A DNA stretch of 64,000 nt from Paraflavitalea soli (GTDB lineage: Bacteria; Bacteroidota; Bacteroidia; Chitinophagales; Chitinophagaceae). The stretch is from positions 5,460,546 to 5,524,545 of the forward strand of contig NZ_CP032157.1 of NCBI RefSeq assembly GCF_003555545.1, given 5' to 3'. A program made the translations under genes and the position numbers. The notes below the pieces were generated by a model. The model worked only from the letters and a program-made list of their open reading frames with translations. It was not told the origin of the DNA and ran no database searches. Of the stretch, positions 1-64,000 are shown piece by piece (the first letter of the stretch is position 1; every line of letters begins with the position of its first letter).

Positions 1-257
1 ATGCCTGGAATGGTGACCTGTTTGATGGCCTGAAGAATTTCGAGCGTCCTCAACAGCTTTACCCCGATGATCCCAATGATCCTACTGTAACCGTAAGGAT
101 CAAAGCGGGTGGCATTGGTCCTTTTGCCGGAGGCTATGGTTTTGGTGTACGCAGTATGCTGCTGGGTTATTTCCTCCGCCTCGATACGGGCTGGGAAATG
201 AATGGTTTCTTCAAAGGCAAACCAGTATTGCATTTTGCCATGGGAGTGGACTTCTAA
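1..257 (+). CDS. C-terminal end of an outer-membrane protein (partial)
   Basis: An open frame enters from the left edge (codons begin at base 3) and stops with TAA at 255-257, giving about 84 residues. The tail is rich in Gly and aromatics, with alternating hydrophobic residues, and ends in HFAMGVDF. A final Phe after alternating residues is typical of a beta-barrel C-terminus. The pattern GFGVRSMLLGYFLRLD resembles the last strands of large TolB/PD40-type surface proteins of Bacteroidota, but that is from memory and the N-terminal domains are outside the window. Membrane location is reasonably supported; the family is not. Confidence 0.6.
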   Translation, partial: AWNGDLFDGLKNFERPQQLYPDDPNDPTVTVRIKAGGIGPFAGGYGFGVRSMLLGYFLRLDTGWEMNGFFKGKPVLHFAMGVDF

Positions 258-309
258 TCGCGGATTAGAGGATTAGAATTGATTTCGATGATTTAAAATA
301 CAGCACTAC

Positions 310-350
310 AAATGGCAAGAGGCTACCGGATTGGTAGCCTCTTGCCATTT
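310..350 (+). terminator. Strong hairpin terminator after the left-edge gene
   Basis: A perfect 18-bp stem (310-327 with 333-350) encloses a 5-base loop (GGATT), 53 bases after the stop codon. The stem ends in TTT and is followed by ATAAC, so the U-tract is weak, but stem strength and position fit transcription termination. Confidence 0.65.
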
Positions 351-391
351 ATAACATCTGCGAAATCAGCATAATCCATTAATCAGTGATT

Positions 392-419
392 AAAAAAGGC
401 GTCGTAAGAATACGACGCC
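392..419 (-). terminator. Intrinsic terminator of the minus-strand DUF1361 operon
   Basis: A 9-bp GGCGTCGTA/TACGACGCC stem with an AGAA/TTCT tetraloop (398-419) is followed, reading on the minus strand, by six T residues (complement of 392-397). This is a standard rho-independent terminator about 100 bases downstream of the DUF1361 stop codon. Confidence 0.85.
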
Positions 420-482
420 GTGTCCAACTTAAACCAACCGTCATATATGGAAGGGTATAACGGGCATATTTGCTTAGGGCGG

Positions 483-517
483 AAAGGTGGGTCGCCTTTC
501 AAAGGCGGCTCACCTTT
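483..517. repeat. Palindromic interspersed repeat, copy 1
   Basis: Near-perfect inverted repeat with core GGTGGGTCGC ... GCGGCTCACC. The two arm differences are both G-U compensable. It abuts the DUF1361 stop codon. The same core recurs at 35866-35896 and, reversed, at 19169-19196, always between genes. Confidence 0.7.
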
Positions 518-1203
518 TACCAGATCAGCTTACTGATCTTTTTGAGGGTGGTGTACACCAGGGTCATCAACACGGAAAAACAGATCACCATGGCCCAGGC
601 TTCGCGGTAATGCCAGGGATGCCATACCAGCTGGGCGATGTCTGATACCAGCCCGAAAGGATTGGTGATCACATCCCAACTGTTGAACCGCAGGTAGCGG
701 CCAATGTATACACCCAATGCATTGAGCACCATCACAGGATACAGGAAGGCCCAATCGGTTTTTCCCGGCAGGTACAAGGCTACGATCTTCTCCATTTGTC
801 GTATGGAAAGGATGCCCAGCATCAACCCGTTCCAGGCAAAAGAAATGATGAGGGCAAGGTCGTACCACAAGGGAGCACCTGCATGACCACCCAAATGAAA
901 CAGATCGGTAAGAATGTAAAAGGTATTGGGTACGATAAGCAGCCAAGCCAGGAACACCAGTGCAAACTTGCGTCCGTAGGCCGCCCAGGATGGTGTACGG
1001 GATAACCAGCTGGATATAAAATACGGTATATAAGCCAGGAACAAATTCCAGAGCAGGAAGAGATAACCCCGCTCACCGGTATAGAGTATCCTTACAAATA
1101 CCATGAGGGCGCCAAACAACATAGACAAGGACAGTATACGATCCACTTCACTGCGTAAGAAGATCTGGCGGTACTGCCACAGAGGCTTCATAATATTTTT
1201 CAT
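517..1203 (-). CDS. DUF1361 family membrane protein
   Basis: 228-residue multi-pass membrane protein with about six hydrophobic segments. The central pattern (LLWNLFLAYIPYF, then LIVPNTFYILTDLFHL and PLWYDL) is what I know of the DUF1361 family, whose function is not established. The ATG at 1201-1203 overlaps the TGA of the upstream diacylglycerol kinase gene by 4 bp, so the two are probably translationally coupled. A palindromic repeat and an intrinsic terminator follow. Family assignment rests on recalled motifs. Confidence 0.8.
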   Translation of the reverse strand: MKNIMKPLWQYRQIFLRSEVDRILSLSMLFGALMVFVRILYTGERGYLFLLWNLFLAYIPYFISSWLSRTPSWAAYGRKFALVFLAWLLIVPNTFYILTDLFHLGGHAGAPLWYDLALIISFAWNGLMLGILSIRQMEKIVALYLPGKTDWAFLYPVMVLNALGVYIGRYLRFNSWDVITNPFGLVSDIAQLVWHPWHYREAWAMVICFSVLMTLVYTTLKKISKLIW

Positions 1204-1574
1204 GCACTGATCAATTTAGGAATGAATACAATGCCGCCTATAATGGCGGCGGTAATAGCAGCAACCAATACGGCGCCGGCTGCCACGTCTTTGATAAGAC
1301 CAATCTCCGGCCGTTTTTCTGTTGAGATAAAATCCATGGTGCGTTCGATACAGGTATTGAACATTTCGGCCACCCACACAAAACCGACGGCAAACACCAG
1401 GGCCAGCAATTCTGTTTTGGTAAGTGGCACCACGCTGGCCAGGATGATGACCACTACGGTAGCCACGGCATGCACCCAGGCATTGTGGTCTCCCCGCAGG
1501 AAACGAACGATCCCCTGCCAGGCATATTGGAAACTTTTTAAGCGATCCCGAATGGAAAATGGTGCTGGTTTCAT
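1200..1574 (-). CDS. dgkA: Diacylglycerol/undecaprenol kinase family protein
   Basis: 124-residue small integral membrane kinase. The family phosphorylates diacylglycerol or undecaprenol using ATP at the inner membrane, feeding lipid recycling. Visible hallmarks are the amphipathic N-terminus (RLKSFQYAWQGI), the E-x-x-N-T-x-I-E motif (AEMFNTCIERTMDFI, residues 69-83) and the KDVAAGAVLVAA segment. Start chosen at the ATG at 1572-1574, since the upstream in-frame extension does not look like this family. The stop overlaps the DUF1361 ATG. Substrate (DAG or undecaprenol) cannot be told from sequence. Confidence 0.85.
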   Translation of the reverse strand: MKPAPFSIRDRLKSFQYAWQGIVRFLRGDHNAWVHAVATVVVIILASVVPLTKTELLALVFAVGFVWVAEMFNTCIERTMDFISTEKRPEIGLIKDVAAGAVLVAAITAAIIGGIVFIPKLISA

Positions 1575-1642
1575 ATAAATAAGTTGTTGCTGTTTGTTAT
1601 AGCAGATCAAGTTAAGCGATTTTGTCAGGGTGACAGCTACAC

Positions 1643-2068
1643 TCAATGACTTTGAACATCCGTACCGGTCTTCGCTTTCCCAAATGCTTTCCGGTTCCAG
1701 TACAAGGCCAGGATCAATGCAGCAATTGTTGTTCCAGTCAGCAATCCGAGTGGGGATTGGGACAAGCCAAAATGACCTGTGGTGATCAATCCTATAGTGG
1801 CATATAATAAAGCCACCAATATGGCGAGGACACCTGCCAGCCAGGCCATCCTGCCAATTGTTGAATAAGGTAGCGCCATGATCAGTTCTGTCAGCAACCA
1901 CAGGAGTAACCAAAACGGAAGCCCTACAATAAAACCCATAACCAGTATGATTACCGAACTCATAGCCAACCAGATATTTCCTGACAGCAGTTCAATAGCC
2001 CCAAACAAAAAAGCATTCAGACAAATAGTAATGGCCCATATCTTAAAGCTCGTAACTGAAGTAGTCAT
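1643..2068 (-). CDS. Hypothetical four-helix membrane protein
   Basis: 141 residues with four hydrophobic stretches (roughly 10-27, 30-55, 72-93 and 103-122) and a short basic tail. No family recognised. It starts 11 bp after the stop of the DUF4173 gene upstream and lies in the same orientation as the whole exosortase-side cluster, so it is probably part of that transcription unit. Confidence 0.65.
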   Translation of the reverse strand: MTTSVTSFKIWAITICLNAFLFGAIELLSGNIWLAMSSVIILVMGFIVGLPFWLLLWLLTELIMALPYSTIGRMAWLAGVLAILVALLYATIGLITTGHFGLSQSPLGLLTGTTIAALILALYWNRKAFGKAKTGTDVQSH

Positions 2069-2079
2069 AGCCCGGCTGT

Positions 2080-3684
2080 TTAATGATGGTTAAGGTTGTT
2101 GTTCCGGAAATACCTGGCAGTATAGGCATCTGCATAATTCCAGGAAAGCCAGCTAAGGTGTGATTGCTGTTGCAGGAACAGGTCTTTGCGGGCTAGCAAT
2201 TGTTCGGCAAAACAGGTATCGCAAATACGTGTTCTACTACCCGACCAGGAATCGCTGTTGAAACCGGAACTTCCCTCCTGCACTTTCAACTGCGCTTGCT
2301 TAAATGCATCCAGGTTGGCTTCCAGCAAGGGTAGGGTTTTATCGGATAAGGTGAGCAGGAACTCCGCATCGAGGGGTACACGGTCTTTTCGTTGCAGGTT
2401 GTAAGAGGCGATAAACTCATCCCAATGAATAGTAGATGCCACTACCAATAGGATCACACCGGCCCAGGCATTAACCCGGAACAGGAAATAAGAAGTTCTT
2501 TGCTTCCATATCTTAATGAATACGGTGGCAAGACCAATGAGTACCATCAGCAGGAAAAACAATACACCGATCCTTTTGTAGGCCAGGCCATAGCGGGCGA
2601 TGTAATAATAATCGCGCAGCAATACGGAGATCACCAGTACAGCGTTCTGTACGATCCAGGCATAAGAACCGTACCGCAGCCATTTATTGCGGCGGTAAAA
2701 GTTGAGGTTGCCCTTGAAAAAGAACAACAGCACCAACATAGCCAGCACAATGGATACGATCAACAATTCTGTACCATCATGCACCATCTTATACAGGAAC
2801 ACATCGCCCATATAATCAAAATCGAACCACAGGTAGCTGATATCAATGGAATTGATCACCAGGAGCAATAGATTCAACAACAACAAGCTGATAATACCGG
2901 TGGTATTTTCATTCTTCAAAGCCAGCATACCTTTTGAAAAACGCCCCATCACCGCTTCGATAAGCTGATAGAAAGGTCTTTGCGTACGTTCTCTCCAGGA
3001 TATGCGGGTACGTAGGAGGACATCTGTACGGCCGGTTTCTTTTGCAGAGAAATAATTGACCCGGCTGCGCATCAGCAGGCAACCGGTCACATAGATACCA
3101 AACACCAGGAATAAGAGACGCTGGGGAGAGAATACACCAAACAGCGCATTAAAGAACTGTGCTACATACAACTCCATGCGGGTTGCCATGACCTGGAAAA
3201 CACTATTGGCAGAAAGGTAGATAAGAAAGAATAACCCTACCAGAAGCAAAGGGAATATGGCAAACCGGATAAACCTGGCTATACCCTTACGTTTTTTACC
3301 AGTGCCCGATTTCCTGCGTTTAAACTGCTCCGCAAAAGAAGCAAAGCAGAAAACGATATTCAGCAATACAGAACCACCGGCATACCATACCGACCGGTGC
3401 ATGTATTCTGCAAATCCCACGATGAGCAATAGCGTGGTGGCAAACGCGATCTTACTGAGCAGGGTGTTGTGCACTACGATCATAGCCAGGCAGATGAGGT
3501 GACCGATCAACAGCCACCTCACCACAGCGCTTTGCCTGGCATTGGCGTATAAGTAGAAAATGGCTGCCAGTGTAAATGCATCGAACAATACAGTGTTGAT
3601 GCCCAGTTTTTCCTGCCAGAAGACGAGGCTGAATAGGATGCCTCCGGCAATTACTAAAAGTCCCTGAGAAATTTGTTTACGCAT
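2080..3684 (-). CDS. DUF4173/DUF4153-like polytopic membrane protein
   Basis: 534 residues from the ATG at 3682-3684, with many membrane segments. A soluble C-terminal part holds a C-x-x-C motif (RICDTCFAEQLL) and ends in aromatic/basic residues (WLSWNYADAYTARYF). The layout matches DUF4173 proteins, often found beside small winged-helix regulators in Bacteroidota. A TTG-initiated extension to 3753 exists but adds non-membrane sequence, so the ATG is preferred. It follows the frameshifted small ORF in the XrtN-side gene string. Function unknown. Confidence 0.7.
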   Translation of the reverse strand: MRKQISQGLLVIAGGILFSLVFWQEKLGINTVLFDAFTLAAIFYLYANARQSAVVRWLLIGHLICLAMIVVHNTLLSKIAFATTLLLIVGFAEYMHRSVWYAGGSVLLNIVFCFASFAEQFKRRKSGTGKKRKGIARFIRFAIFPLLLVGLFFLIYLSANSVFQVMATRMELYVAQFFNALFGVFSPQRLLFLVFGIYVTGCLLMRSRVNYFSAKETGRTDVLLRTRISWRERTQRPFYQLIEAVMGRFSKGMLALKNENTTGIISLLLLNLLLLVINSIDISYLWFDFDYMGDVFLYKMVHDGTELLIVSIVLAMLVLLFFFKGNLNFYRRNKWLRYGSYAWIVQNAVLVISVLLRDYYYIARYGLAYKRIGVLFFLLMVLIGLATVFIKIWKQRTSYFLFRVNAWAGVILLVVASTIHWDEFIASYNLQRKDRVPLDAEFLLTLSDKTLPLLEANLDAFKQAQLKVQEGSSGFNSDSWSGSRTRICDTCFAEQLLARKDLFLQQQSHLSWLSWNYADAYTARYFRNNNLNHH

Positions 3685-3762
3685 AACGGTTGGTTTATGT
3701 AGACATGAGTTGGCCTGTCCGCTGGTATGCACCAGCCGGCAGATTGGGATCAATTCAATGCT

Positions 3763-3941
3763 TTACGGATTTAACACACCTCCACCAAGGATAATGATTG
3801 CCAGGTTATGCCGGTCCTTCAGCAGGCTTCCCTGGCAATCGATCCGTTCTTTTGTGGAGGTGAAGCTGTTGTGCAACACAATCAGCAGCAGGGCAAGTAC
3901 AGGCCCGAAAACTATTAATAGGCTAGCAATGTTTTTTTCAT
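3763..3941 (-). pseudogene. Small membrane protein ORF with an apparent -1 base frameshift at an A7 run
   Basis: An ATG overlaps the upstream gene's TGA as ATGA (3938-3941), but reads only 8 codons before a stop. After the A7 run just past that ATG, another frame is open for about 57 residues: a transmembrane segment (IASLLIVFGPVLALLLIVL), then a short polar tail. With eight A residues instead of seven, the ATG would run straight into it (MKKNIASLL...). It is therefore either a pseudogene, a sequencing slip, or read through slippage on A7. Family not recognised. Confidence 0.5.
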
Positions 3942-4381
3942 AATGGTGTTTCTTCAAAGGGCTCGGTATAATTGGCCAGGCGAAGAAATGACCGGTATTG
4001 GGTAGATGCTGCCGTAACACCTGATACGATCGCGATCAGCAGAAAGTAAATATTCTCCTTATCAAACTCATTGATAAACTTCATGTATAAAAGCCAGGCG
4101 ATCACAGCACAAATAGCTGCCGCTGGAAGTACGATACGGAAGATGGTAATTCCTTTCAACTTCCTGGCTACACAACGATTGATCAATAAGAACATCAATA
4201 CCAGCGCGGGGAGAGATACCAGCACGCCATAGAATGTTCCATAAAATATAACATAACCCATCATACCGCTACTCATTGAGAAACTCAGGAAAAAAGTACC
4301 CAATAGGGTATTTAATTGCACCGCGATGAACCAAATGCGGAGGGCTATGAAGAATTGTTGATAACGGTTGTTGTTGCTCAT
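3938..4381 (-). CDS. Hypothetical membrane protein next to exosortase N
   Basis: 147 residues with about four hydrophobic helices (near 10-33, 40-66, 78-98 and 110-125) and a polar tail ending EPFEETPL. No family recognised. It begins 11 bp after the xrtN stop and its TGA overlaps the ATG of the next small ORF, so it is very probably co-transcribed with the XrtN system. Confidence 0.7.
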   Translation of the reverse strand: MSNNNRYQQFFIALRIWFIAVQLNTLLGTFFLSFSMSSGMMGYVIFYGTFYGVLVSLPALVLMFLLINRCVARKLKGITIFRIVLPAAAICAVIAWLLYMKFINEFDKENIYFLLIAIVSGVTAASTQYRSFLRLANYTEPFEETPL

Positions 4382-4392
4382 ATTGAATGTTG

Positions 4393-5751
4393 TTATAATA
4401 GTTTTCTAAAAGGTTGTTCTTGTTGTATGTGTTGTATGGCTGCTTCCAGCTTTTCGCGGCTGGCGGCTGTCACATTGATCAGTGCATACTTTGTATTGTT
4501 TTGTAAAGCGTCACGTCGCCAGGCAAACTGATCGATGGTGCGATTCGAACCATTGTCGTACCACCAGGCAGTATACAGTTGATCTTGTCCATTCTGCAAC
4601 AAGGCCATGTATACAAACTGGCCATTTACCTCGCTTTTCTCTACCTGTGTAAATGCATAGCCGCTACCCCGCCAGCAGATCATGGGATTGTGATCGGCGC
4701 TGTAAAACCCTGCAATGGGCTTGATGTATACCAGGGATTGATCATTCTCAAGCTTCACCACATCGTTGGCTATCCGCTGCACGCTATAACCCTCCACTGC
4801 GGGAATGGCAGCAGACTGGTCGGCTGTAACGTTATCACGCTGCACTACCGAACGGGCAGCCATCAGCATGGTTACTGCCAGTACGAGATGCACTATTACT
4901 TGTTTCACCGTATTGGTATTTGAAACTGGTGGCAGGTGTACGATAGTTGCCTTACCATGTCTTTGTATCAGCCAACGGGTAAACAGGGAGGCAGGCAATA
5001 CTACATATACCAGGAAACAAATAATACCCATCACTTCGTGCAAAGTGGTGCCGGGCAAAATATTCAGTTGCACCAGGCATACAATGCGAATGAGATTCGA
5101 TAATATATTGAATGCCATTACCAGGCCCAGCAGCAGGAATACCTGCCACCAGGCGCCAGTCCGTCCGTATTTCTTTTGATATACTGCTACCAGTAATACC
5201 TGTAGCAACAAAGCAGTCACCAGCATATTCAGCCCCATGCAGGCAGGGTCTACTGAAAATTCATGGCCATTGCAATGGATCATATTGCCCTTTACCTGTA
5301 CAGCACTGCCCATCAACTGCATGGCTTTGCCCGCCATGGTGGTAAGTTGCAGGCGGATCGGAAAGCTGAATATATCGGCCATGTACTGGAAGATGGGGCT
5401 CATCATACCAACCACGATCAGTGGCAGCAGGTTTGTTTTACCCACGAAGCTTTCTATTACAAACAATACCGAACAGGCAATGGCGCCATAGCAGATCGTT
5501 TTCACGGGCAGCGCCAGGCAGCACAATGCCAGCAGGATGGCCGCCACCGCATAGCGGATAGATCCTTTATCAACCGTTCGGATCACCGTAACCACTGGTA
5601 AGGCTACCAGTCCCAGCAGCACGTTCACCGATTGCCATATGATATGGTTGCGCAGTGCGTAGTACAGGATGCCTGCGTAGAAGAGCAAGGCAAGGATGGC
5701 CCAGCGGTTGAGCTTCCATTGTTTTACTGGTATCTGCAGGGAGCTTATCAT
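4393..5751 (-). CDS. xrtN: Exosortase N (XrtN)
   Basis: 452-residue polytopic protein of the exosortase/archaeosortase superfamily, membrane transpeptidase-like enzymes that process C-terminal sorting signals. The expected triad is visible: Cys171 (DPACMGLN), Arg222 (NLIRIVC) after a helix with a conserved Asn, and His238 (LHEVMGI). After about eight helices a soluble extracytoplasmic C-terminal domain (residues ~300-452) follows, as in fused exosortases. The ATG overlaps the stop of the upstream VIT gene (ATGA), which carries a PEP-like C-terminal signal. The XrtN label is by recall of family and neighbourhood. Confidence 0.85.
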   Translation of the reverse strand: MISSLQIPVKQWKLNRWAILALLFYAGILYYALRNHIIWQSVNVLLGLVALPVVTVIRTVDKGSIRYAVAAILLALCCLALPVKTICYGAIACSVLFVIESFVGKTNLLPLIVVGMMSPIFQYMADIFSFPIRLQLTTMAGKAMQLMGSAVQVKGNMIHCNGHEFSVDPACMGLNMLVTALLLQVLLVAVYQKKYGRTGAWWQVFLLLGLVMAFNILSNLIRIVCLVQLNILPGTTLHEVMGIICFLVYVVLPASLFTRWLIQRHGKATIVHLPPVSNTNTVKQVIVHLVLAVTMLMAARSVVQRDNVTADQSAAIPAVEGYSVQRIANDVVKLENDQSLVYIKPIAGFYSADHNPMICWRGSGYAFTQVEKSEVNGQFVYMALLQNGQDQLYTAWWYDNGSNRTIDQFAWRRDALQNNTKYALINVTAASREKLEAAIQHIQQEQPFRKLL

Positions 5752-8267
5752 ATCCTGTTTTTATTAAGTACGGGCTTGAATTTAATGGTAAGGATCACCA
5801 GCACGGCAATAATGATGAGCGCCCAATCGTGTGGCTCAGGTACAGCGCCCTTCGATTGCAGGGAAGCATTCTTCAGGCTGTTCTTGCTGTCGTTGATATT
5901 AAAACGGTCATAATCTTTTTGTGTTTCCAGCACCACCAGGCTCGATACGGGCGATACTACATAGGCTTTTACAGCTTCCTGCACCAGGGTATCTTCCACA
6001 GGCTGGTTGGTGAGCAATCCACTGCCCGCCTTTTGCATAATATGGTTATAAGCAAAGAGCCGCATCAGGTGATCGGGAGCAGCAGCGGGGTTCGCTCCTG
6101 CCTGTTGCCGCAGCAGTAACCCTGCATCATCAATCACTACCTGCTGATCGTTTTCAATGGCCTGGACAAATACCTTTTTCTCCAGTAATTCTTTAAGCTG
6201 CGCCAGCTCTCCCTGCTCATATTGAAACACCCGGTATTCCTTCAGTGATTTGAGGTAAGGGGATAAATGCTCACCGATATTGAAAAGCCGTATGCTACCG
6301 TTACTGGCCAAATAGGTTTTCAACTGCTGCAGGTAGCGGCTATCGGCCAGATCACTTATATTGGGAGAAGCCACGGGGTTCTTCGTGATCAGCAAGGCGG
6401 TGGTGGGGTCCTTTATTTCAAACAGGGGAAACAGGCTGAACTGGGTTTCCTGCAATTGGCCAAACAAGCGCGCCCTGTTTTCCGGGGTTAGTTGCACAAG
6501 GCCATTGTCGTATACATAGACTGCTTTATTTTTTACCAGATCATAGACCATTTCAAATTCAGGTCTTGACCAGGACCTATTGATATCGAGATATACTGTG
6601 CCGGCATCAAAAGCCACCCTTTGTGGATGGTAAGGGTGAACAGTATAGGTTTGTCCATCGAAACTAAAAGCATCGGTTGAGAGGGGCGATTCGCTCAGTT
6701 GTATCTTCCAATCGGGTTCATATTTACCGGCACGCTTCCAGGTGTGTTGTCCATTGTCACTGAAAACAGCAGGCGCCACCAGTTCGCGCGGTGATTGCTG
6801 GAAATTCAAAGTAGCTTCTTCCTGCGCGTTGTGTGAAGCGGGCCCATCGAACCAGATGTTTTCATATACCAGCTTGGTATCCCTCCTGATGAGGGGTGCT
6901 GTGATGCCCAGTTTGAAACGGCGGCTTTGTCCGGCAATGACGGGGAATACCCGCACAGAAACAGTATTGCCTTCCTGCCAATGCACCACCGAAGGATCGC
7001 GCCTTTCCTTGCCTACGATGGTTTTATAGGCGGAGTCGGCTTTGGCTTTGGAAGTAAGGATCCCTTTTTCTTCCTTTCCTTCTATCCAGAGGGAAAGGGC
7101 AGTGATCACGGCGCCTTCGGGTAAATGGAAAGTATAGATAGCTTCCTGCTGGTTACCTCTCCAACGCTCCTGCAACCCGGCATTGGTAACAGTGATGTTC
7201 TTTTCGGTATAAGCAAGGCCAAACTGGGGCCATACCCGCACATCTGTTGTAATATGTTCAGTATACAGGTCTTCCCCACTCCATAAACGTTCCTGTGCCT
7301 GGTGGCGCGAATCGTAAATGGACTCGAGTATTTTGATGCGGTCATCGTTGGGCAGGTTGGGTTTACCGGCAAAGAAGACAGCAGTCATGACCAGCGGATC
7401 ATGTTTTTTGGGTTCATCGAAATTCCGGAAAGAGGAACCCCAGAAAATACGATCCCAATTGCTGGTAATATCAGGGGTGCTGTATACCAGATCAGTTTTT
7501 AATATTCTTTCGGACAACCATCCTTGTGAAGATTTTTGAGCTGCCGCTATCCATGGGGGCAAGCCATTGCTTTCGGCCACGCCGGCTTTGCGATAGGTAA
7601 GGTTGACCTCTCGTGTGACCTGGCTCCATTGTACCATAAAAACAATCGTGAAAATAACGATCGCTGCTGCACCACCGGCATAGCTGTACCAAAGTTTTTT
7701 GTCATGGCGGGCAAGTCTTCTGATCAGTTTGATGGTAAACAACAGGAATAGCAGGGGTACGAAGCTGTGGCCGGATATGCCCAGTATCCACACGATCACA
7801 GTACTCAGCACATACATGGGAGCGAGGTATAAAGAGAAGTACAGGAAAACAATGGAGGCCACCCCTAATAATGCGGTCATGGTATATTGCAACCACCGCG
7901 AAAAAGCGTCAAAGAATTGAAATAATATATAATTCACGCAAAGGACCACCAATACGACCGACAACCAGGTAACAGAGTCATCAAAGATGTTCATATCACG
8001 GTTGAGAGCAAAAGCACTGATCAGGAATAAGATCAACAGGAGAAATATAGGGATCAATCCTTCACGTCCTGCCTTGAATCTCCCGCAGGCTTTTATAGCA
8101 ATGAAGTAGCCAATCGTACAAGCAAAGTTGACAACGAAGATGCCCATGCTGCGGTCTGGGGGCAAGGTGATAAAAAGGGGAATGCAAAAAACAACCAGCG
8201 AGGCCATGATCACGATCAGGCCACCCATATACAGTTGATCTTTTAATTTGGTAGTAATACGTTTCAT
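5748..8267 (-). CDS. XrtN-system VIT domain protein with PEP-like C-terminal sorting signal
   Basis: 839 residues. The N-terminal ~230 residues contain about seven membrane helices. A VIT (vault inter-alpha-trypsin) domain follows near residues 340-460 (GLAYTEKNITVTN..., RWRGNQQEAIYTFHLPEGAVIT, SVRVFPVIAGQSRRFKLGI), then a long extracytoplasmic region. The C-terminus has PEP at 810-812, a hydrophobic helix (WALIIIAVLVIL) and a basic tail, the tripartite architecture of exosortase substrates. It overlaps xrtN by 4 bp and is the obvious dedicated substrate. A 17-bp palindrome lies 18-34 bases upstream of the ATG. Confidence 0.85.
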   Translation of the reverse strand: MKRITTKLKDQLYMGGLIVIMASLVVFCIPLFITLPPDRSMGIFVVNFACTIGYFIAIKACGRFKAGREGLIPIFLLLILFLISAFALNRDMNIFDDSVTWLSVVLVVLCVNYILFQFFDAFSRWLQYTMTALLGVASIVFLYFSLYLAPMYVLSTVIVWILGISGHSFVPLLFLLFTIKLIRRLARHDKKLWYSYAGGAAAIVIFTIVFMVQWSQVTREVNLTYRKAGVAESNGLPPWIAAAQKSSQGWLSERILKTDLVYSTPDITSNWDRIFWGSSFRNFDEPKKHDPLVMTAVFFAGKPNLPNDDRIKILESIYDSRHQAQERLWSGEDLYTEHITTDVRVWPQFGLAYTEKNITVTNAGLQERWRGNQQEAIYTFHLPEGAVITALSLWIEGKEEKGILTSKAKADSAYKTIVGKERRDPSVVHWQEGNTVSVRVFPVIAGQSRRFKLGITAPLIRRDTKLVYENIWFDGPASHNAQEEATLNFQQSPRELVAPAVFSDNGQHTWKRAGKYEPDWKIQLSESPLSTDAFSFDGQTYTVHPYHPQRVAFDAGTVYLDINRSWSRPEFEMVYDLVKNKAVYVYDNGLVQLTPENRARLFGQLQETQFSLFPLFEIKDPTTALLITKNPVASPNISDLADSRYLQQLKTYLASNGSIRLFNIGEHLSPYLKSLKEYRVFQYEQGELAQLKELLEKKVFVQAIENDQQVVIDDAGLLLRQQAGANPAAAPDHLMRLFAYNHIMQKAGSGLLTNQPVEDTLVQEAVKAYVVSPVSSLVVLETQKDYDRFNINDSKNSLKNASLQSKGAVPEPHDWALIIIAVLVILTIKFKPVLNKNRI

Positions 8268-8284
8268 ATATGGTGTTATAAAGT

Positions 8285-8301
8285 GCTTTGTAATACAAAG
8301 T
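8285..8301. promoter_or_regulatory. Palindromic operator upstream of the XrtN VIT gene
   Basis: GCTTTGTAATACAAAGT is a palindrome apart from its first base (arms CTTTGTA/TACAAAG around a central A). It sits between the winged-helix regulator gene and the VIT gene ATG. The same element recurs at 9376-9392. Position and symmetry suggest the binding site of the dimeric regulator at 8324-8623. Confidence 0.7.
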
Positions 8302-8323
8302 GTAAGTAGAAAAAAAATAGCGC

Positions 8324-8623
8324 TTACCGCACGCCTTTGATCATATTCTCCAGTGCCTCAATGTGTTCCCTGAAGGCTTTTTCACCTGCCTTTGTAATTG
8401 AATAGGTTGTATTGGTTTTTCTTCCTATAAAACCTTTATGTACTTTGATGAACCCGTTCTCTTCGAGGTTTACCAGGTGTGATGCCAGGTTGCCATCTGT
8501 CACTTCCATCATTTGCTTCAGGTCATTAAAACTCACCTCCTCATTCACCATCAGGATGCTCATGACCCCCAGGCGTATGCGGCTGTCGAATATTTTATTA
8601 AGATTTCCAATCGGGTTCTTCAT
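8324..8623 (-). CDS. Winged-helix transcriptional regulator (PF13601-like)
   Basis: 99-residue single-domain wHTH protein. Residues ~15-80 hold the DNA-binding fold (RLGVMSILMVNEEVSFNDLKQMMEVTDGNLASHLVNLEENGFIKVHKG split into helix-turn-helix and wing), with a short C-terminal helix probably for dimerisation. Such proteins in Bacteroidota usually sit beside membrane-protein genes and recognise palindromes. Matching palindromes lie just downstream (8285-8301) and upstream of the preceding gene (9376-9392), supporting local control. Ligand or signal unknown. Confidence 0.85.
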   Translation of the reverse strand: MKNPIGNLNKIFDSRIRLGVMSILMVNEEVSFNDLKQMMEVTDGNLASHLVNLEENGFIKVHKGFIGRKTNTTYSITKAGEKAFREHIEALENMIKGVR

Positions 8624-8635
8624 ACTTCACTTTTA

Positions 8636-8667
8636 AGCTGCGAGCTACGAGCGGTGAGCTGCGAGCC
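8636..8667. repeat. Degenerate 7-bp tandem tract, unit AGCNNNG
   Basis: Four full heptads beginning AGC plus a partial fifth lie in exact 7-bp register, between the regulator start codon and the upstream membrane-protein gene. Same family as the tracts at 49582-49651 and 57960-57984. Confidence 0.8.
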
Positions 8668-8720
8668 GGTTGCTTCGTTATTGATACTCACAACTGATTG
8701 CCGATAACTATCGGGATCAC

Positions 8721-9368
8721 TTATCTTTCATACTTCCACCACATGACTGCGCCATACAGGATGTGCAATACACCAAATCCGGCGGCCCAAAAATACAACC
8801 CTTCGTTTATTATCCACAGATTCAAAATGCCCAGGAAGATCTGTCCGTAACCCAGGTAGCGTACTTCGCCCAGTGTATACTTGGAAGCATTTACAAGGGC
8901 AAGGCCATAGAAAATAAGACAACCAGGCGCCACCAGCTCATAATAGCCCATTTGCAAAGCACGCAGCAGCATGATGCCGCCGACTGCCATGGGCAATATA
9001 GTATTCCAGGTCAGGCGCTGTACGGTGCGATCCCATAAGGGCACTCCGTTGCGTCTGCTACGTATATACGTAAAGAAAAAAGCAGATACAAAAGCCGCAA
9101 TGAAGGTGACAACAGCGATTACAATAAGGTCTGTGAACAGCTCTGTGGAGGTATATGCATTATATTCATTGTATACGCCCTTGTGGGTCCTGGCAGTTTG
9201 ATATACAATAAAACTGCCAAGCCGGCTGTGTGCCACCCACGCTCCTATCAGGGCGCAAATTCCCGCACTCACCCCACTCCATCCGCTTAAAGAGATAAAG
9301 CGGGACGAACGCTCCATGATGCGTTTAATGTCCTGCAGCGTTTCTAATGGTTGGTGTTGGCTATCCAT
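8721..9368 (-). CDS. Hypothetical multi-pass membrane protein
   Basis: 215 residues from the ATG at 9366-9368. The apparent upstream extension is rich in Tyr/Lys, runs through the palindromic operator and is rejected. A soluble N-terminus (QHQPLETLQDIKRIMERSSRFISLSGWSG) precedes about six membrane helices. This resembles conserved Bacteroidota membrane proteins encoded beside winged-helix regulators, function unknown. Its ATG lies 7 bases from the operator at 9376-9392. The regulator gene follows about 100 bp downstream in the same orientation. Confidence 0.75.
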   Translation of the reverse strand: MDSQHQPLETLQDIKRIMERSSRFISLSGWSGVSAGICALIGAWVAHSRLGSFIVYQTARTHKGVYNEYNAYTSTELFTDLIVIAVVTFIAAFVSAFFFTYIRSRRNGVPLWDRTVQRLTWNTILPMAVGGIMLLRALQMGYYELVAPGCLIFYGLALVNASKYTLGEVRYLGYGQIFLGILNLWIINEGLYFWAAGFGVLHILYGAVMWWKYER

Positions 9369-9375
9369 ATAAAGC

Positions 9376-9392
9376 ACTTTGTAATACAAAGT
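9376..9392. promoter_or_regulatory. Perfect palindromic operator upstream of the regulator-linked membrane protein
   Basis: ACTTTGTAATACAAAGT is a perfect 17-bp palindrome (8-bp arms around one central A), 8-24 bases before the ATG at 9368. Together with the copy at 8285-8301 it forms a matched pair bracketing the regulator gene. Confidence 0.75.
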
Positions 9393-9480
9393 AGCAGTAT
9401 ATTTTTCATATTTGCAAACTTTTGTCGTTATATACCTGATTTTTGATCTTTTTAACAATACCGAATAGGGGTCTAAGTCG

Positions 9481-9488
9481 TATTTTTG
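9481..9488 (+). promoter_or_regulatory. Candidate -7 box for the DUF5686 gene
   Basis: TATTTTTG matches the Bacteroidota TAnnTTTG -7 consensus, 21 bases before the proposed GTG start. No convincing -33 TTTG lies at the usual 19-21 bp spacing, so this is weak. Confidence 0.35.
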
Positions 9489-9509
9489 GTCATAGTTCAA
9501 ATCGCGCGC

Positions 9510-12023
9510 GTGAAGAAATTCTTTTTAAGTATAGCCGGGCTTTGTTGCTGCTTATTTCTGTTTCAGGCCACCCAAGGACAAACCAAGATACTGCGGGGCA
9601 TCATCAAGGATGTCCACAGTGATGAACGTATTCCCTTTGCCTCCATGCAATTCCAGGTAGCAGGCACGGGCAAATTGAGTGATTCTGCGGGTACTTTTAC
9701 CTTCCATTTCGATCAATGGCCAACTGATACGATCAAGATCACCTATGTGGGATACCAGGATTTTTTCCTGGCCATCGACTCCAACCTGGTCAAAAGAGCC
9801 AAAAACAACATTATTGACATCAGCATCCTCCTGGAAAGGGGCAAATTCACCGATGAAGTGGTGGTGCGGAAAACAATCGACCGTGGACTGCTGATGTGGA
9901 AACGTATTGTAAAGCGTAAACCACGCAATGACCGCTACCGGTTTGAGAACTTTTCCTATGAATTGTACAATAAGCTGGAACTGGATATTAAGAATATCAA
10001 GAAGGAAAAGTGGCAAAACCTGCCCTTTATCAAGAAATTCAACTTCGTTTTAAATAATATCGACACCACGGAAGAAGGCAATACCTTCCTTCCGGTATAC
10101 CTCACAGAAGCTATTTCTGACTACTACTATCAGAAATCGCCCCGCAAACGGCGGGAAGTATTCCAGGGCACCAAGACGATGGGGGTGAACAATGAAAGTG
10201 TTTCGCGCTTCCTGGGGGGCATGGACCAGAATATTAATTTCTACAGCAATTTCATCCCGGTATTTGACAAACTGTTTGTAAGCCCCCTCAGTGATAACGG
10301 GGATAGTTATTACCGGTACAAGGTGTTGGACACACAGGTGGTAAATGGCCGGCGCCTCATACATATGTCGTTTACGCCTAAAAGACCGGGTGAAAATACT
10401 TTTGAGGGAGATTGCTGGGCACACGATACCACCTGGGCCATCCAGAAAATGAACCTGCGCCTGGCCAAGGATGCCAATATCAACTTTGTAGACAGGCTAA
10501 GCCTGATCCAGGAATTCAGCCTTATTAATGATACTACCTGGTTCCTCACCCGTGATAAGTTTGTAGTGGATATGTCGCTCACCGGCGAAAAAACCCTTTC
10601 TGCCATTGGAAGAAAGACCACCACCTATAAAGATATTGTGGTCAATAACCCTTCTGTGATAGCCGAACTTAGCAAGAATAAGCTACTGGAGGAAACCATC
10701 TTGTCGCCCGAAGCTCAACGCGCCACCGATTCCTTTTGGGTAAACTCAAGACATGAAGAGTTGACCAAAACGGAGAAAACGATCTATCAAACCATTGATA
10801 CCCTGCTGAAGATGCCGGCTTTCAAAAGGGCCACGCGTACCATTAATTTTATAACCACGGGGTATATGAATATTGGTAACTATGAGATCGGCCCCTGGTT
10901 CAACTGGGCCACCGCCAATCAGCAGGAAGGTTTCAGGACGCGCTTTGACCTGGCTACGAACAAATACTTCAGCAAGAAATTCCTGTTCCATGGCTACCTG
11001 GCTTATGGTTTTAAAGACCAGGAATTCAAGTACCAGTTGGATGGTATGTGGCTGCTCAATAAGAACCCACGTACGTATATCACGGCCTCGCATAAGCATG
11101 ATTTTGACCGTGGGCAGCAATACTATGATGAGATCAGCCAGGACAATATCTTTGCGCTGGCCATCCGCAAAAATGGAGTTCCCATCAAGTTCCTGATGGT
11201 CGATGAAACCAAGGTGGAGCTTTTCGGATCTACCAAGTCGGGGTTCTCTGTTACCTTGGGCGGCGCCCACAAGAATTATGATCCGGTAGCCAACATACCC
11301 TATAAAAGCATCTTTGTTGACGATAAAGGCGATTCCTCTATCCGCACAACGGAAGCCTCCATCCGCATTCGTTATGCCTTCCTGGAGAAATTCCTGGAAA
11401 GCACCTTTAACCGCTATAGCCTCGGCAGTGATTATCCCATTGTTGATATACGCTATACGAGGGGATTAAATGGTGTATTGAATGGCAAATATGATTACCA
11501 TAAGCTGAGCGCCAGTGTGTCAGATTATTCTAAAATCCCTCCATTGGGTACTATTTATTATAATGTGTTTGCCGGCCGCACCTGGGGCAAGCTGCCTTAT
11601 ATGCTGTTGGATGTGGCGCCGGGTAATGAGATCTATTATTATAACAAATATGCGTTCAACCTCATGAACCGCTATGAATACCTGCATGACCGCTATGCAG
11701 GCATCAACATAGAGCATAATTTTGGCAATGGCCTGTTTCGCTTTATTCCGCTGACCAGGAAACTGAAATTCCGCCAGTTCTGGACAGCAAAAGCATTGAT
11801 AGGCAGCCTGAGTGATGAGAATAAGGCTTACAATATGCCGGCAGGTTCAGATTACAAGTTTGAATCACTCGACGGAAAAACCTATATTGAAGTAGGAACG
11901 GGGGTAGACAATATCTTTAAACTGTTCCGGGTTGATTTTATATGGCGCCTGGCTCCGCGGCCTTTGCCTGTTGAACAGGTAAAACGCTTTGGGGTGTTCT
12001 TTAGCTTCAGGCTGGCGTTTTAG
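9510..12023 (+). CDS. DUF5686 / carboxypeptidase-regulatory-like outer-membrane protein
   Basis: 837 residues starting at GTG 9510, chosen because the signal peptide (KKFFLSIAGLCCCLFLFQ...) then begins directly; no ATG fits. After cleavage near QGQTK comes a carboxypeptidase-like regulatory domain (~30-115; ILRGIIKDVHSDERIPFASMQF, FHFDQWPTDTIKITYVGY). A long DUF5686 region follows, ending in beta-strand-rich sequence with a terminal Phe (FFSFRLAF), as expected for an outer-membrane barrel. These proteins are widespread in Bacteroidota; their substrate is not known. An intrinsic terminator follows at 12090. Confidence 0.85.
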   Translation: MKKFFLSIAGLCCCLFLFQATQGQTKILRGIIKDVHSDERIPFASMQFQVAGTGKLSDSAGTFTFHFDQWPTDTIKITYVGYQDFFLAIDSNLVKRAKNNIIDISILLERGKFTDEVVVRKTIDRGLLMWKRIVKRKPRNDRYRFENFSYELYNKLELDIKNIKKEKWQNLPFIKKFNFVLNNIDTTEEGNTFLPVYLTEAISDYYYQKSPRKRREVFQGTKTMGVNNESVSRFLGGMDQNINFYSNFIPVFDKLFVSPLSDNGDSYYRYKVLDTQVVNGRRLIHMSFTPKRPGENTFEGDCWAHDTTWAIQKMNLRLAKDANINFVDRLSLIQEFSLINDTTWFLTRDKFVVDMSLTGEKTLSAIGRKTTTYKDIVVNNPSVIAELSKNKLLEETILSPEAQRATDSFWVNSRHEELTKTEKTIYQTIDTLLKMPAFKRATRTINFITTGYMNIGNYEIGPWFNWATANQQEGFRTRFDLATNKYFSKKFLFHGYLAYGFKDQEFKYQLDGMWLLNKNPRTYITASHKHDFDRGQQYYDEISQDNIFALAIRKNGVPIKFLMVDETKVELFGSTKSGFSVTLGGAHKNYDPVANIPYKSIFVDDKGDSSIRTTEASIRIRYAFLEKFLESTFNRYSLGSDYPIVDIRYTRGLNGVLNGKYDYHKLSASVSDYSKIPPLGTIYYNVFAGRTWGKLPYMLLDVAPGNEIYYYNKYAFNLMNRYEYLHDRYAGINIEHNFGNGLFRFIPLTRKLKFRQFWTAKALIGSLSDENKAYNMPAGSDYKFESLDGKTYIEVGTGVDNIFKLFRVDFIWRLAPRPLPVEQVKRFGVFFSFRLAF

Positions 12024-12089
12024 AGATGAGTTGTGCATGCGTTGCTTCGAGGGGTATCGTTTCAGGGATTAAGACTACACCATAAAAAG

Positions 12090-12122
12090 AGGCCTTCCGC
12101 TTAATTGCTGGAAGGCCTTTTT
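12090..12122 (+). terminator. Intrinsic terminator after the DUF5686 gene
   Basis: A 9-bp AGGCCTTCC/GGAAGGCCT stem with an 11-base loop is followed by TTTT. The A-run before the stem gives T residues on the other strand too, so it may act in both directions. Confidence 0.85.
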
Positions 12123-12183
12123 ACTGATCATGTTTTATTATTTCTTCATTCTACAGGATAGAAGGATCCAGGGCTACGGCATT

Positions 12184-12214
12184 AAAAAAGGGCCCCGTTT
12201 GCACAGGGCCCTTT
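12184..12214 (-). terminator. Intrinsic terminator of the amidohydrolase gene
   Basis: AAAGGGCCC/GGGCCCTTT stem (12187-12214) with a 10-base loop. On the minus strand it runs into a T-run (complement of the A-run at 12184-12189), about 40 bases after the stop codon. Confidence 0.85.
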
Positions 12215-12253
12215 AGCAGGACAATTTTTTCAGCTCATGCTTCGGGGTTTCGT

Positions 12254-15200
12254 CTACTCTTTAATTCCTGTTGTATTGACCGGTTTTTCAAATGTCCATT
12301 CACTACGCTCCAGTTTGCGGGATGTGGGGTACACTTCATCCAGGGTGTTGCCGTTGTACAGGCGGCCATTCTTCATCACCATGTTGATGGTGTTGGTATT
12401 ACGGATATTATCCAGCGGATTCTTATCCATAATGATCAGGTCGGCCAGTTTACCGGCTTGCAGGCTGCCTATATCACCATCCAGGCCCAATGCCTGTGCA
12501 CCCAGTATGGTAGCAGTTTTTAAGGCATCATGGGTGCTCATGCCACCACTTTGCATGGACCATACTTCCCAATGATAACCCAGGCCCTGTAATTGACCAT
12601 GGCTGCCGATACCTGCCAGGGCGCCGCTTTCCACCATGGATTTCATGGATTTGGCATGTTTGGCAAACACATGTTCTTCGGGCATGAACCAGCCGGCGCG
12701 GCGACGTGATTTACCGGCCAATTCTTCATAAGGGGTAAAGAACTGGAGCTTTTTATCATTGTAAGGCATTTCGGTCTCATAATAATAATTCTCTGCCCAG
12801 GGACCGCCATAGGCTACCAGCAAAGTAGGCGTTACAGCCATCTTCGATTCAGCTATGGATTTATATACATCCTTGTACAAGGGATAAACCGGTATAGAAT
12901 GTTCATGACCAGGATAACCATCCAGCAGGTTGGTCATGTTGAGCTTATAGTTGAGTCCGCCTTCAGTAGTAGGCATCAATCCCTGCTCTTTGGCAGCTTT
13001 GATGATCCACTGCCTTACCTGGCGGGGACCTGTCAAATACATTTTGATGTACTTGGTATTGTAGTACTTGCTGTACTGCTTCAGGATATTGCTGGCATTT
13101 GCAGAATCGCGCACGTTGTACATCCAGAAACCTACACCCGGACCAGTAGAATATACACGGGGACCTACCATCTTACCGGCATCTACCATATCGCTATAAG
13201 TGAGTACGTCGGTAGTAGCTGTTTGCGGATCACGGGTAGCGGTTACACCATAAGCCAGGTTGGCGGCATAGATCCAGCTTTGGTTTTTCTGAATACCCCA
13301 TTGTGGCCACATATGTGAATGGGTATCTACAAAGCCGGGTACAATGGTTTTGCCTGCCACATCAATTACTTTGGTATTGGCCGGAACCTGTAAGGTGCCG
13401 GTTTTGCCAACGGCCTTGATACGGTTGTTGACCACCAGGATATCACCGTTTTCAATTACTTCATTGCCATTCATGGTAATGATCCGGGCTCCTTTCAGCA
13501 ATACGGAAGCTTTGGGAAAGTCTTTCTCGAAGTAGATCTTAATAGCAACCTCTTCGGGTTTGTATTTAAACTCTTCTTTTTTCTCCACCACTTTCTTAGC
13601 CAGGGTATCGATCAGCTTTTTAGTAGTGTCGGTTTGCACTTTCACTACGGCGGTGATGGCCTTGGCCAGGGAATCTTCCTTCCTTTTGGCTTCTGCTTTT
13701 TTCGCCAGCTTTACACTGTCTTCCTGGAACTGCGCTTTGTCTACATCATATACAAAGTGGGCATTACCGAGCGACCAGTGTACTTTTTTACCATCAGCTT
13801 CCCAGGAAGCAAACTCACCACCCAGTTCGGTTAATTTCCTCGCCGGGAAAGCGGCACTGGAAGCATCTGCTACATTAATAGCAGCAGGACGGCCGGTATT
13901 GGGAATGGTGATCACATAAATATCATTGTTGACCTGCGCCATTGCCCTGTCGCCAGTGGGCGACATGTTGATCTGTGCGGCTGAGGAGGGCACCTGTACT
14001 TCCATCGCTTGTGCTACCTTTTCGGTGAGCAGGCAAAAATCGGAGGAATTGAGCTCGTGCCGGTGTTCATCATCCTTGAAGTTGCTGATGCCATAGGTGG
14101 TAACACCTGTTACGCGTGCATGCACTTTCTCATCGGTTCCATCCCAGCGGATGGAGATGAGGCTGCCGCCCTGGTTGAGGTAGATACGGTCATCCACATT
14201 CTTTACAAAATGGGGATTGCTACGGAAATTAGCTCTTTGGATCAGGGTAATATCACCACCATTAGCAGGCATCCAAACCAATTCATTTTCACCACCATCG
14301 GCTACAGGCCCAATTGATTCGCGGTAGCGTTGCAATTTGCCACGCATGAAAACGATACGGTCATTCTTTAAATTAAATACGGCTGATGCATAAAAGCCGG
14401 GTTCTTTGGTAAGCTTCTGTACAGTGGGCTTGCCATTCACATTTACCTTGAATAGGTTACCTCCCTCGGGTGTCCAGGTAGTGAATACAAGGTTGTTGCC
14501 ATCCGGTGACCAGGAAGGCTCTGCTTCGGTAAACTCATGGGTGGTCAACCTTTTGGGCGTACCATTGGGATAATCCATCACATACAAACGGTTCAATACC
14601 GTGAAGGCCAGTTTCTTTCCATCAGGAGAAGGAACAGCATCACGTATCTGTGTAGCTAATGCATGAGAGGTATCTGATACGGGGTATTTGAATTCAAGGC
14701 GGGGCCCTAATTCCAGTTCCATATCAGCGGTGAACGGTATTTCTGTGGGCTTACCACCATCCACGGGAATACGGTAGATCTTTCCACCATAAGAAGCCAC
14801 CAGGGCTTTGCTGTCAGGCGTAAAGGACATACCGGGCAATACACCCATGGTAGCCATCGACTCCTGCTCATCGCGTTGCACGGGATAGGCCAGCCACCTT
14901 TCATCGCCGCTGGCAATATTGCGGATCACGAGGCCGGTCTTGTCTTCAAACCTTGACCCGTATACGATCCACTTGCCATCTTTGGATAATACAGGCGTAA
15001 AAGCCGATCCATATCTTGAAGTAATGGTGGAAATCCTGGCATTGTCGCGGTCGTATACACCGATCTGGTATTGTGGCAGGGGTGCATTGTAAGTCCAGGC
15101 ACCATTGCGGGCAGAGAAATAAATATAACGGCCGTCAGGACTTACTGCAGGATCGATGGTCTTAAAATTGGGTGTTTCTACCAGCTGTGTACCACCGCCT

Positions 15201-15775
15201 GCATCTTTGTGTATCATCCAGAGTTTAATATCCAGCCGGCCGCGGGCAGCGATCACATAGTTGCCATCAGCCGTCCAGGTGGCGCCGGGAAAGTTCTGGT
15301 CACGGTCTTTGGTGAGCTGTACGGTATCTTTCTTTTCCATGTCGATGTACCACACATTCTCCGAACCGCTCCTGTCGGAAGTGAACAGCAGCTTTTTGCC
15401 ATCCGGGCTATAGCGTGGATGGGTATCAAAAGCCAGGCCCTTGGTGACGAGGGTAGCTTTACCACCGGACATAGGAACGGTATAAATATCCCCCATCAGG
15501 TCGAACGCAATCGATTGTCCATCGGGACTAACATCCACACTCATCCATGTTCCTTCATTGGTAGCGAAGGCAATTTTACGTTCTGGTTTCAGCGGAAGGT
15601 TCTTGTATTCCGTGTACTTAACCGTGTCCTTCCGGGTAGTGTCTGATAGTATTTCGTGCTTCCACGTAGTAATAGTGGAGCTTTTTCCCGCAGCAGCTAA
15701 TACGGCGCCCGCCAGCAATACAGCCGGTAGCACAATCAACCCACGGTTGCGGTTTTTTAAAAGGGAGCAGCTCAT
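12254..15775 (-). CDS. PD40 beta-propeller fused to an amidohydrolase
   Basis: 1173 residues with an N-terminal signal sequence (GLIVLPAVLLAGAVLAAAG), so exported. Residues ~65-480 hold several PD40/TolB-type repeats (VSPDGQSIAFDLMGDIY, YSPDGKKLLFTSDRSG, WSPDGNNLVFTTW). A highly charged Lys/Glu linker lies around 690-750. The C-terminal ~400 residues are a metal-dependent amidohydrolase with the H-x-H strand (GFVDTHSHMWP), later metal-binding-type His residues (GHEHSIP, GIGSHGQ) and the family end (GSLQAGKLADLIIMDKNPL). Probably a periplasmic hydrolase; substrate unknown. Confidence 0.85.
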   Translation of the reverse strand: MSCSLLKNRNRGLIVLPAVLLAGAVLAAAGKSSTITTWKHEILSDTTRKDTVKYTEYKNLPLKPERKIAFATNEGTWMSVDVSPDGQSIAFDLMGDIYTVPMSGGKATLVTKGLAFDTHPRYSPDGKKLLFTSDRSGSENVWYIDMEKKDTVQLTKDRDQNFPGATWTADGNYVIAARGRLDIKLWMIHKDAGGGTQLVETPNFKTIDPAVSPDGRYIYFSARNGAWTYNAPLPQYQIGVYDRDNARISTITSRYGSAFTPVLSKDGKWIVYGSRFEDKTGLVIRNIASGDERWLAYPVQRDEQESMATMGVLPGMSFTPDSKALVASYGGKIYRIPVDGGKPTEIPFTADMELELGPRLEFKYPVSDTSHALATQIRDAVPSPDGKKLAFTVLNRLYVMDYPNGTPKRLTTHEFTEAEPSWSPDGNNLVFTTWTPEGGNLFKVNVNGKPTVQKLTKEPGFYASAVFNLKNDRIVFMRGKLQRYRESIGPVADGGENELVWMPANGGDITLIQRANFRSNPHFVKNVDDRIYLNQGGSLISIRWDGTDEKVHARVTGVTTYGISNFKDDEHRHELNSSDFCLLTEKVAQAMEVQVPSSAAQINMSPTGDRAMAQVNNDIYVITIPNTGRPAAINVADASSAAFPARKLTELGGEFASWEADGKKVHWSLGNAHFVYDVDKAQFQEDSVKLAKKAEAKRKEDSLAKAITAVVKVQTDTTKKLIDTLAKKVVEKKEEFKYKPEEVAIKIYFEKDFPKASVLLKGARIITMNGNEVIENGDILVVNNRIKAVGKTGTLQVPANTKVIDVAGKTIVPGFVDTHSHMWPQWGIQKNQSWIYAANLAYGVTATRDPQTATTDVLTYSDMVDAGKMVGPRVYSTGPGVGFWMYNVRDSANASNILKQYSKYYNTKYIKMYLTGPRQVRQWIIKAAKEQGLMPTTEGGLNYKLNMTNLLDGYPGHEHSIPVYPLYKDVYKSIAESKMAVTPTLLVAYGGPWAENYYYETEMPYNDKKLQFFTPYEELAGKSRRRAGWFMPEEHVFAKHAKSMKSMVESGALAGIGSHGQLQGLGYHWEVWSMQSGGMSTHDALKTATILGAQALGLDGDIGSLQAGKLADLIIMDKNPLDNIRNTNTINMVMKNGRLYNGNTLDEVYPTSRKLERSEWTFEKPVNTTGIKE

Positions 15776-15869
15776 ATAGAGTAGTTTTTATGATGTTAGG
15801 TGCAGAAAATTACAACAGTAACTGCAATTAGCTTTTTAATAACCAATAATTATTATGAGTGGTTGTACC

Positions 15870-15910
15870 ATGATGATTATTTTCCTGCACGGCATTCCCA
15901 AAATCATCAT
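15870..15910. promoter_or_regulatory. Inverted repeat between divergent amidohydrolase and glpK genes
   Basis: ATGATGATTATTTT (15870-15883) and AAAATCATCAT (15900-15910) pair over 11 bp with a bulge. The element sits 43-83 bases before the glpK ATG, so it could be an operator or a leader hairpin. No regulator was identified. Confidence 0.35.
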
Positions 15911-15952
15911 AACAAACATTTAATTTCTTATCTTTTCCCTTAAATCGATTGC

Positions 15953-17452
15953 ATGTCTTCTAAGTATATCCTTGCCCTTGATCAGGGTACTACCAGCTCC
16001 CGTGCTATCTTATTCGATCATGCCGGCAGCATTATTACCGTAGCGCAGAAAGAGTTTAAACAATGGTATCCCCAACCCGGTTGGGTGGAACATGACCCGG
16101 AAGAGATATGGTCCTCCCAATTCAGTGTGATGGCAGAAGTACTGGCCAAAAAGAGCATTACTACCGACCAGGTGGCTGCTATTGGTATTACCAATCAGCG
16201 TGAAACCACCATTGTATGGGATAAGGAAACAGGCAAGCCTATATCCCATGCTATAGTATGGCAGGACCGCAGAACGGCAGAGTATTGCGATCATTTGAAA
16301 GCAACCGGTCATGCGGCGCTTATTCAACAGAAAACAGGGCTGATCATTGACGCTTACTTTTCTGCTACCAAACTTAAATGGATACTGGATAAAGTGCCCG
16401 GCGCCCGTGAAAAGGCCAATCGCGGTCAGCTGGCATTTGGTACGGTGGATAGCTGGCTGATCTGGAAACTCACGGGTGGCAAATTGCACATCACGGATGT
16501 GTCCAATGCATCCCGTACCATGCTGCTCAACATCCATACCTGTGAGTGGGATGCTGAGTTGCTGAAGCTGTTTGATATCCCTGCCAGCGTGTTGCCGGAA
16601 GTAAAACCTTCCAGTAAGATATATGGTGTAACAGAAACAGTGGTCAAACATGCCAATATACCTATTGCAGGTATTGCCGGCGATCAGCAGGCTGCGCTCT
16701 TCGGCCAGATGTGTACGCAGCCCGGTATGGTAAAGAATACTTATGGTACCGGTTGTTTCATGCTCATGAATACGGGCGGCAAGGCGGTGGTATCGACCAA
16801 TAATCTCCTGACTACGGTAGCCTGGAAAATACATAACAAAGTAGAATACGCGCTGGAAGGCAGCATATTCATTGCGGGCGCTGTAGTACAATGGCTGCGC
16901 GATGGATTGCACATCATCCGTTCCTCTGCCGATGTGGAAGCGTTGGCTGCTAGTGTACCCGATACCAATGGGGTGTATATGGTGCCTGCCTTTGCCGGGC
17001 TGGGTGCTCCACACTGGAACCAACATGCAAGAGGTGCTTTGTATGGCCTTACCCGGGGTACTTCAGATGCACATATTGCACGTGCTGCCCTGGAAAGCAT
17101 CGCTTACCAAACCAATGATGTATTGAAAGCCATGGAATCGGATGCCGGCATACCTATCGCAGAATTGCGGGTGGATGGTGGAGCCACCATCAACAATGGC
17201 CTCATGCAATTTCAAAGCAATATGCTGCAGGTGCCGGTCTTACGTCCCAAGGTATACGAAACCACAGCGATTGGCGCAGCCTACCTGGCCGGACTGGCGG
17301 TAGGCTATTGGGACAGTGTGGAAGAATTGCAAAAACAATGGCAGGTAGACGCCCGGTTCACACCCGTGATGCCGCAGGAAGAAGTACAGCAATTATTAAA
17401 AGGCTGGCGCCGTGCTGTAAAAGCATCGATCGCCTGGGCAGATGACAAGTAA
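15953..17452 (+). CDS. glpK: Glycerol kinase
   Basis: 499 residues, the normal length. GlpK phosphorylates glycerol to sn-glycerol-3-phosphate with ATP in the cytoplasm. The FGGY-kinase start is visible ([18 protein letters not shown]), followed by [17 protein letters not shown] and AIVWQDRRT (glycerol-binding region), and in the C-terminal ATPase half [16 protein letters not shown] and [16 protein letters not shown]. It heads a same-strand cluster with glpD and the glycerol channel gene, together taking up and oxidising glycerol to dihydroxyacetone phosphate. Confidence 0.96.
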
Positions 17453-17461
17453 GAAAAGGAG

Positions 17462-17517
17462 TTAGCTATTAGCTTTTAGCCTTTAGCTGTTAGGAACTAG
17501 CTTTTAGGCGTTAGCGT
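17462..17517. repeat. Eight-unit 7-bp tandem tract, unit TTAGNNN
   Basis: Eight consecutive heptads in perfect register, seven starting TTAG and one CTAG, with the last three bases varying. The tract fills the space between glpK and glpD. Confidence 0.9.
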
Positions 17518-17558
17518 GGCCTCCAAGAATTGCAACGTGAACATGTAATAAGTATTCA

Positions 17559-19133
17559 ATGAACCGCAAACAACAGATAGAACAACTCGAAGCGAATAGT
17601 GCTCCCTGGGACATTATTATTATCGGTGGCGGCGCCACGGGTCTCGGCGCAGCAGTAGATGCTGCCGCACGCGGCTACCGTACCATTCTTTTTGAACAGG
17701 CCGATTTTGCCAAAGGCACTTCTTCCCGCTCTACCAAACTGGTGCATGGCGGCGTACGTTACCTGCAGCAAGGCAATATTAAACTGGTGATGGATGCATT
17801 GAAAGAAAGGGGCATCCTCAAACAGAATGCACCCCACCTGGTGAAAAACCAGTCGTTTATCGTTCCCAATTATAAATGGTGGGAAGGTCCTTATTATGGT
17901 CTTGGTTTAAAGGTATACGACTGGATGAGCGGTAGCCTCGGACTGGGCACCTCTGCCTGGCTGTCCACAGAAGAAGTATTGGAACTGGCCCCTACCCTCG
18001 ATACAGAAGGGCTGCGGGGTGGCGTACTATACCACGACGGTCAGTTTGATGATGCCCGGTTGGCCATCAACCTCGCGCAGACGGCCGTAGAGCAAAACGG
18101 TGTTATCCTGAATTATTTCAAGGTAACGGGACTTTTAAAGACACAGGATAAAATGGCTGGCGTGCAGGTGAAAGATGAGGTGACGGGCAAGACCTATGAA
18201 GTACAGGGCAAGGTAGTGATCAATGCCACCGGGGTATTCTCTGACGCAGTACAACAAATGGATGACGCGCAGAAGCCTACCAGCATTGCCCCCAGCCAGG
18301 GCATTCACGTAGTGCTTGACAAAGAATTCTTACCGGGCGAAGCCGCCATCATGATCCCGCATACCGACGATGGCCGTGTATTGTTTGCTGTACCCTGGCA
18401 CCAGAAAATTATAGTAGGTACTACAGATACCTCGGTTGATCATATCTCAGATGAACCGATAGCGCAGGAAGATGAGATACAATTCATCCTGGAACATGCG
18501 GCACGTTATCTTACCAAAGATCCCACGCGGGAAGATGTGAAGAGCATTTTTGCCGGCCTGCGGCCATTGGTGAAAAGCACGGCTAAGAAGACAGCCGAAA
18601 TATCGCGCGATCATTCGATCCTTGTTTCAGACAGCGGGCTGGTCAGCATCCTGGGTGGTAAGTGGACGACCTACCGTAAAATGGCGGCGGATGTGATCAA
18701 TATCGCTGCTGTGCAAGGTGCCCTGGCATACAAAGAACCGGTAACAAAAGACCTCGCTATCCATGGCGCCATGCCTACTACGGATTATTCCACCGCAGAT
18801 TATTATTATGGCACTGATAAAGCTGGTATTGAAAAGCTGGTAGCAGGCCAGCCGGAACTAGGCGTCTTGTTGCATCCCAGCCTGCCTTATAATAAGGCCA
18901 CCATCATATGGGCTGTACAGGAGGAAATGTGTATGACCATTGAAGATGCTTTAAGCCGCCGCACCAGGGCTTTGCTGCTTGATGCCAAAGCAGCCATAGA
19001 AGCAGCCCCCCTGGTGGCAGCACTCATGGCAGCTGCCATGAATCAAGGTGCGGATTGGATACAGGAACAACTGACAACCTTCTATGCTATAGCCAACAAT
19101 TATTTACCTGAAAAGGCAAAAAGTGAGTTGTGA
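17559..19133 (+). CDS. glpD: Glycerol-3-phosphate dehydrogenase (FAD-dependent)
   Basis: 524 residues. Oxidises sn-glycerol-3-phosphate to dihydroxyacetone phosphate at the inner face of the membrane, passing electrons to quinone. Residues ~19-55 give the FAD dinucleotide fold (IIIIGGGATGLGAAVDAAARG) and the family signature (GTSSRSTKLVHGGVRYL). Also present are GVLYHDGQFDDARL, IPHTDDGRVLFAVPWH and FAGLRPLV, with a C-terminal DAO_C-like domain. The last codons and stop lie inside a 7-bp repeat tract (19123-19157), so the C-terminal tail may be repeat-derived. Confidence 0.96.
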   Translation: MNRKQQIEQLEANSAPWDIIIIGGGATGLGAAVDAAARGYRTILFEQADFAKGTSSRSTKLVHGGVRYLQQGNIKLVMDALKERGILKQNAPHLVKNQSFIVPNYKWWEGPYYGLGLKVYDWMSGSLGLGTSAWLSTEEVLELAPTLDTEGLRGGVLYHDGQFDDARLAINLAQTAVEQNGVILNYFKVTGLLKTQDKMAGVQVKDEVTGKTYEVQGKVVINATGVFSDAVQQMDDAQKPTSIAPSQGIHVVLDKEFLPGEAAIMIPHTDDGRVLFAVPWHQKIIVGTTDTSVDHISDEPIAQEDEIQFILEHAARYLTKDPTREDVKSIFAGLRPLVKSTAKKTAEISRDHSILVSDSGLVSILGGKWTTYRKMAADVINIAAVQGALAYKEPVTKDLAIHGAMPTTDYSTADYYYGTDKAGIEKLVAGQPELGVLLHPSLPYNKATIIWAVQEEMCMTIEDALSRRTRALLLDAKAAIEAAPLVAALMAAAMNQGADWIQEQLTTFYAIANNYLPEKAKSEL

Positions 19134-19157
19134 GTGGTCAGTAGTGAGTATCACTCA
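19123..19157. repeat. 7-bp tandem tract overlapping the glpD stop codon, unit GTGAGTN
   Basis: Four heptads close to GTGAGTN, then an inverted-sense unit (TCACTCA), in register from 19123. The glpD TGA at 19131-19133 is inside the second heptad. Confidence 0.75.
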
Positions 19158-19168
19158 GCTGTCGGCGA

Positions 19169-19196
19169 GTGAGCCGCCCTTAGCGTGCGACCCACC
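19169..19196. repeat. Palindromic interspersed repeat, copy 3 (reverse orientation)
   Basis: GTGAGCCGC ... GCGACCCACC is the reverse complement of the core seen at 483-517 and 35866-35896, with a different loop (CCTTAGCGT). It lies between glpD and glpF. Confidence 0.65.
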
Positions 19197-19246
19197 CTCC
19201 GACAAACCAACGATTACTTTAAACCTTCAACCTTCAAAACTTCCAT

Positions 19247-19960
19247 ATGAATGTATTTATTGGTGAGTTTATCGGCACCATGCTCCTGATCATCCTCGGA
19301 AACGGGGTGGTAGCCAACGTATTGTTGAATAAGACCAAGGGCCAGAACAGCGGCCTTATTGTAATAGCTTTTGGATGGGCCATTGGCGTATTCGTAGGTG
19401 TATATGCCTCGCTGAAGCTGGGCGGCAGCGGACACCTGAATCCTGCGGTAACACTGGCGCTGGCTTACCTGGAAGAATTTCCCCGGCAAAATGTATTGAC
19501 CTATATCCTCGCACAATTGAGCGGGGCCATTGCAGGCGCCATCATCATGTGGCTGGCCTATCGCCAGCATTTTCAGCAAACGCAGGATGGCGATGCCAAG
19601 CTGGCCGTATTCTGCACAGGTCCAGCTATTCGCAGTACCCCCAATAATATCATTACAGAGATCATTGGCACTTTTGTGTTGATGCTGGGCGCCCTGTTAT
19701 TTATAAAGCCCGAAAATAGCCTTGGAACACTGGAAGCGTTGCCGGTAGCCCTGCTGGTATTGGGCATTGGCGTATCGCTGGGCGGCCCCACAGGTTATGC
19801 CATCAATCCCGCCCGCGACCTTGGCCCACGTATAGCGCATTTTATATTGCCTATTCCCCAAAAAAGGAACAGCGACTGGACTTATTCCTGGATTCCCATC
19901 ATAGGGCCTATTGTTGGCGCCCTATTGGCAGCCATGGTATTCAAATACTTTTTATCCTGA
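19247..19960 (+). CDS. glpF: MIP-family glycerol facilitator
   Basis: 237 residues, about six membrane helices plus two half-helices with the NPA boxes: HLNPAVTLALAYL (first) and YAINPARDLGPRI (second). Asp after the second NPA-Arg is the pattern of aquaglyceroporins rather than strict water channels. N-terminus MNVFIGEFIGTMLLIILGNG matches the family. It follows glpK and glpD on the same strand, consistent with passive glycerol entry trapped by the kinase. Confidence 0.93.
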   Translation: MNVFIGEFIGTMLLIILGNGVVANVLLNKTKGQNSGLIVIAFGWAIGVFVGVYASLKLGGSGHLNPAVTLALAYLEEFPRQNVLTYILAQLSGAIAGAIIMWLAYRQHFQQTQDGDAKLAVFCTGPAIRSTPNNIITEIIGTFVLMLGALLFIKPENSLGTLEALPVALLVLGIGVSLGGPTGYAINPARDLGPRIAHFILPIPQKRNSDWTYSWIPIIGPIVGALLAAMVFKYFLS

Positions 19961-20033
19961 TATTTGTATGGGAAGGGTCATCTGTAAAGCGGCCCCTCCT
20001 TTCATTTAATCTTAACCCCGCACAAGCACGTTT

Positions 20034-20552
20034 ATGAAAAAGCTCTTCTTTATTTTTATGATCTCTAATATGGCAATCGGTATGCAGGCACAGGATATAG
20101 AACAAAAACTAAAAGAAAAAGGGATCGTATTAACTACCCCTTCAGCACCTATTGCTAACTATGTAAATGCAGTGCGGGTGGGCAACCTGCTCTACCTATC
20201 CGGCAAAGGCCCTACCAAAACAGATGGTACTACGGTGACCGGTAAAGTAGGTGAAGATATCACTATAGAAGAAGGCTACCAGGCAGCCCGGCTTACGGGA
20301 ATCAATCATTTATCAGTAATAAAGGCAGAACTGGGCAACCTCAATAAAGTAAAACGCATTGTAAAAGTGCTGGGTATGGTGAACTGTAAGAGCACATTCG
20401 CCGACCAGCCCAAAGTGATCAATGGCTATTCCGACCTGATGGTAGAAGTATTTGGCGATAAAGGCAAACACGCCCGCTCGGCCGTTGGCGTCAATGCACT
20501 GCCCGGCAATATGAGTGTGGAAGTGGAAGTGATCGTTGAAATTGAACCATAG
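20034..20552 (+). CDS. Exported RidA (YjgF/YER057c/UK114) family protein
   Basis: 172 residues. An N-terminal signal peptide ([18 protein letters not shown], cleavage near QAQ) precedes a RidA fold (residues ~25-172): [19 protein letters not shown], then [25 protein letters not shown] and the C-terminal [21 protein letters not shown], which contains the Arg that binds the carboxylate in active RidA enamine/imine deaminases. Cytoplasmic RidA detoxifies PLP-enzyme enamines; the signal peptide suggests this one acts in the periplasm. An aminotransferase gene lies convergent, 8 bp away. Confidence 0.85.
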
Positions 20553-20560
20553 TCTATCGT

Positions 20561-21739
20561 CTATCCGCTGATCGCCGCTATGATCACCTTGCAGGCCCGC
20601 TTAATTTCTTTGGGTGATATGGTAAGCGGCGGCACAATACGCATGCATTGGGGCGCAAACAGGAACCAGTCGGTCAACACCCCATTGGCAATACAGGCAT
20701 CAATGATCCGTTTGTTGGTGTCGTAGCTATCAAATTCCACCGCCATCATCAGTCCGTTGGAACGAACCTCCTTAATGGCCGGATGTTTCAATAGTTTCAG
20801 GAACAGGGCTTCTTTTTGCTGCACTTCCTGCACCAATGTTTCTTTCAACAATACTTTCAGGGCCGCAAGACCGGCGGCACAACATACGGGATGACCACCA
20901 AAGGTGGTGATATGTCCCAGTACAGGATTATCGGCCAGGTGGCCCATTACCGATTGGTTGGCTATAAAGGCGCCCAGCGGCATACCGCCTCCCAATGCCT
21001 TGCCCAGCAACAGCACATCAGGGGTAATATTGAACTGTTCAAAAGCCCATAAGGTACCGGTACGGCCAAAGCCGGTTTGTATTTCATCCAGTATAAGCAG
21101 GGTGCCTGTTGCTGTACATTTTTTGCGCAGGGCCTGCATCCATGCTTTGGCGGGGGTAAATACGCCACGCTCTGCCTGTACAGGCTCGGCAATTACACAG
21201 GCGGTACGCTCCGTAATAGCCTCAATAGCTTCCATAGAACCATGGTCCAGGTGCCATACGTCGGGCAGCAAAGGACGGAAAGCCTGCCGCCAATATTCAT
21301 CACCGATGATGCTGAGGGCGCCCTGGGTAGAGCCATGGTAACTTTGTTTGAAAGCAATGATCTGGGTCCTTCCGGTAGTCCGTTTGGCCAGTTTCATGGC
21401 GCCTTCTACCGCTTCGGCTCCTGAATTGGTAAAAAATACCGAATTCAGCGACCCCGGGAGGTGGTTGGTGATCAGCTTAGCATATTGTACCTGGGGTGAT
21501 TGGACCAGTTCGCCATATACTAATAAATGGAGGTATTCATCCAATTGCTTTTTAATGGCTTTAACCACGCGGGGATGACGATGGCCCACATTGCACACGC
21601 TGATGCCCGCGATCAGGTCTATATATTCCTTGCCGTCGGCATCCCACAGCCGGCTCCCTGCTGCTTTCACAATTTCCAGCGCCAGGGGGGCGGTGGAGGT
21701 TTGGGCTACATGGCGGAAAAACAATTCCCGTTGATTCAT
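20561..21739 (-). CDS. Class III PLP aminotransferase
   Basis: 392 residues from the ATG at 21737-21739; the upstream in-frame extension (cysteine-rich, non-homologous) is rejected. Fold-type I, acetylornithine/ornithine-like aminotransferase: LWDADGKEYIDLIAGISVCNVGHRHP, FFTNSGAEAVEGAMKLAKR, the PLP-contact Asp in LLILDEIQTGFGRTG and the Schiff-base Lys in VLLLGKALGGGMP. It resembles the operon-borne argD at 49663 but is a separate paralogue with longer loops; its substrate cannot be set from sequence. Confidence 0.88.
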   Translation of the reverse strand: MNQRELFFRHVAQTSTAPLALEIVKAAGSRLWDADGKEYIDLIAGISVCNVGHRHPRVVKAIKKQLDEYLHLLVYGELVQSPQVQYAKLITNHLPGSLNSVFFTNSGAEAVEGAMKLAKRTTGRTQIIAFKQSYHGSTQGALSIIGDEYWRQAFRPLLPDVWHLDHGSMEAIEAITERTACVIAEPVQAERGVFTPAKAWMQALRKKCTATGTLLILDEIQTGFGRTGTLWAFEQFNITPDVLLLGKALGGGMPLGAFIANQSVMGHLADNPVLGHITTFGGHPVCCAAGLAALKVLLKETLVQEVQQKEALFLKLLKHPAIKEVRSNGLMMAVEFDSYDTNKRIIDACIANGVLTDWFLFAPQCMRIVPPLTISPKEIKRACKVIIAAISG

Positions 21740-21813
21740 GGCGCAAAGATACTGGTTACAGAAGAGTTGACAGGCTGATAGGTTAGAAGAGTGGAAAAGG
21801 GTGAAGGGTTTAG

Positions 21814-21821
21814 TATATTTG
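21814..21821 (+). promoter_or_regulatory. Candidate -7 box for the gamma carbonic anhydrase gene
   Basis: TATATTTG is an exact TAnnTTTG match, 44 bases before the ATG at 21865. No clear TTTG sits at the -33 position. Confidence 0.45.
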
Positions 21822-21864
21822 TATAAGCACAAAACAATATTCCAAATACCATAAACTTTAAGCT

Positions 21865-22398
21865 ATGCCTGTCATATTACATGTAGATGGAACCTACCCC
21901 ACTTTTGGTGAAAATACCTTTATAGCTCCCAATGCCACCATCGTAGGTGATGTGGTGATGGGCAATGATTGCAGCATCTGGTTCAATGCCGTAGTGCGCG
22001 GAGATGTGAACAGCATCCGCATGGGCAATAAAGTAAATATCCAGGATGGTGCAGTGATCCATTGCACCTATAAGAAAACACAGACCATCATTGGCAATAA
22101 TGTATCCGTTGGCCACAATGCCATTATACATGGCTGCACTATCCACGACGATGTACTGGTAGGCATGGGCGCCATCATCATGGACAATGTGATCGTAGGA
22201 AGTCATAGCATTATTGCAGCTGGTGCAGTGGTGTTGGAAGGTACCCAAATACCCTCAGGAACGATCTATGCAGGAGTGCCCGCCAAAAAAGTTAAAAATA
22301 TTGACGAATCTCAAATTCATGGTGAAATAGACAGAATAGCAAACAATTACATTCGCTATGCCGACTGGTTTCGTGACCAGGTAGAGCAGGAAAAATAG
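21865..22398 (+). CDS. Gamma carbonic anhydrase-like hexapeptide-repeat protein
   Basis: 177 residues of left-handed beta-helix repeats (NATIVGDVVMGNDCSIWFNAVVRGD, MGNKVNIQDGAVIHCT, IGNNVSVGHNAIIHGCTI, VLVGMGAIIMDNVIVGSHS) ending in the usual IYAGVPAKKVK. His residues in VIHCT, VGHN and IIHG are placed as the zinc ligands of gamma-class carbonic anhydrases. Active trimers hydrate CO2; many such paralogues have unproven activity. Possible -7 box at 21814. Confidence 0.9.
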   Translation: MPVILHVDGTYPTFGENTFIAPNATIVGDVVMGNDCSIWFNAVVRGDVNSIRMGNKVNIQDGAVIHCTYKKTQTIIGNNVSVGHNAIIHGCTIHDDVLVGMGAIIMDNVIVGSHSIIAAGAVVLEGTQIPSGTIYAGVPAKKVKNIDESQIHGEIDRIANNYIRYADWFRDQVEQEK

Positions 22399-22468
22399 GG
22401 TACCTATTGCAACAACCGAATATTATATATAGCTTTAAAAAGCGTTTAAAATCCACTGCAATCCTGTT

Positions 22469-22642
22469 ATGAAAATCCATCAAATTGTAATCGTTTTAGC
22501 CTGCTCAATCATCATCCTGTGTGGCAGTTCCTGTAGTCTCTTTGGCCCTAAATCCGGTTGCCCTTCCAATGGAAAGAATGTAGGAGCAGAACGAATACTT
22601 AGTGGAGAAAAGGTACCGAAGGCAAGAAAATTCAAGGCTTAA
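22469..22642 (+). CDS. Small lipoprotein, 57 residues
   Basis: A short ORF starting ATG 22469. A hydrophobic signal (IHQIVIVLACSIIILCG) leads into a lipobox-like GSSC (Cys22), followed by a short exposed part: SLFGPKSGCPSNGKNVGAER and a basic KARKFKA tail. The CP-NGKNVGAER stretch looks like a conserved motif of tiny Bacteroidota lipoproteins I have seen unnamed. Likely membrane-anchored on the periplasmic side. Compare the 41-residue lipoprotein at 36081-36206. Confidence 0.75.
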   Translation: MKIHQIVIVLACSIIILCGSSCSLFGPKSGCPSNGKNVGAERILSGEKVPKARKFKA

Positions 22643-22701
22643 TTTCCCATTTACGAGAATAACTTTTCGTACCCTTTAGATAACAATTAAATCCATACTG
22701 T

Positions 22702-23034
22702 ATGAGCCTAACGCTACGTACCGACTTCGGCTGCACCGAAGCGATCATAGATGACGATTGCGGTCTTAAACGCTTTTATGAAGTGGCCAACATTCTCTCC
22801 GATGACCTGGAAATCCGCTTCACACAAAAACAGGATGACTTTGATACCTTAACCTGGAACTTCCTGTACAAAAGTCACATCTTAACCCTTCATTACAACA
22901 TTTACACAGGCATCTCCATCTACCCCTTCAAGTTTCGCGAAGCACCCCGAAAGGACAACGATGCGGTAGTAGAAGTAGCTAATTTCCTGGAGAATAAATT
23001 ACTGGTGCATAGAGCAAGAAGATTTGTGTCTTAA
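22702..23034 (+). CDS. Conserved hypothetical protein, 110 residues
   Basis: Soluble, acidic/aromatic alpha-beta-like protein with no signal peptide (LRTDFGCTEAIIDDDCGLKRFYEVANILSDDL..., then FDTLTWNFLYKSHILTLHYNIYTGISIYP). No family recognised. It follows the 57-residue lipoprotein by 59 bp on the same strand. Codon usage resembles its neighbours, supporting a real gene. Confidence 0.65.
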   Translation: MSLTLRTDFGCTEAIIDDDCGLKRFYEVANILSDDLEIRFTQKQDDFDTLTWNFLYKSHILTLHYNIYTGISIYPFKFREAPRKDNDAVVEVANFLENKLLVHRARRFVS

Positions 23035-23201
23035 ATACCTGCAAAGGTTTGTTCGATCGTACCCTTGTCTTTTTACTCATCGCATTACCCTTGCCGTAGT
23101 AATAAATAATTGCCGGTGATGAGCCGCCTTGTATGGACGTTTCATCACCCGGCTGAAATCACCAGCGTTGGCTTACCATACAGTTTTACTTCTGAAACAA
23201 A

Positions 23202-23231
23202 AAGAGGTTGTTATTTATTTAACAACCTCTT
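23202..23231 (-). terminator. Intrinsic terminator of rsgA
   Basis: A perfect 11-bp stem AAGAGGTTGTT/AACAACCTCTT with an 8-base AT loop. On the minus strand it is followed by TTTTGTTTC. Lies about 80 bases after the rsgA stop. Confidence 0.8.
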
Positions 23232-23241
23232 CGTAGTTTAT

Positions 23242-23298
23242 GTCAGGCTGAGTTTATCGAAGCCGCCTTCGACAGCCCTTCGACAAGCTCAGGGTGAC
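23242..23298. repeat. REP-like inverted repeat (TCGAAGG / CCTTCGA type)
   Basis: Two 21-bp arms (23242-23262 and 23278-23298) are imperfect reverse complements sharing the core CTGAG-TT-TCGAAG; the right arm contains CTTCGACAAGCTCAGGGTGA. This is a widespread bacterial interspersed palindromic motif, here between the rsgA terminator and its stop codon. Confidence 0.75.
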
Positions 23299-23310
23299 AG
23301 TCGACAGTCA

Positions 23311-24237
23311 TTAATACCCTTTCTCGTCAATTGACTCCAGTATTTTATAGTAGCTAAAAAAGCGGTCTTCGTTGATGATCCCATCTTCTACGGCTTTCTT
23401 CACAGCACATCCCGGCTCGTCGATGTGGAGGCAATTGTTGAAATGGCAATCGTTGATGCGCTTGGCCATTTCCGGGAAATAATGGGAAAGTTCCTGTTTG
23501 GAAATATCTACCAGGCCAAACTCGCGCATACCCGGTGTATCAATGATCCTGCCACCAAAAGGCAGGTCAAACATTTCAGCAAAAGTAGTGGTGTGCATAC
23601 CCTTGCCACTCCAGCCGCTGACATCCTTTGTTTTCAGGTTCAGCTCCGGAAAAATGGCATTGATAAAGGTCGATTTACCTACCCCCGAATGCCCGCTCAT
23701 AAGAGTTGTCTTGTCGGTGAGGATGCTTTTTACCTCCTGCACACCTTCGTCTTTAGGCAAGGACATCAGCAAAACGGTATAGCCAATGTCGGTGTACATT
23801 TTGTGCATGGCTTCGTATTGCTCCTGCTCTTTCTTCTTATACAGATCGGCCTTGTTGAACACGATGATGGCCGGAATATGATAAGCCTCGCAGGTAACCA
23901 GGAAACGGTCAATAAACCCCTGTGAGGTTTTAGGATCCTTCAGAGTGGCAAACAATACGCTCTGATCGAGATTGGAAGCTACAATATGATGCTGATGTTT
24001 ATGCGAGGGCGATTGCCGGGTGATGTAGTTTCTGCGGGGCAGAATATCGGTGACCATCATGGTGCCTTCGCCTTCATTTTCTGTTTCCACCACCACCTCA
24101 TCACCTACTGCAATAGGGTTGGTAGAAGTAATACCATCAATTTTAAATATCCCTTTGAGGCGGGCATTCAACACCTTCCTATCTTCGGTTTTCACCACAT
24201 ACCAACTGCCTGTAGACTTGTATACCAGTGCTTTCAT
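23311..24237 (-). CDS. rsgA: Ribosome small subunit-dependent GTPase A
   Basis: 308 residues. RsgA helps late 30S maturation by GTP-driven release of assembly factors. N-terminal OB domain (YVVKTEDRKVLNARLKGIFK). The GTPase motifs are in circularly permuted order: G4 FNKADLY, then G1 GHSGVGKST and G3 DTPGMREFG. The C-terminal zinc knuckle has Cys/His ligands (CHFNNCLHIDEPGC). Start is the first ATG (MKALVYKSTG). A terminator and a REP-like repeat follow. Confidence 0.96.
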   Translation of the reverse strand: MKALVYKSTGSWYVVKTEDRKVLNARLKGIFKIDGITSTNPIAVGDEVVVETENEGEGTMMVTDILPRRNYITRQSPSHKHQHHIVASNLDQSVLFATLKDPKTSQGFIDRFLVTCEAYHIPAIIVFNKADLYKKKEQEQYEAMHKMYTDIGYTVLLMSLPKDEGVQEVKSILTDKTTLMSGHSGVGKSTFINAIFPELNLKTKDVSGWSGKGMHTTTFAEMFDLPFGGRIIDTPGMREFGLVDISKQELSHYFPEMAKRINDCHFNNCLHIDEPGCAVKKAVEDGIINEDRFFSYYKILESIDEKGY

Positions 24238-24248
24238 GGTCTGGACCT

Positions 24249-24284
24249 GGATTTGCAGGATTTGATGGATTTATAGGATATATA
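24249..24284. repeat. 9-bp tandem tract, unit GGATTTNNN
   Basis: Four nonamers in register (three GGATTTNNN, one GGATATATA) lie between the rsgA start codon and the end of the BatA gene. Same style as the 7-bp tracts but with a 9-bp period. Confidence 0.75.
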
Positions 24285-24301
24285 CAACTGACAATTACTC
24301 A

Positions 24302-25309
24302 TTAAGGGAATTTTTTAAATAAGGTATAGCGAAGTATCATTTCCAGCAAAAGTAAGACAGCGGCCGCCAATGCGAAGGGAAAGTATCGTTCTGTATAGCG
24401 TTTTAAGGTAGTTACCTCTATTTTTGACTTCTCCAGCTTATCAATTTCGCGATAAATATTCTTTAGGCTTTCATTGTCCCTGGCCCTGAAATAAAGGCCG
24501 CCTGTTTCTTCCGCAATCAGGCGCAGCAGCTTTTCATCGATGTTCACCTTCTGCTGCCGCATTACGGCGCCACCCATACCATCAGGTACCGGCACAGGCG
24601 CATAGCCATCTGTTCCTACCCCGATGCTATATACCCTGATATTGTGCGCTTTGGCCATGTCCTTGCCTACCAGCGGCCCTATCAGCCCGCCCTGGTTCTC
24701 TCCATCGGTGAGCAGGATAATGATCTTTGTTTTGGCGGGAGAGCTCTTTAAACGGTCTACACTTACCCCCAGCCCATCACCGATGGCGGTACCATCTTCC
24801 AGCAGTCCGCGTTGAATATTGAATATCTGCGATTTTAAGATCGACTTATCGGTAGTGAGGGGCACCAGGGTAAAGCTCTCTCCGGAGAAGATCACCACCC
24901 CAATACGGTCAGTGGGACGCAGGTCCACAAAGTCGGCAGCCAGGGCCTTGCTGGCCTCCAGCCTGTTGGGAAGCAGGTCTTGCGCCGCCATGCTACCACT
25001 GACATCCAGACATAAAACAATGTCAATGCCTTCACCCATTTTCAGCTCTTCATCATTGCGCGTTTGCGGGCGTGCGAGGGCAATGATGAGGCTGCCTACG
25101 GCCAGCAACCGGAATACCAGCAATGCATGGCGGAAGGTCTTCTTCCAGGAGCTGGTTTGCTTAATGAATGCTACAGAAGACACCACCACGGTGCCCTGCT
25201 GCTTAGCCTGCCGGGTAATGTACCAATAGATCATCAGGGGCAGCAGCAGCAACAGGCTGAAAACCCAGGGATAGGCAAAATCAATATGTTGTAACCAGTC
25301 GTATAACAA
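24302..25309 (-). CDS. batA: VWA-domain membrane protein (BatA-like)
   Basis: 335 residues. Two N-terminal helices (WVFSLLLLLPLMIYWYI; LLVFRLLAVGSLIIALARP), a von Willebrand A domain with the MIDAS motif D-x-S-x-S (CLDVSGSMAAQD) plus GTAIGDG and LLTDGENQGG, and a C-terminal helix. The start must be TTG at 25309, just after the upstream TAA; the next ATG would cut into the first membrane helix. Last gene of the MoxR-DUF58-BatD-BatA operon, a Bacteroidota set linked to envelope stress or aerotolerance, mechanism unsettled. Confidence 0.88.
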   Translation of the reverse strand: MLYDWLQHIDFAYPWVFSLLLLLPLMIYWYITRQAKQQGTVVVSSVAFIKQTSSWKKTFRHALLVFRLLAVGSLIIALARPQTRNDEELKMGEGIDIVLCLDVSGSMAAQDLLPNRLEASKALAADFVDLRPTDRIGVVIFSGESFTLVPLTTDKSILKSQIFNIQRGLLEDGTAIGDGLGVSVDRLKSSPAKTKIIILLTDGENQGGLIGPLVGKDMAKAHNIRVYSIGVGTDGYAPVPVPDGMGGAVMRQQKVNIDEKLLRLIAEETGGLYFRARDNESLKNIYREIDKLEKSKIEVTTLKRYTERYFPFALAAAVLLLLEMILRYTLFKKFP

Positions 25310-25312
25310 AAC

Positions 25313-26212
25313 TTAAGCGATATTATTGAGTGTTTTAATGGCAGTTTCAATGATCGTAAAATTCTTCTCATTGTCTGCAATACCCGGTTCATAACGGGCA
25401 AACTTTACAAAGTCGGCCATCCGCAAAGCATCTGACAGCGCCTGGAAATACTCTTCATGCATCCGCTGTTTCTTTAAGGCAATGATCAGTTCCTCATTGG
25501 TCTTTTCGCGGGAAGCGATATTCAATTTACGCTGTACAAATACCCGCAGAATATCGTTAAGCCCGGTATAATATTCTTTGATGGCCCCTTTATGCGGAAG
25601 GTCTTTTTGCCTGAGTGCTTCCAATGCCTGCATGGCTTCCTCAAAAGGTGTTAGTTTCACTGCCACCGGCACTGCTACAGGTATCGCTTTTTTCTTCCGG
25701 TACAACAACAGGACCAGGATAACAATGGCTACCAGGGTCACCGCCCCGATTATCCAGGGAATATAATTGGTGTCGGTATTGGGAACGTCCTCAATTTCCT
25801 TGATGTCTTTATAGTCCGCCGAAAGATCAGCATTGGCATACGTGACCTGTACGCCCAGGGAGTCGGAATAATAGGTTTTACCGCCCACCTTCATCGATAA
25901 GATGGGTATTTGCCAGTAACCGGAATCGTAACTGGTAATGACCAATTGCTGTACCCATTTTTTCCCATCCACACCTTCTACGGTATCTATCTTTCCTTTG
26001 TCCAGGAATTCGAAGTGGGGTAAGGTATCAAGGTTGAACCAGCTCAGGTCTTCGCCCAGCGGGGCCCGTACATCCAGGGTGAGTACGATGCTATCGCCCA
26101 CCAATATTTTATCGCGGTCAATAGAAGCTTTTACCAATACCTGTGCATTTGTTCCCACCGAACAAACGAGTAGACAGATCCCAGCTATTATATATCGTAC
26201 AAACCGGCTCAT
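25313..26212 (-). CDS. BatD-like signal-anchored protein
   Basis: 299 residues: signal peptide (YIIAGICLLVCSVGTNA), an Ig-like periplasmic beta domain (~25-130; ASIDRDKILVGDSIVLTLDVRAPLGED), one transmembrane helix (~150-170; WIIGAVTLVAIVILVLLLY), and a helical cytoplasmic tail (FEEAMQALEALRQKDLPHKGAIKEYYTGLNDILRVFVQRK in two stretches) like that of BatD/DUF4381 proteins. It separates the DUF58 and BatA genes by 15 and 3 bp respectively. Likely a partner in the complex; exact role unknown. Confidence 0.75.
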   Translation of the reverse strand: MSRFVRYIIAGICLLVCSVGTNAQVLVKASIDRDKILVGDSIVLTLDVRAPLGEDLSWFNLDTLPHFEFLDKGKIDTVEGVDGKKWVQQLVITSYDSGYWQIPILSMKVGGKTYYSDSLGVQVTYANADLSADYKDIKEIEDVPNTDTNYIPWIIGAVTLVAIVILVLLLYRKKKAIPVAVPVAVKLTPFEEAMQALEALRQKDLPHKGAIKEYYTGLNDILRVFVQRKLNIASREKTNEELIIALKKQRMHEEYFQALSDALRMADFVKFARYEPGIADNEKNFTIIETAIKTLNNIA

Positions 26213-26227
26213 GTATGATTTAGTCCA

Positions 26228-27103
26228 TTACTTATTACGGCCAATAAAGAATTTCTGTAACACCTTCACATAGTCTTCGTCTGTGCGTATATGCAACAGG
26301 TCACTGCCGGCATGTGTGAAAATGCTCTTGCAATAGTTCGTATGCTGGAAGAAAGCTTCCTGGTATTGTTTCCGCACGGAAAAGTCGCTGGTGTCGATCA
26401 ATTGCTGCTCTCCCGTTTCCGCATCCTTCACTTGCATCAATCCCGCATCAGGCAATTGCATATCCAGCTTATCGTATACCTTGATCCCTACCAGGTCATG
26501 CTTTTTACCTGCCACTTTAAGGTCATCATTAAAATCATTGTCCAGGAAATCACTCAGCAGGAAAGCGATGCATTTCTGCCGGGTAGAATTGTTGAAGCGG
26601 CGCAGGGCCTCCCCTATTTTGGTGCCTTTTTTGGAAGGCTCCATAGTAAGCAAGGTGCGTACCATATACAGTACATGATCGCGGCCTTTTTTGGGGGGAA
26701 TGAACTTTTCAACGCTGTCGCTAAAGAAGATCAATCCCACTTTATCATTGTTGCTGATGGCGGAAAAAGCCAGTACAGCCGCCATTTCCGTGATCATATC
26801 TTTCTTGCGTGCATGGGTGGTACCCACCAGTGAACTGGCGCTTACATCTACCATCAGCATTACCGTCAATTCCCGCTCTTCTTCAAACACTTTGCTATAG
26901 GGGTGATTAAAACGGGCCGATACATTCCAGTCGATAAACCGTATATCATCGCCCGCATGGTAATCCCTCACCTCTTTAAACAGCATGCCCCGGCCCTTAA
27001 AAGCGCTGTGGTATTCACCGGTAAAAATATGCCGGGTGAGCTTCTTGCTTTTAATTTCCAGCTCGCGGACCTTCTTTAATATTTCGGCTGTCGTCAGGCT
27101 CAT
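26228..27103 (-). CDS. DUF58 domain protein
   Basis: 291 residues, soluble. Hallmark RDYHAGDDIRFIDWNVSARF (residues ~46-65) followed by a degenerate VWA-like fold (LMVDVSASSLVGT, LLSDFLDNDF). DUF58 proteins nearly always follow a MoxR AAA+ ATPase, as here: the ATG overlaps the moxR stop by 4 bp. Proposed to act with MoxR as a chaperone-like pair for membrane-side VWA proteins. Confidence 0.93.
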   Translation of the reverse strand: MSLTTAEILKKVRELEIKSKKLTRHIFTGEYHSAFKGRGMLFKEVRDYHAGDDIRFIDWNVSARFNHPYSKVFEEERELTVMLMVDVSASSLVGTTHARKKDMITEMAAVLAFSAISNNDKVGLIFFSDSVEKFIPPKKGRDHVLYMVRTLLTMEPSKKGTKIGEALRRFNNSTRQKCIAFLLSDFLDNDFNDDLKVAGKKHDLVGIKVYDKLDMQLPDAGLMQVKDAETGEQQLIDTSDFSVRKQYQEAFFQHTNYCKSIFTHAGSDLLHIRTDEDYVKVLQKFFIGRNK

Positions 27104-28110
27104 GGCACAGGAATTACGCGCAGAATATCATCAATGATCGCTTCTACATTCACGTTTTCGGCCTCCGCTTCATAGGTCAATCCCAGGCGATGCCTCAACA
27201 CATCTTTGGAAATGCTGCGTACATCTTCCGGAATTACAAAACCACGTTTACTGAGGAAGGCCTGCGCTTTGGCTGCCAGGGCCAGGTTGATGCTGGCGCG
27301 TGGTGAGCCGCCATAGGCGATCAAAGGCTTCAGTTTATCGAGTTTGTAACGCTCTGGGAACCGGGTAGCAAATACAATATCCAGGATATAATTTTCTACT
27401 TTCTCATCGAGGTAGATCTGCCTCACGAGGTCGCGGGCCTGGAGTATTTCCTGCATGGAAACTACCTGCCCTACTTCCGGTGGCCGGAGGCCCATCACAT
27501 TCTGCCGTATAATGATCTGCTCTTCTTCTTTGGTGGGATAATCAACGATCACTTTCATGATAAAACGGTCCTGCTGGGCTTCCGGCAGGGGATAGGTTCC
27601 CTCCTGCTCCAGGGGGTTTTGCGTAGCCAGTACCAGGAAAGGTTCATCCAGTTTATAAGTCGTATCGCCAATCGTTACCTGCCGTTCCTGCATCGCTTCC
27701 AGCAGGGCACTCTGCACTTTTGCCGGGGCCCGGTTGATCTCATCGGCCAGGATGAAGTTGGCAAATATGGGGCCTTTCCGCACCATAAATTCATTCTTGG
27801 GCTGGTTGTATATCATGGTACCGATCAGATCGGCAGGCAGCAGGTCGGGCGTAAACTGGATACGGCTGAACTTTGCATGGATAGCCTGGGCCAGTGATTT
27901 AATGGCCAGTGTTTTAGCCAATCCGGGCACCCCTTCCAGCAGCACGTGTCCATTGCTCAGGAGCCCTATCAGGAGCCTGTCGAGCATGGTATGCTGACCA
28001 ATGATCACCCGCGCCGTTTCGTCCCGCAGGCGGTCGATAAACGTGCTGTGGTATTGGATCTTATCGTTTAGTTGACGAATATCGTCGGCAGTAGCCACCA
28101 TATTAAACAT
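27100..28110 (-). CDS. MoxR-family AAA+ ATPase
   Basis: 336 residues. Walker A EGVPGLAKT, Walker B FILADEINRAPAKVQSALLE, sensor 1 ATQNPLEQEGTYPLPEAQQDRF and sensor 2 GGSPRASINL, in the order typical of MoxR. First gene of the four-gene operon; its product probably remodels substrates for the DUF58/VWA proteins encoded downstream. A second in-frame ATG nine bases later is an equally possible start. Confidence 0.95.
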   Translation of the reverse strand: MFNMVATADDIRQLNDKIQYHSTFIDRLRDETARVIIGQHTMLDRLLIGLLSNGHVLLEGVPGLAKTLAIKSLAQAIHAKFSRIQFTPDLLPADLIGTMIYNQPKNEFMVRKGPIFANFILADEINRAPAKVQSALLEAMQERQVTIGDTTYKLDEPFLVLATQNPLEQEGTYPLPEAQQDRFIMKVIVDYPTKEEEQIIIRQNVMGLRPPEVGQVVSMQEILQARDLVRQIYLDEKVENYILDIVFATRFPERYKLDKLKPLIAYGGSPRASINLALAAKAQAFLSKRGFVIPEDVRSISKDVLRHRLGLTYEAEAENVNVEAIIDDILRVIPVP

Positions 28111-28279
28111 TTATTATGAACGATTGATAATCAGGATATGAAAATACGAACAAAGCCGATGCAAGTTACTTGCCAACTTATGAAAAGCCTTTAAAAAGGC
28201 CAAATAAGTACCCTGAAAAACAATAAAATAGCTCGTAAGCCGTTCTTGGGGAACGATATTACTCACCAAAATCCAACGA

Positions 28280-28714
28280 ATGAAAAAGACCTCTATCCGC
28301 CTCGTATTAGCCATTGCTTTCTCAGCAATGTTATTTACCGCTTGTAAGAAAGACAAGGACGAAGCTGTAGCCGCCAGCAAGGAAAACCTGATCGGCAGTT
28401 ATAAGCTCACAGAAGCCAGAGCTAAAGTCCTCACCCAGGATCTTGATGTTTTGGACACTTATGTGGAAGCCTGTCAGAAGGACGATGTGTATGTATTGAA
28501 TGCTGACTTTACTGCTAAAATCAAAGACGAAGGCACTAAATGCGGTAATGGCGAAGGCTATACCAGCTCCTGGGAATTAGATGGCAATTATATTGACATC
28601 GATGGTTACTCAGGCAATATTAAGTCGTTTGATGGCAAGACCCTGGTGATAGAAGCAAGTGGTACACAAAGCGGCATCACCGCTACACTCACATTCAAAT
28701 TCGCCAAACAATAA
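28280..28714 (+). CDS. Small lipocalin-like lipoprotein
   Basis: 144 residues. Signal peptide with lipobox LFTAC (Cys21), a Lys/Asp-rich tether (KKDKDEA), then NLIGSYKLTEA and repeated beta strands with a Cys pair (CQKDDVY..., TKCGNGEGYTSSWELDGNYI, FDGKTLVIEASGTQSGI). This matches the small lipocalin-like lipoproteins of Bacteroidota. Ligand unknown. An intrinsic terminator follows within 30 bp. Confidence 0.8.
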   Translation: MKKTSIRLVLAIAFSAMLFTACKKDKDEAVAASKENLIGSYKLTEARAKVLTQDLDVLDTYVEACQKDDVYVLNADFTAKIKDEGTKCGNGEGYTSSWELDGNYIDIDGYSGNIKSFDGKTLVIEASGTQSGITATLTFKFAKQ

Positions 28715-28739
28715 GGTTACTTTCTACTTGAAAAATAAA

Positions 28740-28772
28740 GGCCCGTGCATGTGCATGGGCCTTGTTCTTTTA
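28740..28772. terminator. Bidirectional terminator between the lipoprotein gene and nadE
   Basis: GGCCCGTGCA/TGCATGGGCC stem with one wobble pair and a 2-base centre, followed by TTGTTCTTTT on the plus strand and TTTATTTTT on the minus strand. It can serve both convergent genes. Confidence 0.85.
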
Positions 28773-28788
28773 TACAATGCAATAACTT

Positions 28789-30531
28789 TTAAGACAAGTA
28801 CTTTCCAACGATCGGCATCCGCCTGCCCACACCAAATGCTTTGCAGCTTACCCGGATAATGGGGCAAAACTGGTTGCGTTTGTATTCATTCGTATTCACC
28901 ATTTTCAATATCCTGCTTACCAGCGCTTCATCGATACCCATGGCAATGATCTCTTTGGGTCCCTGCCTTCTTTCAATATACTGGTACAGTACTTTGTCGA
29001 GCAAGGGATATTCAGGAAGGCTATCACTGTCCTTTTGATCGGGGCGCAATTCGGCTGAAGGGGCTTTATAGATAATGTTCTCCGGTATCACCATCCCGTT
29101 GCGGTTGATGTACCGGGCCAGCGCATATACCTGCATTTTATACACATCACCCAACACACTCAAGCCGCCCGCCATATCGCCATACAAAGTACCGTAGCCT
29201 GTCGCCAGTTCACTCTTATTGGAGGTATTGAGCAGGATATACCCAAACTTGTTGGCGATGGCCATCAGCAAGTTGCCCCTGGTGCGGCTTTGTATATTCT
29301 CCTCCGCGAGACTGAATGGAAGGTCTTTGAAAACCGGTTTCAGTGAGGTAAGGAACGATTCAAATACGTCCTTGATAGGTATGGTATCGTAAGGATTGCC
29401 CAGCGTTTTGCTCAGCTGTTCGGCATCACTCACCGAATGATCGGTAGAATATTGGGATGGCATGAGAATGGCCCGTACGTTCTCTTTTCCCAGGGCCTCG
29501 CAGGCCAGCGCCAGGGTAACGGCGCTGTCAATACCACCTGATGAACCCAGGATGGCCTTACTGAACCCCATCTTACGGAAATAATCACGGATACCCAGTA
29601 TCAGCGCCTGGTGTATTTCCTTGATGTTCTTTTCGGCAGTGAGGTAGTCAATGATCTGTTCCGGATCACTGATCTTTGACACCCGCATATCTTTATCGAA
29701 GTCTGAAGCATGCAGGCCGGAGTTCTGATTTACTCCAGGCTCCCGACTCCCAACTCCAGACTCTTTACTATTGTAATCAGGTTCATCGAATATGGCAAAG
29801 TCTTCTTCAAAGAACTTCATCTCTTTCACCAGCTTGCCCTGGGCATCCATCACCACGCTGCCACCATCAAATACAATTTCCGTTTGTGAGCCTACTGCAT
29901 TGCAATAGAACATAGGCAATTTGTATTTCAATACATTGGCGCGGATGATCTCCATACGGTCTACATCATGGTCATAGTCGAAGGGGGAAGCCGAAATATT
30001 GATGATCAGGTCTGGCTGTTGCTTGATCAGCACATCCATGGGCGCCATGCGGTACAGGGGATTGTCGCCCAGGTTCCAGATATCCTCGCAAACCACAAGG
30101 GCAATCTTTTTTCCTTTGAAGGGGATCACCGCATGTTGGTAGCCGGGTTCGAAGTAGCGGTATTCATCAAACACGTCATAGTTTGGCAATAAGGTCTTAT
30201 GGGCTACGCCGTGCACTTTCTTTTCATACAGTAACCAGGCAGCATTGAACAGATCTTTGCCGGCTATCTCGGGATTGCGCATGGGGCTGCCTACAATGAC
30301 CCCAATATCTTCCGTATGCTCCTTGATAATGTCGAGGGCACGGTAACATTCATTAATAAAATCGTTGAATTCCAGGAAGTCGCGGGGTGCATAGCCGCAT
30401 ACACTTAACTCGGAAAATACCACCAGGTCTGCCCCCCGGGATTTCGCATATTGAATAGCACCAATTATTTTCCAGGTATTGTCTTCAAAATTGCCGATGT
30501 GATAATTCTGCTGAGCTAATGCAATCTTCAT
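28789..30531 (-). CDS. nadE: Glutamine-dependent NAD+ synthetase
   Basis: 580 residues from the ATG at 30529-30531. N-terminal nitrilase-type glutaminase with its Glu-Lys-Cys triad (VVFSELSVCGY, HKTLLPNYDVF, VVCEDIWNL). C-terminal ATP-pyrophosphatase with the P-loop GSSGGIDSAVT and the family motifs TSNKSELATGYGTLYGDMAGG and DSLPEYPLLD. Makes NAD+ from deamido-NAD+ with ammonia channelled from glutamine. Oddity: the interdomain linker contains a segment (ESGVGSREPGV) encoded by a 7-bp repeat tract at 29731-29765. A terminator follows. Confidence 0.95.
   Translation of the reverse strand: MKIALAQQNYHIGNFEDNTWKIIGAIQYAKSRGADLVVFSELSVCGYAPRDFLEFNDFINECYRALDIIKEHTEDIGVIVGSPMRNPEIAGKDLFNAAWLLYEKKVHGVAHKTLLPNYDVFDEYRYFEPGYQHAVIPFKGKKIALVVCEDIWNLGDNPLYRMAPMDVLIKQQPDLIINISASPFDYDHDVDRMEIIRANVLKYKLPMFYCNAVGSQTEIVFDGGSVVMDAQGKLVKEMKFFEEDFAIFDEPDYNSKESGVGSREPGVNQNSGLHASDFDKDMRVSKISDPEQIIDYLTAEKNIKEIHQALILGIRDYFRKMGFSKAILGSSGGIDSAVTLALACEALGKENVRAILMPSQYSTDHSVSDAEQLSKTLGNPYDTIPIKDVFESFLTSLKPVFKDLPFSLAEENIQSRTRGNLLMAIANKFGYILLNTSNKSELATGYGTLYGDMAGGLSVLGDVYKMQVYALARYINRNGMVIPENIIYKAPSAELRPDQKDSDSLPEYPLLDKVLYQYIERRQGPKEIIAMGIDEALVSRILKMVNTNEYKRNQFCPIIRVSCKAFGVGRRMPIVGKYLS
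29731..29765 (-). repeat. 7-bp tandem tract inside nadE, unit NGGAGTN
   Basis: On the coding strand, five heptads in register (AAGAGTC, then four of form NGGAGYN) encode ESGVGSREPGV, in the presumed linker between the glutaminase and synthetase domains. The structure matches intergenic heptad tracts elsewhere in the window. Confidence 0.8.
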
Positions 30532-30674
30532 ATAGGCAAATTTACACAATGTAGCCGTAGGCACAACATTTTGAAGGCCTTACGGCTATATCGCAAAAGA
30601 CTGCAAATTAACGATGTATAAGAAATTTTAAGATTATGTTTACAACATAATTCCAACTCAAACGTTTGTCACAC

Positions 30675-31718
30675 ATGAAGAAAACGGGATTCATTGCCAT
30701 ATTGTTATGCACCTTGTTTGCCTGCGGCGATAAAAATACCCCGGATGTATCCGGCATAAAAATAGACTTGCAGGCCGAACGTTTTGACCAGGATTTCTTC
30801 GCCCTGGATACTAACCACCTGATGCCTTCCCTACAGGAACTGTCGAAAAAGTACCCCCACTTTATGACTGATTACTTTCAGGGCATCATGGGCTTGCCGC
30901 CATTCTCTGACAGCACCACCGGAGCCATTCCATTGATGAAACAATTCATACGGGATTATACGCCGGTAAAAGAGGCTGTCAATAAAACCTTTTCTTCTAC
31001 CCGTAGTATTGAAGCGGAGATAAAGAAGGGGTTACAATTTGTGAAATACTACTTCCCGGAATACAAAGCGCCTACCCGCCTTATCTTTTTTATTGGCCCG
31101 ATGGATGCCTTCGACCAGGCTTCTTTAGGCGTCTATGGGGATGTTCTCAGGCCTGATCAGTGGATCGGCGTAGGTCTCCAACTTCACCTCGGCAAGGATT
31201 ATGAATTGTATACCAGCGAAATGGGACGCTCTTTATACCCAGCCTATATTTCCCGTCGTTTTACACCGGAATATATACCGGTCAACTGCATGAAAACCGT
31301 GATCGATGACCTCTACCCCGAAAAGATTGGCGGTAAAACACTGGTAGAACAAATGGTAGAAAAGGGAAAACGCCTGTATGTGCTGGATAAATTGATGCCT
31401 ACAACCCCCGACACGCTTAAAATTGGCTATACCGACTTTCAGCTGCAAGGATGTTATAAGAATGAAGGAAGAATATGGAACTTTTTCCTGGTCAACAGCC
31501 TGCTCATGAATAATGAACCCGAATTGCTGAAAAGCTTTATGGCAGATGGCCCGAATACACGCGAACTGGGAGAAGGCTCACCGGGCTTTATTGGGCTGTT
31601 TACCGGATGGCAGATCGTTAAGAAGTATATGGCCAAAAACCCCGATCTGAAACTGCCTGCCCTGCTGAAAACCCCGGCCATGGATATCTACCAGCAAAGC
31701 AAATACAAACCAAACTAG
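30675..31718 (+). CDS. gldB: Gliding motility lipoprotein GldB
   Basis: 347 residues from ATG 30675. Signal peptide with lipobox LFAC (Cys17); the mature part begins GDKNTPDVSGIKIDLQAERFDQDFFALD, the start I know for GldB. Also RLIFFIGPMDAF, WIGVGLQLHLGKDYELY and the C-terminal SPGFIGLFTGWQIVKKYMAKNP. GldB is required for gliding in Flavobacterium; the protein is conserved in many non-gliding relatives. gldC, its common partner, is not next to it here. A 7-bp repeat tract begins on its stop codon. Confidence 0.92.
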   Translation: MKKTGFIAILLCTLFACGDKNTPDVSGIKIDLQAERFDQDFFALDTNHLMPSLQELSKKYPHFMTDYFQGIMGLPPFSDSTTGAIPLMKQFIRDYTPVKEAVNKTFSSTRSIEAEIKKGLQFVKYYFPEYKAPTRLIFFIGPMDAFDQASLGVYGDVLRPDQWIGVGLQLHLGKDYELYTSEMGRSLYPAYISRRFTPEYIPVNCMKTVIDDLYPEKIGGKTLVEQMVEKGKRLYVLDKLMPTTPDTLKIGYTDFQLQGCYKNEGRIWNFFLVNSLLMNNEPELLKSFMADGPNTRELGEGSPGFIGLFTGWQIVKKYMAKNPDLKLPALLKTPAMDIYQQSKYKPN

Positions 31719-31758
31719 AAAGGAGTATCCAGAAGCCAGAATCCAGTATATAGAATTT
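31717..31758. repeat. 7-bp tandem tract after gldB, unit AGNANNN
   Basis: Six heptads in register beginning AG (mostly AGAANNN), starting on the second base of the gldB stop codon. The complementary version (TTCTNNN) lies at 31809-31843, so the two could pair into a long imperfect stem. Confidence 0.8.
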
Positions 31759-31808
31759 CCAGTTGTAACAGGCTGAGAAATGGCCTATACCTAATGCCGC
31801 GCTTATGC

Positions 31809-31843
31809 TTCTGTATTCTGGATTCTGACTTCTATATTCTTCT
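31809..31843. repeat. 7-bp tandem tract, unit TTCTNNN (inverted partner)
   Basis: Five heptads each beginning TTCT in perfect register, ending 2 bases before the stop codon of the convergent YcxB-like gene. Inverted relative to 31717-31758. Confidence 0.85.
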
Positions 31844-31845
31844 CC

Positions 31846-32325
31846 TCACTTCTTCCCCAGTTTCTTGCGCAGCAGTTCCCGTGCTTCCTGTACTTCTGTA
31901 ATATCCAGGAAGGCATCTTTGGGCACCAGGAAGAAAGAGCGCGGGTCGAAATACAGGTGAAAGAAATAATGGCTTTCTACAAAATGACTGAAAGCGTTCC
32001 AGGGCCAGCCTTTGGAGCCCCGCTCGGTTTCCAGTACCACCATATCTTCCTCGAAATGCATGATAAAATGATCTTTGAAAGTGGCTGACCGGCGGTAAAT
32101 GCTGCCCGGCAATATGCGCCAGATGACCAGCATCAGGATAAACCACAGGATGGAAAAGGCCAGGAAAGACAAGGCCTGGATATATTTCATGGCGTACATC
32201 ACCGCCGACAGGATGGCAAACATATTCACGAAAACCAGTAATATCTTGATCTCAGGGCGCATCAGAAAGTGATAACGCAGGGCCTGCACTACTTCCTTTT
32301 TATTGTAACCAAATTGGATCGTCAT
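31846..32325 (-). CDS. YcxB-like two-helix membrane protein
   Basis: 159 residues. Soluble N-terminus (MTIQFGYNKKEVVQALRYHF), two adjacent helices (~28-47 and 51-72), then a PH-like beta domain containing EEDMVVLETERGSKGWPWNAFSHF and FVLVPKDAF-like text (SFFLVPKDAFLDITEV). This is the layout of YcxB-family proteins; function unknown. Confidence 0.8.
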   Translation of the reverse strand: MTIQFGYNKKEVVQALRYHFLMRPEIKILLVFVNMFAILSAVMYAMKYIQALSFLAFSILWFILMLVIWRILPGSIYRRSATFKDHFIMHFEEDMVVLETERGSKGWPWNAFSHFVESHYFFHLYFDPRSFFLVPKDAFLDITEVQEARELLRKKLGKK

Positions 32326-32395
32326 TCATTCAATGTTAAGGCGGTAAAAATAAGGAATAGAAGGTATACCACAGTTCCCATAATTTTGAAACCGC

Positions 32396-33454
32396 ATGAA
32401 AAGCAATCTCACATCGTGTTTACTGATCGTTCTGCTGCTGGCCGCCTGCCGGCAGGCCAATCAGCCACATACCATCACCCGGGGATTTTATTACTGGAAA
32501 TCCAATGTCGATCTGAACGCCTCCGAAAAGAATGCACTGGACACACTACAGGTGAAAAAACTCTACATCAAGTTCTTTGATGTAGTATGGGACCCAACCG
32601 GGCTGCGACCCATGCCGGTAGCCAAGGTTCAATTGTCCGATAGCACAAGCATCTGGCTATCCCGTCACCCTGTAGAGATCATCCCCACGGTATTCATCAC
32701 CAACGAATGCATGCAGCTTATCGATAGCAGTAATGTGGCTATCCTTGCTGATCGCCTGCACGACCTGATGGCAGCCATCGCCAACCAATTGCCTGATAAC
32801 AGTTCCATTCATGAAATTCAGCTCGACTGCGATTGGACAGCCACCAGCAAAAACAATTACTTCTCCTTATTAACCCGCTTACAGGCGCTTCCATTCTTTC
32901 AGCAAAAGGAGGTTTCAGCCACTATCCGCCTGTATCAATGTAAATACAAACAGAAAACCGGGGTGCCACCTGTTGGCAGGGGGTTGCTGATGTGCTATAA
33001 TATGGGCAATCTGAAAAGTCAGCATACGCGCAACTCCATTCTGGAAGCCGCGGAACTGGAAAAGTACATCGGTAACCTGCAGGAATACCCTTTGCCGTTG
33101 GATGTAGCCCTGCCTTTGTTTGACTGGAAAGTGTTGTACCAGGACCACGCTTATAAAGGACTGATACAGGGATTGCCCGATTCTTTATTGCAACAGAAAG
33201 GCATATCCCGGAAAACAGGTAGTAATACCTTCACGATATTACTGGATACTATATTGAATGGTTATCCGTTGAAAAAAGGAGACGATATCCGGCAGGAAGA
33301 TGCTAGTTTTGCAGAGATCATGCAAGCCACCCGGTTACTCAGATCAAAGCTGGTTACTCCGAAGATTACTGTAGCACTTTTTCACCTCGATTCATTAACA
33401 CTTCATAAGTATTCAACGTATGAACTGGAAGAAATTTTCGATAGTCTGCATTAA
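32396..33454 (+). CDS. Lipoprotein, possible TIM-barrel, unknown function
   Basis: 352 residues. Lipobox LLAAC (Cys18), then HTITRGFYYWKSNVDLNASEKN, LYIKFFDVVWDP, VEIIPTVFITNE, IHEIQLDCDWTATSKNNYFSLL and LLMCYNMGNL. Strand-helix alternation with acidic/aromatic strand ends (DCDW, CYNMG) resembles glycoside-hydrolase-like TIM barrels, but no catalytic pair is certain. It overlaps the next lipoprotein gene by 35 bp, a tight pair I recall from other Chitinophagaceae without an assigned function. Confidence 0.7.
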   Translation: MKSNLTSCLLIVLLLAACRQANQPHTITRGFYYWKSNVDLNASEKNALDTLQVKKLYIKFFDVVWDPTGLRPMPVAKVQLSDSTSIWLSRHPVEIIPTVFITNECMQLIDSSNVAILADRLHDLMAAIANQLPDNSSIHEIQLDCDWTATSKNNYFSLLTRLQALPFFQQKEVSATIRLYQCKYKQKTGVPPVGRGLLMCYNMGNLKSQHTRNSILEAAELEKYIGNLQEYPLPLDVALPLFDWKVLYQDHAYKGLIQGLPDSLLQQKGISRKTGSNTFTILLDTILNGYPLKKGDDIRQEDASFAEIMQATRLLRSKLVTPKITVALFHLDSLTLHKYSTYELEEIFDSLH

Positions 33455-35831
33455 CATTGCCTGCCTCGCTATGCCTTATAATATTATTGGTTGCGCCAGC
33501 GACGATCCCGATCCTTATGATTATTATGTTTCTTTTTTCAATAAGAACAATACCGAGGTGAAGGGGTATGAGCCTTTCTATTATACCAACTACCGATTTT
33601 TATACCATGAAGAAGAACCCGTAAGCACTTCAGATATTACCTCTGCCGAATGGGTAGGGTATGGCAGCAACAGCTTTACCACCAAAGATGCCAGGGCATT
33701 TATAGTAGACTATGCCCGCAAAGACCTTTCCAACCTGTATTTTCACCTGGAGAAAAGTCAGCCTTTACAGCTACCCGATTCTGTAAACAACAACGGCATG
33801 ACCAAATTCTTCATGACGGGCAAAGACCTGGAAGCACTGGGTTATATCATGTATGCCAAACAGGTGGAGCCGAATGTGACTGGTGGCTGGACCTCCTGGG
33901 ATCCCATTGAACGCGATACTGCTAAAATGGGCAAGTTGATCAAAAACGGACAGCAGTTACATGCCGTGGCAAAGAACAATGCTATTAAATTAAGATTTGC
34001 CTACCAGGTACTCAGGCTGGCGCATTATAGCAAGCGTTATGCAGAATGCTTACGGTTGTATGATGAACTGGTGAAGCCCAATACAACACCGAGTGTTTTA
34101 CAGGATCTATGTGTAGGCTTGAAAGCAGGCGCCCTCATGCGACTGGACCGGAAAGCGGAAGCTGCCGTTATCTTCAGCCAGCTTTTCAGTAAAAGTGAAT
34201 TGAAGCGGGTATCCAATTACATGAGCTTCGACTGGTGTGTAAAACGCTTTGACGAACCCAACCGCAATGCCTGCCTGGCGCTTTGCAAAACCAATGAAGA
34301 CAAAGCCAACCTGCTGGGGCTTTTTGCACTCGGCAGCAACAGGGATGAACTTACCGCCCTCAAAAAAATATACCAGTTATCACCCAATGCGGCCTTGCTG
34401 GAGATCCTCACCATCCGGGAAATGAATAAACTGGAAGAGTATTATTTTACCCCGGCCCTGCAATTTGAGAAAGGCGCCAAACAGGCTTCTATTAATTATA
34501 ATACCATCGACCGCAACGATACTACCTATATAGCTTTTGGTAAGGAAACCAAAGAGATGGTAGCATTCTGTCAACAAGCAATTTCTAACAAAGCGGTAAA
34601 TAACAAAGGCCTGTATGCCCTGGCCGCGGCCCACGCCGCCCTCATTAGTGGCGATTATGCCAATGCCCGGAAGTTGCTGGACGATGCAAAAAAACTGAAG
34701 TTAACTTCCAAACTGCAGGATCAGTGGGCCATGAGCAACCTGCTGCTCACCATCAATACCAAAGAGAATATAGATGTGGTTTTTGAGAAGCAGTTATTGC
34801 CTTCCCTGAAATGGCTGGAGAAGAAAGCAGCGACCGATGAGGAATATGCCCGGTTCTACCGTCGCCTCTTTACCGATGTATTGAGCGCCAAATACAAAAA
34901 GACCAGCAATGCCAAAGAAGTACTTTGTATTGGCGTGGCCGACTGGATCAATAAGGAATACGTAAAAGATGGCTGGGGTTATTTCGGACCTGGTGCATTG
35001 ACCATTCTGCGTTATCAAATGACCGCCCCACAGGTGGAGCAATTGATCCAATTGGTGGAATCAAAAAAGCTGAGCGATTTTGAGCAGTACCTGGTTACCC
35101 ACAATTCTTTTTCCAAAGATGATGTAAACGATGTAGCCGGTACTACCTGGCTGCGCCAGTTTGATTTTGCCACTGCGGAGAAATGGTTTGCCAAAGTAAG
35201 TCCGGCTTATTATAAACAAGACCCGTATACCACTTACCTGGCCGGCAATCCTTTTGCCGACCTCATTGAGGATACCCATGCTCCTACCAAACAGGATACG
35301 GTGAAGTACACCAAGCTCAGCTTTGCCCGAAAGATGTGGGGCTTGGAGCAGGAAGCAAAGACCATGAAAGAGCCAGACAGACAGGCCAAAGCCTATTATG
35401 AACTGGCCAAAGGCCTTTATCAGATGAGCTATTGGGGCAATAGCTGGCTGCTGGTGCATTATGACTGGAGCGGCAATGATGGCCTGCATGGGGCCAATGA
35501 CCTGCAGCCCGGCGACAAAGAATATTATGGGGTATACAAAGCAGAAGAATATTACAAGAAGGCCTTTGATCTGTCTACCGACAAAAACTTCAAGGCACGC
35601 TGCCTGTTCATGATGGCCAAATGCGACCAGAAGCAAATACCTGTGCCTTCTTATTCGCAGTATAAGGATTACTCCGATTACGAGAATGCCCAGAAAATTT
35701 ATAGTAAGAACATCATGACCAATAAGGAGCGTTTCCCCATCCTGGCCAAAGAATACAGCACTACTGCCTTCTACAAACAGGCATTTAATACCTGTAGCTA
35801 CCTGAAAGATTTTGTGACAAAGAAGAAGTAG
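33420..35831 (+). CDS. Large helical-repeat surface lipoprotein, unknown function
   Basis: 803 residues. N-terminal export signal (FSIVCINIACLAMPYNIIGC) with candidate lipidated Cys25, then SDDPDPYDYYVSFFNKN. The body is rich in helical pairs of TPR type (AAVIFSQLFSKSELK; YALAAAHAALISGDYANARKLLDDAKKL). It starts 35 bp inside the preceding lipoprotein gene, so the pair is probably co-translated and may work together at the outer membrane. No family recognised. Confidence 0.7.
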   Translation: MNWKKFSIVCINIACLAMPYNIIGCASDDPDPYDYYVSFFNKNNTEVKGYEPFYYTNYRFLYHEEEPVSTSDITSAEWVGYGSNSFTTKDARAFIVDYARKDLSNLYFHLEKSQPLQLPDSVNNNGMTKFFMTGKDLEALGYIMYAKQVEPNVTGGWTSWDPIERDTAKMGKLIKNGQQLHAVAKNNAIKLRFAYQVLRLAHYSKRYAECLRLYDELVKPNTTPSVLQDLCVGLKAGALMRLDRKAEAAVIFSQLFSKSELKRVSNYMSFDWCVKRFDEPNRNACLALCKTNEDKANLLGLFALGSNRDELTALKKIYQLSPNAALLEILTIREMNKLEEYYFTPALQFEKGAKQASINYNTIDRNDTTYIAFGKETKEMVAFCQQAISNKAVNNKGLYALAAAHAALISGDYANARKLLDDAKKLKLTSKLQDQWAMSNLLLTINTKENIDVVFEKQLLPSLKWLEKKAATDEEYARFYRRLFTDVLSAKYKKTSNAKEVLCIGVADWINKEYVKDGWGYFGPGALTILRYQMTAPQVEQLIQLVESKKLSDFEQYLVTHNSFSKDDVNDVAGTTWLRQFDFATAEKWFAKVSPAYYKQDPYTTYLAGNPFADLIEDTHAPTKQDTVKYTKLSFARKMWGLEQEAKTMKEPDRQAKAYYELAKGLYQMSYWGNSWLLVHYDWSGNDGLHGANDLQPGDKEYYGVYKAEEYYKKAFDLSTDKNFKARCLFMMAKCDQKQIPVPSYSQYKDYSDYENAQKIYSKNIMTNKERFPILAKEYSTTAFYKQAFNTCSYLKDFVTKKK

Positions 35832-35865
35832 GACCTATTTGTCAGCCTGTTGAAGACGGCAGTCA

Positions 35866-35896
35866 GGGTGGGTCGCCCTCCGGGGGCGGCTCACCC
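35866..35896. repeat. Palindromic interspersed repeat, copy 2
   Basis: GGGTGGGTCGCCC ... GGGCGGCTCACCC with a short loop. Same core and same two wobble positions as copy 1 (483-517). Flanked by AGCCTGTTGAAG and AGCCTGTCGAAG words. Confidence 0.75.
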
Positions 35897-35943
35897 GATC
35901 TAAAGGAGCCTGTCGAAGGCCGCCCATATACAGCTTATAATCA

Positions 35944-35977
35944 AAAGCCCCCCGTTGTAACGGAGGGCTTTCTTTTT
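35944..35977. terminator. Terminator between the TPR lipoprotein and the small lipoprotein
   Basis: AAAGCCCCCCGTT/AACGGAGGGCTTT stem with one mismatch and a 2-base loop, followed by CTTTTT on the plus strand. On the minus strand the stem runs into TTTTGATT, so it may work both ways. Confidence 0.85.
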
Positions 35978-36080
35978 AAACAAATTCCCGCTGTTTTATC
36001 CCCCAACGGAAAAATGCAATAAAGTGAGATCCCTGTGACTGTGTGTGAACTGTGTTAGAACCGCAACCTCCAAGACTCCT

Positions 36081-36206
36081 CTAACGTAATCCACGACCGC
36101 ACTTGGCCTTGCCATTAGCAGCCTGGAAAGGAGTGATAAAACGATTACAAGAAGTAGCAACGAGCATGGTAATGATGGCAATAGCCAGGATTGATTTCTT
36201 TGTCAT
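36081..36206 (-). CDS. Tiny lipoprotein, 41 residues
   Basis: ATG at 36204-36206, TAG at 36081-36083. Signal peptide TKKSILAIAIITMLVATSC with lipobox ATSC (Cys20), then a 21-residue mature part, NRFITPFQAANGK and AKCGRGLR. The N-terminus is a clean lipoprotein signal and the Cys/Gly/Arg tail looks constrained. It lies between two terminators. Similar in size and plan to the 57-residue lipoprotein at 22469. Confidence 0.75.
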   Translation of the reverse strand: MTKKSILAIAIITMLVATSCNRFITPFQAANGKAKCGRGLR

Positions 36207-36386
36207 AAACGTCCAGAATTATTTTTGAACAAGCGTTAAACGAATGAGTGAATCAAAATCGTACTGGGGAGATGTCAAAACGATGCCAACTTTTTGGGCG
36301 CCCGTGTCAGGAAATCTAAATACCTGAGTTCCTTTCAGTTCGATGCACCCATTTGATATACGTCAAACCTGCCCTACCCAGATTCT

Positions 36387-36415
36387 TTTCCCGCCAGGGG
36401 AAAGGCCTGGGAAAA
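36387..36415. repeat. Inverted repeat in the gap 36207-36532
   Basis: TTCCCGCCAGG/CCTGGGAA pairing with a bulge, followed on the plus strand by AAAAAA. The gap otherwise holds the upstream region of the tiny lipoprotein gene and the nrdJ terminator; no ORF or clear promoter seen in the rest. Confidence 0.4.
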
Positions 36416-36422
36416 AAGGAAT

Positions 36423-36453
36423 AAAAAAAATCCGCCCATGGAAATGAGCGGAT
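36423..36453 (-). terminator. Intrinsic terminator of nrdJ
   Basis: ATCCGC ... GCGGAT stem of about 10 bp with one mismatch (36430-36453), followed on the minus strand by eight T residues. Confidence 0.85.
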
Positions 36454-36532
36454 GAAGTTTATGTTTTAATAAACCGTCCAATATGTTGAACCCTTCCATC
36501 CCTCAATGGCGGGAAAGGCCGGGAAATAAGAC

Positions 36533-39500
36533 TTAGCTACAACCCATACTGTTACCACAGTTCAGGCATTTATAGCAGGTACCGCTGCGGATGGTGATAT
36601 GACCACAGGTATTACAGGCGGGCGCATCACTTTGCATGCTCTTGGCAGCTGCATTCACAGCATCCATGCTTGCTTCTGCTTTAACAGGGCGATAAGATGA
36701 CTTTACTGGTTCTGATTCCGCTGGCTTGCCACTCTTAGGGCCTGCCACGATCCGTACATCACTCAACTCAGGCGTTTGCTTATCATATTCCAATGAGGTA
36801 GGAATTTCATCCCAGTCATCCCTTCCGGTATTCAGTACTTCCGGTTTGTCGAGTACATGTACCAGGTCCGTACGGCCCAGGTATTCATACGCCAGTGCAC
36901 GGAAGATGAAGTCTACAATAGAAGTAGTGCTCTTGATATTCGGGTGATCCACCATTCCAGCGGGCTCAAACCTGGTGAATACAAACTTCTCTACAAACTC
37001 TTCCAGCGGCACACCATATTGCAAACCGATAGAGATGGAAATGGCAAAGCAGTTCAGCATGCTGCGCATGGTAGCTCCTTCTTTGGCCATATCGATGAAG
37101 ATCTCTCCTACCGTTCCATCAGCATACTCGCCCGTGCGCAGGAACATGGCCTGTCCATTGATCTTGGCTTTTTGGGTAAACCCTCTGCGTTTGGCGGGTA
37201 AAGTTCTGCGCTCTACGATAGAGGCCAGGTCGCGCTTCAGTTTTGTATCAGGAGAGGCCTGCACCCGTTTTTGTACTTCTTCCAGCAGTTCGTCGATCGT
37301 CAGTTTGCCCATGTCTACAATATGCGACTGAGCTATTTCAGCTGGGGTACTAACTTCTTCCATCTTCCCGTCTTCCGGACTTTCGGACTTTTTCTTCTTA
37401 TCGCTCTTATTGCTCAACGGCTGGCTCAGTTTGGAACCATCGCGGTACAATGCACAAGCTTTCAGACCCAGCTTCCAGCTCATCATATAAGAATCGGATA
37501 TCTCTTCTACATTGGCCTCATTGGGCAGATTGATCGTTTTGGAGATCGCTCCACTCAGGAAAGGCTGTGTACCTGCCATCATGCGGATATGACCATGGGC
37601 ATGAATATAACGCTGTCCTTTCTGACCGCATTTGTTGGCGCAGTCAAATACAGACAGGTGTTCCTGTTTCAGGTAAGGAGCGCCTTCCACCGTCATCGTG
37701 CCACATACATAGTCATTGGCCGCATCTATCTGGTCATCCGAGAAGCCCAGTGCTTCCAGCAGGCTCCACTCGAAGTTGAAATATTGTTCGGGTTTGAAAC
37801 CAAGGCGCTGCAAACACTCTTCGCCCAGGTTGTATACATTGAATACAAATCCGATCTCAAAAGCAGAACCTACAGCGGCATCCAGCTTCTTGATCTCGTC
37901 TGCAATAAATCCTTTTTCACTCAGCGTCTGGTGATTGATATGCGGTGCCCCGGCGAAAGTGCCTGCACCTACTGCATACTTTACAATGCTATCAATTTCT
38001 TTGGCCTTGTAGCCCAGGTTCTTTAAGGCTGCAGGAACAGATTGGTTGATGATCTTGAAATAACCACCACCGCTCAGCTTCTTGAATTTCACCAGCGCAA
38101 AGTCGGGCTCTACCCCGGTGGTATCGCAATCCATCACCAGGCCAATGGTACCGGTAGGCGCGATAACCGTGGTCTGCGCATTGCGGTAGCCATATTTTTC
38201 ACCCATTTGCACGGCATCATCCCAGGCTTTGGTAGCTGCCGTGAGGAGGTAAGCCGGGCAATACTGTGCTTTGATGCCCACCGGCTTGATGCTTAATTTT
38301 TCATACTCGCTGGCATCATACGCGGCCAGACGGTGATTGCGCATTACCCGCAGCATATCCTGCTTGTTCTCTTCATACTTCGCAAAAGGCCCTAATATAG
38401 AGGCCAGCTCTGCGGAGGTCTTGTACGCAATACCCGTCATGATTGCCGTGATAGCGCCGGCAATACCACGGGCTTCTTCGCTGTCATAGGCAATTCCCAT
38501 TACCATCAACATAGAACCGAGGTTGGCATAACCAAGACCCAGTGTTCTGTAATCGTAGCTAAGCTGGGCTACTTCTTTGGAGGGGAATTGTGCCATCAGT
38601 ACGGATACTTCCAACACCACTGTCCACAGACGGCAGGTGTATTCAAAGCCTTCTACATCGAAGGTGTTGGTAGCTTCATCATAAAACTTACGGAGATTGG
38701 CAGAGGCAAGGTTACAGGCCGTATTATCTAAGAACATATACTCGCTGCACGGATTGGAAGCATTGATGCGTCCCCCCTGCGGGCAGGTATGCCATTCATT
38801 AATGGTAGTGTCGTATTGAGTGCCAGGGTCGGCGCAGCGCCAGGCGGCATAAGAGATCTGGTTCCACACTTCTTTGGCGGGGATCCGCTTCATCACGCGT
38901 CCATCCGTTCTTGCCTTCAGTTCCCAGTCAAGACCAGCTTCCAGCTTCTCAAAAAACTCATTGGGTATGCGTACAGAGTTATTGGAGTTCTGTCCACTCA
39001 CCGTACGATAAGCTTCTCCTTCATAATCACTGGAATAGCCGGCATTGATGAGGGCCGCTACTTTCTTTTCTTCTTCTACTTTCCAGTTGATGAAGTCCAT
39101 GATCTCCGGGTGATCCAGGTCCAGGCATACCATTTTGGCAGCCCGGCGCGTAGTACCGCCGCTCTTGATGGCACCGGCCGCACGGTCACCTATTTTAAGG
39201 AAACTCATCAACCCGCTGGAGGTGCCGCCGCCACTCAGCTTTTCACCCTCACCCCGCACCTGCGAGAAATTGGTACCTACACCACTGCCATATTTAAAGA
39301 TGCGGGCTTCCCGTACCCAAAGGTCCATGAGACCACCGTCATTAACGAGGTCATCACTTACACTTAATATAAAACAGGCATGTGGTTGGGGGCGCTCATA
39401 AGCAGAGGTGGATTTCTTCAGCTCTCCGTCTTTTTCGTCTACAAAATAATGTCCCTGGGGTTTGCCGGTGATGCCATAGCTTTCATGCAATCCGGTATTG

Positions 39501-39916
39501 AACCATTGGGGGCTATTGGGAGTACAAGCCTGATTAATAATACAATACACCAGCTCCTCATAAAATACCTGTGCATCCTTGGAAGAGGCGAAATAGTTAT
39601 AGCGCTCGCCCCACACCCGCCAGCAATTGGCCATACGGTGCGCTACCTGTTTGATAGAGGTCTCACGACCTGAAGATCCATCTGCCTGGGGAACACCTGC
39701 TTTGCGGAAATATTTTTGTGCGAGAATATCAGTAGCGATCTGGCTCCACTGCTTCGGTACTTCTACATTGGTCATTTCAAAAACAACCTCCCCACTAGGG
39801 TTTCGGATTACCGACGATCGATAATCATACTCAAACTGGTCAAACACACTAATATCATCACGGGTAAAACGACGGCTGAACTGTAAGCCTTTTGGAGATT
39901 GCTTCTTACTAGTCAT
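36533..39916 (-). CDS. nrdJ: Adenosylcobalamin-dependent (class II) ribonucleotide reductase
   Basis: 1127 residues. Reduces ribonucleotides to deoxyribonucleotides using an adenosylcobalamin-derived thiyl radical. Recognisable: CFILSVSDDLVNDGGLMDLW, RVSQ-like GSGVGTNFSQVRGEGE, NPCSEYMFLDNTACNLASANLRKF, PTGTIGLVMDCDTTGVEPD, and a C-terminal zinc-ribbon-type Cys cluster (ACNTCGHIT, CYKCLNCGNSMGC). A Lys/Glu/Ser-rich segment (DKKKKSESPEDGKMEEV) is encoded by an 8-bp repeat tract at 37357-37391. No B12 riboswitch was recognised upstream. Confidence 0.95.
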   Translation of the reverse strand: MTSKKQSPKGLQFSRRFTRDDISVFDQFEYDYRSSVIRNPSGEVVFEMTNVEVPKQWSQIATDILAQKYFRKAGVPQADGSSGRETSIKQVAHRMANCWRVWGERYNYFASSKDAQVFYEELVYCIINQACTPNSPQWFNTGLHESYGITGKPQGHYFVDEKDGELKKSTSAYERPQPHACFILSVSDDLVNDGGLMDLWVREARIFKYGSGVGTNFSQVRGEGEKLSGGGTSSGLMSFLKIGDRAAGAIKSGGTTRRAAKMVCLDLDHPEIMDFINWKVEEEKKVAALINAGYSSDYEGEAYRTVSGQNSNNSVRIPNEFFEKLEAGLDWELKARTDGRVMKRIPAKEVWNQISYAAWRCADPGTQYDTTINEWHTCPQGGRINASNPCSEYMFLDNTACNLASANLRKFYDEATNTFDVEGFEYTCRLWTVVLEVSVLMAQFPSKEVAQLSYDYRTLGLGYANLGSMLMVMGIAYDSEEARGIAGAITAIMTGIAYKTSAELASILGPFAKYEENKQDMLRVMRNHRLAAYDASEYEKLSIKPVGIKAQYCPAYLLTAATKAWDDAVQMGEKYGYRNAQTTVIAPTGTIGLVMDCDTTGVEPDFALVKFKKLSGGGYFKIINQSVPAALKNLGYKAKEIDSIVKYAVGAGTFAGAPHINHQTLSEKGFIADEIKKLDAAVGSAFEIGFVFNVYNLGEECLQRLGFKPEQYFNFEWSLLEALGFSDDQIDAANDYVCGTMTVEGAPYLKQEHLSVFDCANKCGQKGQRYIHAHGHIRMMAGTQPFLSGAISKTINLPNEANVEEISDSYMMSWKLGLKACALYRDGSKLSQPLSNKSDKKKKSESPEDGKMEEVSTPAEIAQSHIVDMGKLTIDELLEEVQKRVQASPDTKLKRDLASIVERRTLPAKRRGFTQKAKINGQAMFLRTGEYADGTVGEIFIDMAKEGATMRSMLNCFAISISIGLQYGVPLEEFVEKFVFTRFEPAGMVDHPNIKSTTSIVDFIFRALAYEYLGRTDLVHVLDKPEVLNTGRDDWDEIPTSLEYDKQTPELSDVRIVAGPKSGKPAESEPVKSSYRPVKAEASMDAVNAAAKSMQSDAPACNTCGHITIRSGTCYKCLNCGNSMGCS
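37357..37391. repeat. 8-bp tandem tract inside nrdJ, unit CTTYCSGA
   Basis: Plus-strand octads CTTCCCGT, CTTCCGGA and CTTTCGGA lie in register with flanking partial units, encoding the KSESPEDGK linker on the minus strand. Same unit family as the intergenic tract at 40331-40370. Confidence 0.75.
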
Positions 39917-40036
39917 AAGGTTAGTAATTAATGAATATACAATTAATAAAAACTGTTGCTATCAGTGTTAGATCAGGGTAGGAGGAAACGAAAATATCTT
40001 CCTCAACCCACATTACCATCTTGCTTTTTTGCACAT

Positions 40037-40066
40037 CAGTGTGGAAAAATGTCATAGTTCACACTG
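40037..40066. promoter_or_regulatory. Inverted repeat upstream of nrdJ
   Basis: CAGTGTGGA and TTCACACTG pair over 9 bp (one wobble) across a 12-base spacer, 121-150 bases before the nrdJ ATG. A second nested palindrome, CACATCAGTGTG, overlaps it. It does not match the NrdR box consensus I know, so an operator role is only suggested by position. Confidence 0.35.
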
Positions 40067-40208
40067 GTATTGAATTCCTTGATCTTTTGCACACAAAACA
40101 TAATTTCAGGATAACTTTTATTTGGTTTAGAACGATAAAAAAATTATGTTGAAAGTGAGGCCAGCACCGTAAAATCACTGTTTAGCCAACGTACATTTTC
40201 GAAAAGAA

Positions 40209-40256
40209 AAGACCGAAGAAAAGTCTGGAAGTCGGTTGATCCGAAAGTCCGTATGT
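40209..40256. repeat. 8-bp degenerate tandem tract, unit CCGAAAGT-like
   Basis: Six octads in loose register (for example CTGGAAGT, CCGAAAGT) between nrdJ and the DUF2490 gene. Reverse complement in sense to the tract at 40331-40370, so the two form a long imperfect inverted pair with a ~75-base loop. Confidence 0.55.
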
Positions 40257-40330
40257 ACTACAACCTTTAGACTCAAATGTTCTTCCAACATATAGTCTTT
40301 CTACCTCATCGGCTTTTCATTTTTTATTAT

Positions 40331-40370
40331 CTTTCCGACTTACAGACTTTCCGTCTTTCTGACTTATTCT
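40331..40370. repeat. 8-bp tandem tract, unit CTTTCCGA
   Basis: Four octads close to CTTTCYGA plus a partial fifth, in exact 8-bp register, about 70-110 bases upstream of the DUF2490 gene. With 40209-40256 and the inverted repeat at 40037 this accounts for most recognisable content of the 524-bp gap 39917-40440. Confidence 0.75.
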
Positions 40371-40440
40371 TAACAGCATTTTAATACATTGATCAATTTT
40401 CATTTCACTGCTTTGCGCCTTTTATTGTTTTTTTGCAAGC

Positions 40441-41190
40441 ATGAACTACAGGTACTTTTTCATCATCGCATTGCTGCTGCTCAGTATGGACCGCGTTACC
40501 GCCCAAACCCAACTAACCGGTTGGCTGGCGGATTTTAATACACTCAAAATCAATACCAGATTAAGCATTCAGTCTGACTTCCAGTTAAGAAGCAGTGACC
40601 AGGTGGAACATGTCCAAACCTTGCTGTTACGGGCAGGCCTTAATTATCATGTCAACAAGAAACTGGTCCTTACCGGTGGGTATGCGTTTATCCATAACCG
40701 AAGAGTGATATCCGGAGTAAGTGGGTATGCTCCTGAACACCGCCTGTGGGAGCAATTGCTGTTTACCCATCCCCTGGTGGTAGGTTCCGGCGTTCATGCC
40801 AAAAAAGGCACCCTGGCACACCGATTGCGGTTGGAACAGCGGTTCATTGCCAAATCTTTCGTTATGCATAATGAATTGAAGAATGAGGGCAATGTTTATT
40901 CTAACCGGTTACGGTACTTTATCCGGAATATAACCCCCCTCGTTCCCTGGCCGGCTTCCGGCAAAGCCCCTTTCCTGGCCCTGCAAAATGAGGTGTTTGT
41001 GAACATAGGCGACAAATCGGGAGTCAATGGGGAGTTCTTTGATCAGAACCGGGCTTATATCGCCCTGGGCTACCGGTTTGCCAGGCAATTCGACGCAGAA
41101 TTTGGTTATATGAACCAATATATCAATGGCCGGGGAAAAGCTTTTTCCAACAACCACATCGTTCAGGTAGCCACTTACGTACGTTTATAA
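40441..41190 (+). CDS. DUF2490 outer-membrane-type protein
   Basis: 249 residues. Signal peptide (YFFIIALLLLSMDRVTAQ), then amphipathic beta strands ending in QVATYVRL. Features I associate with DUF2490: LTGWLADFNTLKINTRLSIQSDFQLRS near the start, LTGGYAFIHN, EHRLWEQLLF, HRLRLEQRF, NRLRYFIRN and ALGYRF. Predicted small outer-membrane barrel; role unknown. Confidence 0.85.
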   Translation: MNYRYFFIIALLLLSMDRVTAQTQLTGWLADFNTLKINTRLSIQSDFQLRSSDQVEHVQTLLLRAGLNYHVNKKLVLTGGYAFIHNRRVISGVSGYAPEHRLWEQLLFTHPLVVGSGVHAKKGTLAHRLRLEQRFIAKSFVMHNELKNEGNVYSNRLRYFIRNITPLVPWPASGKAPFLALQNEVFVNIGDKSGVNGEFFDQNRAYIALGYRFARQFDAEFGYMNQYINGRGKAFSNNHIVQVATYVRL

Positions 41191-41269
41191 GTGATTATCC
41201 ACATCCCTAATTAACTGCGTGAAAGCCAAAAACTTTTCGCATTTTTGTATAAGATCCAATAGCTAAGGC

Positions 41270-42028
41270 ATGACGAATCGTATCTATCAATCTCTACTTC
41301 TACAGAAAGCGAAAGGACATAAGTCGTTTGCCGTACTCATTGATCCAGATAAGGTAAACGCCAGTAAAATTGATGAGCTCACCACTTTGGCAGTGGAAGC
41401 AAGGGTCGACTACCTCTTTGTAGGGGGTAGTTTAGTCATTTCCAATCAGTTAGACGAAGTTGTGCAGCAAATCAAGCGCAATTGTGACATCCCCGTGATC
41501 CTCTTTCCCGGCAGCCCCTCCCAGGTATCCCGTTTTGCGGATGCCCTTTTATACCTCGCTGTTATTTCAGGCAGAAATCCCGAATTATTGATCGGCCAGC
41601 ATGTGATATCGGCCCCTTTTGTGAAACAAAGCGGCCTGGAGATCATATCCACCGGCTATATGGTCATCGATGGAGGTGCACCCACTACCGTATCGTATAT
41701 CAGCAATACGGCGCCTATTCCGGCCGATAAAAATGAGATTGCGATGTGTACCGCCATGGCGGGCGAAATGCTCGGCATGAAGCTTATTTATATGGATGCG
41801 GGCAGTGGCGCACGCCGGCCCATCACCGAAAGCATGATCGAAAAAGTATCCCAGGTCATCGAAACACCCCTGGTAATTGGCGGCGGTATCACCAATCCTG
41901 AAAAAGCCTACCTCAACTGTAAAGCCGGCGCCGATGTGATCGTTATTGGCAATGCCATCGAAAAAGACGCCTCCCTCATCAAAGAAATGGCCGCCGCCAT
42001 CCACTCCGTTCCTGTAAAGACCTCATAA
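41270..42028 (+). CDS. Geranylgeranylglyceryl/heptaprenylglyceryl phosphate synthase
   Basis: 252 residues, a PcrB/GGGPS-type TIM barrel that joins a prenyl diphosphate to sn-glycerol-1-phosphate. Seen: FAVLIDPDKVNASKIDEL, FVGGSLVISNQLDEVV, PVILFPGSPSQVS (phosphate loop), ISTGYMVIDGG, KLIYMDAGSGARRPI and LVIGGGITNPEKAYLNCKAGADVIVIGNAIEKD. Such enzymes occur in several Bacteroidota although archaeal-type ether lipids are not typical there; the in vivo product is uncertain. Confidence 0.93.
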   Translation: MTNRIYQSLLLQKAKGHKSFAVLIDPDKVNASKIDELTTLAVEARVDYLFVGGSLVISNQLDEVVQQIKRNCDIPVILFPGSPSQVSRFADALLYLAVISGRNPELLIGQHVISAPFVKQSGLEIISTGYMVIDGGAPTTVSYISNTAPIPADKNEIAMCTAMAGEMLGMKLIYMDAGSGARRPITESMIEKVSQVIETPLVIGGGITNPEKAYLNCKAGADVIVIGNAIEKDASLIKEMAAAIHSVPVKTS

Positions 42029-42085
42029 TTAAGACATTTAGCTCATTGCATCTAGCTTTTCTTCGGGTCTGGCCTGGATCTGAGT

Positions 42086-42107
42086 CGTACCTCATTCGTA
42101 TCTCATT
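42086..42107. repeat. 11-bp direct repeat, unit CGTAYCTCATT
   Basis: Two adjacent 11-mers, CGTACCTCATT and CGTATCTCATT, followed by CGG. Part of the 428-bp gap 42029-42456, which has no ORF I can support. Confidence 0.6.
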
Positions 42108-42205
42108 CGGTACCCGCTTAGGCCGCCCCAGATCATGCCCAAAAACAAAACAAGCCAGGCCAGCATTCAATTCATCCCTTAGGTGCATGAAATGCGCTTT
42201 ATCCC

Positions 42206-42238
42206 CGAACATGCCTCGAACATGACCCGAACATGGTC
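42206..42238. repeat. 11-bp tandem tract, unit CGAACATGNNY
   Basis: Three adjacent 11-mers share CGAACATG with the last three bases varying. Same intergenic region as the 11-bp repeat at 42086. Confidence 0.7.
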
Positions 42239-42339
42239 CCTGGCAAACCCGGCCCAGAGGCGGTTCTGGCGCTTATTAAAAAGTGGCTTTAAATGACTGT
42301 TTTATTAATGCGGTATGAACCAGTCCTGCCACCCAATTG

Positions 42340-42404
42340 TTTGAATTTTGCAATAACCGGTTTGAATAGCGTAATTTCAGGAGCCCAAACCCGCCTTAGC
42401 TTTG
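42340..42404 (+). promoter_or_regulatory. AraC-type direct-repeat promoter of the AraC regulator gene
   Basis: TTTGAAT at 42340 and again at 42361 (21 bp apart), then the -7 box TAGCTTTG at 42397-42404, 36 bp after the start of the second half-site. Exactly the same spacing occurs at 43461-43525 before the SDR gene. The 21-bp spacing of half-sites is typical of AraC-family binding, and the regulator lies directly downstream. Confidence 0.75.
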
Positions 42405-42456
42405 TAAAACAATCGCCGCCCCCCCATCATTGTACAACTGCTAATTTTAAAGGATT

Positions 42457-43359
42457 ATGAAAAACACAGAAACCTTAGAGGAGTTTTACCAGAAGAAATT
42501 TAATCACCTGCCACAGAACCTGAAACAGGACATCGGGCATTTTAATGTTTTCAATATTGAGGATACGGTGGGACCTAATGGAACGCCTCCCAAATACAGC
42601 CGCCGCGAATTTTACAAGATCAGCATGATGCGGGGCAACAATATTTATCACTATGCTGATAAAAGTATTGAGGTAGGGGGTACCACCCTCATGTTCTTCA
42701 ACCCTACCGTTCCTTATTCCCTGGAATGCAGTCCCGTTAATGCCTCCGGTTTCTTTTGCATTTTTACAGAAGGCTTTTTTAGCGGACAGCTAAGGGGCAG
42801 TATCCAGGAATTTCCCATGTTTGCTCCCGGTGGCAAGCCGGCTTATTCATTGGATGAAGCACAGGACAAGCAAGTATCCCAGATATTCAAAAAGATGCAG
42901 GAAGAGATCAGTTCAGATTATATGTATAAGTATGACCTGCTGCGCAATTATGTTACCGAGATCATTCACTATGCCCTGAAGATACAACCTGCGGACACCA
43001 TTTACCAGCACCCCAATGCCAAATCACGCATCACAGCCGTGTTTACGGAGTTATTGGAAAGACAGTTCCCGATCGAATCTCCTTCCCAGCGGTTCACTCT
43101 CCGGTCGGCCAACGACTTTGCCACGCAACTGGCCGTGCACGTTAACCACCTCAACAGGGCCATTAAAGAAACAACGGGTAAAACCACTTCAGAACATATT
43201 TTTGAACGATTGATCTCCGAAGCCAAAGCATTATTAAAACATACGAACTGGAATATTTCCGAGATCAGTTATTGCCTGGGTTTTGAAGAACCCGCACACT
43301 TCAATAACTTTTTCAAAAAGCAGGTAGCTCTTACACCTTCTGCCTTCAGAAGTATTTAA
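42457..43359 (+). CDS. AraC-family transcriptional regulator
   Basis: 300 residues. N-terminal cupin-like sensor (~15-175; KYSRREFYKISMMRGNNIYHYADKS, TTLMFFNPTVPYSLE, ASGFFCIFTEGFF) and C-terminal AraC HTH pair (~195-298; FATQLAVHVNHLNRAIKETTGKT, ALLKHTNWNISEISYCLGFEEPAHFNNFFKKQ). Its own promoter and that of the downstream SDR gene share a TTFGAAT-type double half-site (TTTGAAT, 21 bp apart), suggesting autoregulation and control of the SDR gene. A strong terminator follows its stop. Confidence 0.92.
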   Translation: MKNTETLEEFYQKKFNHLPQNLKQDIGHFNVFNIEDTVGPNGTPPKYSRREFYKISMMRGNNIYHYADKSIEVGGTTLMFFNPTVPYSLECSPVNASGFFCIFTEGFFSGQLRGSIQEFPMFAPGGKPAYSLDEAQDKQVSQIFKKMQEEISSDYMYKYDLLRNYVTEIIHYALKIQPADTIYQHPNAKSRITAVFTELLERQFPIESPSQRFTLRSANDFATQLAVHVNHLNRAIKETTGKTTSEHIFERLISEAKALLKHTNWNISEISYCLGFEEPAHFNNFFKKQVALTPSAFRSI

Positions 43360-43387
43360 GCGTTCCCGCTTAGTCCATTTTATTTTT

Positions 43388-43418
43388 GCTGCACTACTAT
43401 AGGTGCAGCATTTTTTTT
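43388..43418 (+). terminator. Intrinsic terminator after the AraC regulator gene
   Basis: GCTGCAC/GTGCAGC stem with an 8-base loop, followed by A and eight T residues. Confidence 0.9.
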
Positions 43419-43460
43419 GCCTGTCCCTGCTCACGTTAATATTGTCTTTGATGCGCCTTG

Positions 43461-43525
43461 TTTGAATTTCGTAACTATTGCTTTGAATGCTACAACAGTA
43501 ACGGTCTGTATGCACCGTAGCTTTG
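43461..43525 (+). promoter_or_regulatory. AraC-type direct-repeat promoter of the SDR gene
   Basis: TTTGAAT at 43461 and at 43482 (21 bp apart) and TAGCTTTG at 43518-43525, with the same 36-bp offset as at the AraC gene. The extended first half-sites also agree (TTTGAATTTYGYAA). Confidence 0.75.
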
Positions 43526-43546
43526 TGTTATCAAAACAAATCAATT

Positions 43547-44404
43547 ATGAAACAAAGTAAAGTATGGTTCGTGACCGGCGCCTCCAAAGGCCTGGGTCTC
43601 TCTTTGGTACAGCAATTATTGGCACAAGGATATGCAGTGGCCGCTACTTCCAGAAGTAAGGAAGACCTGAAAAATGCAGTAGGCAAACACGATCAGTTCC
43701 TGCCGCTGGCAGTCGACATCAACAGTGAAGCAAGTATACAGAAAGCCATCGACGAAACAGTGGTGCGGTTCGGCCAATTGGATGTGGTCGTCAACAATGC
43801 AGGATATGGCCTGACTGGTTCGCTGGAAGAGTTATCAGATGCAGAAGCCAGGAAGAATTTCGACATCAATGTATTTGGCACCCTCAATGTGATCCGCAAA
43901 GTAATGCCTTACTTACGGGCGCAACAATCAGGACATATTTTCAACATCTCTTCCATTGGTGGATTTATCGGCACCTTCCCGGGCTTTGGCATCTACTGCG
44001 CTACCAAGTTTGCTGTAGAAGGTCTGACAGAAGCCCTGGCAACCGAGATCAAATCCTTTGGTATCCATGCTACCGTAGTGGCCCCGGGTTATTTCAGAAC
44101 ACAATTTTTGTCTGCCGGTTCCCTTAATGTTCCTGAAAAGCCCATTGAAGCCTATAAAGAGGTAAGAGAATCACAGGCTTTTCACCAAAACATCATGGAT
44201 GGCAATCAACTGGGTGATCCCGATAAGGCAGCCCTCGCCATGATCCAGATCGCTGAAACACAAAATCCTCCTTTGCATTTATTCCTGGGCGCTGATGCCT
44301 ACGACATGGCTTATAACAAGATCAATTCTATCAAAGAAGAATTGGAAGCCTGGAAATCTGTGACCGTTTCAACCGCTTTTGAGCATCAACCGGTAGAAGC
44401 ATAA
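43547..44404 (+). CDS. Short-chain dehydrogenase/reductase (classical SDR)
   Basis: 285 residues from ATG 43547; a TTG start eight codons upstream would lie inside the predicted -7 box, so it is rejected. Rossmann Gly motif TGASKGLGLSLV, VDIN, NNAGYG, catalytic Ser in NISSIGG, Y-x-x-x-K in YCATKFAVEG, and PGYFRT. NAD(P)-dependent oxidoreductase of unknown substrate, likely activated by the adjacent AraC protein. Confidence 0.93.
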   Translation: MKQSKVWFVTGASKGLGLSLVQQLLAQGYAVAATSRSKEDLKNAVGKHDQFLPLAVDINSEASIQKAIDETVVRFGQLDVVVNNAGYGLTGSLEELSDAEARKNFDINVFGTLNVIRKVMPYLRAQQSGHIFNISSIGGFIGTFPGFGIYCATKFAVEGLTEALATEIKSFGIHATVVAPGYFRTQFLSAGSLNVPEKPIEAYKEVRESQAFHQNIMDGNQLGDPDKAALAMIQIAETQNPPLHLFLGADAYDMAYNKINSIKEELEAWKSVTVSTAFEHQPVEA

Positions 44405-44426
44405 CGCTGCCACAGAACAGAGGATC

Positions 44427-44867
44427 ATGAATGATGCAAAACAATTTTATGTATTCAGGCTGGAAGAGCGTAACCGGATCTTTTCCCCTCAGCAACGGCA
44501 AACTGATTATTACGCCATCAGCCTCATAGCCGGCAATACACCGGGAGCAGGTACCATGTTGTGTTTTCACAACCCACAGGTGCCACAGGCAACAGGATCC
44601 TGTCCTCCAAAACCGACGGGATTCTTTTGCCTGTTCAATACAGCCTTTCTTTCTGCCAAAATGCAAACGCTGCTCCATGCCTTGCCTATGTTTAGAAAGG
44701 AAGTCAACCCGGTGTATTTTTTAGATCCAGGACAGGATAACAATTTCCGTGAGTTGTTTGAAAAGATGCTGGTGGAGGTAAACAACAATTACACTTTCAA
44801 GTATGAGCTGCTAGGTAATTACCTGGCAGAGATCATTCACCAGGCATTGAAAATACACACGGAGTAA
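44427..44867 (+). CDS. AraC-like sensor domain without DNA-binding domain
   Basis: 146 residues. Homologous to the N-terminal half of the regulator at 42457: GFFCLFNTAFLSAK vs GFFCIFTEGFFSGQ, LPMFRKEVNPVYFLD vs FPMFAPGGKPAYSLD, and FKYELLGNYLAEIIHQALKI vs YKYDLLRNYVTEIIHYALKI. It stops right where the other protein continues into its HTH domains. It follows the SDR gene by 22 bp with an AGAGGA ribosome-binding site. Either a decayed duplicate or a stand-alone ligand-binding/antagonist subunit. Confidence 0.8.
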   Translation: MNDAKQFYVFRLEERNRIFSPQQRQTDYYAISLIAGNTPGAGTMLCFHNPQVPQATGSCPPKPTGFFCLFNTAFLSAKMQTLLHALPMFRKEVNPVYFLDPGQDNNFRELFEKMLVEVNNNYTFKYELLGNYLAEIIHQALKIHTE

Positions 44868-44878
44868 AACTATAATAC

Positions 44879-45142
44879 ATGAACGAAACACCATTTTACG
44901 TCGGTGTGTGGATAACCAGGAATGGCTACATCCGGCACGAACTATTACCCGATGGGCATTATGTAGAGGCCCGGGGCGACCAGAAGAATGCCTTCCATGG
45001 TAAATATACCTTCACAGGCGATCACATTGATTATGTAGACGACGACGGCTTAACCACCGATGCCGTCATTAAAGATGGTACCTTGTACCATGCCGGCGTG
45101 GCATTGCACAAGGTAGAGCAGAAAATAGTGGCATTTTTATGA
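44879..45142 (+). CDS. Atu4866-like small beta protein
   Basis: 87 residues, 11 bp after the preceding gene. YVGVWITRNGYIRHELLPDGHYVEARG and AFHGKYTFTGDHIDYVDDDG match the Agrobacterium Atu4866 family, a small beta-barrel with lipocalin-like pattern and unknown function. In other genomes this family is often found beside SDR/AraC genes, which fits. Probably last gene of the cassette. Confidence 0.8.
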   Translation: MNETPFYVGVWITRNGYIRHELLPDGHYVEARGDQKNAFHGKYTFTGDHIDYVDDDGLTTDAVIKDGTLYHAGVALHKVEQKIVAFL

Positions 45143-45195
45143 ATCCTTAACTTTCCTGCCCAACAGAAGCCGGGGTCATTTGTTAGTTTTGGAAT

Positions 45196-46077
45196 ATGAC
45201 GCCTGTAAAATTTACCTTATTCCTCCTGCTTACCGGCATTTTCTGTTCCGGCTGTTTTAGCCGGTTCACCATGACCAACCGGGAGGTACGGAAATATTAC
45301 GAACATAAACCGGTGAAGCCTACCTACTTCACCATCCGCAACGATTCTGTATCCCTTTTCTGTGCCACCACAGGCGCCGACACCCTTCCTCCCCTCCTGA
45401 TGATCCACGGCGCCCCGGGCGCCTGGTATGGAAGCCGCAACCTGCTAGATGATTCGTTGCTGCAGCAGCATTTTCACATAATAGCCGTCGACCGCCTGGG
45501 ATACAACAAATCCCGGTTTAAAGGCAAACGCAAAGCAGTGACCTCCATCACCACCCAGGCTGTGGCCATTCATGAAGCCATGCGGCTTAACCGCTCCCAT
45601 AAACCCGGTGTGGTAATGGGAAGTTCTTATGGGGCGCCCATTGCGGGCAAGATGGCCCTATTATACCCTCAGGAATACAACCACCTGGTGATGCTGGCGG
45701 CCGCCATCGATCCTGACCAGGAAAAGTTCTGGTGGTTTCATCCCTTTATCAATGGCGGACCGCCTTACTGGTTGTTTCCCCGCTTCATCAAGAGCGCCAC
45801 CGACGAGAAGTTTTCGCATGTGGAAGAGCTGCGCAAGCTGCTGCCGGAGTGGAAAAACCTTAAAGTACCTGTGACGGTGGTGCAGGGAGGTGAGGACGAT
45901 ATTATCGAGCCGACTAACCTCGATTTTGCCAAACAAATACTGCAGGGAAAGCTGGCCAACTTCATCTACCTGCCTAATGCTGGTCACCTCATCAGGCTGC
46001 AACGACCTGATATTGTGCGCGCTATCCTGCTCAATCCATTGCCCGGCGCAAAAGGCAATACAAGTATTGGCAAATGA
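45196..46077 (+). CDS. Alpha/beta hydrolase lipoprotein
   Basis: 293 residues. Signal with lipobox-like CSGC (Cys20); then a hydrolase fold: LLMIHGAPGAW (oxyanion region), nucleophile elbow GSSYGAP, acid in GGEDDIIEP and catalytic His in PNAGHLIRL. Probably anchored on the periplasmic face. Substrate unknown. Confidence 0.87.
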   Translation: MTPVKFTLFLLLTGIFCSGCFSRFTMTNREVRKYYEHKPVKPTYFTIRNDSVSLFCATTGADTLPPLLMIHGAPGAWYGSRNLLDDSLLQQHFHIIAVDRLGYNKSRFKGKRKAVTSITTQAVAIHEAMRLNRSHKPGVVMGSSYGAPIAGKMALLYPQEYNHLVMLAAAIDPDQEKFWWFHPFINGGPPYWLFPRFIKSATDEKFSHVEELRKLLPEWKNLKVPVTVVQGGEDDIIEPTNLDFAKQILQGKLANFIYLPNAGHLIRLQRPDIVRAILLNPLPGAKGNTSIGK

Positions 46078-46263
46078 TGAAGGCCCGGTAGCATGATCCT
46101 TTACAGCTTCGGCAGGCCGTCCCGCCGCCCCTGGCACAAACGCTTGTTTGCTGGTTTTTATGGAATTAGCTAAAATTTTACAATAAAAAGTCCCCCCCAT
46201 CCTAAAAAAATGTTTTCTTTGCGGTGTTAAAAGCATTGAGTTAAAGAATATTCACCATTAGAA

Positions 46264-46398
46264 ATGCATAAAAATCTCACCATAATACTCGCTGATGTAG
46301 TAGCGCAAAGCGTTATTACTATAGTGCGTGGGGTTTTTGCTGTACAGCTCCGTACAGATTTTGTTAGTCGCCCGGTCCCCGTTAGGGTGCGACGTTGA
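46264..46398 (+). CDS. Candidate arginine leader peptide (44 codons)
   Basis: ATG at 46264, TGA at 46396-46398. The 44-residue product has seven Arg: at 22, 30 and 36, then a run at the end (R-P-V-P-V-R-V-R-R), including two consecutive Arg codons just before the stop. The ORF sits alone in the 437-bp gap upstream of the arginine operon, with hairpins overlapping and following the Arg codons. This is the layout of an attenuation leader sensing arginyl-tRNA. No homologue is known to me; a TTTCTTTG -7-like box lies at 46214. Confidence 0.7.
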   Translation: MHKNLTIILADVVAQSVITIVRGVFAVQLRTDFVSRPVPVRVRR

Positions 46399-46492
46399 TA
46401 CCATTTTACCATAGTATCCCCTTTGTCATGGAACTATGCTCCCGTAACCCGGGATTCGTGTCTTTCGCAGTAATCAGTCTGCTGCATTTTTT
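46367..46492 (+). promoter_or_regulatory. Candidate transcription attenuator of the arginine operon
   Basis: In order: GTCGC/GCGAC (46367-46393) overlapping the Arg codons; GATAC/GTATC (46397-46418); TCCCG/CGGGA (46440-46454); and a weak GCAG/CTGC stem (46467-46485) followed by six T residues at 46487-46492. The last stem is only 4 bp, so terminator function is uncertain; pairing among the segments needs folding. Confidence 0.5.
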
Positions 46493-46514
46493 CACATTAT
46501 AGTCTTGTCAAACA

Positions 46515-47243
46515 ATGGAAACGCAACAACAGTTCCAGATACTTATAGCCAATGAAACCCATCTTGACTTCGCACAGATCATTTGCGACGAGATGCTTTC
46601 CTCTGCCAAAGCACGGGGTACCGGTATCGCCAAGCGATCACCGGAATACATCCAGCAAAAAATGCGGGAAGGCAAAGCAGTGATCGCTTTCAACCAGGAT
46701 GGCATATGGGCCGGTTTTTGTTATATCGAGACCTGGAGCCATGGCGAATACGTAGCCAATTCAGGCCTTATCGTAGCCCCTGCATTCAGAAAGGGAGGAC
46801 TCGCCAAAGCCATCAAGAAAAAGATCTTCGAACTGAGCCGTAAGCTGTATCCCGAATCCAAAATATTCGGACTTACTACAGGTCTGGCTGTTATGAAGAT
46901 CAATAGTGAACTGGGCTATGAACCTGTTACCTATTCCGAGCTTACACAGGATGACGCCTTCTGGGCAGGTTGTAAAAGCTGTGTAAACTATGAGATCCTC
47001 ATGAGCAAAGAACGGAAGAACTGTATGTGTACCGCCATGCTCTACGATCCCAAGGATCACTACGAGCCGGAAGAGACCAAACAATTCTTCGAGGAGAAAA
47101 AAGGCATCCTGGAACGCCTGCTGCGTATCAAGCAGTGGAAATTCCTGCAGCCTTTCCTGAAGAAAGACAAGGAAGACAACAGCACCAAAATGGTACAGGC
47201 CAGCAAGCGGAGATCACTGCTGCAGTACTTTTTTAACTTGTGA
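46515..47243 (+). CDS. GNAT N-acyltransferase heading the arginine operon (N-acylglutamate synthase candidate)
   Basis: 242 residues. GNAT fold with acetyl-CoA loop region (LIVAPAFRKGGLAKAIKKKIF) after AVIAFNQDGIWAGFCYIETW, plus a lysine-rich C-terminal extension. No argJ or classical argA lies in the cluster; this position and family are those of the Bacteroidota enzyme thought to acylate glutamate (acetyl or succinyl) as the first step. Motif-level evidence supports GNAT; the specific reaction is from context. Confidence 0.8.
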   Translation: METQQQFQILIANETHLDFAQIICDEMLSSAKARGTGIAKRSPEYIQQKMREGKAVIAFNQDGIWAGFCYIETWSHGEYVANSGLIVAPAFRKGGLAKAIKKKIFELSRKLYPESKIFGLTTGLAVMKINSELGYEPVTYSELTQDDAFWAGCKSCVNYEILMSKERKNCMCTAMLYDPKDHYEPEETKQFFEEKKGILERLLRIKQWKFLQPFLKKDKEDNSTKMVQASKRRSLLQYFFNL

Positions 47244-47315
47244 TCTGAACCGGCAATAGAAAATCGGCAATAATACAGTAAATAACCTTCAGCAATTAAC
47301 TACCATAATACAGCA

Positions 47316-48512
47316 ATGAAAAAAATAGTTTTAGGATTCAGCGGCGGACTCGACACTTCCTATTGTGTTAAATACCTGGGTGAAGACAAAGGGTATGAAG
47401 TACACAGCATCATCGTTAATACCGGTGGCTTCAGCGAAGAAGAGTTGAAACAGATAGAGGCCCATGCCTATAACCTGGGCGTTAAGACGCATACTACTGT
47501 TAATGCCGTGAAGTCTTATTACGACCGCATTATCAAGTACCTGATCTATGGCAACGTATTAAAGAACAATACCTACCCATTGAGTGTAAGTGCTGAAAGA
47601 CTGAGCCAGGCTGTACATATTGCCGAGCACGTGCAAAAGCTGAAAGCGGATGCAGTAGCCCATGGCAGCACCGGCGCCGGCAACGACCAGGTACGTTTTG
47701 ATATGATCTTCCACATCATGATCCCCGGTGTTGAGATCATTACTCCTATCCGCGACCTCAAGCTTAGCCGCGAAGCTGAGATCGAATACCTCAAAGGCAA
47801 GGGTGTGAACATGAACTTTGCCAAAGCTATGTATTCTATCAATAAAGGTCTGTGGGGTACCAGTGTTGGCGGAAAAGAAACTTTGTCTTCCAAAGGCATG
47901 TTGCCCGAAGAAGCATGGCCTACCCAGGTTACCCAAACCGGTAGCCAGGAAGTAAAACTGAGCTTTGTAAAAGGTGAACTGAAAGCGGTGGATGGCAAAT
48001 CATTCGATCATCCCACCGAAGCCATACAATACCTGCAAACCATTGCCGGACCTTATGGCGTAGGCCGTGATATCCACGTGGGCGATACCATCATTGGTAT
48101 TAAAGGCCGGGTAGGCTTTGAAGCTGCTGCCCCTATGGTGATCCTGAAAGCACACCACGCCCTGGAAAAACACGTGCTCACCAAATGGCAGCTGAACTGG
48201 AAGGACCAACTGGCACAGTTCTACGGCAACTGGCTGCACGAAGGACAGATCATGGACCCTGTGATGCGTGATATTGAAGCCTACCTGGAGAATGCCCAGC
48301 AAACAGTCACAGGCGATGTATTTATACAATTGATGCCCTACCGTTTCCAGGTCATCGGCATCGAGTCTCCGTACGATCTCATGAGCAGCAAGTTTGGTAA
48401 ATACGGTGAAATGAATACCGGCTTTACCGGTGATGATGTACGTGGATTCAGCAAGATATTCGGCAACCAGACTTCGATCTGGACCGCTGTGAAGGAAGAG
48501 AATAAGAAGTAG
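47316..48512 (+). CDS. argG: Argininosuccinate synthase
   Basis: 398 residues. Condenses citrulline and aspartate with ATP. N-terminal PP-loop GFSGGLDTSYC, then AHGSTGAGNDQVRFD, WGTSVGGKETL and the C-terminal FTGDDVRGFSKIFGNQ. Lies 72 bp after the GNAT gene; its stop codon is the start of a 7-bp repeat tract (48511-48545). Confidence 0.95.
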   Translation: MKKIVLGFSGGLDTSYCVKYLGEDKGYEVHSIIVNTGGFSEEELKQIEAHAYNLGVKTHTTVNAVKSYYDRIIKYLIYGNVLKNNTYPLSVSAERLSQAVHIAEHVQKLKADAVAHGSTGAGNDQVRFDMIFHIMIPGVEIITPIRDLKLSREAEIEYLKGKGVNMNFAKAMYSINKGLWGTSVGGKETLSSKGMLPEEAWPTQVTQTGSQEVKLSFVKGELKAVDGKSFDHPTEAIQYLQTIAGPYGVGRDIHVGDTIIGIKGRVGFEAAAPMVILKAHHALEKHVLTKWQLNWKDQLAQFYGNWLHEGQIMDPVMRDIEAYLENAQQTVTGDVFIQLMPYRFQVIGIESPYDLMSSKFGKYGEMNTGFTGDDVRGFSKIFGNQTSIWTAVKEENKK

Positions 48513-48545
48513 AATACAGAATACAGGAGTCAGAATACAGAAGAA
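48511..48545. repeat. 7-bp tandem tract after argG, unit AGAATAC
   Basis: Five heptads in register, three identical AGAATAC, beginning at the second base of the argG stop codon, exactly as the similar tract does at gldB (31717). Confidence 0.85.
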
Positions 48546-48592
48546 AATGCAGGCAGAATGAATTGGGGTATTTGGCTCAAAAAGCAAGCAGT

Positions 48593-49576
48593 ATGAGCAA
48601 GAACATTAAAGTAGGTATCGTTGGAGGAGCAGGTTATACCGGTGGAGAACTGATCCGTTTATTGGTTAATCACCCGTATGTAGCTGTTTCTTTTATTCAT
48701 AGCCGCAGCAATGCAGGCAAACCCGTGTATGCCGTTCATGAAGACCTGGTTGGTGAAACCGATTGGCAATTCACAGGAGAATTAAGCCAGGATGTAGATG
48801 TGGTATTTCTGTGTGTAGGTCATGGCGAAGCAAAGAAGTTCCTTGCAGAGAACACTTTCGATGCCAGGATCAAGATCATTGACCTGTCGCAGGACTTCAG
48901 GTTGGCTCAAAACTCGAAGCTCGGAGCCCGGAGCTTTGTTTATGGATTACCCGAACTGAACAGGGAAGCCATCCGCACAGCCTCTAATGTGGCCAATCCT
49001 GGCTGCTTTGCTACGGCTGTTCAACTGGGTCTATTGCCCCTGGCCAAAGCTGGCTTGCTCGACCAGGTTTATTCCACCGGCATCACCGGTTCTACGGGTG
49101 CAGGACAAAGCCTCAGCGCGACTTCTCATTTTAGCTGGAGGGCCAATAATATCCAGGCTTACAAAACATTGAATCACCAGCACATGAACGAAATAGGTGA
49201 GTCACTGTTACAATTACAGCCCAAGAGCCAGATCGATGTGAGCTTTGTGCCCTGGAGAGGCGATTTCACCCGCGGTATTTTCATCAGTTCACAACTCGAT
49301 TGCGACCTTACTGAGCAGGAGTTGGTTAGCTTGTATACTGATTTTTACGATGGTCATCCATTTACCACCGTAAGCAAACAACCGATCTTTTTAAAACAGG
49401 CCGTCAATACCAACAAGTGTATTATTCAACTGGAAAAAGTAGGCACCAAACTGGTGGTGCATTCTATAATAGATAATTTACTGAAAGGCGCTTCCGGTCA
49501 GGCTGTGCAGAATATGAACCTGTTGTTTGGGCTCGAGGAGTGCGCTGGCCTGAAGCTGAAGGCTAACTATTTTTAA
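48593..49576 (+). CDS. argC: N-acyl-gamma-glutamyl-phosphate reductase
   Basis: 327 residues from ATG 48593; the frame upstream overlaps the repeat-rich spacer. NADPH-binding GIVGGAGYTGGELIRLL, catalytic Cys in VANPGCFATAVQLGLLPL, GITGSTGAG, and HQHMNEI. Oddity: between IIDLSQDFRL and YGLPELNR there is AQNSKLGARSF, encoded by a 7-bp tandem tract (48905-48932) matching the intergenic one just downstream of the gene. Confidence 0.95.
   Translation: MSKNIKVGIVGGAGYTGGELIRLLVNHPYVAVSFIHSRSNAGKPVYAVHEDLVGETDWQFTGELSQDVDVVFLCVGHGEAKKFLAENTFDARIKIIDLSQDFRLAQNSKLGARSFVYGLPELNREAIRTASNVANPGCFATAVQLGLLPLAKAGLLDQVYSTGITGSTGAGQSLSATSHFSWRANNIQAYKTLNHQHMNEIGESLLQLQPKSQIDVSFVPWRGDFTRGIFISSQLDCDLTEQELVSLYTDFYDGHPFTTVSKQPIFLKQAVNTNKCIIQLEKVGTKLVVHSIIDNLLKGASGQAVQNMNLLFGLEECAGLKLKANYF
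48905..48932 (+). repeat. 7-bp tandem tract inside argC, unit GCTCGAA
   Basis: Four heptads in register (GCTCAAA, ACTCGAA, GCTCGGA, GCCCGGA) within the argC frame. The word CTCGAAGCTCG is shared exactly with the spacer tract at 49582-49651. Confidence 0.75.
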
Positions 49577-49581
49577 ATACC

Positions 49582-49651
49582 AGCTACGAGCTGTGAGCCA
49601 CGAGCAGCGAGCCTTTTGCTCGAAGCTCATAGCTCGAAGCTCGCAGCTCAA
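49582..49651. repeat. Ten-unit 7-bp tandem tract between argC and argD
   Basis: Ten heptads in unbroken register: five AGCNNNN units, then five NGCTCNN units of opposite sense. The two halves are partly self-complementary, so RNA could fold into a long hairpin in the argC-argD spacer. Confidence 0.9.
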
Positions 49652-49662
49652 ACTAGTATTCC

Positions 49663-50811
49663 ATGAAGTTATTTGACGTTTATCCCATCAACGACATCAC
49701 CATTACAAAGGCCAAAGGCTCTTATGTATGGGATGCAGCCGGTGAACAATACCTTGACCTGTATGGCGGTCATGCCGTAATATCTATTGGCCATACGCAT
49801 CCTCATTACGTACAGCGAGTTACCGATCAGCTCAATAAAGTAGGTTTTTATTCCAACTCTATCCGTATTCCCTTGCAGGAAGAACTGGCTGCCAAGCTGG
49901 GCAAGGTATCCGGCAAAGAAGACTATCAACTGTTCCTGTGTAATTCTGGCGCAGAAGCCAATGAGAACGCGCTGAAACTGGCCTCCTTCTTCAATGGCCG
50001 TAAAAAGATCATCGCTTTCACAAAAGGCTTTCACGGCAGGACTTCCCTGGCCGTAGCAGCTACTGATAATCCATCTATTGTAGCGCCGGTAAACCAAACC
50101 AACAATGTTATATTCCTGCCTTTCAATGATGAGGAAGCACTGCAAGCCTGCTTCAGAGCACAGGGCAGTGAGATATCTTCCGTGATCATTGAAGGTATAC
50201 AAGGTGTTGGCGGCATCAATGTAGCTTCCGTTCCTTTCCTCCAACAGATCCGTCACCTTTGCGATGAGCATGGCGCCGTATTCATTGCCGACAGCGTGCA
50301 GTGCGGCTATGGCAGAACCGGCAAATTCTTTTCCCACGATTTCGCCGGCGTAAATGCCGATATCTATACCATGGCCAAAGGCATGGGCAATGGCTTCCCT
50401 GTAGCAGGTATTATCATCGCCCCGCATATTCAGGCCAAACACTCCATGCTCGGTACTACTTTTGGTGGTAACCACCTGGCATGCGCCGCTGCCCTGGCTG
50501 TGCTGGAAGTGATAGAACAGGAAAACCTGCTCAACAACGCAGCCGAAGTAGGCAACTACATCATGCAGCAACTGAAAGGAATTTCTGAATTGAAGAATGT
50601 AAGAGGCCGTGGCCTGATGATCGGGTTTGATGTGCCCGAAGAGCTGAAAGACCTGAAGAAGAACCTGCTGTGGAAACACAAGATATTTACCGGCGAAGCA
50701 AAACCCAATGTGATCCGCCTATTGCCTTCCCTGGCTTTGCGTAAGAAAGATGCCAATGAGTTTATAGAAGCCGTAAAGGAAGAGATCGCAGCATTGGTGC
50801 CCACACACTAG
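49663..50811 (+). CDS. argD: N-acylornithine aminotransferase
   Basis: 382 residues, class III PLP enzyme. YVWDAAGEQYLDLYGGHAVISIGHTHP, FLCNSGAEANENALKLAS, FTKGFHGRT, PLP Asp in IADSVQCGYGRTGKFF, Schiff-base Lys in YTMAKGMGNGFP and GTTFGGNHLACAAALAVL. Converts the N-acyl glutamate semialdehyde to N-acylornithine. Position inside the operon makes ArgD the clear call. Confidence 0.93.
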   Translation: MKLFDVYPINDITITKAKGSYVWDAAGEQYLDLYGGHAVISIGHTHPHYVQRVTDQLNKVGFYSNSIRIPLQEELAAKLGKVSGKEDYQLFLCNSGAEANENALKLASFFNGRKKIIAFTKGFHGRTSLAVAATDNPSIVAPVNQTNNVIFLPFNDEEALQACFRAQGSEISSVIIEGIQGVGGINVASVPFLQQIRHLCDEHGAVFIADSVQCGYGRTGKFFSHDFAGVNADIYTMAKGMGNGFPVAGIIIAPHIQAKHSMLGTTFGGNHLACAAALAVLEVIEQENLLNNAAEVGNYIMQQLKGISELKNVRGRGLMIGFDVPEELKDLKKNLLWKHKIFTGEAKPNVIRLLPSLALRKKDANEFIEAVKEEIAALVPTH

Positions 50812-50878
50812 TTTCTACGTGAGAAGTGAAATCACTTCTCATTATTCATAATTATTCATAAACACGTTCTTCACGGAA

Positions 50879-51874
50879 ATGAGAAACTTTATTTCTGTTC
50901 ACGATGTTTCCAACATCAATGACCTCGTAGCAAAGGCTTTAGTCTATAAAGCAGACCCGCTAAAAGACAAATCCCTTGGTAAGCACAAAAGAATAGGGCT
51001 ATTGTTCCTGAACCCCAGTATGCGCACCCGTCTCAGCACACAGATAGCGGCGCAAAACCTGGGCATGGAAGCCATCGTGTTCAATGTAGGTCAGGAAGGT
51101 TGGGCACTTGAATTTGAAGAAGAGGCCATTATGAGTGGCAGCACGGTCGAGCACGTTAAAGATGCTGCCCCTATTATGGGTAAGTACTTCGATATACTGG
51201 CCATCCGTACCTTCCCCTCCTTGAAGAACCGTGATGATGATTACAGCGAACTGTTCATCAAGCAGTTTATTAAATACGCCGGCATCCCCGTAGTGAGCCT
51301 GGAAAGCGCCACCCTGCATCCTTTGCAGAGTTTAACAGATATTATCACCATCCAGGAGAATTCCATCATCCCCATGAATGTTGAACGCGGCCCTTTGTGG
51401 ACACAGATGGAAAGACCTAAGATCGTACTCACCTGGGCACCCCACGTGAAGCCTTTGCCCCAATGTGTGGCCAATAGCTTTTCCCAATGGGTAAACGCCT
51501 GGGGGCAGGCTGATTTTGTGATCACCCACCCCGAAGATTATGAGCTGGATACCCAGTTTACCAACGGCGCTACCATCACACATGATCAGAATGAAGCCCT
51601 GAAGGATGCTGACTTTGTATACGTGAAGAACTGGAGCACCTTCAACCATGAATATGGCCGCATTTATACCAACGATCCTGGCTGGATGATGACCAACGAA
51701 AAGCTGGCCCTCACCAATAATGCTAAAGTAATGCACTGCCTGCCCGTAAGAAGGAACGTAGAGCTGAGCGATGAGATACTGGATGGTCCCAACAGCATTG
51801 TGACCCAGGAGGCCTCCAACAGGGTATGGGCAGCACAGGCAGTATTGGCAGAGATATTAAAAGCAAACCATTAA
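50879..51874 (+). CDS. argF': N-acylornithine carbamoyltransferase (ArgF' type)
   Basis: 331 residues. Carbamoyl phosphate site SMRTRLST (47-54) and the HCLPVRRN region show a transcarbamylase; HPLQSLTDIITI and the overall text match the acetyl-/succinylornithine branch rather than ordinary ArgF. Residue 90 (GSTVEHV) is Val where, from memory, the Bacteroides succinylornithine enzyme has Pro90 and the Xanthomonas acetylornithine enzyme Glu92. A non-acidic residue there favours N-succinylornithine. The product is N-acylcitrulline. Confidence 0.92.
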   Translation: MRNFISVHDVSNINDLVAKALVYKADPLKDKSLGKHKRIGLLFLNPSMRTRLSTQIAAQNLGMEAIVFNVGQEGWALEFEEEAIMSGSTVEHVKDAAPIMGKYFDILAIRTFPSLKNRDDDYSELFIKQFIKYAGIPVVSLESATLHPLQSLTDIITIQENSIIPMNVERGPLWTQMERPKIVLTWAPHVKPLPQCVANSFSQWVNAWGQADFVITHPEDYELDTQFTNGATITHDQNEALKDADFVYVKNWSTFNHEYGRIYTNDPGWMMTNEKLALTNNAKVMHCLPVRRNVELSDEILDGPNSIVTQEASNRVWAAQAVLAEILKANH

Positions 51875-51883
51875 ACAGGGATC

Positions 51884-52672
51884 TTGGAAAAGTTATTTGT
51901 AGTCAAGATTGGCGGTAATATTATCGATGATGATGCCAAATTAGCTGCATTCCTCATTTCCTTTGCCGCCCTCAAAGGCAAAAAGATATTGGTACATGGC
52001 GGTGGCAAACTGGCCACCCGCCTGGCAGAAGAAATGAAGGTACCACAGCAAATGGTGGACGGAAGAAGGATCACCGATGCCGAGACCCTCAAGATCGTAA
52101 CCATGGTCTACGCCGGTTACATCAATAAAAATATAGTAGCCCGGTTACAGGCCCACGGCAGCAATGCCATTGGTCTGAGTGGTGCAGATGGCAATGCCAT
52201 TCAGGCACACAAGCGGGTACATCCCACCCTGGATTATGGATTTGTAGGTGATGTTGACAGCGTAAACGCCCCCCTCCTGAAATCCTTGCTGGACCAGGAT
52301 CTGGCCATTGTACTGGCGCCTATTACCCACGACAAACAAGGTTTGCTACTCAATACCAATGCAGACACCATTGCCCAGGAAGCCGCCAAAGGATTGAGCG
52401 GACATTATGACGTAGAGCTGATCTATTCTTTTGAGAAGAGCGGCGTATTGCTGGATGCCAACGACGACAGCACCGTGATAGCTTCCATTACACCCGCTTA
52501 TTACCAGCAATTAAAAGCAGCACAAAAGATATTTGCAGGCATGATCCCCAAGCTGGATAATGCCTTTGCAGCATTGAACAGTGGCGTAAAGAAAGTGATC
52601 ATCGGAAAAGCAGAGCAGCTTCAACAATTAATTGCCGGATCATCCGGCACAACCATTATCAATGAGCAGTGA
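51884..52672 (+). CDS. argB: N-acylglutamate kinase (TTG start)
   Basis: 262 residues. Amino-acid kinase fold: VVKIGGNIID at the N-terminus, LVHGGGKLATRLAEEM, MVYAGYINKNIVARLQ and NTNADTIAQEAAKGL. It starts at TTG 51884: an in-frame TAA (the argF' stop, 51872) lies 9 bp upstream and no ATG fits the N-terminus. ACAGGGA gives a ribosome-binding site. Overlaps argE by 11 bp. Confidence 0.93.
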   Translation: MEKLFVVKIGGNIIDDDAKLAAFLISFAALKGKKILVHGGGKLATRLAEEMKVPQQMVDGRRITDAETLKIVTMVYAGYINKNIVARLQAHGSNAIGLSGADGNAIQAHKRVHPTLDYGFVGDVDSVNAPLLKSLLDQDLAIVLAPITHDKQGLLLNTNADTIAQEAAKGLSGHYDVELIYSFEKSGVLLDANDDSTVIASITPAYYQQLKAAQKIFAGMIPKLDNAFAALNSGVKKVIIGKAEQLQQLIAGSSGTTIINEQ

Positions 52673-53753
52673 TCAGATCACCATATTACAGGACCAGGCC
52701 ATAGCCTTGCTGAAACAACTGATTGCCACGCCATCATTCAGCAAAGAAGAAGACCAAACAGCCGCTATACTGGAGCAATTCCTGCAGCAAAACAATATCA
52801 AAGCCAACAGGCATCTGCACAATGTATGGGCTGTCAATAAGCATTTTGATCCGGCCAAACGCACCATCATCCTCAATTCGCACCACGACACCGTAAAGCC
52901 CAATAAGGGATATACCCTTGATCCATTTATGCCGATAGAAAAGGAGGGTAAATTATTTGGCCTCGGCAGCAATGATGCGGGAGGTCCCCTGGTATCACTC
53001 ATTACTACCTTTCTGTATTACAACGATAGAACAGACCTGAAATACAACCTGCTGCTGGTAGCTTCTTCAGAAGAAGAGATATCCGGCCGCAATGGTATAG
53101 AGGCCCTGCTACCTGCATTGGCCGAAAACCAACCCCATATAGTGATCGATAGCGGCATCGTTGGCGAACCTACACAGATGCAGATGGCGGTAGCCGAGCG
53201 CGGCCTCATGGTGCTGGATTGCCTCTCCCATGGCAAGGCTGGTCATGCTGCCCGCGAAGAAGGGGAGAATGCCATTTATAAAGCGCTGGCCGATATAGAG
53301 TGGTTTCGCAATTACCGATTCTCCAAAGTATCCGATCTGCTGGGGCCCGTTAAAATGAGCGTTACTGTCATTGAAACCGACAACAAGGCTCATAATGTAG
53401 TGCCCGCCCAGTGTAAATTTGTGGTAGATGTGCGCGTGAATGAGTTGTATACTTTTGAAGAAGTGCTGGAAGTGATCCGCACACAGGTACAATGTGAAGT
53501 TCAACCCAGAAGCACCAGGCTTCGCTCTACTTCCATTGCATTGGATCACCCCCTTACCCGGGCAGGCATCGCACTCAACAGATCTTATTACGGCTCCCCT
53601 ACTACCTCCGACAAAGCCCTCATGCCTTTCCAGACCCTCAAGATGGGCCCGGGCGATTCGGCCCGCAGCCATACAGCCGATGAGTTTATATATGTGGAAG
53701 AGATCAGAGAAGGAATCCAATTATATATCCAACTTTTAAACCAGGTATTATGA
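52662..53753 (+). CDS. argE: N-acylcitrulline/ornithine deacylase (M20 family)
   Basis: 363 residues from ATG 52662, inside the end of argB. M20 metallopeptidase: metal His/Asp in SHHDTVKP and GSNDAGGP, the Glu pair in ASSEEEISG, VGEPT, dimerisation region HAAREEGENAIYK and C-terminal metal His in ARSHTADEFI. In this linear pathway it removes the acyl group from acylcitrulline. Overlaps argH by 4 bp (ATGA). Confidence 0.9.
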   Translation: MSSDQITILQDQAIALLKQLIATPSFSKEEDQTAAILEQFLQQNNIKANRHLHNVWAVNKHFDPAKRTIILNSHHDTVKPNKGYTLDPFMPIEKEGKLFGLGSNDAGGPLVSLITTFLYYNDRTDLKYNLLLVASSEEEISGRNGIEALLPALAENQPHIVIDSGIVGEPTQMQMAVAERGLMVLDCLSHGKAGHAAREEGENAIYKALADIEWFRNYRFSKVSDLLGPVKMSVTVIETDNKAHNVVPAQCKFVVDVRVNELYTFEEVLEVIRTQVQCEVQPRSTRLRSTSIALDHPLTRAGIALNRSYYGSPTTSDKALMPFQTLKMGPGDSARSHTADEFIYVEEIREGIQLYIQLLNQVL

Positions 53754-55048
53754 AATTGTGGCAAAAAGAAAACACCTCCGTATCTGCGCTGATAGAAAAG
53801 TTTACCGTCGGGCGCGACAAGGAGTTCGACATTCTGCTGGCGAAGTATGATGTGGAAGGCTCTATTGCTCATGTAACCATGCTGGGTGAAGTAGGGTTGA
53901 TGAGTAAAGAAGATGCAGCGCTGGCTGTAAAAGGCCTCCAAGAAATACAACAGGAGATTGCCGATGGACAATTTGCGATTGCCGATGGCGTAGAAGATGT
54001 GCACTCCCAGGTGGAGTTGCTGCTTACCCAGCGCATTGGCGATGCCGGTAAAATGATCCATAGCGGCCGCAGCCGCAATGACCAGGTAGCTGTTGACATT
54101 AAGCTCTACCTCCGCGCTGAAATATTGGCCGTGAAGGAAGAAGTAAAGCAATTGTTCGGCCTCCTGATCGTCCAAAGCGAAAAATTCAAACAACACTTAC
54201 TACCGGGATACACCCATCTCCAGATCGCCATGCCCTCATCGTTTGGTCTATGGTTAGGCGCCTACGCTGAAGGTTTGGTCGACGACCTGGAACTGTTGGC
54301 CGCAGCCTATGCTGTAGCCAACAAGAATCCGCTGGGCAGCGGCGCCGGCTATGGTTCTTCTTTCCCCCTCAACCGTACCCGCACCACCGAACTGCTGCAT
54401 TTTGGTGCCCTGAATGCCAATTCAGTATATGCCCAGATGAGCCGGGGTAAAACAGAGCGCGTGGTAGCTACCGGTATCAGCGCCGTGGCAGCAACCCTCA
54501 GTCGCCTGGCCATGGATTGCTGCCTGTATATCAACCAGAATTTCGGGTTTATCTCCTTCCCTGCCGAGCTCACTACCGGCAGCAGCATCATGCCCCATAA
54601 AAAGAACCCCGATGTGTTTGAGCTCATCAGGGCCAAATGCAACCGTATACAAGCTACTCCCAATGAACTTACCCTCCTGGTCAATAACCTGCCATCCGGT
54701 TACCACCGCGATCTGCAGCTCACCAAGGAGATCCTGTTCCCGGCTATTGAGACCCTGAAGGATTGCCTGCAAATGACCCGCCTCATGTTGAGCCGTATGT
54801 CCGTAACGGAAAACATCCTGGACGATGCCAAATACAAATACCTGTTTAGTGTAGAAGCCGTTAATGAACTCGTCAACAAGGGTATTCCCTTCCGCGATGC
54901 TTACAAGCAGGTGGGCAATGATATTGAGCAGGGTACTTTCAATTTCGACTACAAAAAGCAACTACACCATACCCATGAGGGAAGCATCGGCAACCTGTAC
55001 AATGACTACATTGTTGCAGCGATGGAGAAAGTGAACGGCAAGTTTTGA
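53750..55048 (+). CDS. argH: Argininosuccinate lyase
   Basis: 432 residues. Fumarase/aspartase superfamily: HSGRSRNDQVAVDIKLYLR, GYTHLQIAMPSSFGLWL, NPLGSGAGYGSSFPLNR and the signature TTGSSIMPHKKNPDVFEL with its catalytic Ser. Splits argininosuccinate to arginine and fumarate. Last gene of the operon, followed by a strong terminator. Confidence 0.95.
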   Translation: MKLWQKENTSVSALIEKFTVGRDKEFDILLAKYDVEGSIAHVTMLGEVGLMSKEDAALAVKGLQEIQQEIADGQFAIADGVEDVHSQVELLLTQRIGDAGKMIHSGRSRNDQVAVDIKLYLRAEILAVKEEVKQLFGLLIVQSEKFKQHLLPGYTHLQIAMPSSFGLWLGAYAEGLVDDLELLAAAYAVANKNPLGSGAGYGSSFPLNRTRTTELLHFGALNANSVYAQMSRGKTERVVATGISAVAATLSRLAMDCCLYINQNFGFISFPAELTTGSSIMPHKKNPDVFELIRAKCNRIQATPNELTLLVNNLPSGYHRDLQLTKEILFPAIETLKDCLQMTRLMLSRMSVTENILDDAKYKYLFSVEAVNELVNKGIPFRDAYKQVGNDIEQGTFNFDYKKQLHHTHEGSIGNLYNDYIVAAMEKVNGKF

Positions 55049-55068
55049 TAGCCATAAGCTAAATGAAA

Positions 55069-55100
55069 AATCCCTCTCTGTTTATAACTAGAGAGGGATT
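55069..55100. terminator. Bidirectional terminator between argH and gyrB
   Basis: Perfect 11-bp stem AATCCCTCTCT/AGAGAGGGATT with a 10-base loop. On the minus strand it is followed by TTTCATTT (strong for gyrB); on the plus strand by CGTATTTTA. Confidence 0.9.
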
Positions 55101-55124
55101 CGTATTTTAAACGCATGTGCCGTC

Positions 55125-57131
<2,007 letters not shown>

Positions 57132-57352
57132 TTAAGAATGTTGATTCCCGCAAAGGTACGAAAATTAAGGCTTTCGGCCTCTTTTACAGGGCCATTTTAT
57201 GCACCTTTTTTCACCGTTTAACACCTTGTTTTTGAGCCACTCAAAACCCGTTTTAACACCCCCTTTTCAGACAAGGTTTTGGCCCCTTTATATTCTTCGT
57301 AATTTTACAGCACGATATTTGTTATGAAATAACCGCTACCCATTCAATAGCT

Positions 57353-57922
57353 ATGGATCCAAAAAACCTCTCCCAAATTACCTTCGACTTTTCCGATGCG
57401 GCCCAGCCACAGGAAAACGCCTCTGTAGGCGTAAGGGTAAAGTCCCTGAAGCCTGTAGAGCCGCCTAAGGAAGAAGAGCCAATAACTGCCGCCGCCATTG
57501 CTCCTGCACCAGCCAAACCGGTTGTTAAGAAGTCTACCCGTGGCCGCAAATCACTCAAAGCATTGGATGCAGAAGCCGATCTCGTCAACATTCCAGCCAA
57601 TGAGGTCCTTTTCCAACGCCAGTACTATGCCATTGGTGAAGTAGCTGAAATGTTTGGCGTAAACCAATCTTTGTTACGTTTCTGGGAAAATGAATTTGAT
57701 ATTATCCAACCGCGTAAGAACCGCAAGGGCGACCGACATTTCAGGCCTATAGACATCAAGAACCTGGAGCTGATCTATGACCTCCTCCGCAGGCGCAAGC
57801 TCACCATCGAAGGCGCCAAAGACTTCCTGAAGAAGAACAAGCAGGGACGCGATAGTTTCGAAATGATCCAGTCTTTAAAGAAAGTAAAGGAATTCCTCCT
57901 GGAGATAAAAGCCTCTTTGTAA
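57353..57922 (+). CDS. MerR-family transcriptional regulator
   Basis: 189 residues. A low-complexity Pro/Ala/Lys-rich N-terminal tail (~1-85; PKEEEPITAAAIAPAPAK, STRGRKSLKAL) precedes one MerR HTH (~90-155; YYAIGEVAEMFGVNQSLLRFWENEF, DRHFRPIDIKNLELIYDLLR) and a C-terminal helix. No effector domain, which in Bacteroidota is common for an uncharacterised conserved MerR protein. Target unknown. Confidence 0.88.
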   Translation: MDPKNLSQITFDFSDAAQPQENASVGVRVKSLKPVEPPKEEEPITAAAIAPAPAKPVVKKSTRGRKSLKALDAEADLVNIPANEVLFQRQYYAIGEVAEMFGVNQSLLRFWENEFDIIQPRKNRKGDRHFRPIDIKNLELIYDLLRRRKLTIEGAKDFLKKNKQGRDSFEMIQSLKKVKEFLLEIKASL

Positions 57923-57959
57923 GAGATCCAAGCTGCCTCTAAGCTTTGGCCACATTTTC

Positions 57960-57984
57960 GCTCGCAGCTCATGGCTCGCAGCTG
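57960..57984. repeat. 7-bp tandem tract, unit GCTCNNN
   Basis: Three heptads and a partial fourth (GCTCGCA, GCTCATG, GCTCGCA) between the convergent MerR and MscS genes; same unit as in the argC-argD spacer. Confidence 0.75.
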
Positions 57985-57986
57985 TT

Positions 57987-59081
57987 TTACCCTTCCCGCA
58001 AGATCACCACACCCGCATCCCGCGAGGCCAGTTTGATCGTCAATTCTTTCAATAAACCAATGATCTGCAGGTTTACCTCTTGCCGCAAGGCATTGAAATC
58101 TGCCACAGGTATCGTGGCCGTGAAGAACTCTACATTGACCAGGTAAGTATCCTTAACAATATCCGAAAGAAACACCGTGTAGTTTTCTATTACCGCTTTC
58201 CGGTCCTGGAACAATTGCTGTATACGCAGGATCAACTGATCAACCGATTCCTTCGCCGTATCATTGCCCAGTTCCAGCTGCACAAAGGCCCTGCGCTGCG
58301 TACGCAACGAAAGATTATCCATAATACTATCCACCATCTGCTTATTCGGCATCGTCACGTACGTCTTCTGGTCCGTGCGGATACGTGTACTCCGTAAGCC
58401 AATCTTTTCTACCGTACCCGTAATGGATTGCACCTTCACCAGGTCGCCCACCATAAACGGTTTATCAAAGAAGATAATAAAAGAAGCGATCAGGTTTTCC
58501 AGGCTCTCCCGTGTAGCCAACGCAATCGCCGCACCACCGATACTTAATGCCGTGATAAGGTTGGTGATCGGGTAATGGAAGGCCAGCTTCAACACCATCA
58601 GCACCCCCATAATTACAACAAGCGCCTTAAAGAAGTCCCTGAAGAACACCACCAGCTGGTTATCTGTCTGATCAGGTGTCAGTTCAGCCTTATGCTGTAA
58701 GATCATAGCCACAAAATCAATGATCCGCAGCAGCAACCAGTTAAATGCCACAATCATCACAATGATGGCAATCCCATCGATAAGGCCGTGCAGCTGTATC
58801 TTATACAGGTTAAAATTAAGCAGTTGCGGAAAGTTGAGCTTATCCAGCGACACAATACATACCAGTAACAGGAGGAATGTTTCGAGCGGCGAAACCACCA
58901 GGTTTACAAATGACTTCTTATCAACCCCACTCGCCAGCTTATGGATGATCCGGTAAATAAGACCCGCAATATACCGGGAAAGGTAGCGCTTGAACAGTAC
59001 AGCTAACAGTATAGAACCACTTACCAGCAAATAGTTACGGATCGTATTATCAAGAAAAACACTGTCCAACAATTTGTTCAT
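57987..59081 (-). CDS. MscS-type mechanosensitive channel
   Basis: 364 residues: four to five N-terminal helices, then the pore-lining TM3 and beta domain (ALSIGGAAIALATRESLENLIAS, FFDKPFMVGDLVKVQSITGTVEKIGLRSTRIRT, MPNKQMVD) and a soluble C-terminal domain. Releases solutes under hypo-osmotic stress. The ASIGG-like AL-GG-A-A motif and F-KPF--GD box are the family signature. Confidence 0.92.
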   Translation of the reverse strand: MNKLLDSVFLDNTIRNYLLVSGSILLAVLFKRYLSRYIAGLIYRIIHKLASGVDKKSFVNLVVSPLETFLLLLVCIVSLDKLNFPQLLNFNLYKIQLHGLIDGIAIIVMIVAFNWLLLRIIDFVAMILQHKAELTPDQTDNQLVVFFRDFFKALVVIMGVLMVLKLAFHYPITNLITALSIGGAAIALATRESLENLIASFIIFFDKPFMVGDLVKVQSITGTVEKIGLRSTRIRTDQKTYVTMPNKQMVDSIMDNLSLRTQRRAFVQLELGNDTAKESVDQLILRIQQLFQDRKAVIENYTVFLSDIVKDTYLVNVEFFTATIPVADFNALRQEVNLQIIGLLKELTIKLASRDAGVVILREG

Positions 59082-59152
59082 GTTGCAAATTTAACCAAAT
59101 CAGCTTTCCCATTTCACGCAGTCTTGGTTGTCATTATGATTTCTTACTTTTT

Positions 59153-59214
59153 TGTCATTTCGAATCACCCTTTGTTGTCATTTCGAACGCAGCGTAGCGC
59201 AGTGAGAAATCTGT
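59153..59214. repeat. GTCATTTCGAA-type interspersed repeat
   Basis: GTCATTTCGAA appears twice (59153 and 59177), the second followed by CGCAGCG and GTGAGAAATCTG. This is a common intergenic repeat motif in Bacteroidota genomes. It lies between the MscS gene and the beta-propeller-like gene. Confidence 0.7.
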
Positions 59215-59231
59215 CCTCGAAGCAAGCGTAA

Positions 59232-60080
59232 TCATCGATAAGAATAAATCTCCAGCTGGTGATCCCGAAGCAAGTATAAATTACCGGGCATGATCTTTAT
59301 TTTCCGGGCGCTTTGCATAGCCGCCGGTATAGGGTATTGTTGCAGGTTGAGTGTGCCTGGCTCGTACCGGTACAACATGCCGGCATCCCTGCCAAATAGC
59401 GTGTTATTGATCACTGAGAAATCTGTCCAGCCCGTAAAACGGATACGGTTCTTAAACGTCCCATAGTAATCAAACAGGTACACCCCTTTGGCCGCATCAT
59501 AGAGATATAACAGTTTGTTCTGATCTACGATGAACTGAGGAGAAGGCATCGAATCAAAAAGCAGGCGAAAATCGGAGCTTTGGTCAATCAGCCGCCCATC
59601 TTCCCCTATCCGTTTCAGCTTACCTTCCAGCTCATCAAACACCCAGATATTGTTGTCATAAGCCTGGCCAATCGACTTTACCTGAAATAGCTGCCGACGA
59701 CGCAGATCCAATGTGGATCGTGTGTTTAGAAAACGATCCAGCGTCACCACGGTTCCAAAATCTTTGAAATACAACAACACTTTGAGCGGGTTCGATACAT
59801 CTATAAAATGGATCTTGCCGTATTGCCGCACGTTATTGAAGACTGCGATCGAATCACCGGCCGGACCCATCTTTTTCAATTGGCCGCTTTGATTCAATAC
59901 ATACAGGTTGCCTAAATTATCGACCGTAAAGTCCGTGAACTCCCCGGCTATCTTTTGTTGCAGCATGAAAAAGGAGTCAGCCTGGGTTGTACCTCCGCGA
60001 GGCACAGCGCTGGTTGTTTGCGCAGCCCCCATAAGGTACCCACCCATCAAAAGACACAGTATCGTAATTCGTATAAACAT
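59232..60080 (-). CDS. Exported beta-propeller-like protein, unknown function
   Basis: 282 residues from ATG 60078-60080 (a TTG one codon upstream is less likely). Signal peptide (FIRITILCLLMGGYLMGAAQ), then repeated short strand blocks such as FTDFTVDNLGNLYVLNQSGQLKKMGPAG and DNNIWVFDELEGKLKRIGEDG, suggesting an NHL/6-bladed propeller. The ATG overlaps the lpxH TGA by one base (TGATG), implying coupling. No established function. Confidence 0.75.
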   Translation of the reverse strand: MFIRITILCLLMGGYLMGAAQTTSAVPRGGTTQADSFFMLQQKIAGEFTDFTVDNLGNLYVLNQSGQLKKMGPAGDSIAVFNNVRQYGKIHFIDVSNPLKVLLYFKDFGTVVTLDRFLNTRSTLDLRRRQLFQVKSIGQAYDNNIWVFDELEGKLKRIGEDGRLIDQSSDFRLLFDSMPSPQFIVDQNKLLYLYDAAKGVYLFDYYGTFKNRIRFTGWTDFSVINNTLFGRDAGMLYRYEPGTLNLQQYPIPAAMQSARKIKIMPGNLYLLRDHQLEIYSYR

Positions 60081-60877
60081 CAACTGCCTGTTTGCCCCCT
60101 TATGATCTTAGGTTCCAGTTCAGGATACCTTGATTGAAGTGTTAACTGCTCCCCGTCAAATACCGCATAAGTAAAATAACGGATCCAGTCCCCCAGGTTC
60201 ACATACCGGCTTTCTTCACTCAGCTTGTAGTCGATGGGCAAGTGCCGGTGTCCGAAAATAAGGTATTTATAATGCTTCTTTTGTAAGACCTCTTTACAAT
60301 AAATGATCAGCCATTCCCCTTGTTCGCCAAAGAACTTTTCATCCGTTTGGCCAGTCATCGCCCGGCTGCGGCGGCTCATATAGTTAGCCAGCCCCATGCC
60401 CAGATAGGGCGGGAGGATGCCAAACAGCCACCGGCATACCGGATTCCTAAATACTTTCTTGATGAATTTGTAACCATGGTCTCCGGGACCAAGCCCATCA
60501 CCATGCCCAATGAGGAAGGATTGGCCGTTGAATTCAAATTCCTGTGGTTCAAAATAGACCGGGATATTCAATTCCTTTTGAAAGTAATCCGTCATCCACA
60601 TATCATGATTACCTACAAAAAAATGGACCGGGATACCCGCATCTGTAATTTCAGCCAGCTTTCCCAGCAATCGTACGTATCCCTTGGGCACCACGATCCG
60701 GTATTCGTACCAGAAATCAAACATGTCCCCTACGATGAAGATGACAGCTGCGTCTTTTTTGATCTCCTCCAGGAAAGCTACAATTTGTTTTTCCCGTATT
60801 AAACTGGCAGCCGCATCCGGCGCTCCAAGATGAAAATCAGAAAGAAAGTATACTTTTTTGCCAGCAGGTATGTTCAT
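60080..60877 (-). CDS. lpxH: UDP-2,3-diacylglucosamine diphosphatase
   Basis: 265 residues. Calcineurin-like phosphoesterase: FLSDFHLGAPD, VGDMFDFWYEYR, FVGNHDMWM, GHGDGLGPGD and IFGHRHLPIDYKL carry the metal ligands. This is the Bacteroidota LpxH-type enzyme cleaving UDP-diacylglucosamine to lipid X in lipid A synthesis. Generic metallophosphatase paralogues exist, but the text fits LpxH. Confidence 0.88.
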   Translation of the reverse strand: MNIPAGKKVYFLSDFHLGAPDAAASLIREKQIVAFLEEIKKDAAVIFIVGDMFDFWYEYRIVVPKGYVRLLGKLAEITDAGIPVHFFVGNHDMWMTDYFQKELNIPVYFEPQEFEFNGQSFLIGHGDGLGPGDHGYKFIKKVFRNPVCRWLFGILPPYLGMGLANYMSRRSRAMTGQTDEKFFGEQGEWLIIYCKEVLQKKHYKYLIFGHRHLPIDYKLSEESRYVNLGDWIRYFTYAVFDGEQLTLQSRYPELEPKIIRGQTGS

Positions 60878-60930
60878 AGTGAATGATCGAATAAATAGGC
60901 CATCAATGTGGGGTTCCTTACACCAGCTTA

Positions 60931-61377
60931 CTAAAAGAAGCCAGACTGGTTTTTCTTTTCCTGTTGGTCGCGGTATTCCAGCACACTACCGGAAGCGATC
61001 AGCGGTTTGCCCAAAACATCCTGGTTATACCAATAGATCCAGGCCAGCGTATCCTTTTCATTGATCACCACATTGACCGGTTCCCTTCTATACAAAGGCG
61101 TTCCACCTGCCTCCGGGAAGATCCCTTCATAATCATCCAGTTGGCAGATAGCATACTCAAATTCATCCTTGTTATTGAGCTGGTAGAGCTCCCCCATGAT
61201 CCAGGTATCTTCATTGACCGGTACAGCCGCCGGGTATTCACCCATGTCAAACAACTTGCCTTTTACTTTGGCAGGGCCGATCAAGGTAAAATAACGGCTG
61301 ATATAACCATAGGCAGGATGGTGAAACCCGCTCAGCAGCGAGCCATATACGAAGAGTTGATATATTTCTGTAGCCAT
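60931..61377 (-). CDS. Gamma-glutamylcyclotransferase-like (AIG2) protein
   Basis: 148 residues from ATG 61375-61377; an upstream Met adds 11 residues without family resemblance. LFVYGSLLSGFHHP is the substrate-binding YGSL loop; KVKGKLFDMGEYPAAVP, ELYQLNNKDEF and QLDDYEGIFPE (with the acidic catalytic-type residue) follow. Small cytosolic enzyme fold; actual substrate unproven. Confidence 0.85.
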   Translation of the reverse strand: MATEIYQLFVYGSLLSGFHHPAYGYISRYFTLIGPAKVKGKLFDMGEYPAAVPVNEDTWIMGELYQLNNKDEFEYAICQLDDYEGIFPEAGGTPLYRREPVNVVINEKDTLAWIYWYNQDVLGKPLIASGSVLEYRDQQEKKNQSGFF

Positions 61378-61447
61378 ATGATGTAAGATGTGAAACCGCT
61401 CACTTTTCACGTAAAGATAATGGCAATTATAGGATATAGGAGCCGGC

Positions 61448-62083
61448 TTATTGATCTACCAGGAATACATACACTTCCTTGGGGCCATGCACCCCTACCA
61501 CCAGCGTTTTCTCGATATCTGCTGTACGGCTGGGTCCCGTGGCAAAAGTGATGAGTGAAGGGAGGTTGGCGCCATACTTTTCTTTCGCCTGTTGCAGGCC
61601 GTCTTTAATGTCATATACCAGCTGGCTGGTATAGGCAATGCAAATATGTATGGGGGTATAGACACTTACTGTGCGGCCACTTTGCTGGCCTGCACTCAAT
61701 ACAATGGAGCCCGTTCTGGCCACCAGCCATTCGCAGGTGGTGATGGCGGCATCACAACTGGCCACATCTCCGTGCGTAAAGTCCTCAAAGCCATTGGCCG
61801 CCAGGTCGCGTTTCAATACATTTTCCCGGCAGTATATTTTCTCCCATTTATTGTGGGCTATTACATGTTTTAGCTGCGCTGCCAGCTCCTGTTGGTTAAG
61901 ACAGAACACAAACTTACCCTGCAGCCTGGTAAACTGCTCTGCAAACTGTACTTCCAGCTCCTGTTTCGAGGGCTGGAACACAGAACTATTGCCTTCACTT
62001 TGTGGAAAAGGAAGAGGCGTTGACTGTGTCAACGCCTTCCGTATTTTCTTGAGAATACTTTCCCTTGCAGGAGAAATGTTCAT
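61448..62083 (-). CDS. LUD domain protein (LutC/YkgG-like)
   Basis: 211 residues: RESILKKIRKAL at the N-terminus, DAAITTCEWLVARTGSIVLSAGQQSGRTVSVYTPIHICIA and the C-terminal LITFATGPSRTADIEKTLVVGVHGPKEVYVFLVDQ, all typical of LutC. LutABC oxidises L-lactate, but lutA and lutB are absent here; in Bacteroidota a lone LUD gene commonly follows ftsH, 8 bp downstream in this case. Role outside lactate use unknown. Confidence 0.85.
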   Translation of the reverse strand: MNISPARESILKKIRKALTQSTPLPFPQSEGNSSVFQPSKQELEVQFAEQFTRLQGKFVFCLNQQELAAQLKHVIAHNKWEKIYCRENVLKRDLAANGFEDFTHGDVASCDAAITTCEWLVARTGSIVLSAGQQSGRTVSVYTPIHICIAYTSQLVYDIKDGLQQAKEKYGANLPSLITFATGPSRTADIEKTLVVGVHGPKEVYVFLVDQ

Positions 62084-62091
62084 AATTACAA

Positions 62092-64000
62092 TTAAGTGGC
62101 AGGATGATTCGTCACATTGCTATCATAGGGAGGTACTCCTTCACTGATGCTGCTTTCTTCAGCGCCATGACTGGGATTACCATCTACATCCAGTATTTTC
62201 TTCTCACCATAGGGACGCTTGCCGATAAGGGCTTCCACATCACTCTGGAATAATACTTCTTTACTTAACAAAGCCTCTGCCAGTTTTTCCACCTGTGCTT
62301 TCTTTTCCAGCAACAAGGCCTTGGTTTTACCGTAAGCTTCTTCAATCAGCTTCCTTACTTCATCATCGATCAGGCGGGATGTCTCTTCAGAATAAGGTTT
62401 CGTGAAGGAGTTTTCCGCAGCAGGATCATAAAAGCTTACGTTACCTACTTTGTCATTCATACCGTACACCGTGATCATCGAATAAGCGATCCGGGTGATC
62501 TGCTGCAGGTCATTCTGTGCACCGGTAGATATCTTGCCAAAGAAAATGTCTTCGCTGGCCCGACCGCCCAATGTCATACAGATCTGATCTGTCAGTTGGT
62601 CCGTATTGTACAGGTATTGTTCTTTCGGTGTGTATTGTGCATAGCCCAGTGCAGCCACCCCTCTCGGTACGATGGTCACTTTCAGCAGCGGATAGGCATG
62701 CTCCAGGAACCATCCGCAGATAGCATGACCTGCTTCGTGGTAGGCAATGATCTTTTTCTCATCAGGAGAAATGATCTTATTCTTCTTTTCCAGACCACCA
62801 ATTACCCTGTCTACTGCATCCTGGAAATCTTCCATTTCCACCGATTGCTTGCCTTTACGGGCGGCTATCAGGGCAGCTTCGTTACAGATATTGGCAATAT
62901 CAGCACCCGCAAATCCGGGGGTCTGCTCAGCCAGTTTATAGATATCTACTTTTTCAGAGATCTTGATCGGCTTCAGATGCACTTTAAAGATATGTTCACG
63001 GCCTTTCAGATCGGGCTTATCGATCGATATCTGACGATCAAAACGACCGGGGCGCAACAGCGCCGAATCCAGTACATCCGGACGGTTGGTGGCTGCCAGT
63101 ACAATGATACCGCTCTCACCGCTGAAACCATCCATTTCCACCAGCAACTGGTTGAGCGTGCTTTCACGCTCGTCATTGCTCATCATGGCATTTTTACCAC
63201 GTGCACGGCCAATGGCGTCAATTTCATCGATGAATATGATACAGGGTGCTTTTTCACGGGCCTGTTTGAACAGGTCCCTTACACGGCTGGCGCCCACCCC
63301 TACAAACAATTCTACGAAATCAGAACCACTCATGGAGAAGAAAGGAACCTGCGCTTCACCGGCCATAGCTTTGGCCAGCAAGGTTTTACCAGTACCCGGA
63401 GGGCCTACCAGTAAGGCTCCCTTGGGTATCTTACCACCCAGTGCAGTATACTTTTTGGGATTCTTTAAGAAGTCTACGATCTCCATCACTTCTACTTTCG
63501 CCTCATCAAGTCCTGCTACATCAGAGAAGTTGATATTGACCTTGGTGCCTTTATCAAATAAAGTAGCTCTTGATTTACCAATGTTGAAGATACCACCCGG
63601 ACCGCTGCTGCCGCCAGCACCGCCGCCCATCTTACGCATCAGCATTACCCAGATAAGGATAATAACCACCAGCGGAAGCAGGAACTGGATAATGGAGGTA
63701 AACCATTCGCCTTCCTGGGCAGGTTTATTAGGAACTTCTTTAATAGTAGGGTGATCCTTATACCAGGTATTCAACTCTTTCTTGAATTCTTCGGCTTTAA
63801 TAACGCGAAATTCAAAGTGAGGGCCTTTTTCAGATACACCAGGCCATTTTTTAGATAACTGGTCCTTGTATTTCTGATAACCTCCCTGTGTGAGCGTGAT
63901 CCGGATAAGATTCTTATTGGTGATCGTGGTCAACTTATCAATATCGCCTTTCTCCAGCATCTGGTAAAACTCCAGTTCATCGATCTCTTTGGCATCAGGG
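62092..64000 (-). CDS. ftsH: ATP-dependent zinc metalloprotease FtsH (5' end outside window)
   Basis: At least 636 residues; the frame stays open to the right edge ([13 protein letters not shown] before the first internal Met), so the true start lies beyond 64000. Contains a transmembrane helix ([16 protein letters not shown]), Walker A GPPGTGKT, Walker [35 protein letters not shown] and the protease HEAGH zinc site ([15 protein letters not shown]). Degrades misfolded membrane and some cytosolic proteins. The C-terminal tail is acidic and Ser/Pro-rich. Confidence 0.96.

Follow-up and report, generated by a model that had tools for sequence, protein, structure and literature searches.

Upstream of the arginine biosynthetic operon of Paraflavitalea soli lies a short open reading frame (ORF) that, judging from sequence comparison, is likely to be the leader cistron of a ribosome-mediated, arginine-specific attenuator of this operon. 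Its translation, its specificity for Arg, its RNA helices and its link to a GNAT-argG operon are borne out by comparison among relatives. Stalling on the Arg codons would be what switches the operon on, with transcription termination, translation of the first gene or Rho as the presumed output. The window referred to below is the whole stretch of 64,000 nt that was analysed, and positions are counted from its first letter (Table 1). The ORF of 44 codons is present as a preliminary description of this DNA had given it and encodes the peptide MHKNLTIILADVVAQSVITIVRGVFAVQLRTDFVSRPVPVRVRR. Three of the final four codons are indeed for Arg; the total, however, is six Arg codons (CGT three times, CGC, AGG and CGA), and not the seven claimed there. 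The ORF was also rightly placed alone upstream of the arginine operon, whose order is GNAT-argG-argC-argD-argF'-argB-argE-argH.

Table 1. Features of the leader region and of the operon that follows it, in window positions.
Feature	Position	Strand	Basis
Candidate promoter element TTTCTTTG, 5/6 match by eye to TAnnTTTG	46214..46221	+	sequence
Leader ORF, 44 codons, C-terminal ...SRPVPVRVRR-TGA	ATG 46264 to TGA 46398	+	translation of the window
P0, 5' strand AAAAATCTCAC, leader codons 3-6	46270..46280	+	pairs with 46328-46338 in the fold of 46228-46410
P0, 3' strand GTGGGGTTTTT, codons 22-25, including part of Arg codon 22	46328..46338	+	same fold and comparison
T1, in-ORF hairpin CTGTAC-AGCTCC-GTACAG, then ATTTTG	46340..46363 (stem 46340-46357)	+	scan, covariation
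Arg-rich tail RPVPVRVRR, proposed sensor codons, CGA CGT before the stop	46369..46395	+	codon alignments, Arg-tail scan
Candidate alternative GATAC/GTATC helix, overlapping M and containing part of the stop codon	46397-46401 with 46414-46418	+	complementarity in the window
M hairpin CATAGTATCC...GGAACTATG	46410..46438	+	minimum free energy (MFE) fold
Small hairpin TCCCG...CGGGA	46440..46454	+	MFE fold only
T2, terminator-like hairpin GCAGTAATCAGTCTGCTGC and ATTTTTT (six-pair stem 46467-46485; T6 46487-46492), 5' of the first gene	46467..46492	+	scan
First operon gene, GNAT-type acetyltransferase	46515..47243	+	Pfam GNAT matches below cut-offs, best 19.6 against 20.7 bits
argG-argC-argD-argF' (N-acetylornithine carbamoyltransferase-like)-argB-argE-argH	47316..55048	+	NCBIfam

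To find comparable loci, the GNAT protein was searched in 99 relatives, 294 genomes of the family, 198 genomes of the phylum and the species collection. Upstream regions were read in the fetched loci, which are part of the matches (for example, 30 loci and 35 stretches of one search and the best 30 of another). To pass the Arg-tail test, an ORF had to span at least 15 codons, contain at least three Arg among the final 12, and stop 75-160 nt upstream of the first operon gene. It was applied to 169 loci, the window included; four duplicates, seven second gene copies and L164 were left out. The preliminary description had called for a check on the conservation of the ORF and its Arg codons in relatives. 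Such an ORF was found at 135 of the 169 loci; shuffled sequences gave 5.05 ± 1.8, the reverse strand gave 14, and the seven second gene copies gave none. When two Arg sufficed, the count rose to 153 of 169 (25.3 in shuffles, 32 on the reverse strand, three of the seven second copies), which leaves 16 loci that fail even this looser test. The tail is enriched 24-fold over shuffles in Arg and at most 6-fold in any other residue. Conservation extends beyond the family: among 23 loci from the same class or phylum, 11 pass at three Arg and 15 at two, and three of the seven loci from other families of the order (L051, L053-L058) pass the Arg-tail test. The second gene copies come from a diverged GNAT gene found in several genomes of the family (L059-L065), which has no three-Arg leader. 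Five class-level relatives (L187, L188, L189, L190 and L191) carry the GNAT gene with no Arg-tailed leader by this test.

The leaders are not of one kind. A set of 152 upstream regions (164 loci less 11 duplicates and one short upstream region) was sorted with profile HMMs into type A (70, including the window), type B (33), type C (11) and 38 others, seven of which are the second gene copies. The peptide pattern is M.KN...RGVF...RPVPVRVRR in type A, HTKQFAFHAPITSGVYAVGFDVFTF.RPRR in type B (consensus MxNILTHTKQFAFHAPITSGVYAVGFDVFTFSRPRR) and ...RRPRI in type C. The type A HMM matches the P. soli genome once (E = 1.1e-19). Across 195 genomes of the family, type A was found in 31, P. soli included, and type B in 27, with one match per genome and no genome holding both. 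Of the 58 matches, 57 were fetched, and the GNAT gene was present at all 57 loci. On a tree of the GNAT proteins the leader types are strongly clustered, requiring 12 changes as against 44 when shuffled. This tree comprises 117 of 145 rows, since proteins shorter than 150 aa through clipping by the fetched stretch were left out. L136 was likewise left out of alignment A1, L136 and L111 of A3/R1, and L081, L083 and L085, which have in-frame insertions, of A2 and the codon analysis. No leader start was called in L164, and alignment A5 holds 36 of the 69 type A peptides.

Evidence for translation comes from the spacing of landmarks, which are DNA motifs chosen without regard to frame. The three pairs used were found in 64, 68 and 32 of the 152 regions. 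The distance from ATG to GTGGG is 55, 58, 61 or 64 nt, multiples of three apart in 64/64. The distance from GTGGG to CGACGTTGA varies by multiples of three in 68/68, three leaders with long insertions included, and the distance from CATAC to TGA in type B does so in 32/32. Because the spacing changes only in multiples of three, the leader ORF is, on these comparative grounds, translated. The other two frames hold stops in 68 and 59 of the 69 type A ORFs. Such frame-preserving spacing can reveal leader cistrons in Bacteroidota even where the peptides have diverged.

What is selected differs between the types. By its substitution pattern the type B peptide itself is under selection (pN 0.149, pS 0.650, pN/pS 0.23, against 2.1 and 2.3 in the shifted frames). 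In type A, pN/pS is 0.78, against 0.76 and 0.87 in the shifted frames, with no peptide-level selection overall; selection there is, by the same measure, at the level of the RNA, except in tail codons such as those for Arg-Pro, which are synonymously variable. The two Arg codons directly before the type A stop are nearly fixed, with the penultimate CGA in 66/66 and the final CGT in 65/66 aligned leaders. CGA is rare in the window (8 of 189 Arg codons in 15 genes), yet it is the codon kept in every aligned type A leader. In the part of their paper considered here (PMC1183508), Elf and Ehrenberg argue that a sensitive response requires particular ones of the synonymous codons to be used as regulatory codons, and that these tend to be rare.

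The RNA around the type A leader was examined by folding, scanning and comparison. The fold of positions 46228-46410 is moderately better than shuffles (z -1.83), while that of 46390-46530 is not (z -0.99). Because single-sequence folding is weak, the case rests on relatives. A simple scan of 46070-46530 recovered two terminator-like sites (mean 0.4 per shuffle), namely T1 and T2, which agree with the hairpins and T6 run of the preliminary description. With G-U pairs counted, P0 forms a run of 11 pairs in 54 of 66 type A leaders and occurs in three matched sequence classes; the mean run is 10.7 for own pairs and 8.5 between classes, relatedness being uncorrected in this comparison. The T1 helix is 95% paired over 63 distinct type A sequences, and each of its six pairs has changed on both sides at least once. 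Taken jointly, the two helices specified for the covariation test that covered T1 are paired in 93% of cells, compared with 19-47% when slid, and 73 cells have changed on both sides, compared with 19.3 in shuffles. The count of type A pairs changed on both sides was reached by 21 of 500 shuffles. Counts of further pair types did not exceed shuffles for either structure, 215 (type A) and 244 (type B) of 500 shuffles being as high. A terminator-like hairpin within the ORF is found in 52 of 69 type A leaders (8.1 in shuffles), and T1 may be a pause site or a translation-sensitive terminator, active as long as the leader is not being translated. Just upstream of T1 lies the conserved Arg codon 22, which does not fit a simple scheme.

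Downstream of the type A stop, conservation is of another sort. An ATAG...CTAT arrangement follows the stop in 33/69 leaders, compared with 1.8 in mononucleotide shuffles, and this is conserved sequence rather than covariation. A stem of at least six pairs starting 8-30 nt after the stop occurs in 37/69, a modest excess over the 27.4 ± 3.4 of shuffles. A stem of that size starting at the stop itself was rejected as a general type A feature (15/69 against 17.1 in shuffles). For a selection of 18 type A sequences, RNAalifold predicted no structure after the stop. The T6 hairpin had been put forward as the attenuator, but it does not generalize: the GCAGT-type hairpin of T2 is found in just seven of 69 type A leaders, all close relatives (L001-L005, L067 and L151, the window being one of the seven). 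Terminator-like hairpins of any kind after the stop were counted in 17/69 type A, 0/33 type B and 0/11 type C leaders, and a classic terminator is therefore not the output in general.

In type B, the stop codon itself lies inside a nearly invariant hairpin, P1 (C-UGA-CAGG with CCUGUCAG), and the stop is UGA in 33/33. P1 rests on complementarity rather than covariation, because seven of its eight pairs never vary; the remaining pair goes from CG to UA in 2/32. The P1 loop pairs with a GGU-containing site about 30 nt (by eye) before the first gene, forming a pseudoknot. The named type B structure is paired in 93.8% of cells, compared with 25-45% when slid; both sides have changed in seven pairs, of which three belong to the pseudoknot. 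In 20 sequences that had been held out, though these are related to the training set, the two variable pseudoknot pairs form in 34/40 cells, compared with 26.2 after swapping partners (0/1000 as high); the pattern left seven elements unresolved. A model of P1 matches 57 of 195 genomes of the family, once each. Among 30 P1 loci that were fetched, 29 have the GNAT gene, and the last is truncated by the contig end just past the apparent start of that gene. In all 65 elements with the gene downstream, at least one of the nine codons before the UGA of P1, read in the frame that this stop ends, is for Arg; 63 of these 65 frames have two or more there, compared with 0 and 2 for the other frames. Counting back from the type B stop, the first Arg codon is met most often at the fourth position (18/32); given the usual sizes of the ribosome footprint, a stall there would leave P1 nearly free. 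Ten leaders (L011, L012, L014, L027, L029, L035, L038, L098, L123 and L133) share the Arg tail and the RNA after the stop, although their N-terminal peptides are unrelated; as far as they are in the gene tree, they fall among or beside the type B rows. The Arg tail and P1 are thus the core, to which the conserved peptide was added or from which it was lost.

The first gene of the operon is inferred to encode N-acetylglutamate synthase. The argC, argB and argH products score above the curated NCBIfam cut-off, and the remaining arg genes are best matches under it. In 138 of 139 loci with at least 1400 nt of downstream sequence, argG lies 3' of the GNAT gene on the same strand. Upstream of the leader, the motif TAnnTTTG, which we take to be the consensus of the Bacteroidota -7 promoter element, is perfect (6/6) in 29 of 30 type B leaders tested, its commonest end being 27 nt before the leader start. 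Type A leaders have it perfect in 7% and at 5/6 or better in 96%, compared with 57% in shuffles. This test covered 68/69 type A, 30/33 type B and 10/11 type C leaders. In the textbook case, arginine-responsive control of arginine genes is the task of ArgR/AhrC. A protein of the ArgR family was found neither in the P. soli genome nor in any of 98 genomes of the family, while 9 of 14 control genomes matched. The proposed leader attenuator offers an answer to how arginine synthesis may be controlled in a family where ArgR was not found.

The attenuator could work as follows. When charged Arg-tRNA is scarce, the ribosome would slow at the Arg codons packed before the UGA, and its position would decide whether RNA structures that start at or just after the stop can form. 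A ribosome at the stop would mask these structures, while one stalled on the Arg codons would leave them free, and the operon would be on. In type A, T1 with its U run, beside P0, probably makes RNA polymerase pause or abort when no ribosome comes behind it, and the switch itself may be made up of M, T2 and the GATAC/GTATC alternative. M begins 12 nt 3' of the stop codon, so that a ribosome standing there would scarcely cover it. In type B, the switch would be P1, the stop-codon hairpin, with its loop paired near the first gene; by the logic proposed for speF orf34 of Salmonella (see below), Arg starvation would let P1 and the pseudoknot form and turn the operon on. Since no terminator-like hairpin lies between the type B stop and the gene, the output there is probably translation of the first gene or Rho. 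The preliminary description had proposed control of the operon by leader-peptide attenuation. That part is probably right, with a translated Arg leader kept in the family and part of the class and no ArgR found in the 98 genomes, but the simple layout known from his and trp is probably not, because the deeply conserved terminator-like hairpin of type A lies within the ORF and the type B structure after the stop has no U run. A bolder proposal, which we put forward tentatively and with some doubt, is that of a new class of amino-acid attenuator serving as the main arginine control in ArgR-less Bacteroidota. Type B would then hold its stop codon in a pseudoknotted switch without an intrinsic terminator, with a nascent chain that tunes the stall, and the divergent type A would use a ribosome-sensitive terminator inside the ORF. 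This compact system joins codon sensing with a stop-codon pseudoknot and, in one branch, with a nascent peptide under selection, all of which can be compared along a single gene tree.

Classic transcription attenuation that ends at T2, as first proposed for this DNA, is unlikely. The window does have the six-pair stem and T6, six close relatives have a similar element, and the P. soli genome uses just this layout for his. There, the leader MNIFTHIHHHHHTYPSR (L281, 5' of hisG, G000:C1:8266176) is followed by a strong terminator, GGGCTTACC...GGTAAGCCC and T5. However, terminator-like hairpins after the stop are not general among the arg leaders, no convincing antiterminator of T2 was seen by eye, and conservation is far stronger for T1, within the ORF. 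A sensor built from the nascent peptide has rather less to recommend it. The leader chain and free arginine in the exit tunnel would together arrest the ribosome, and arginine would be read instead of the charging of Arg-tRNA. TnaC and the arginine attenuator peptide (AAP) of fungi, the latter eukaryotic, are conserved nascent peptides with metabolite-dependent stalling and may be a parallel for the type B peptide. This peptide is conserved despite highly variable synonymous sites, its conserved part would occupy the exit tunnel at the time when the ribosome reads the Arg codons, and its UGA stop is constant. Against this stand the unrelated N-terminal peptides that occur with the same RNA and Arg tail, and selection in type A that acts on the RNA and not on the peptide.

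It is very improbable that the type B element is a ligand-binding riboswitch laid over the leader stop, with the ORF secondary. Many of its nucleotides are invariant, some of them unpaired (GUGAA after P1), and together with the pseudoknot they look aptamer-like. Yet P1 occurs only once per genome, next to the GNAT gene in nearly every fetched locus, and the Arg-tailed frame always ends in the element's own stop codon; no case of a riboswitch without the Arg-tailed ORF was found among the 65 P1 elements. The window, which is type A, gave no Rfam match at the gathering score, and positions 46080-46560 gave none at E up to 5, T-box and riboswitches included. The least credible reading, for which we see hardly any chance, is that the ORF has nothing to do with arginine and encodes a small protein or serves reinitiation. 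Short ORFs upstream of genes are common and the type B peptide is conserved, but the enrichment in the tail is specific for Arg. Reinitiation was rejected on account of the gap between stop and gene, which is too long: the typed leaders have 81-141 nt there, whereas leader genes of Bacteroidetes proposed to reinitiate peak at 11-14 nt in the part of PMC4833913 drawn on here.

The attenuator proposed here has several known counterparts. In the portion of PMC6386406 consulted, it was proposed and tested for Salmonella speF orf34 that a ribosome standing at the UGA stop, when arginine is high, keeps a hairpin downstream of the stop from forming, while one paused at Arg codons, when arginine is low, allows it. 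The likeness lies in a short ORF whose Arg codons sense arginine, and the layout of type B matches that model. However, speF controls ornithine decarboxylase, its outputs are Rho, the ribosome-binding site and RNase G, and in that portion neither a stop-codon pseudoknot nor a terminator-like hairpin within the ORF is described. The peptides differ as well, since that of speF orf34 is DUF2618 and the arg leader peptide has no DUF2618 match. No Pfam match at E up to 1 was obtained for the leader of the window and those of two relatives, and no NCBIfam model matched the leaders tested. Attenuators of the his and trp type also place a leader ORF with a run of cognate codons 5' of a biosynthetic operon, but the His copy of P. 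soli has a strong terminator after its stop and most of the arg leaders examined do not. In S. aureus, the passages of PMC13009471 used here describe rbfL, a uORF whose rare Arg codons sense arginine limitation; this is likewise sensing of arginine shortage by the Arg codons of a uORF, but it occludes the adjacent ribosome-binding site of a biofilm regulator and does not control a biosynthetic operon. A transcriptome study of F. psychrophilum (PMC9723704) mentions, in the part seen, leader-peptide attenuation before amino-acid operons, with the amino acids unnamed there. Among the titles listed in a search of open-licence PMC papers, none was about an Arg leader of an arg biosynthetic operon in Bacteroidota. 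Leader-peptide attenuation and Arg-sensing uORFs such as speF and rbfL are thus already known, while for the arg-leader architectures reported here no description was found in the literature searched.

Some leaders depart from their type in ways that keep the frame. L081, L083 and L085 have in-frame insertions just 5' of the final VRR and stop, with frame and VRR end kept, and the insertion of L081 is a repeated Arg-Pro-rich block (YGRPAP.ANDF). Among the type C leaders, L017, L025 and L026 contain an HPSL.GV stretch (HHTMMSV in L026) that is coded by a hairpin and then a T-rich stretch. The scan for hairpins within the ORF found 3/11 type C leaders, against 0.5 in shuffles, which suggests a hairpin within the type C ORF akin to T1 of type A.
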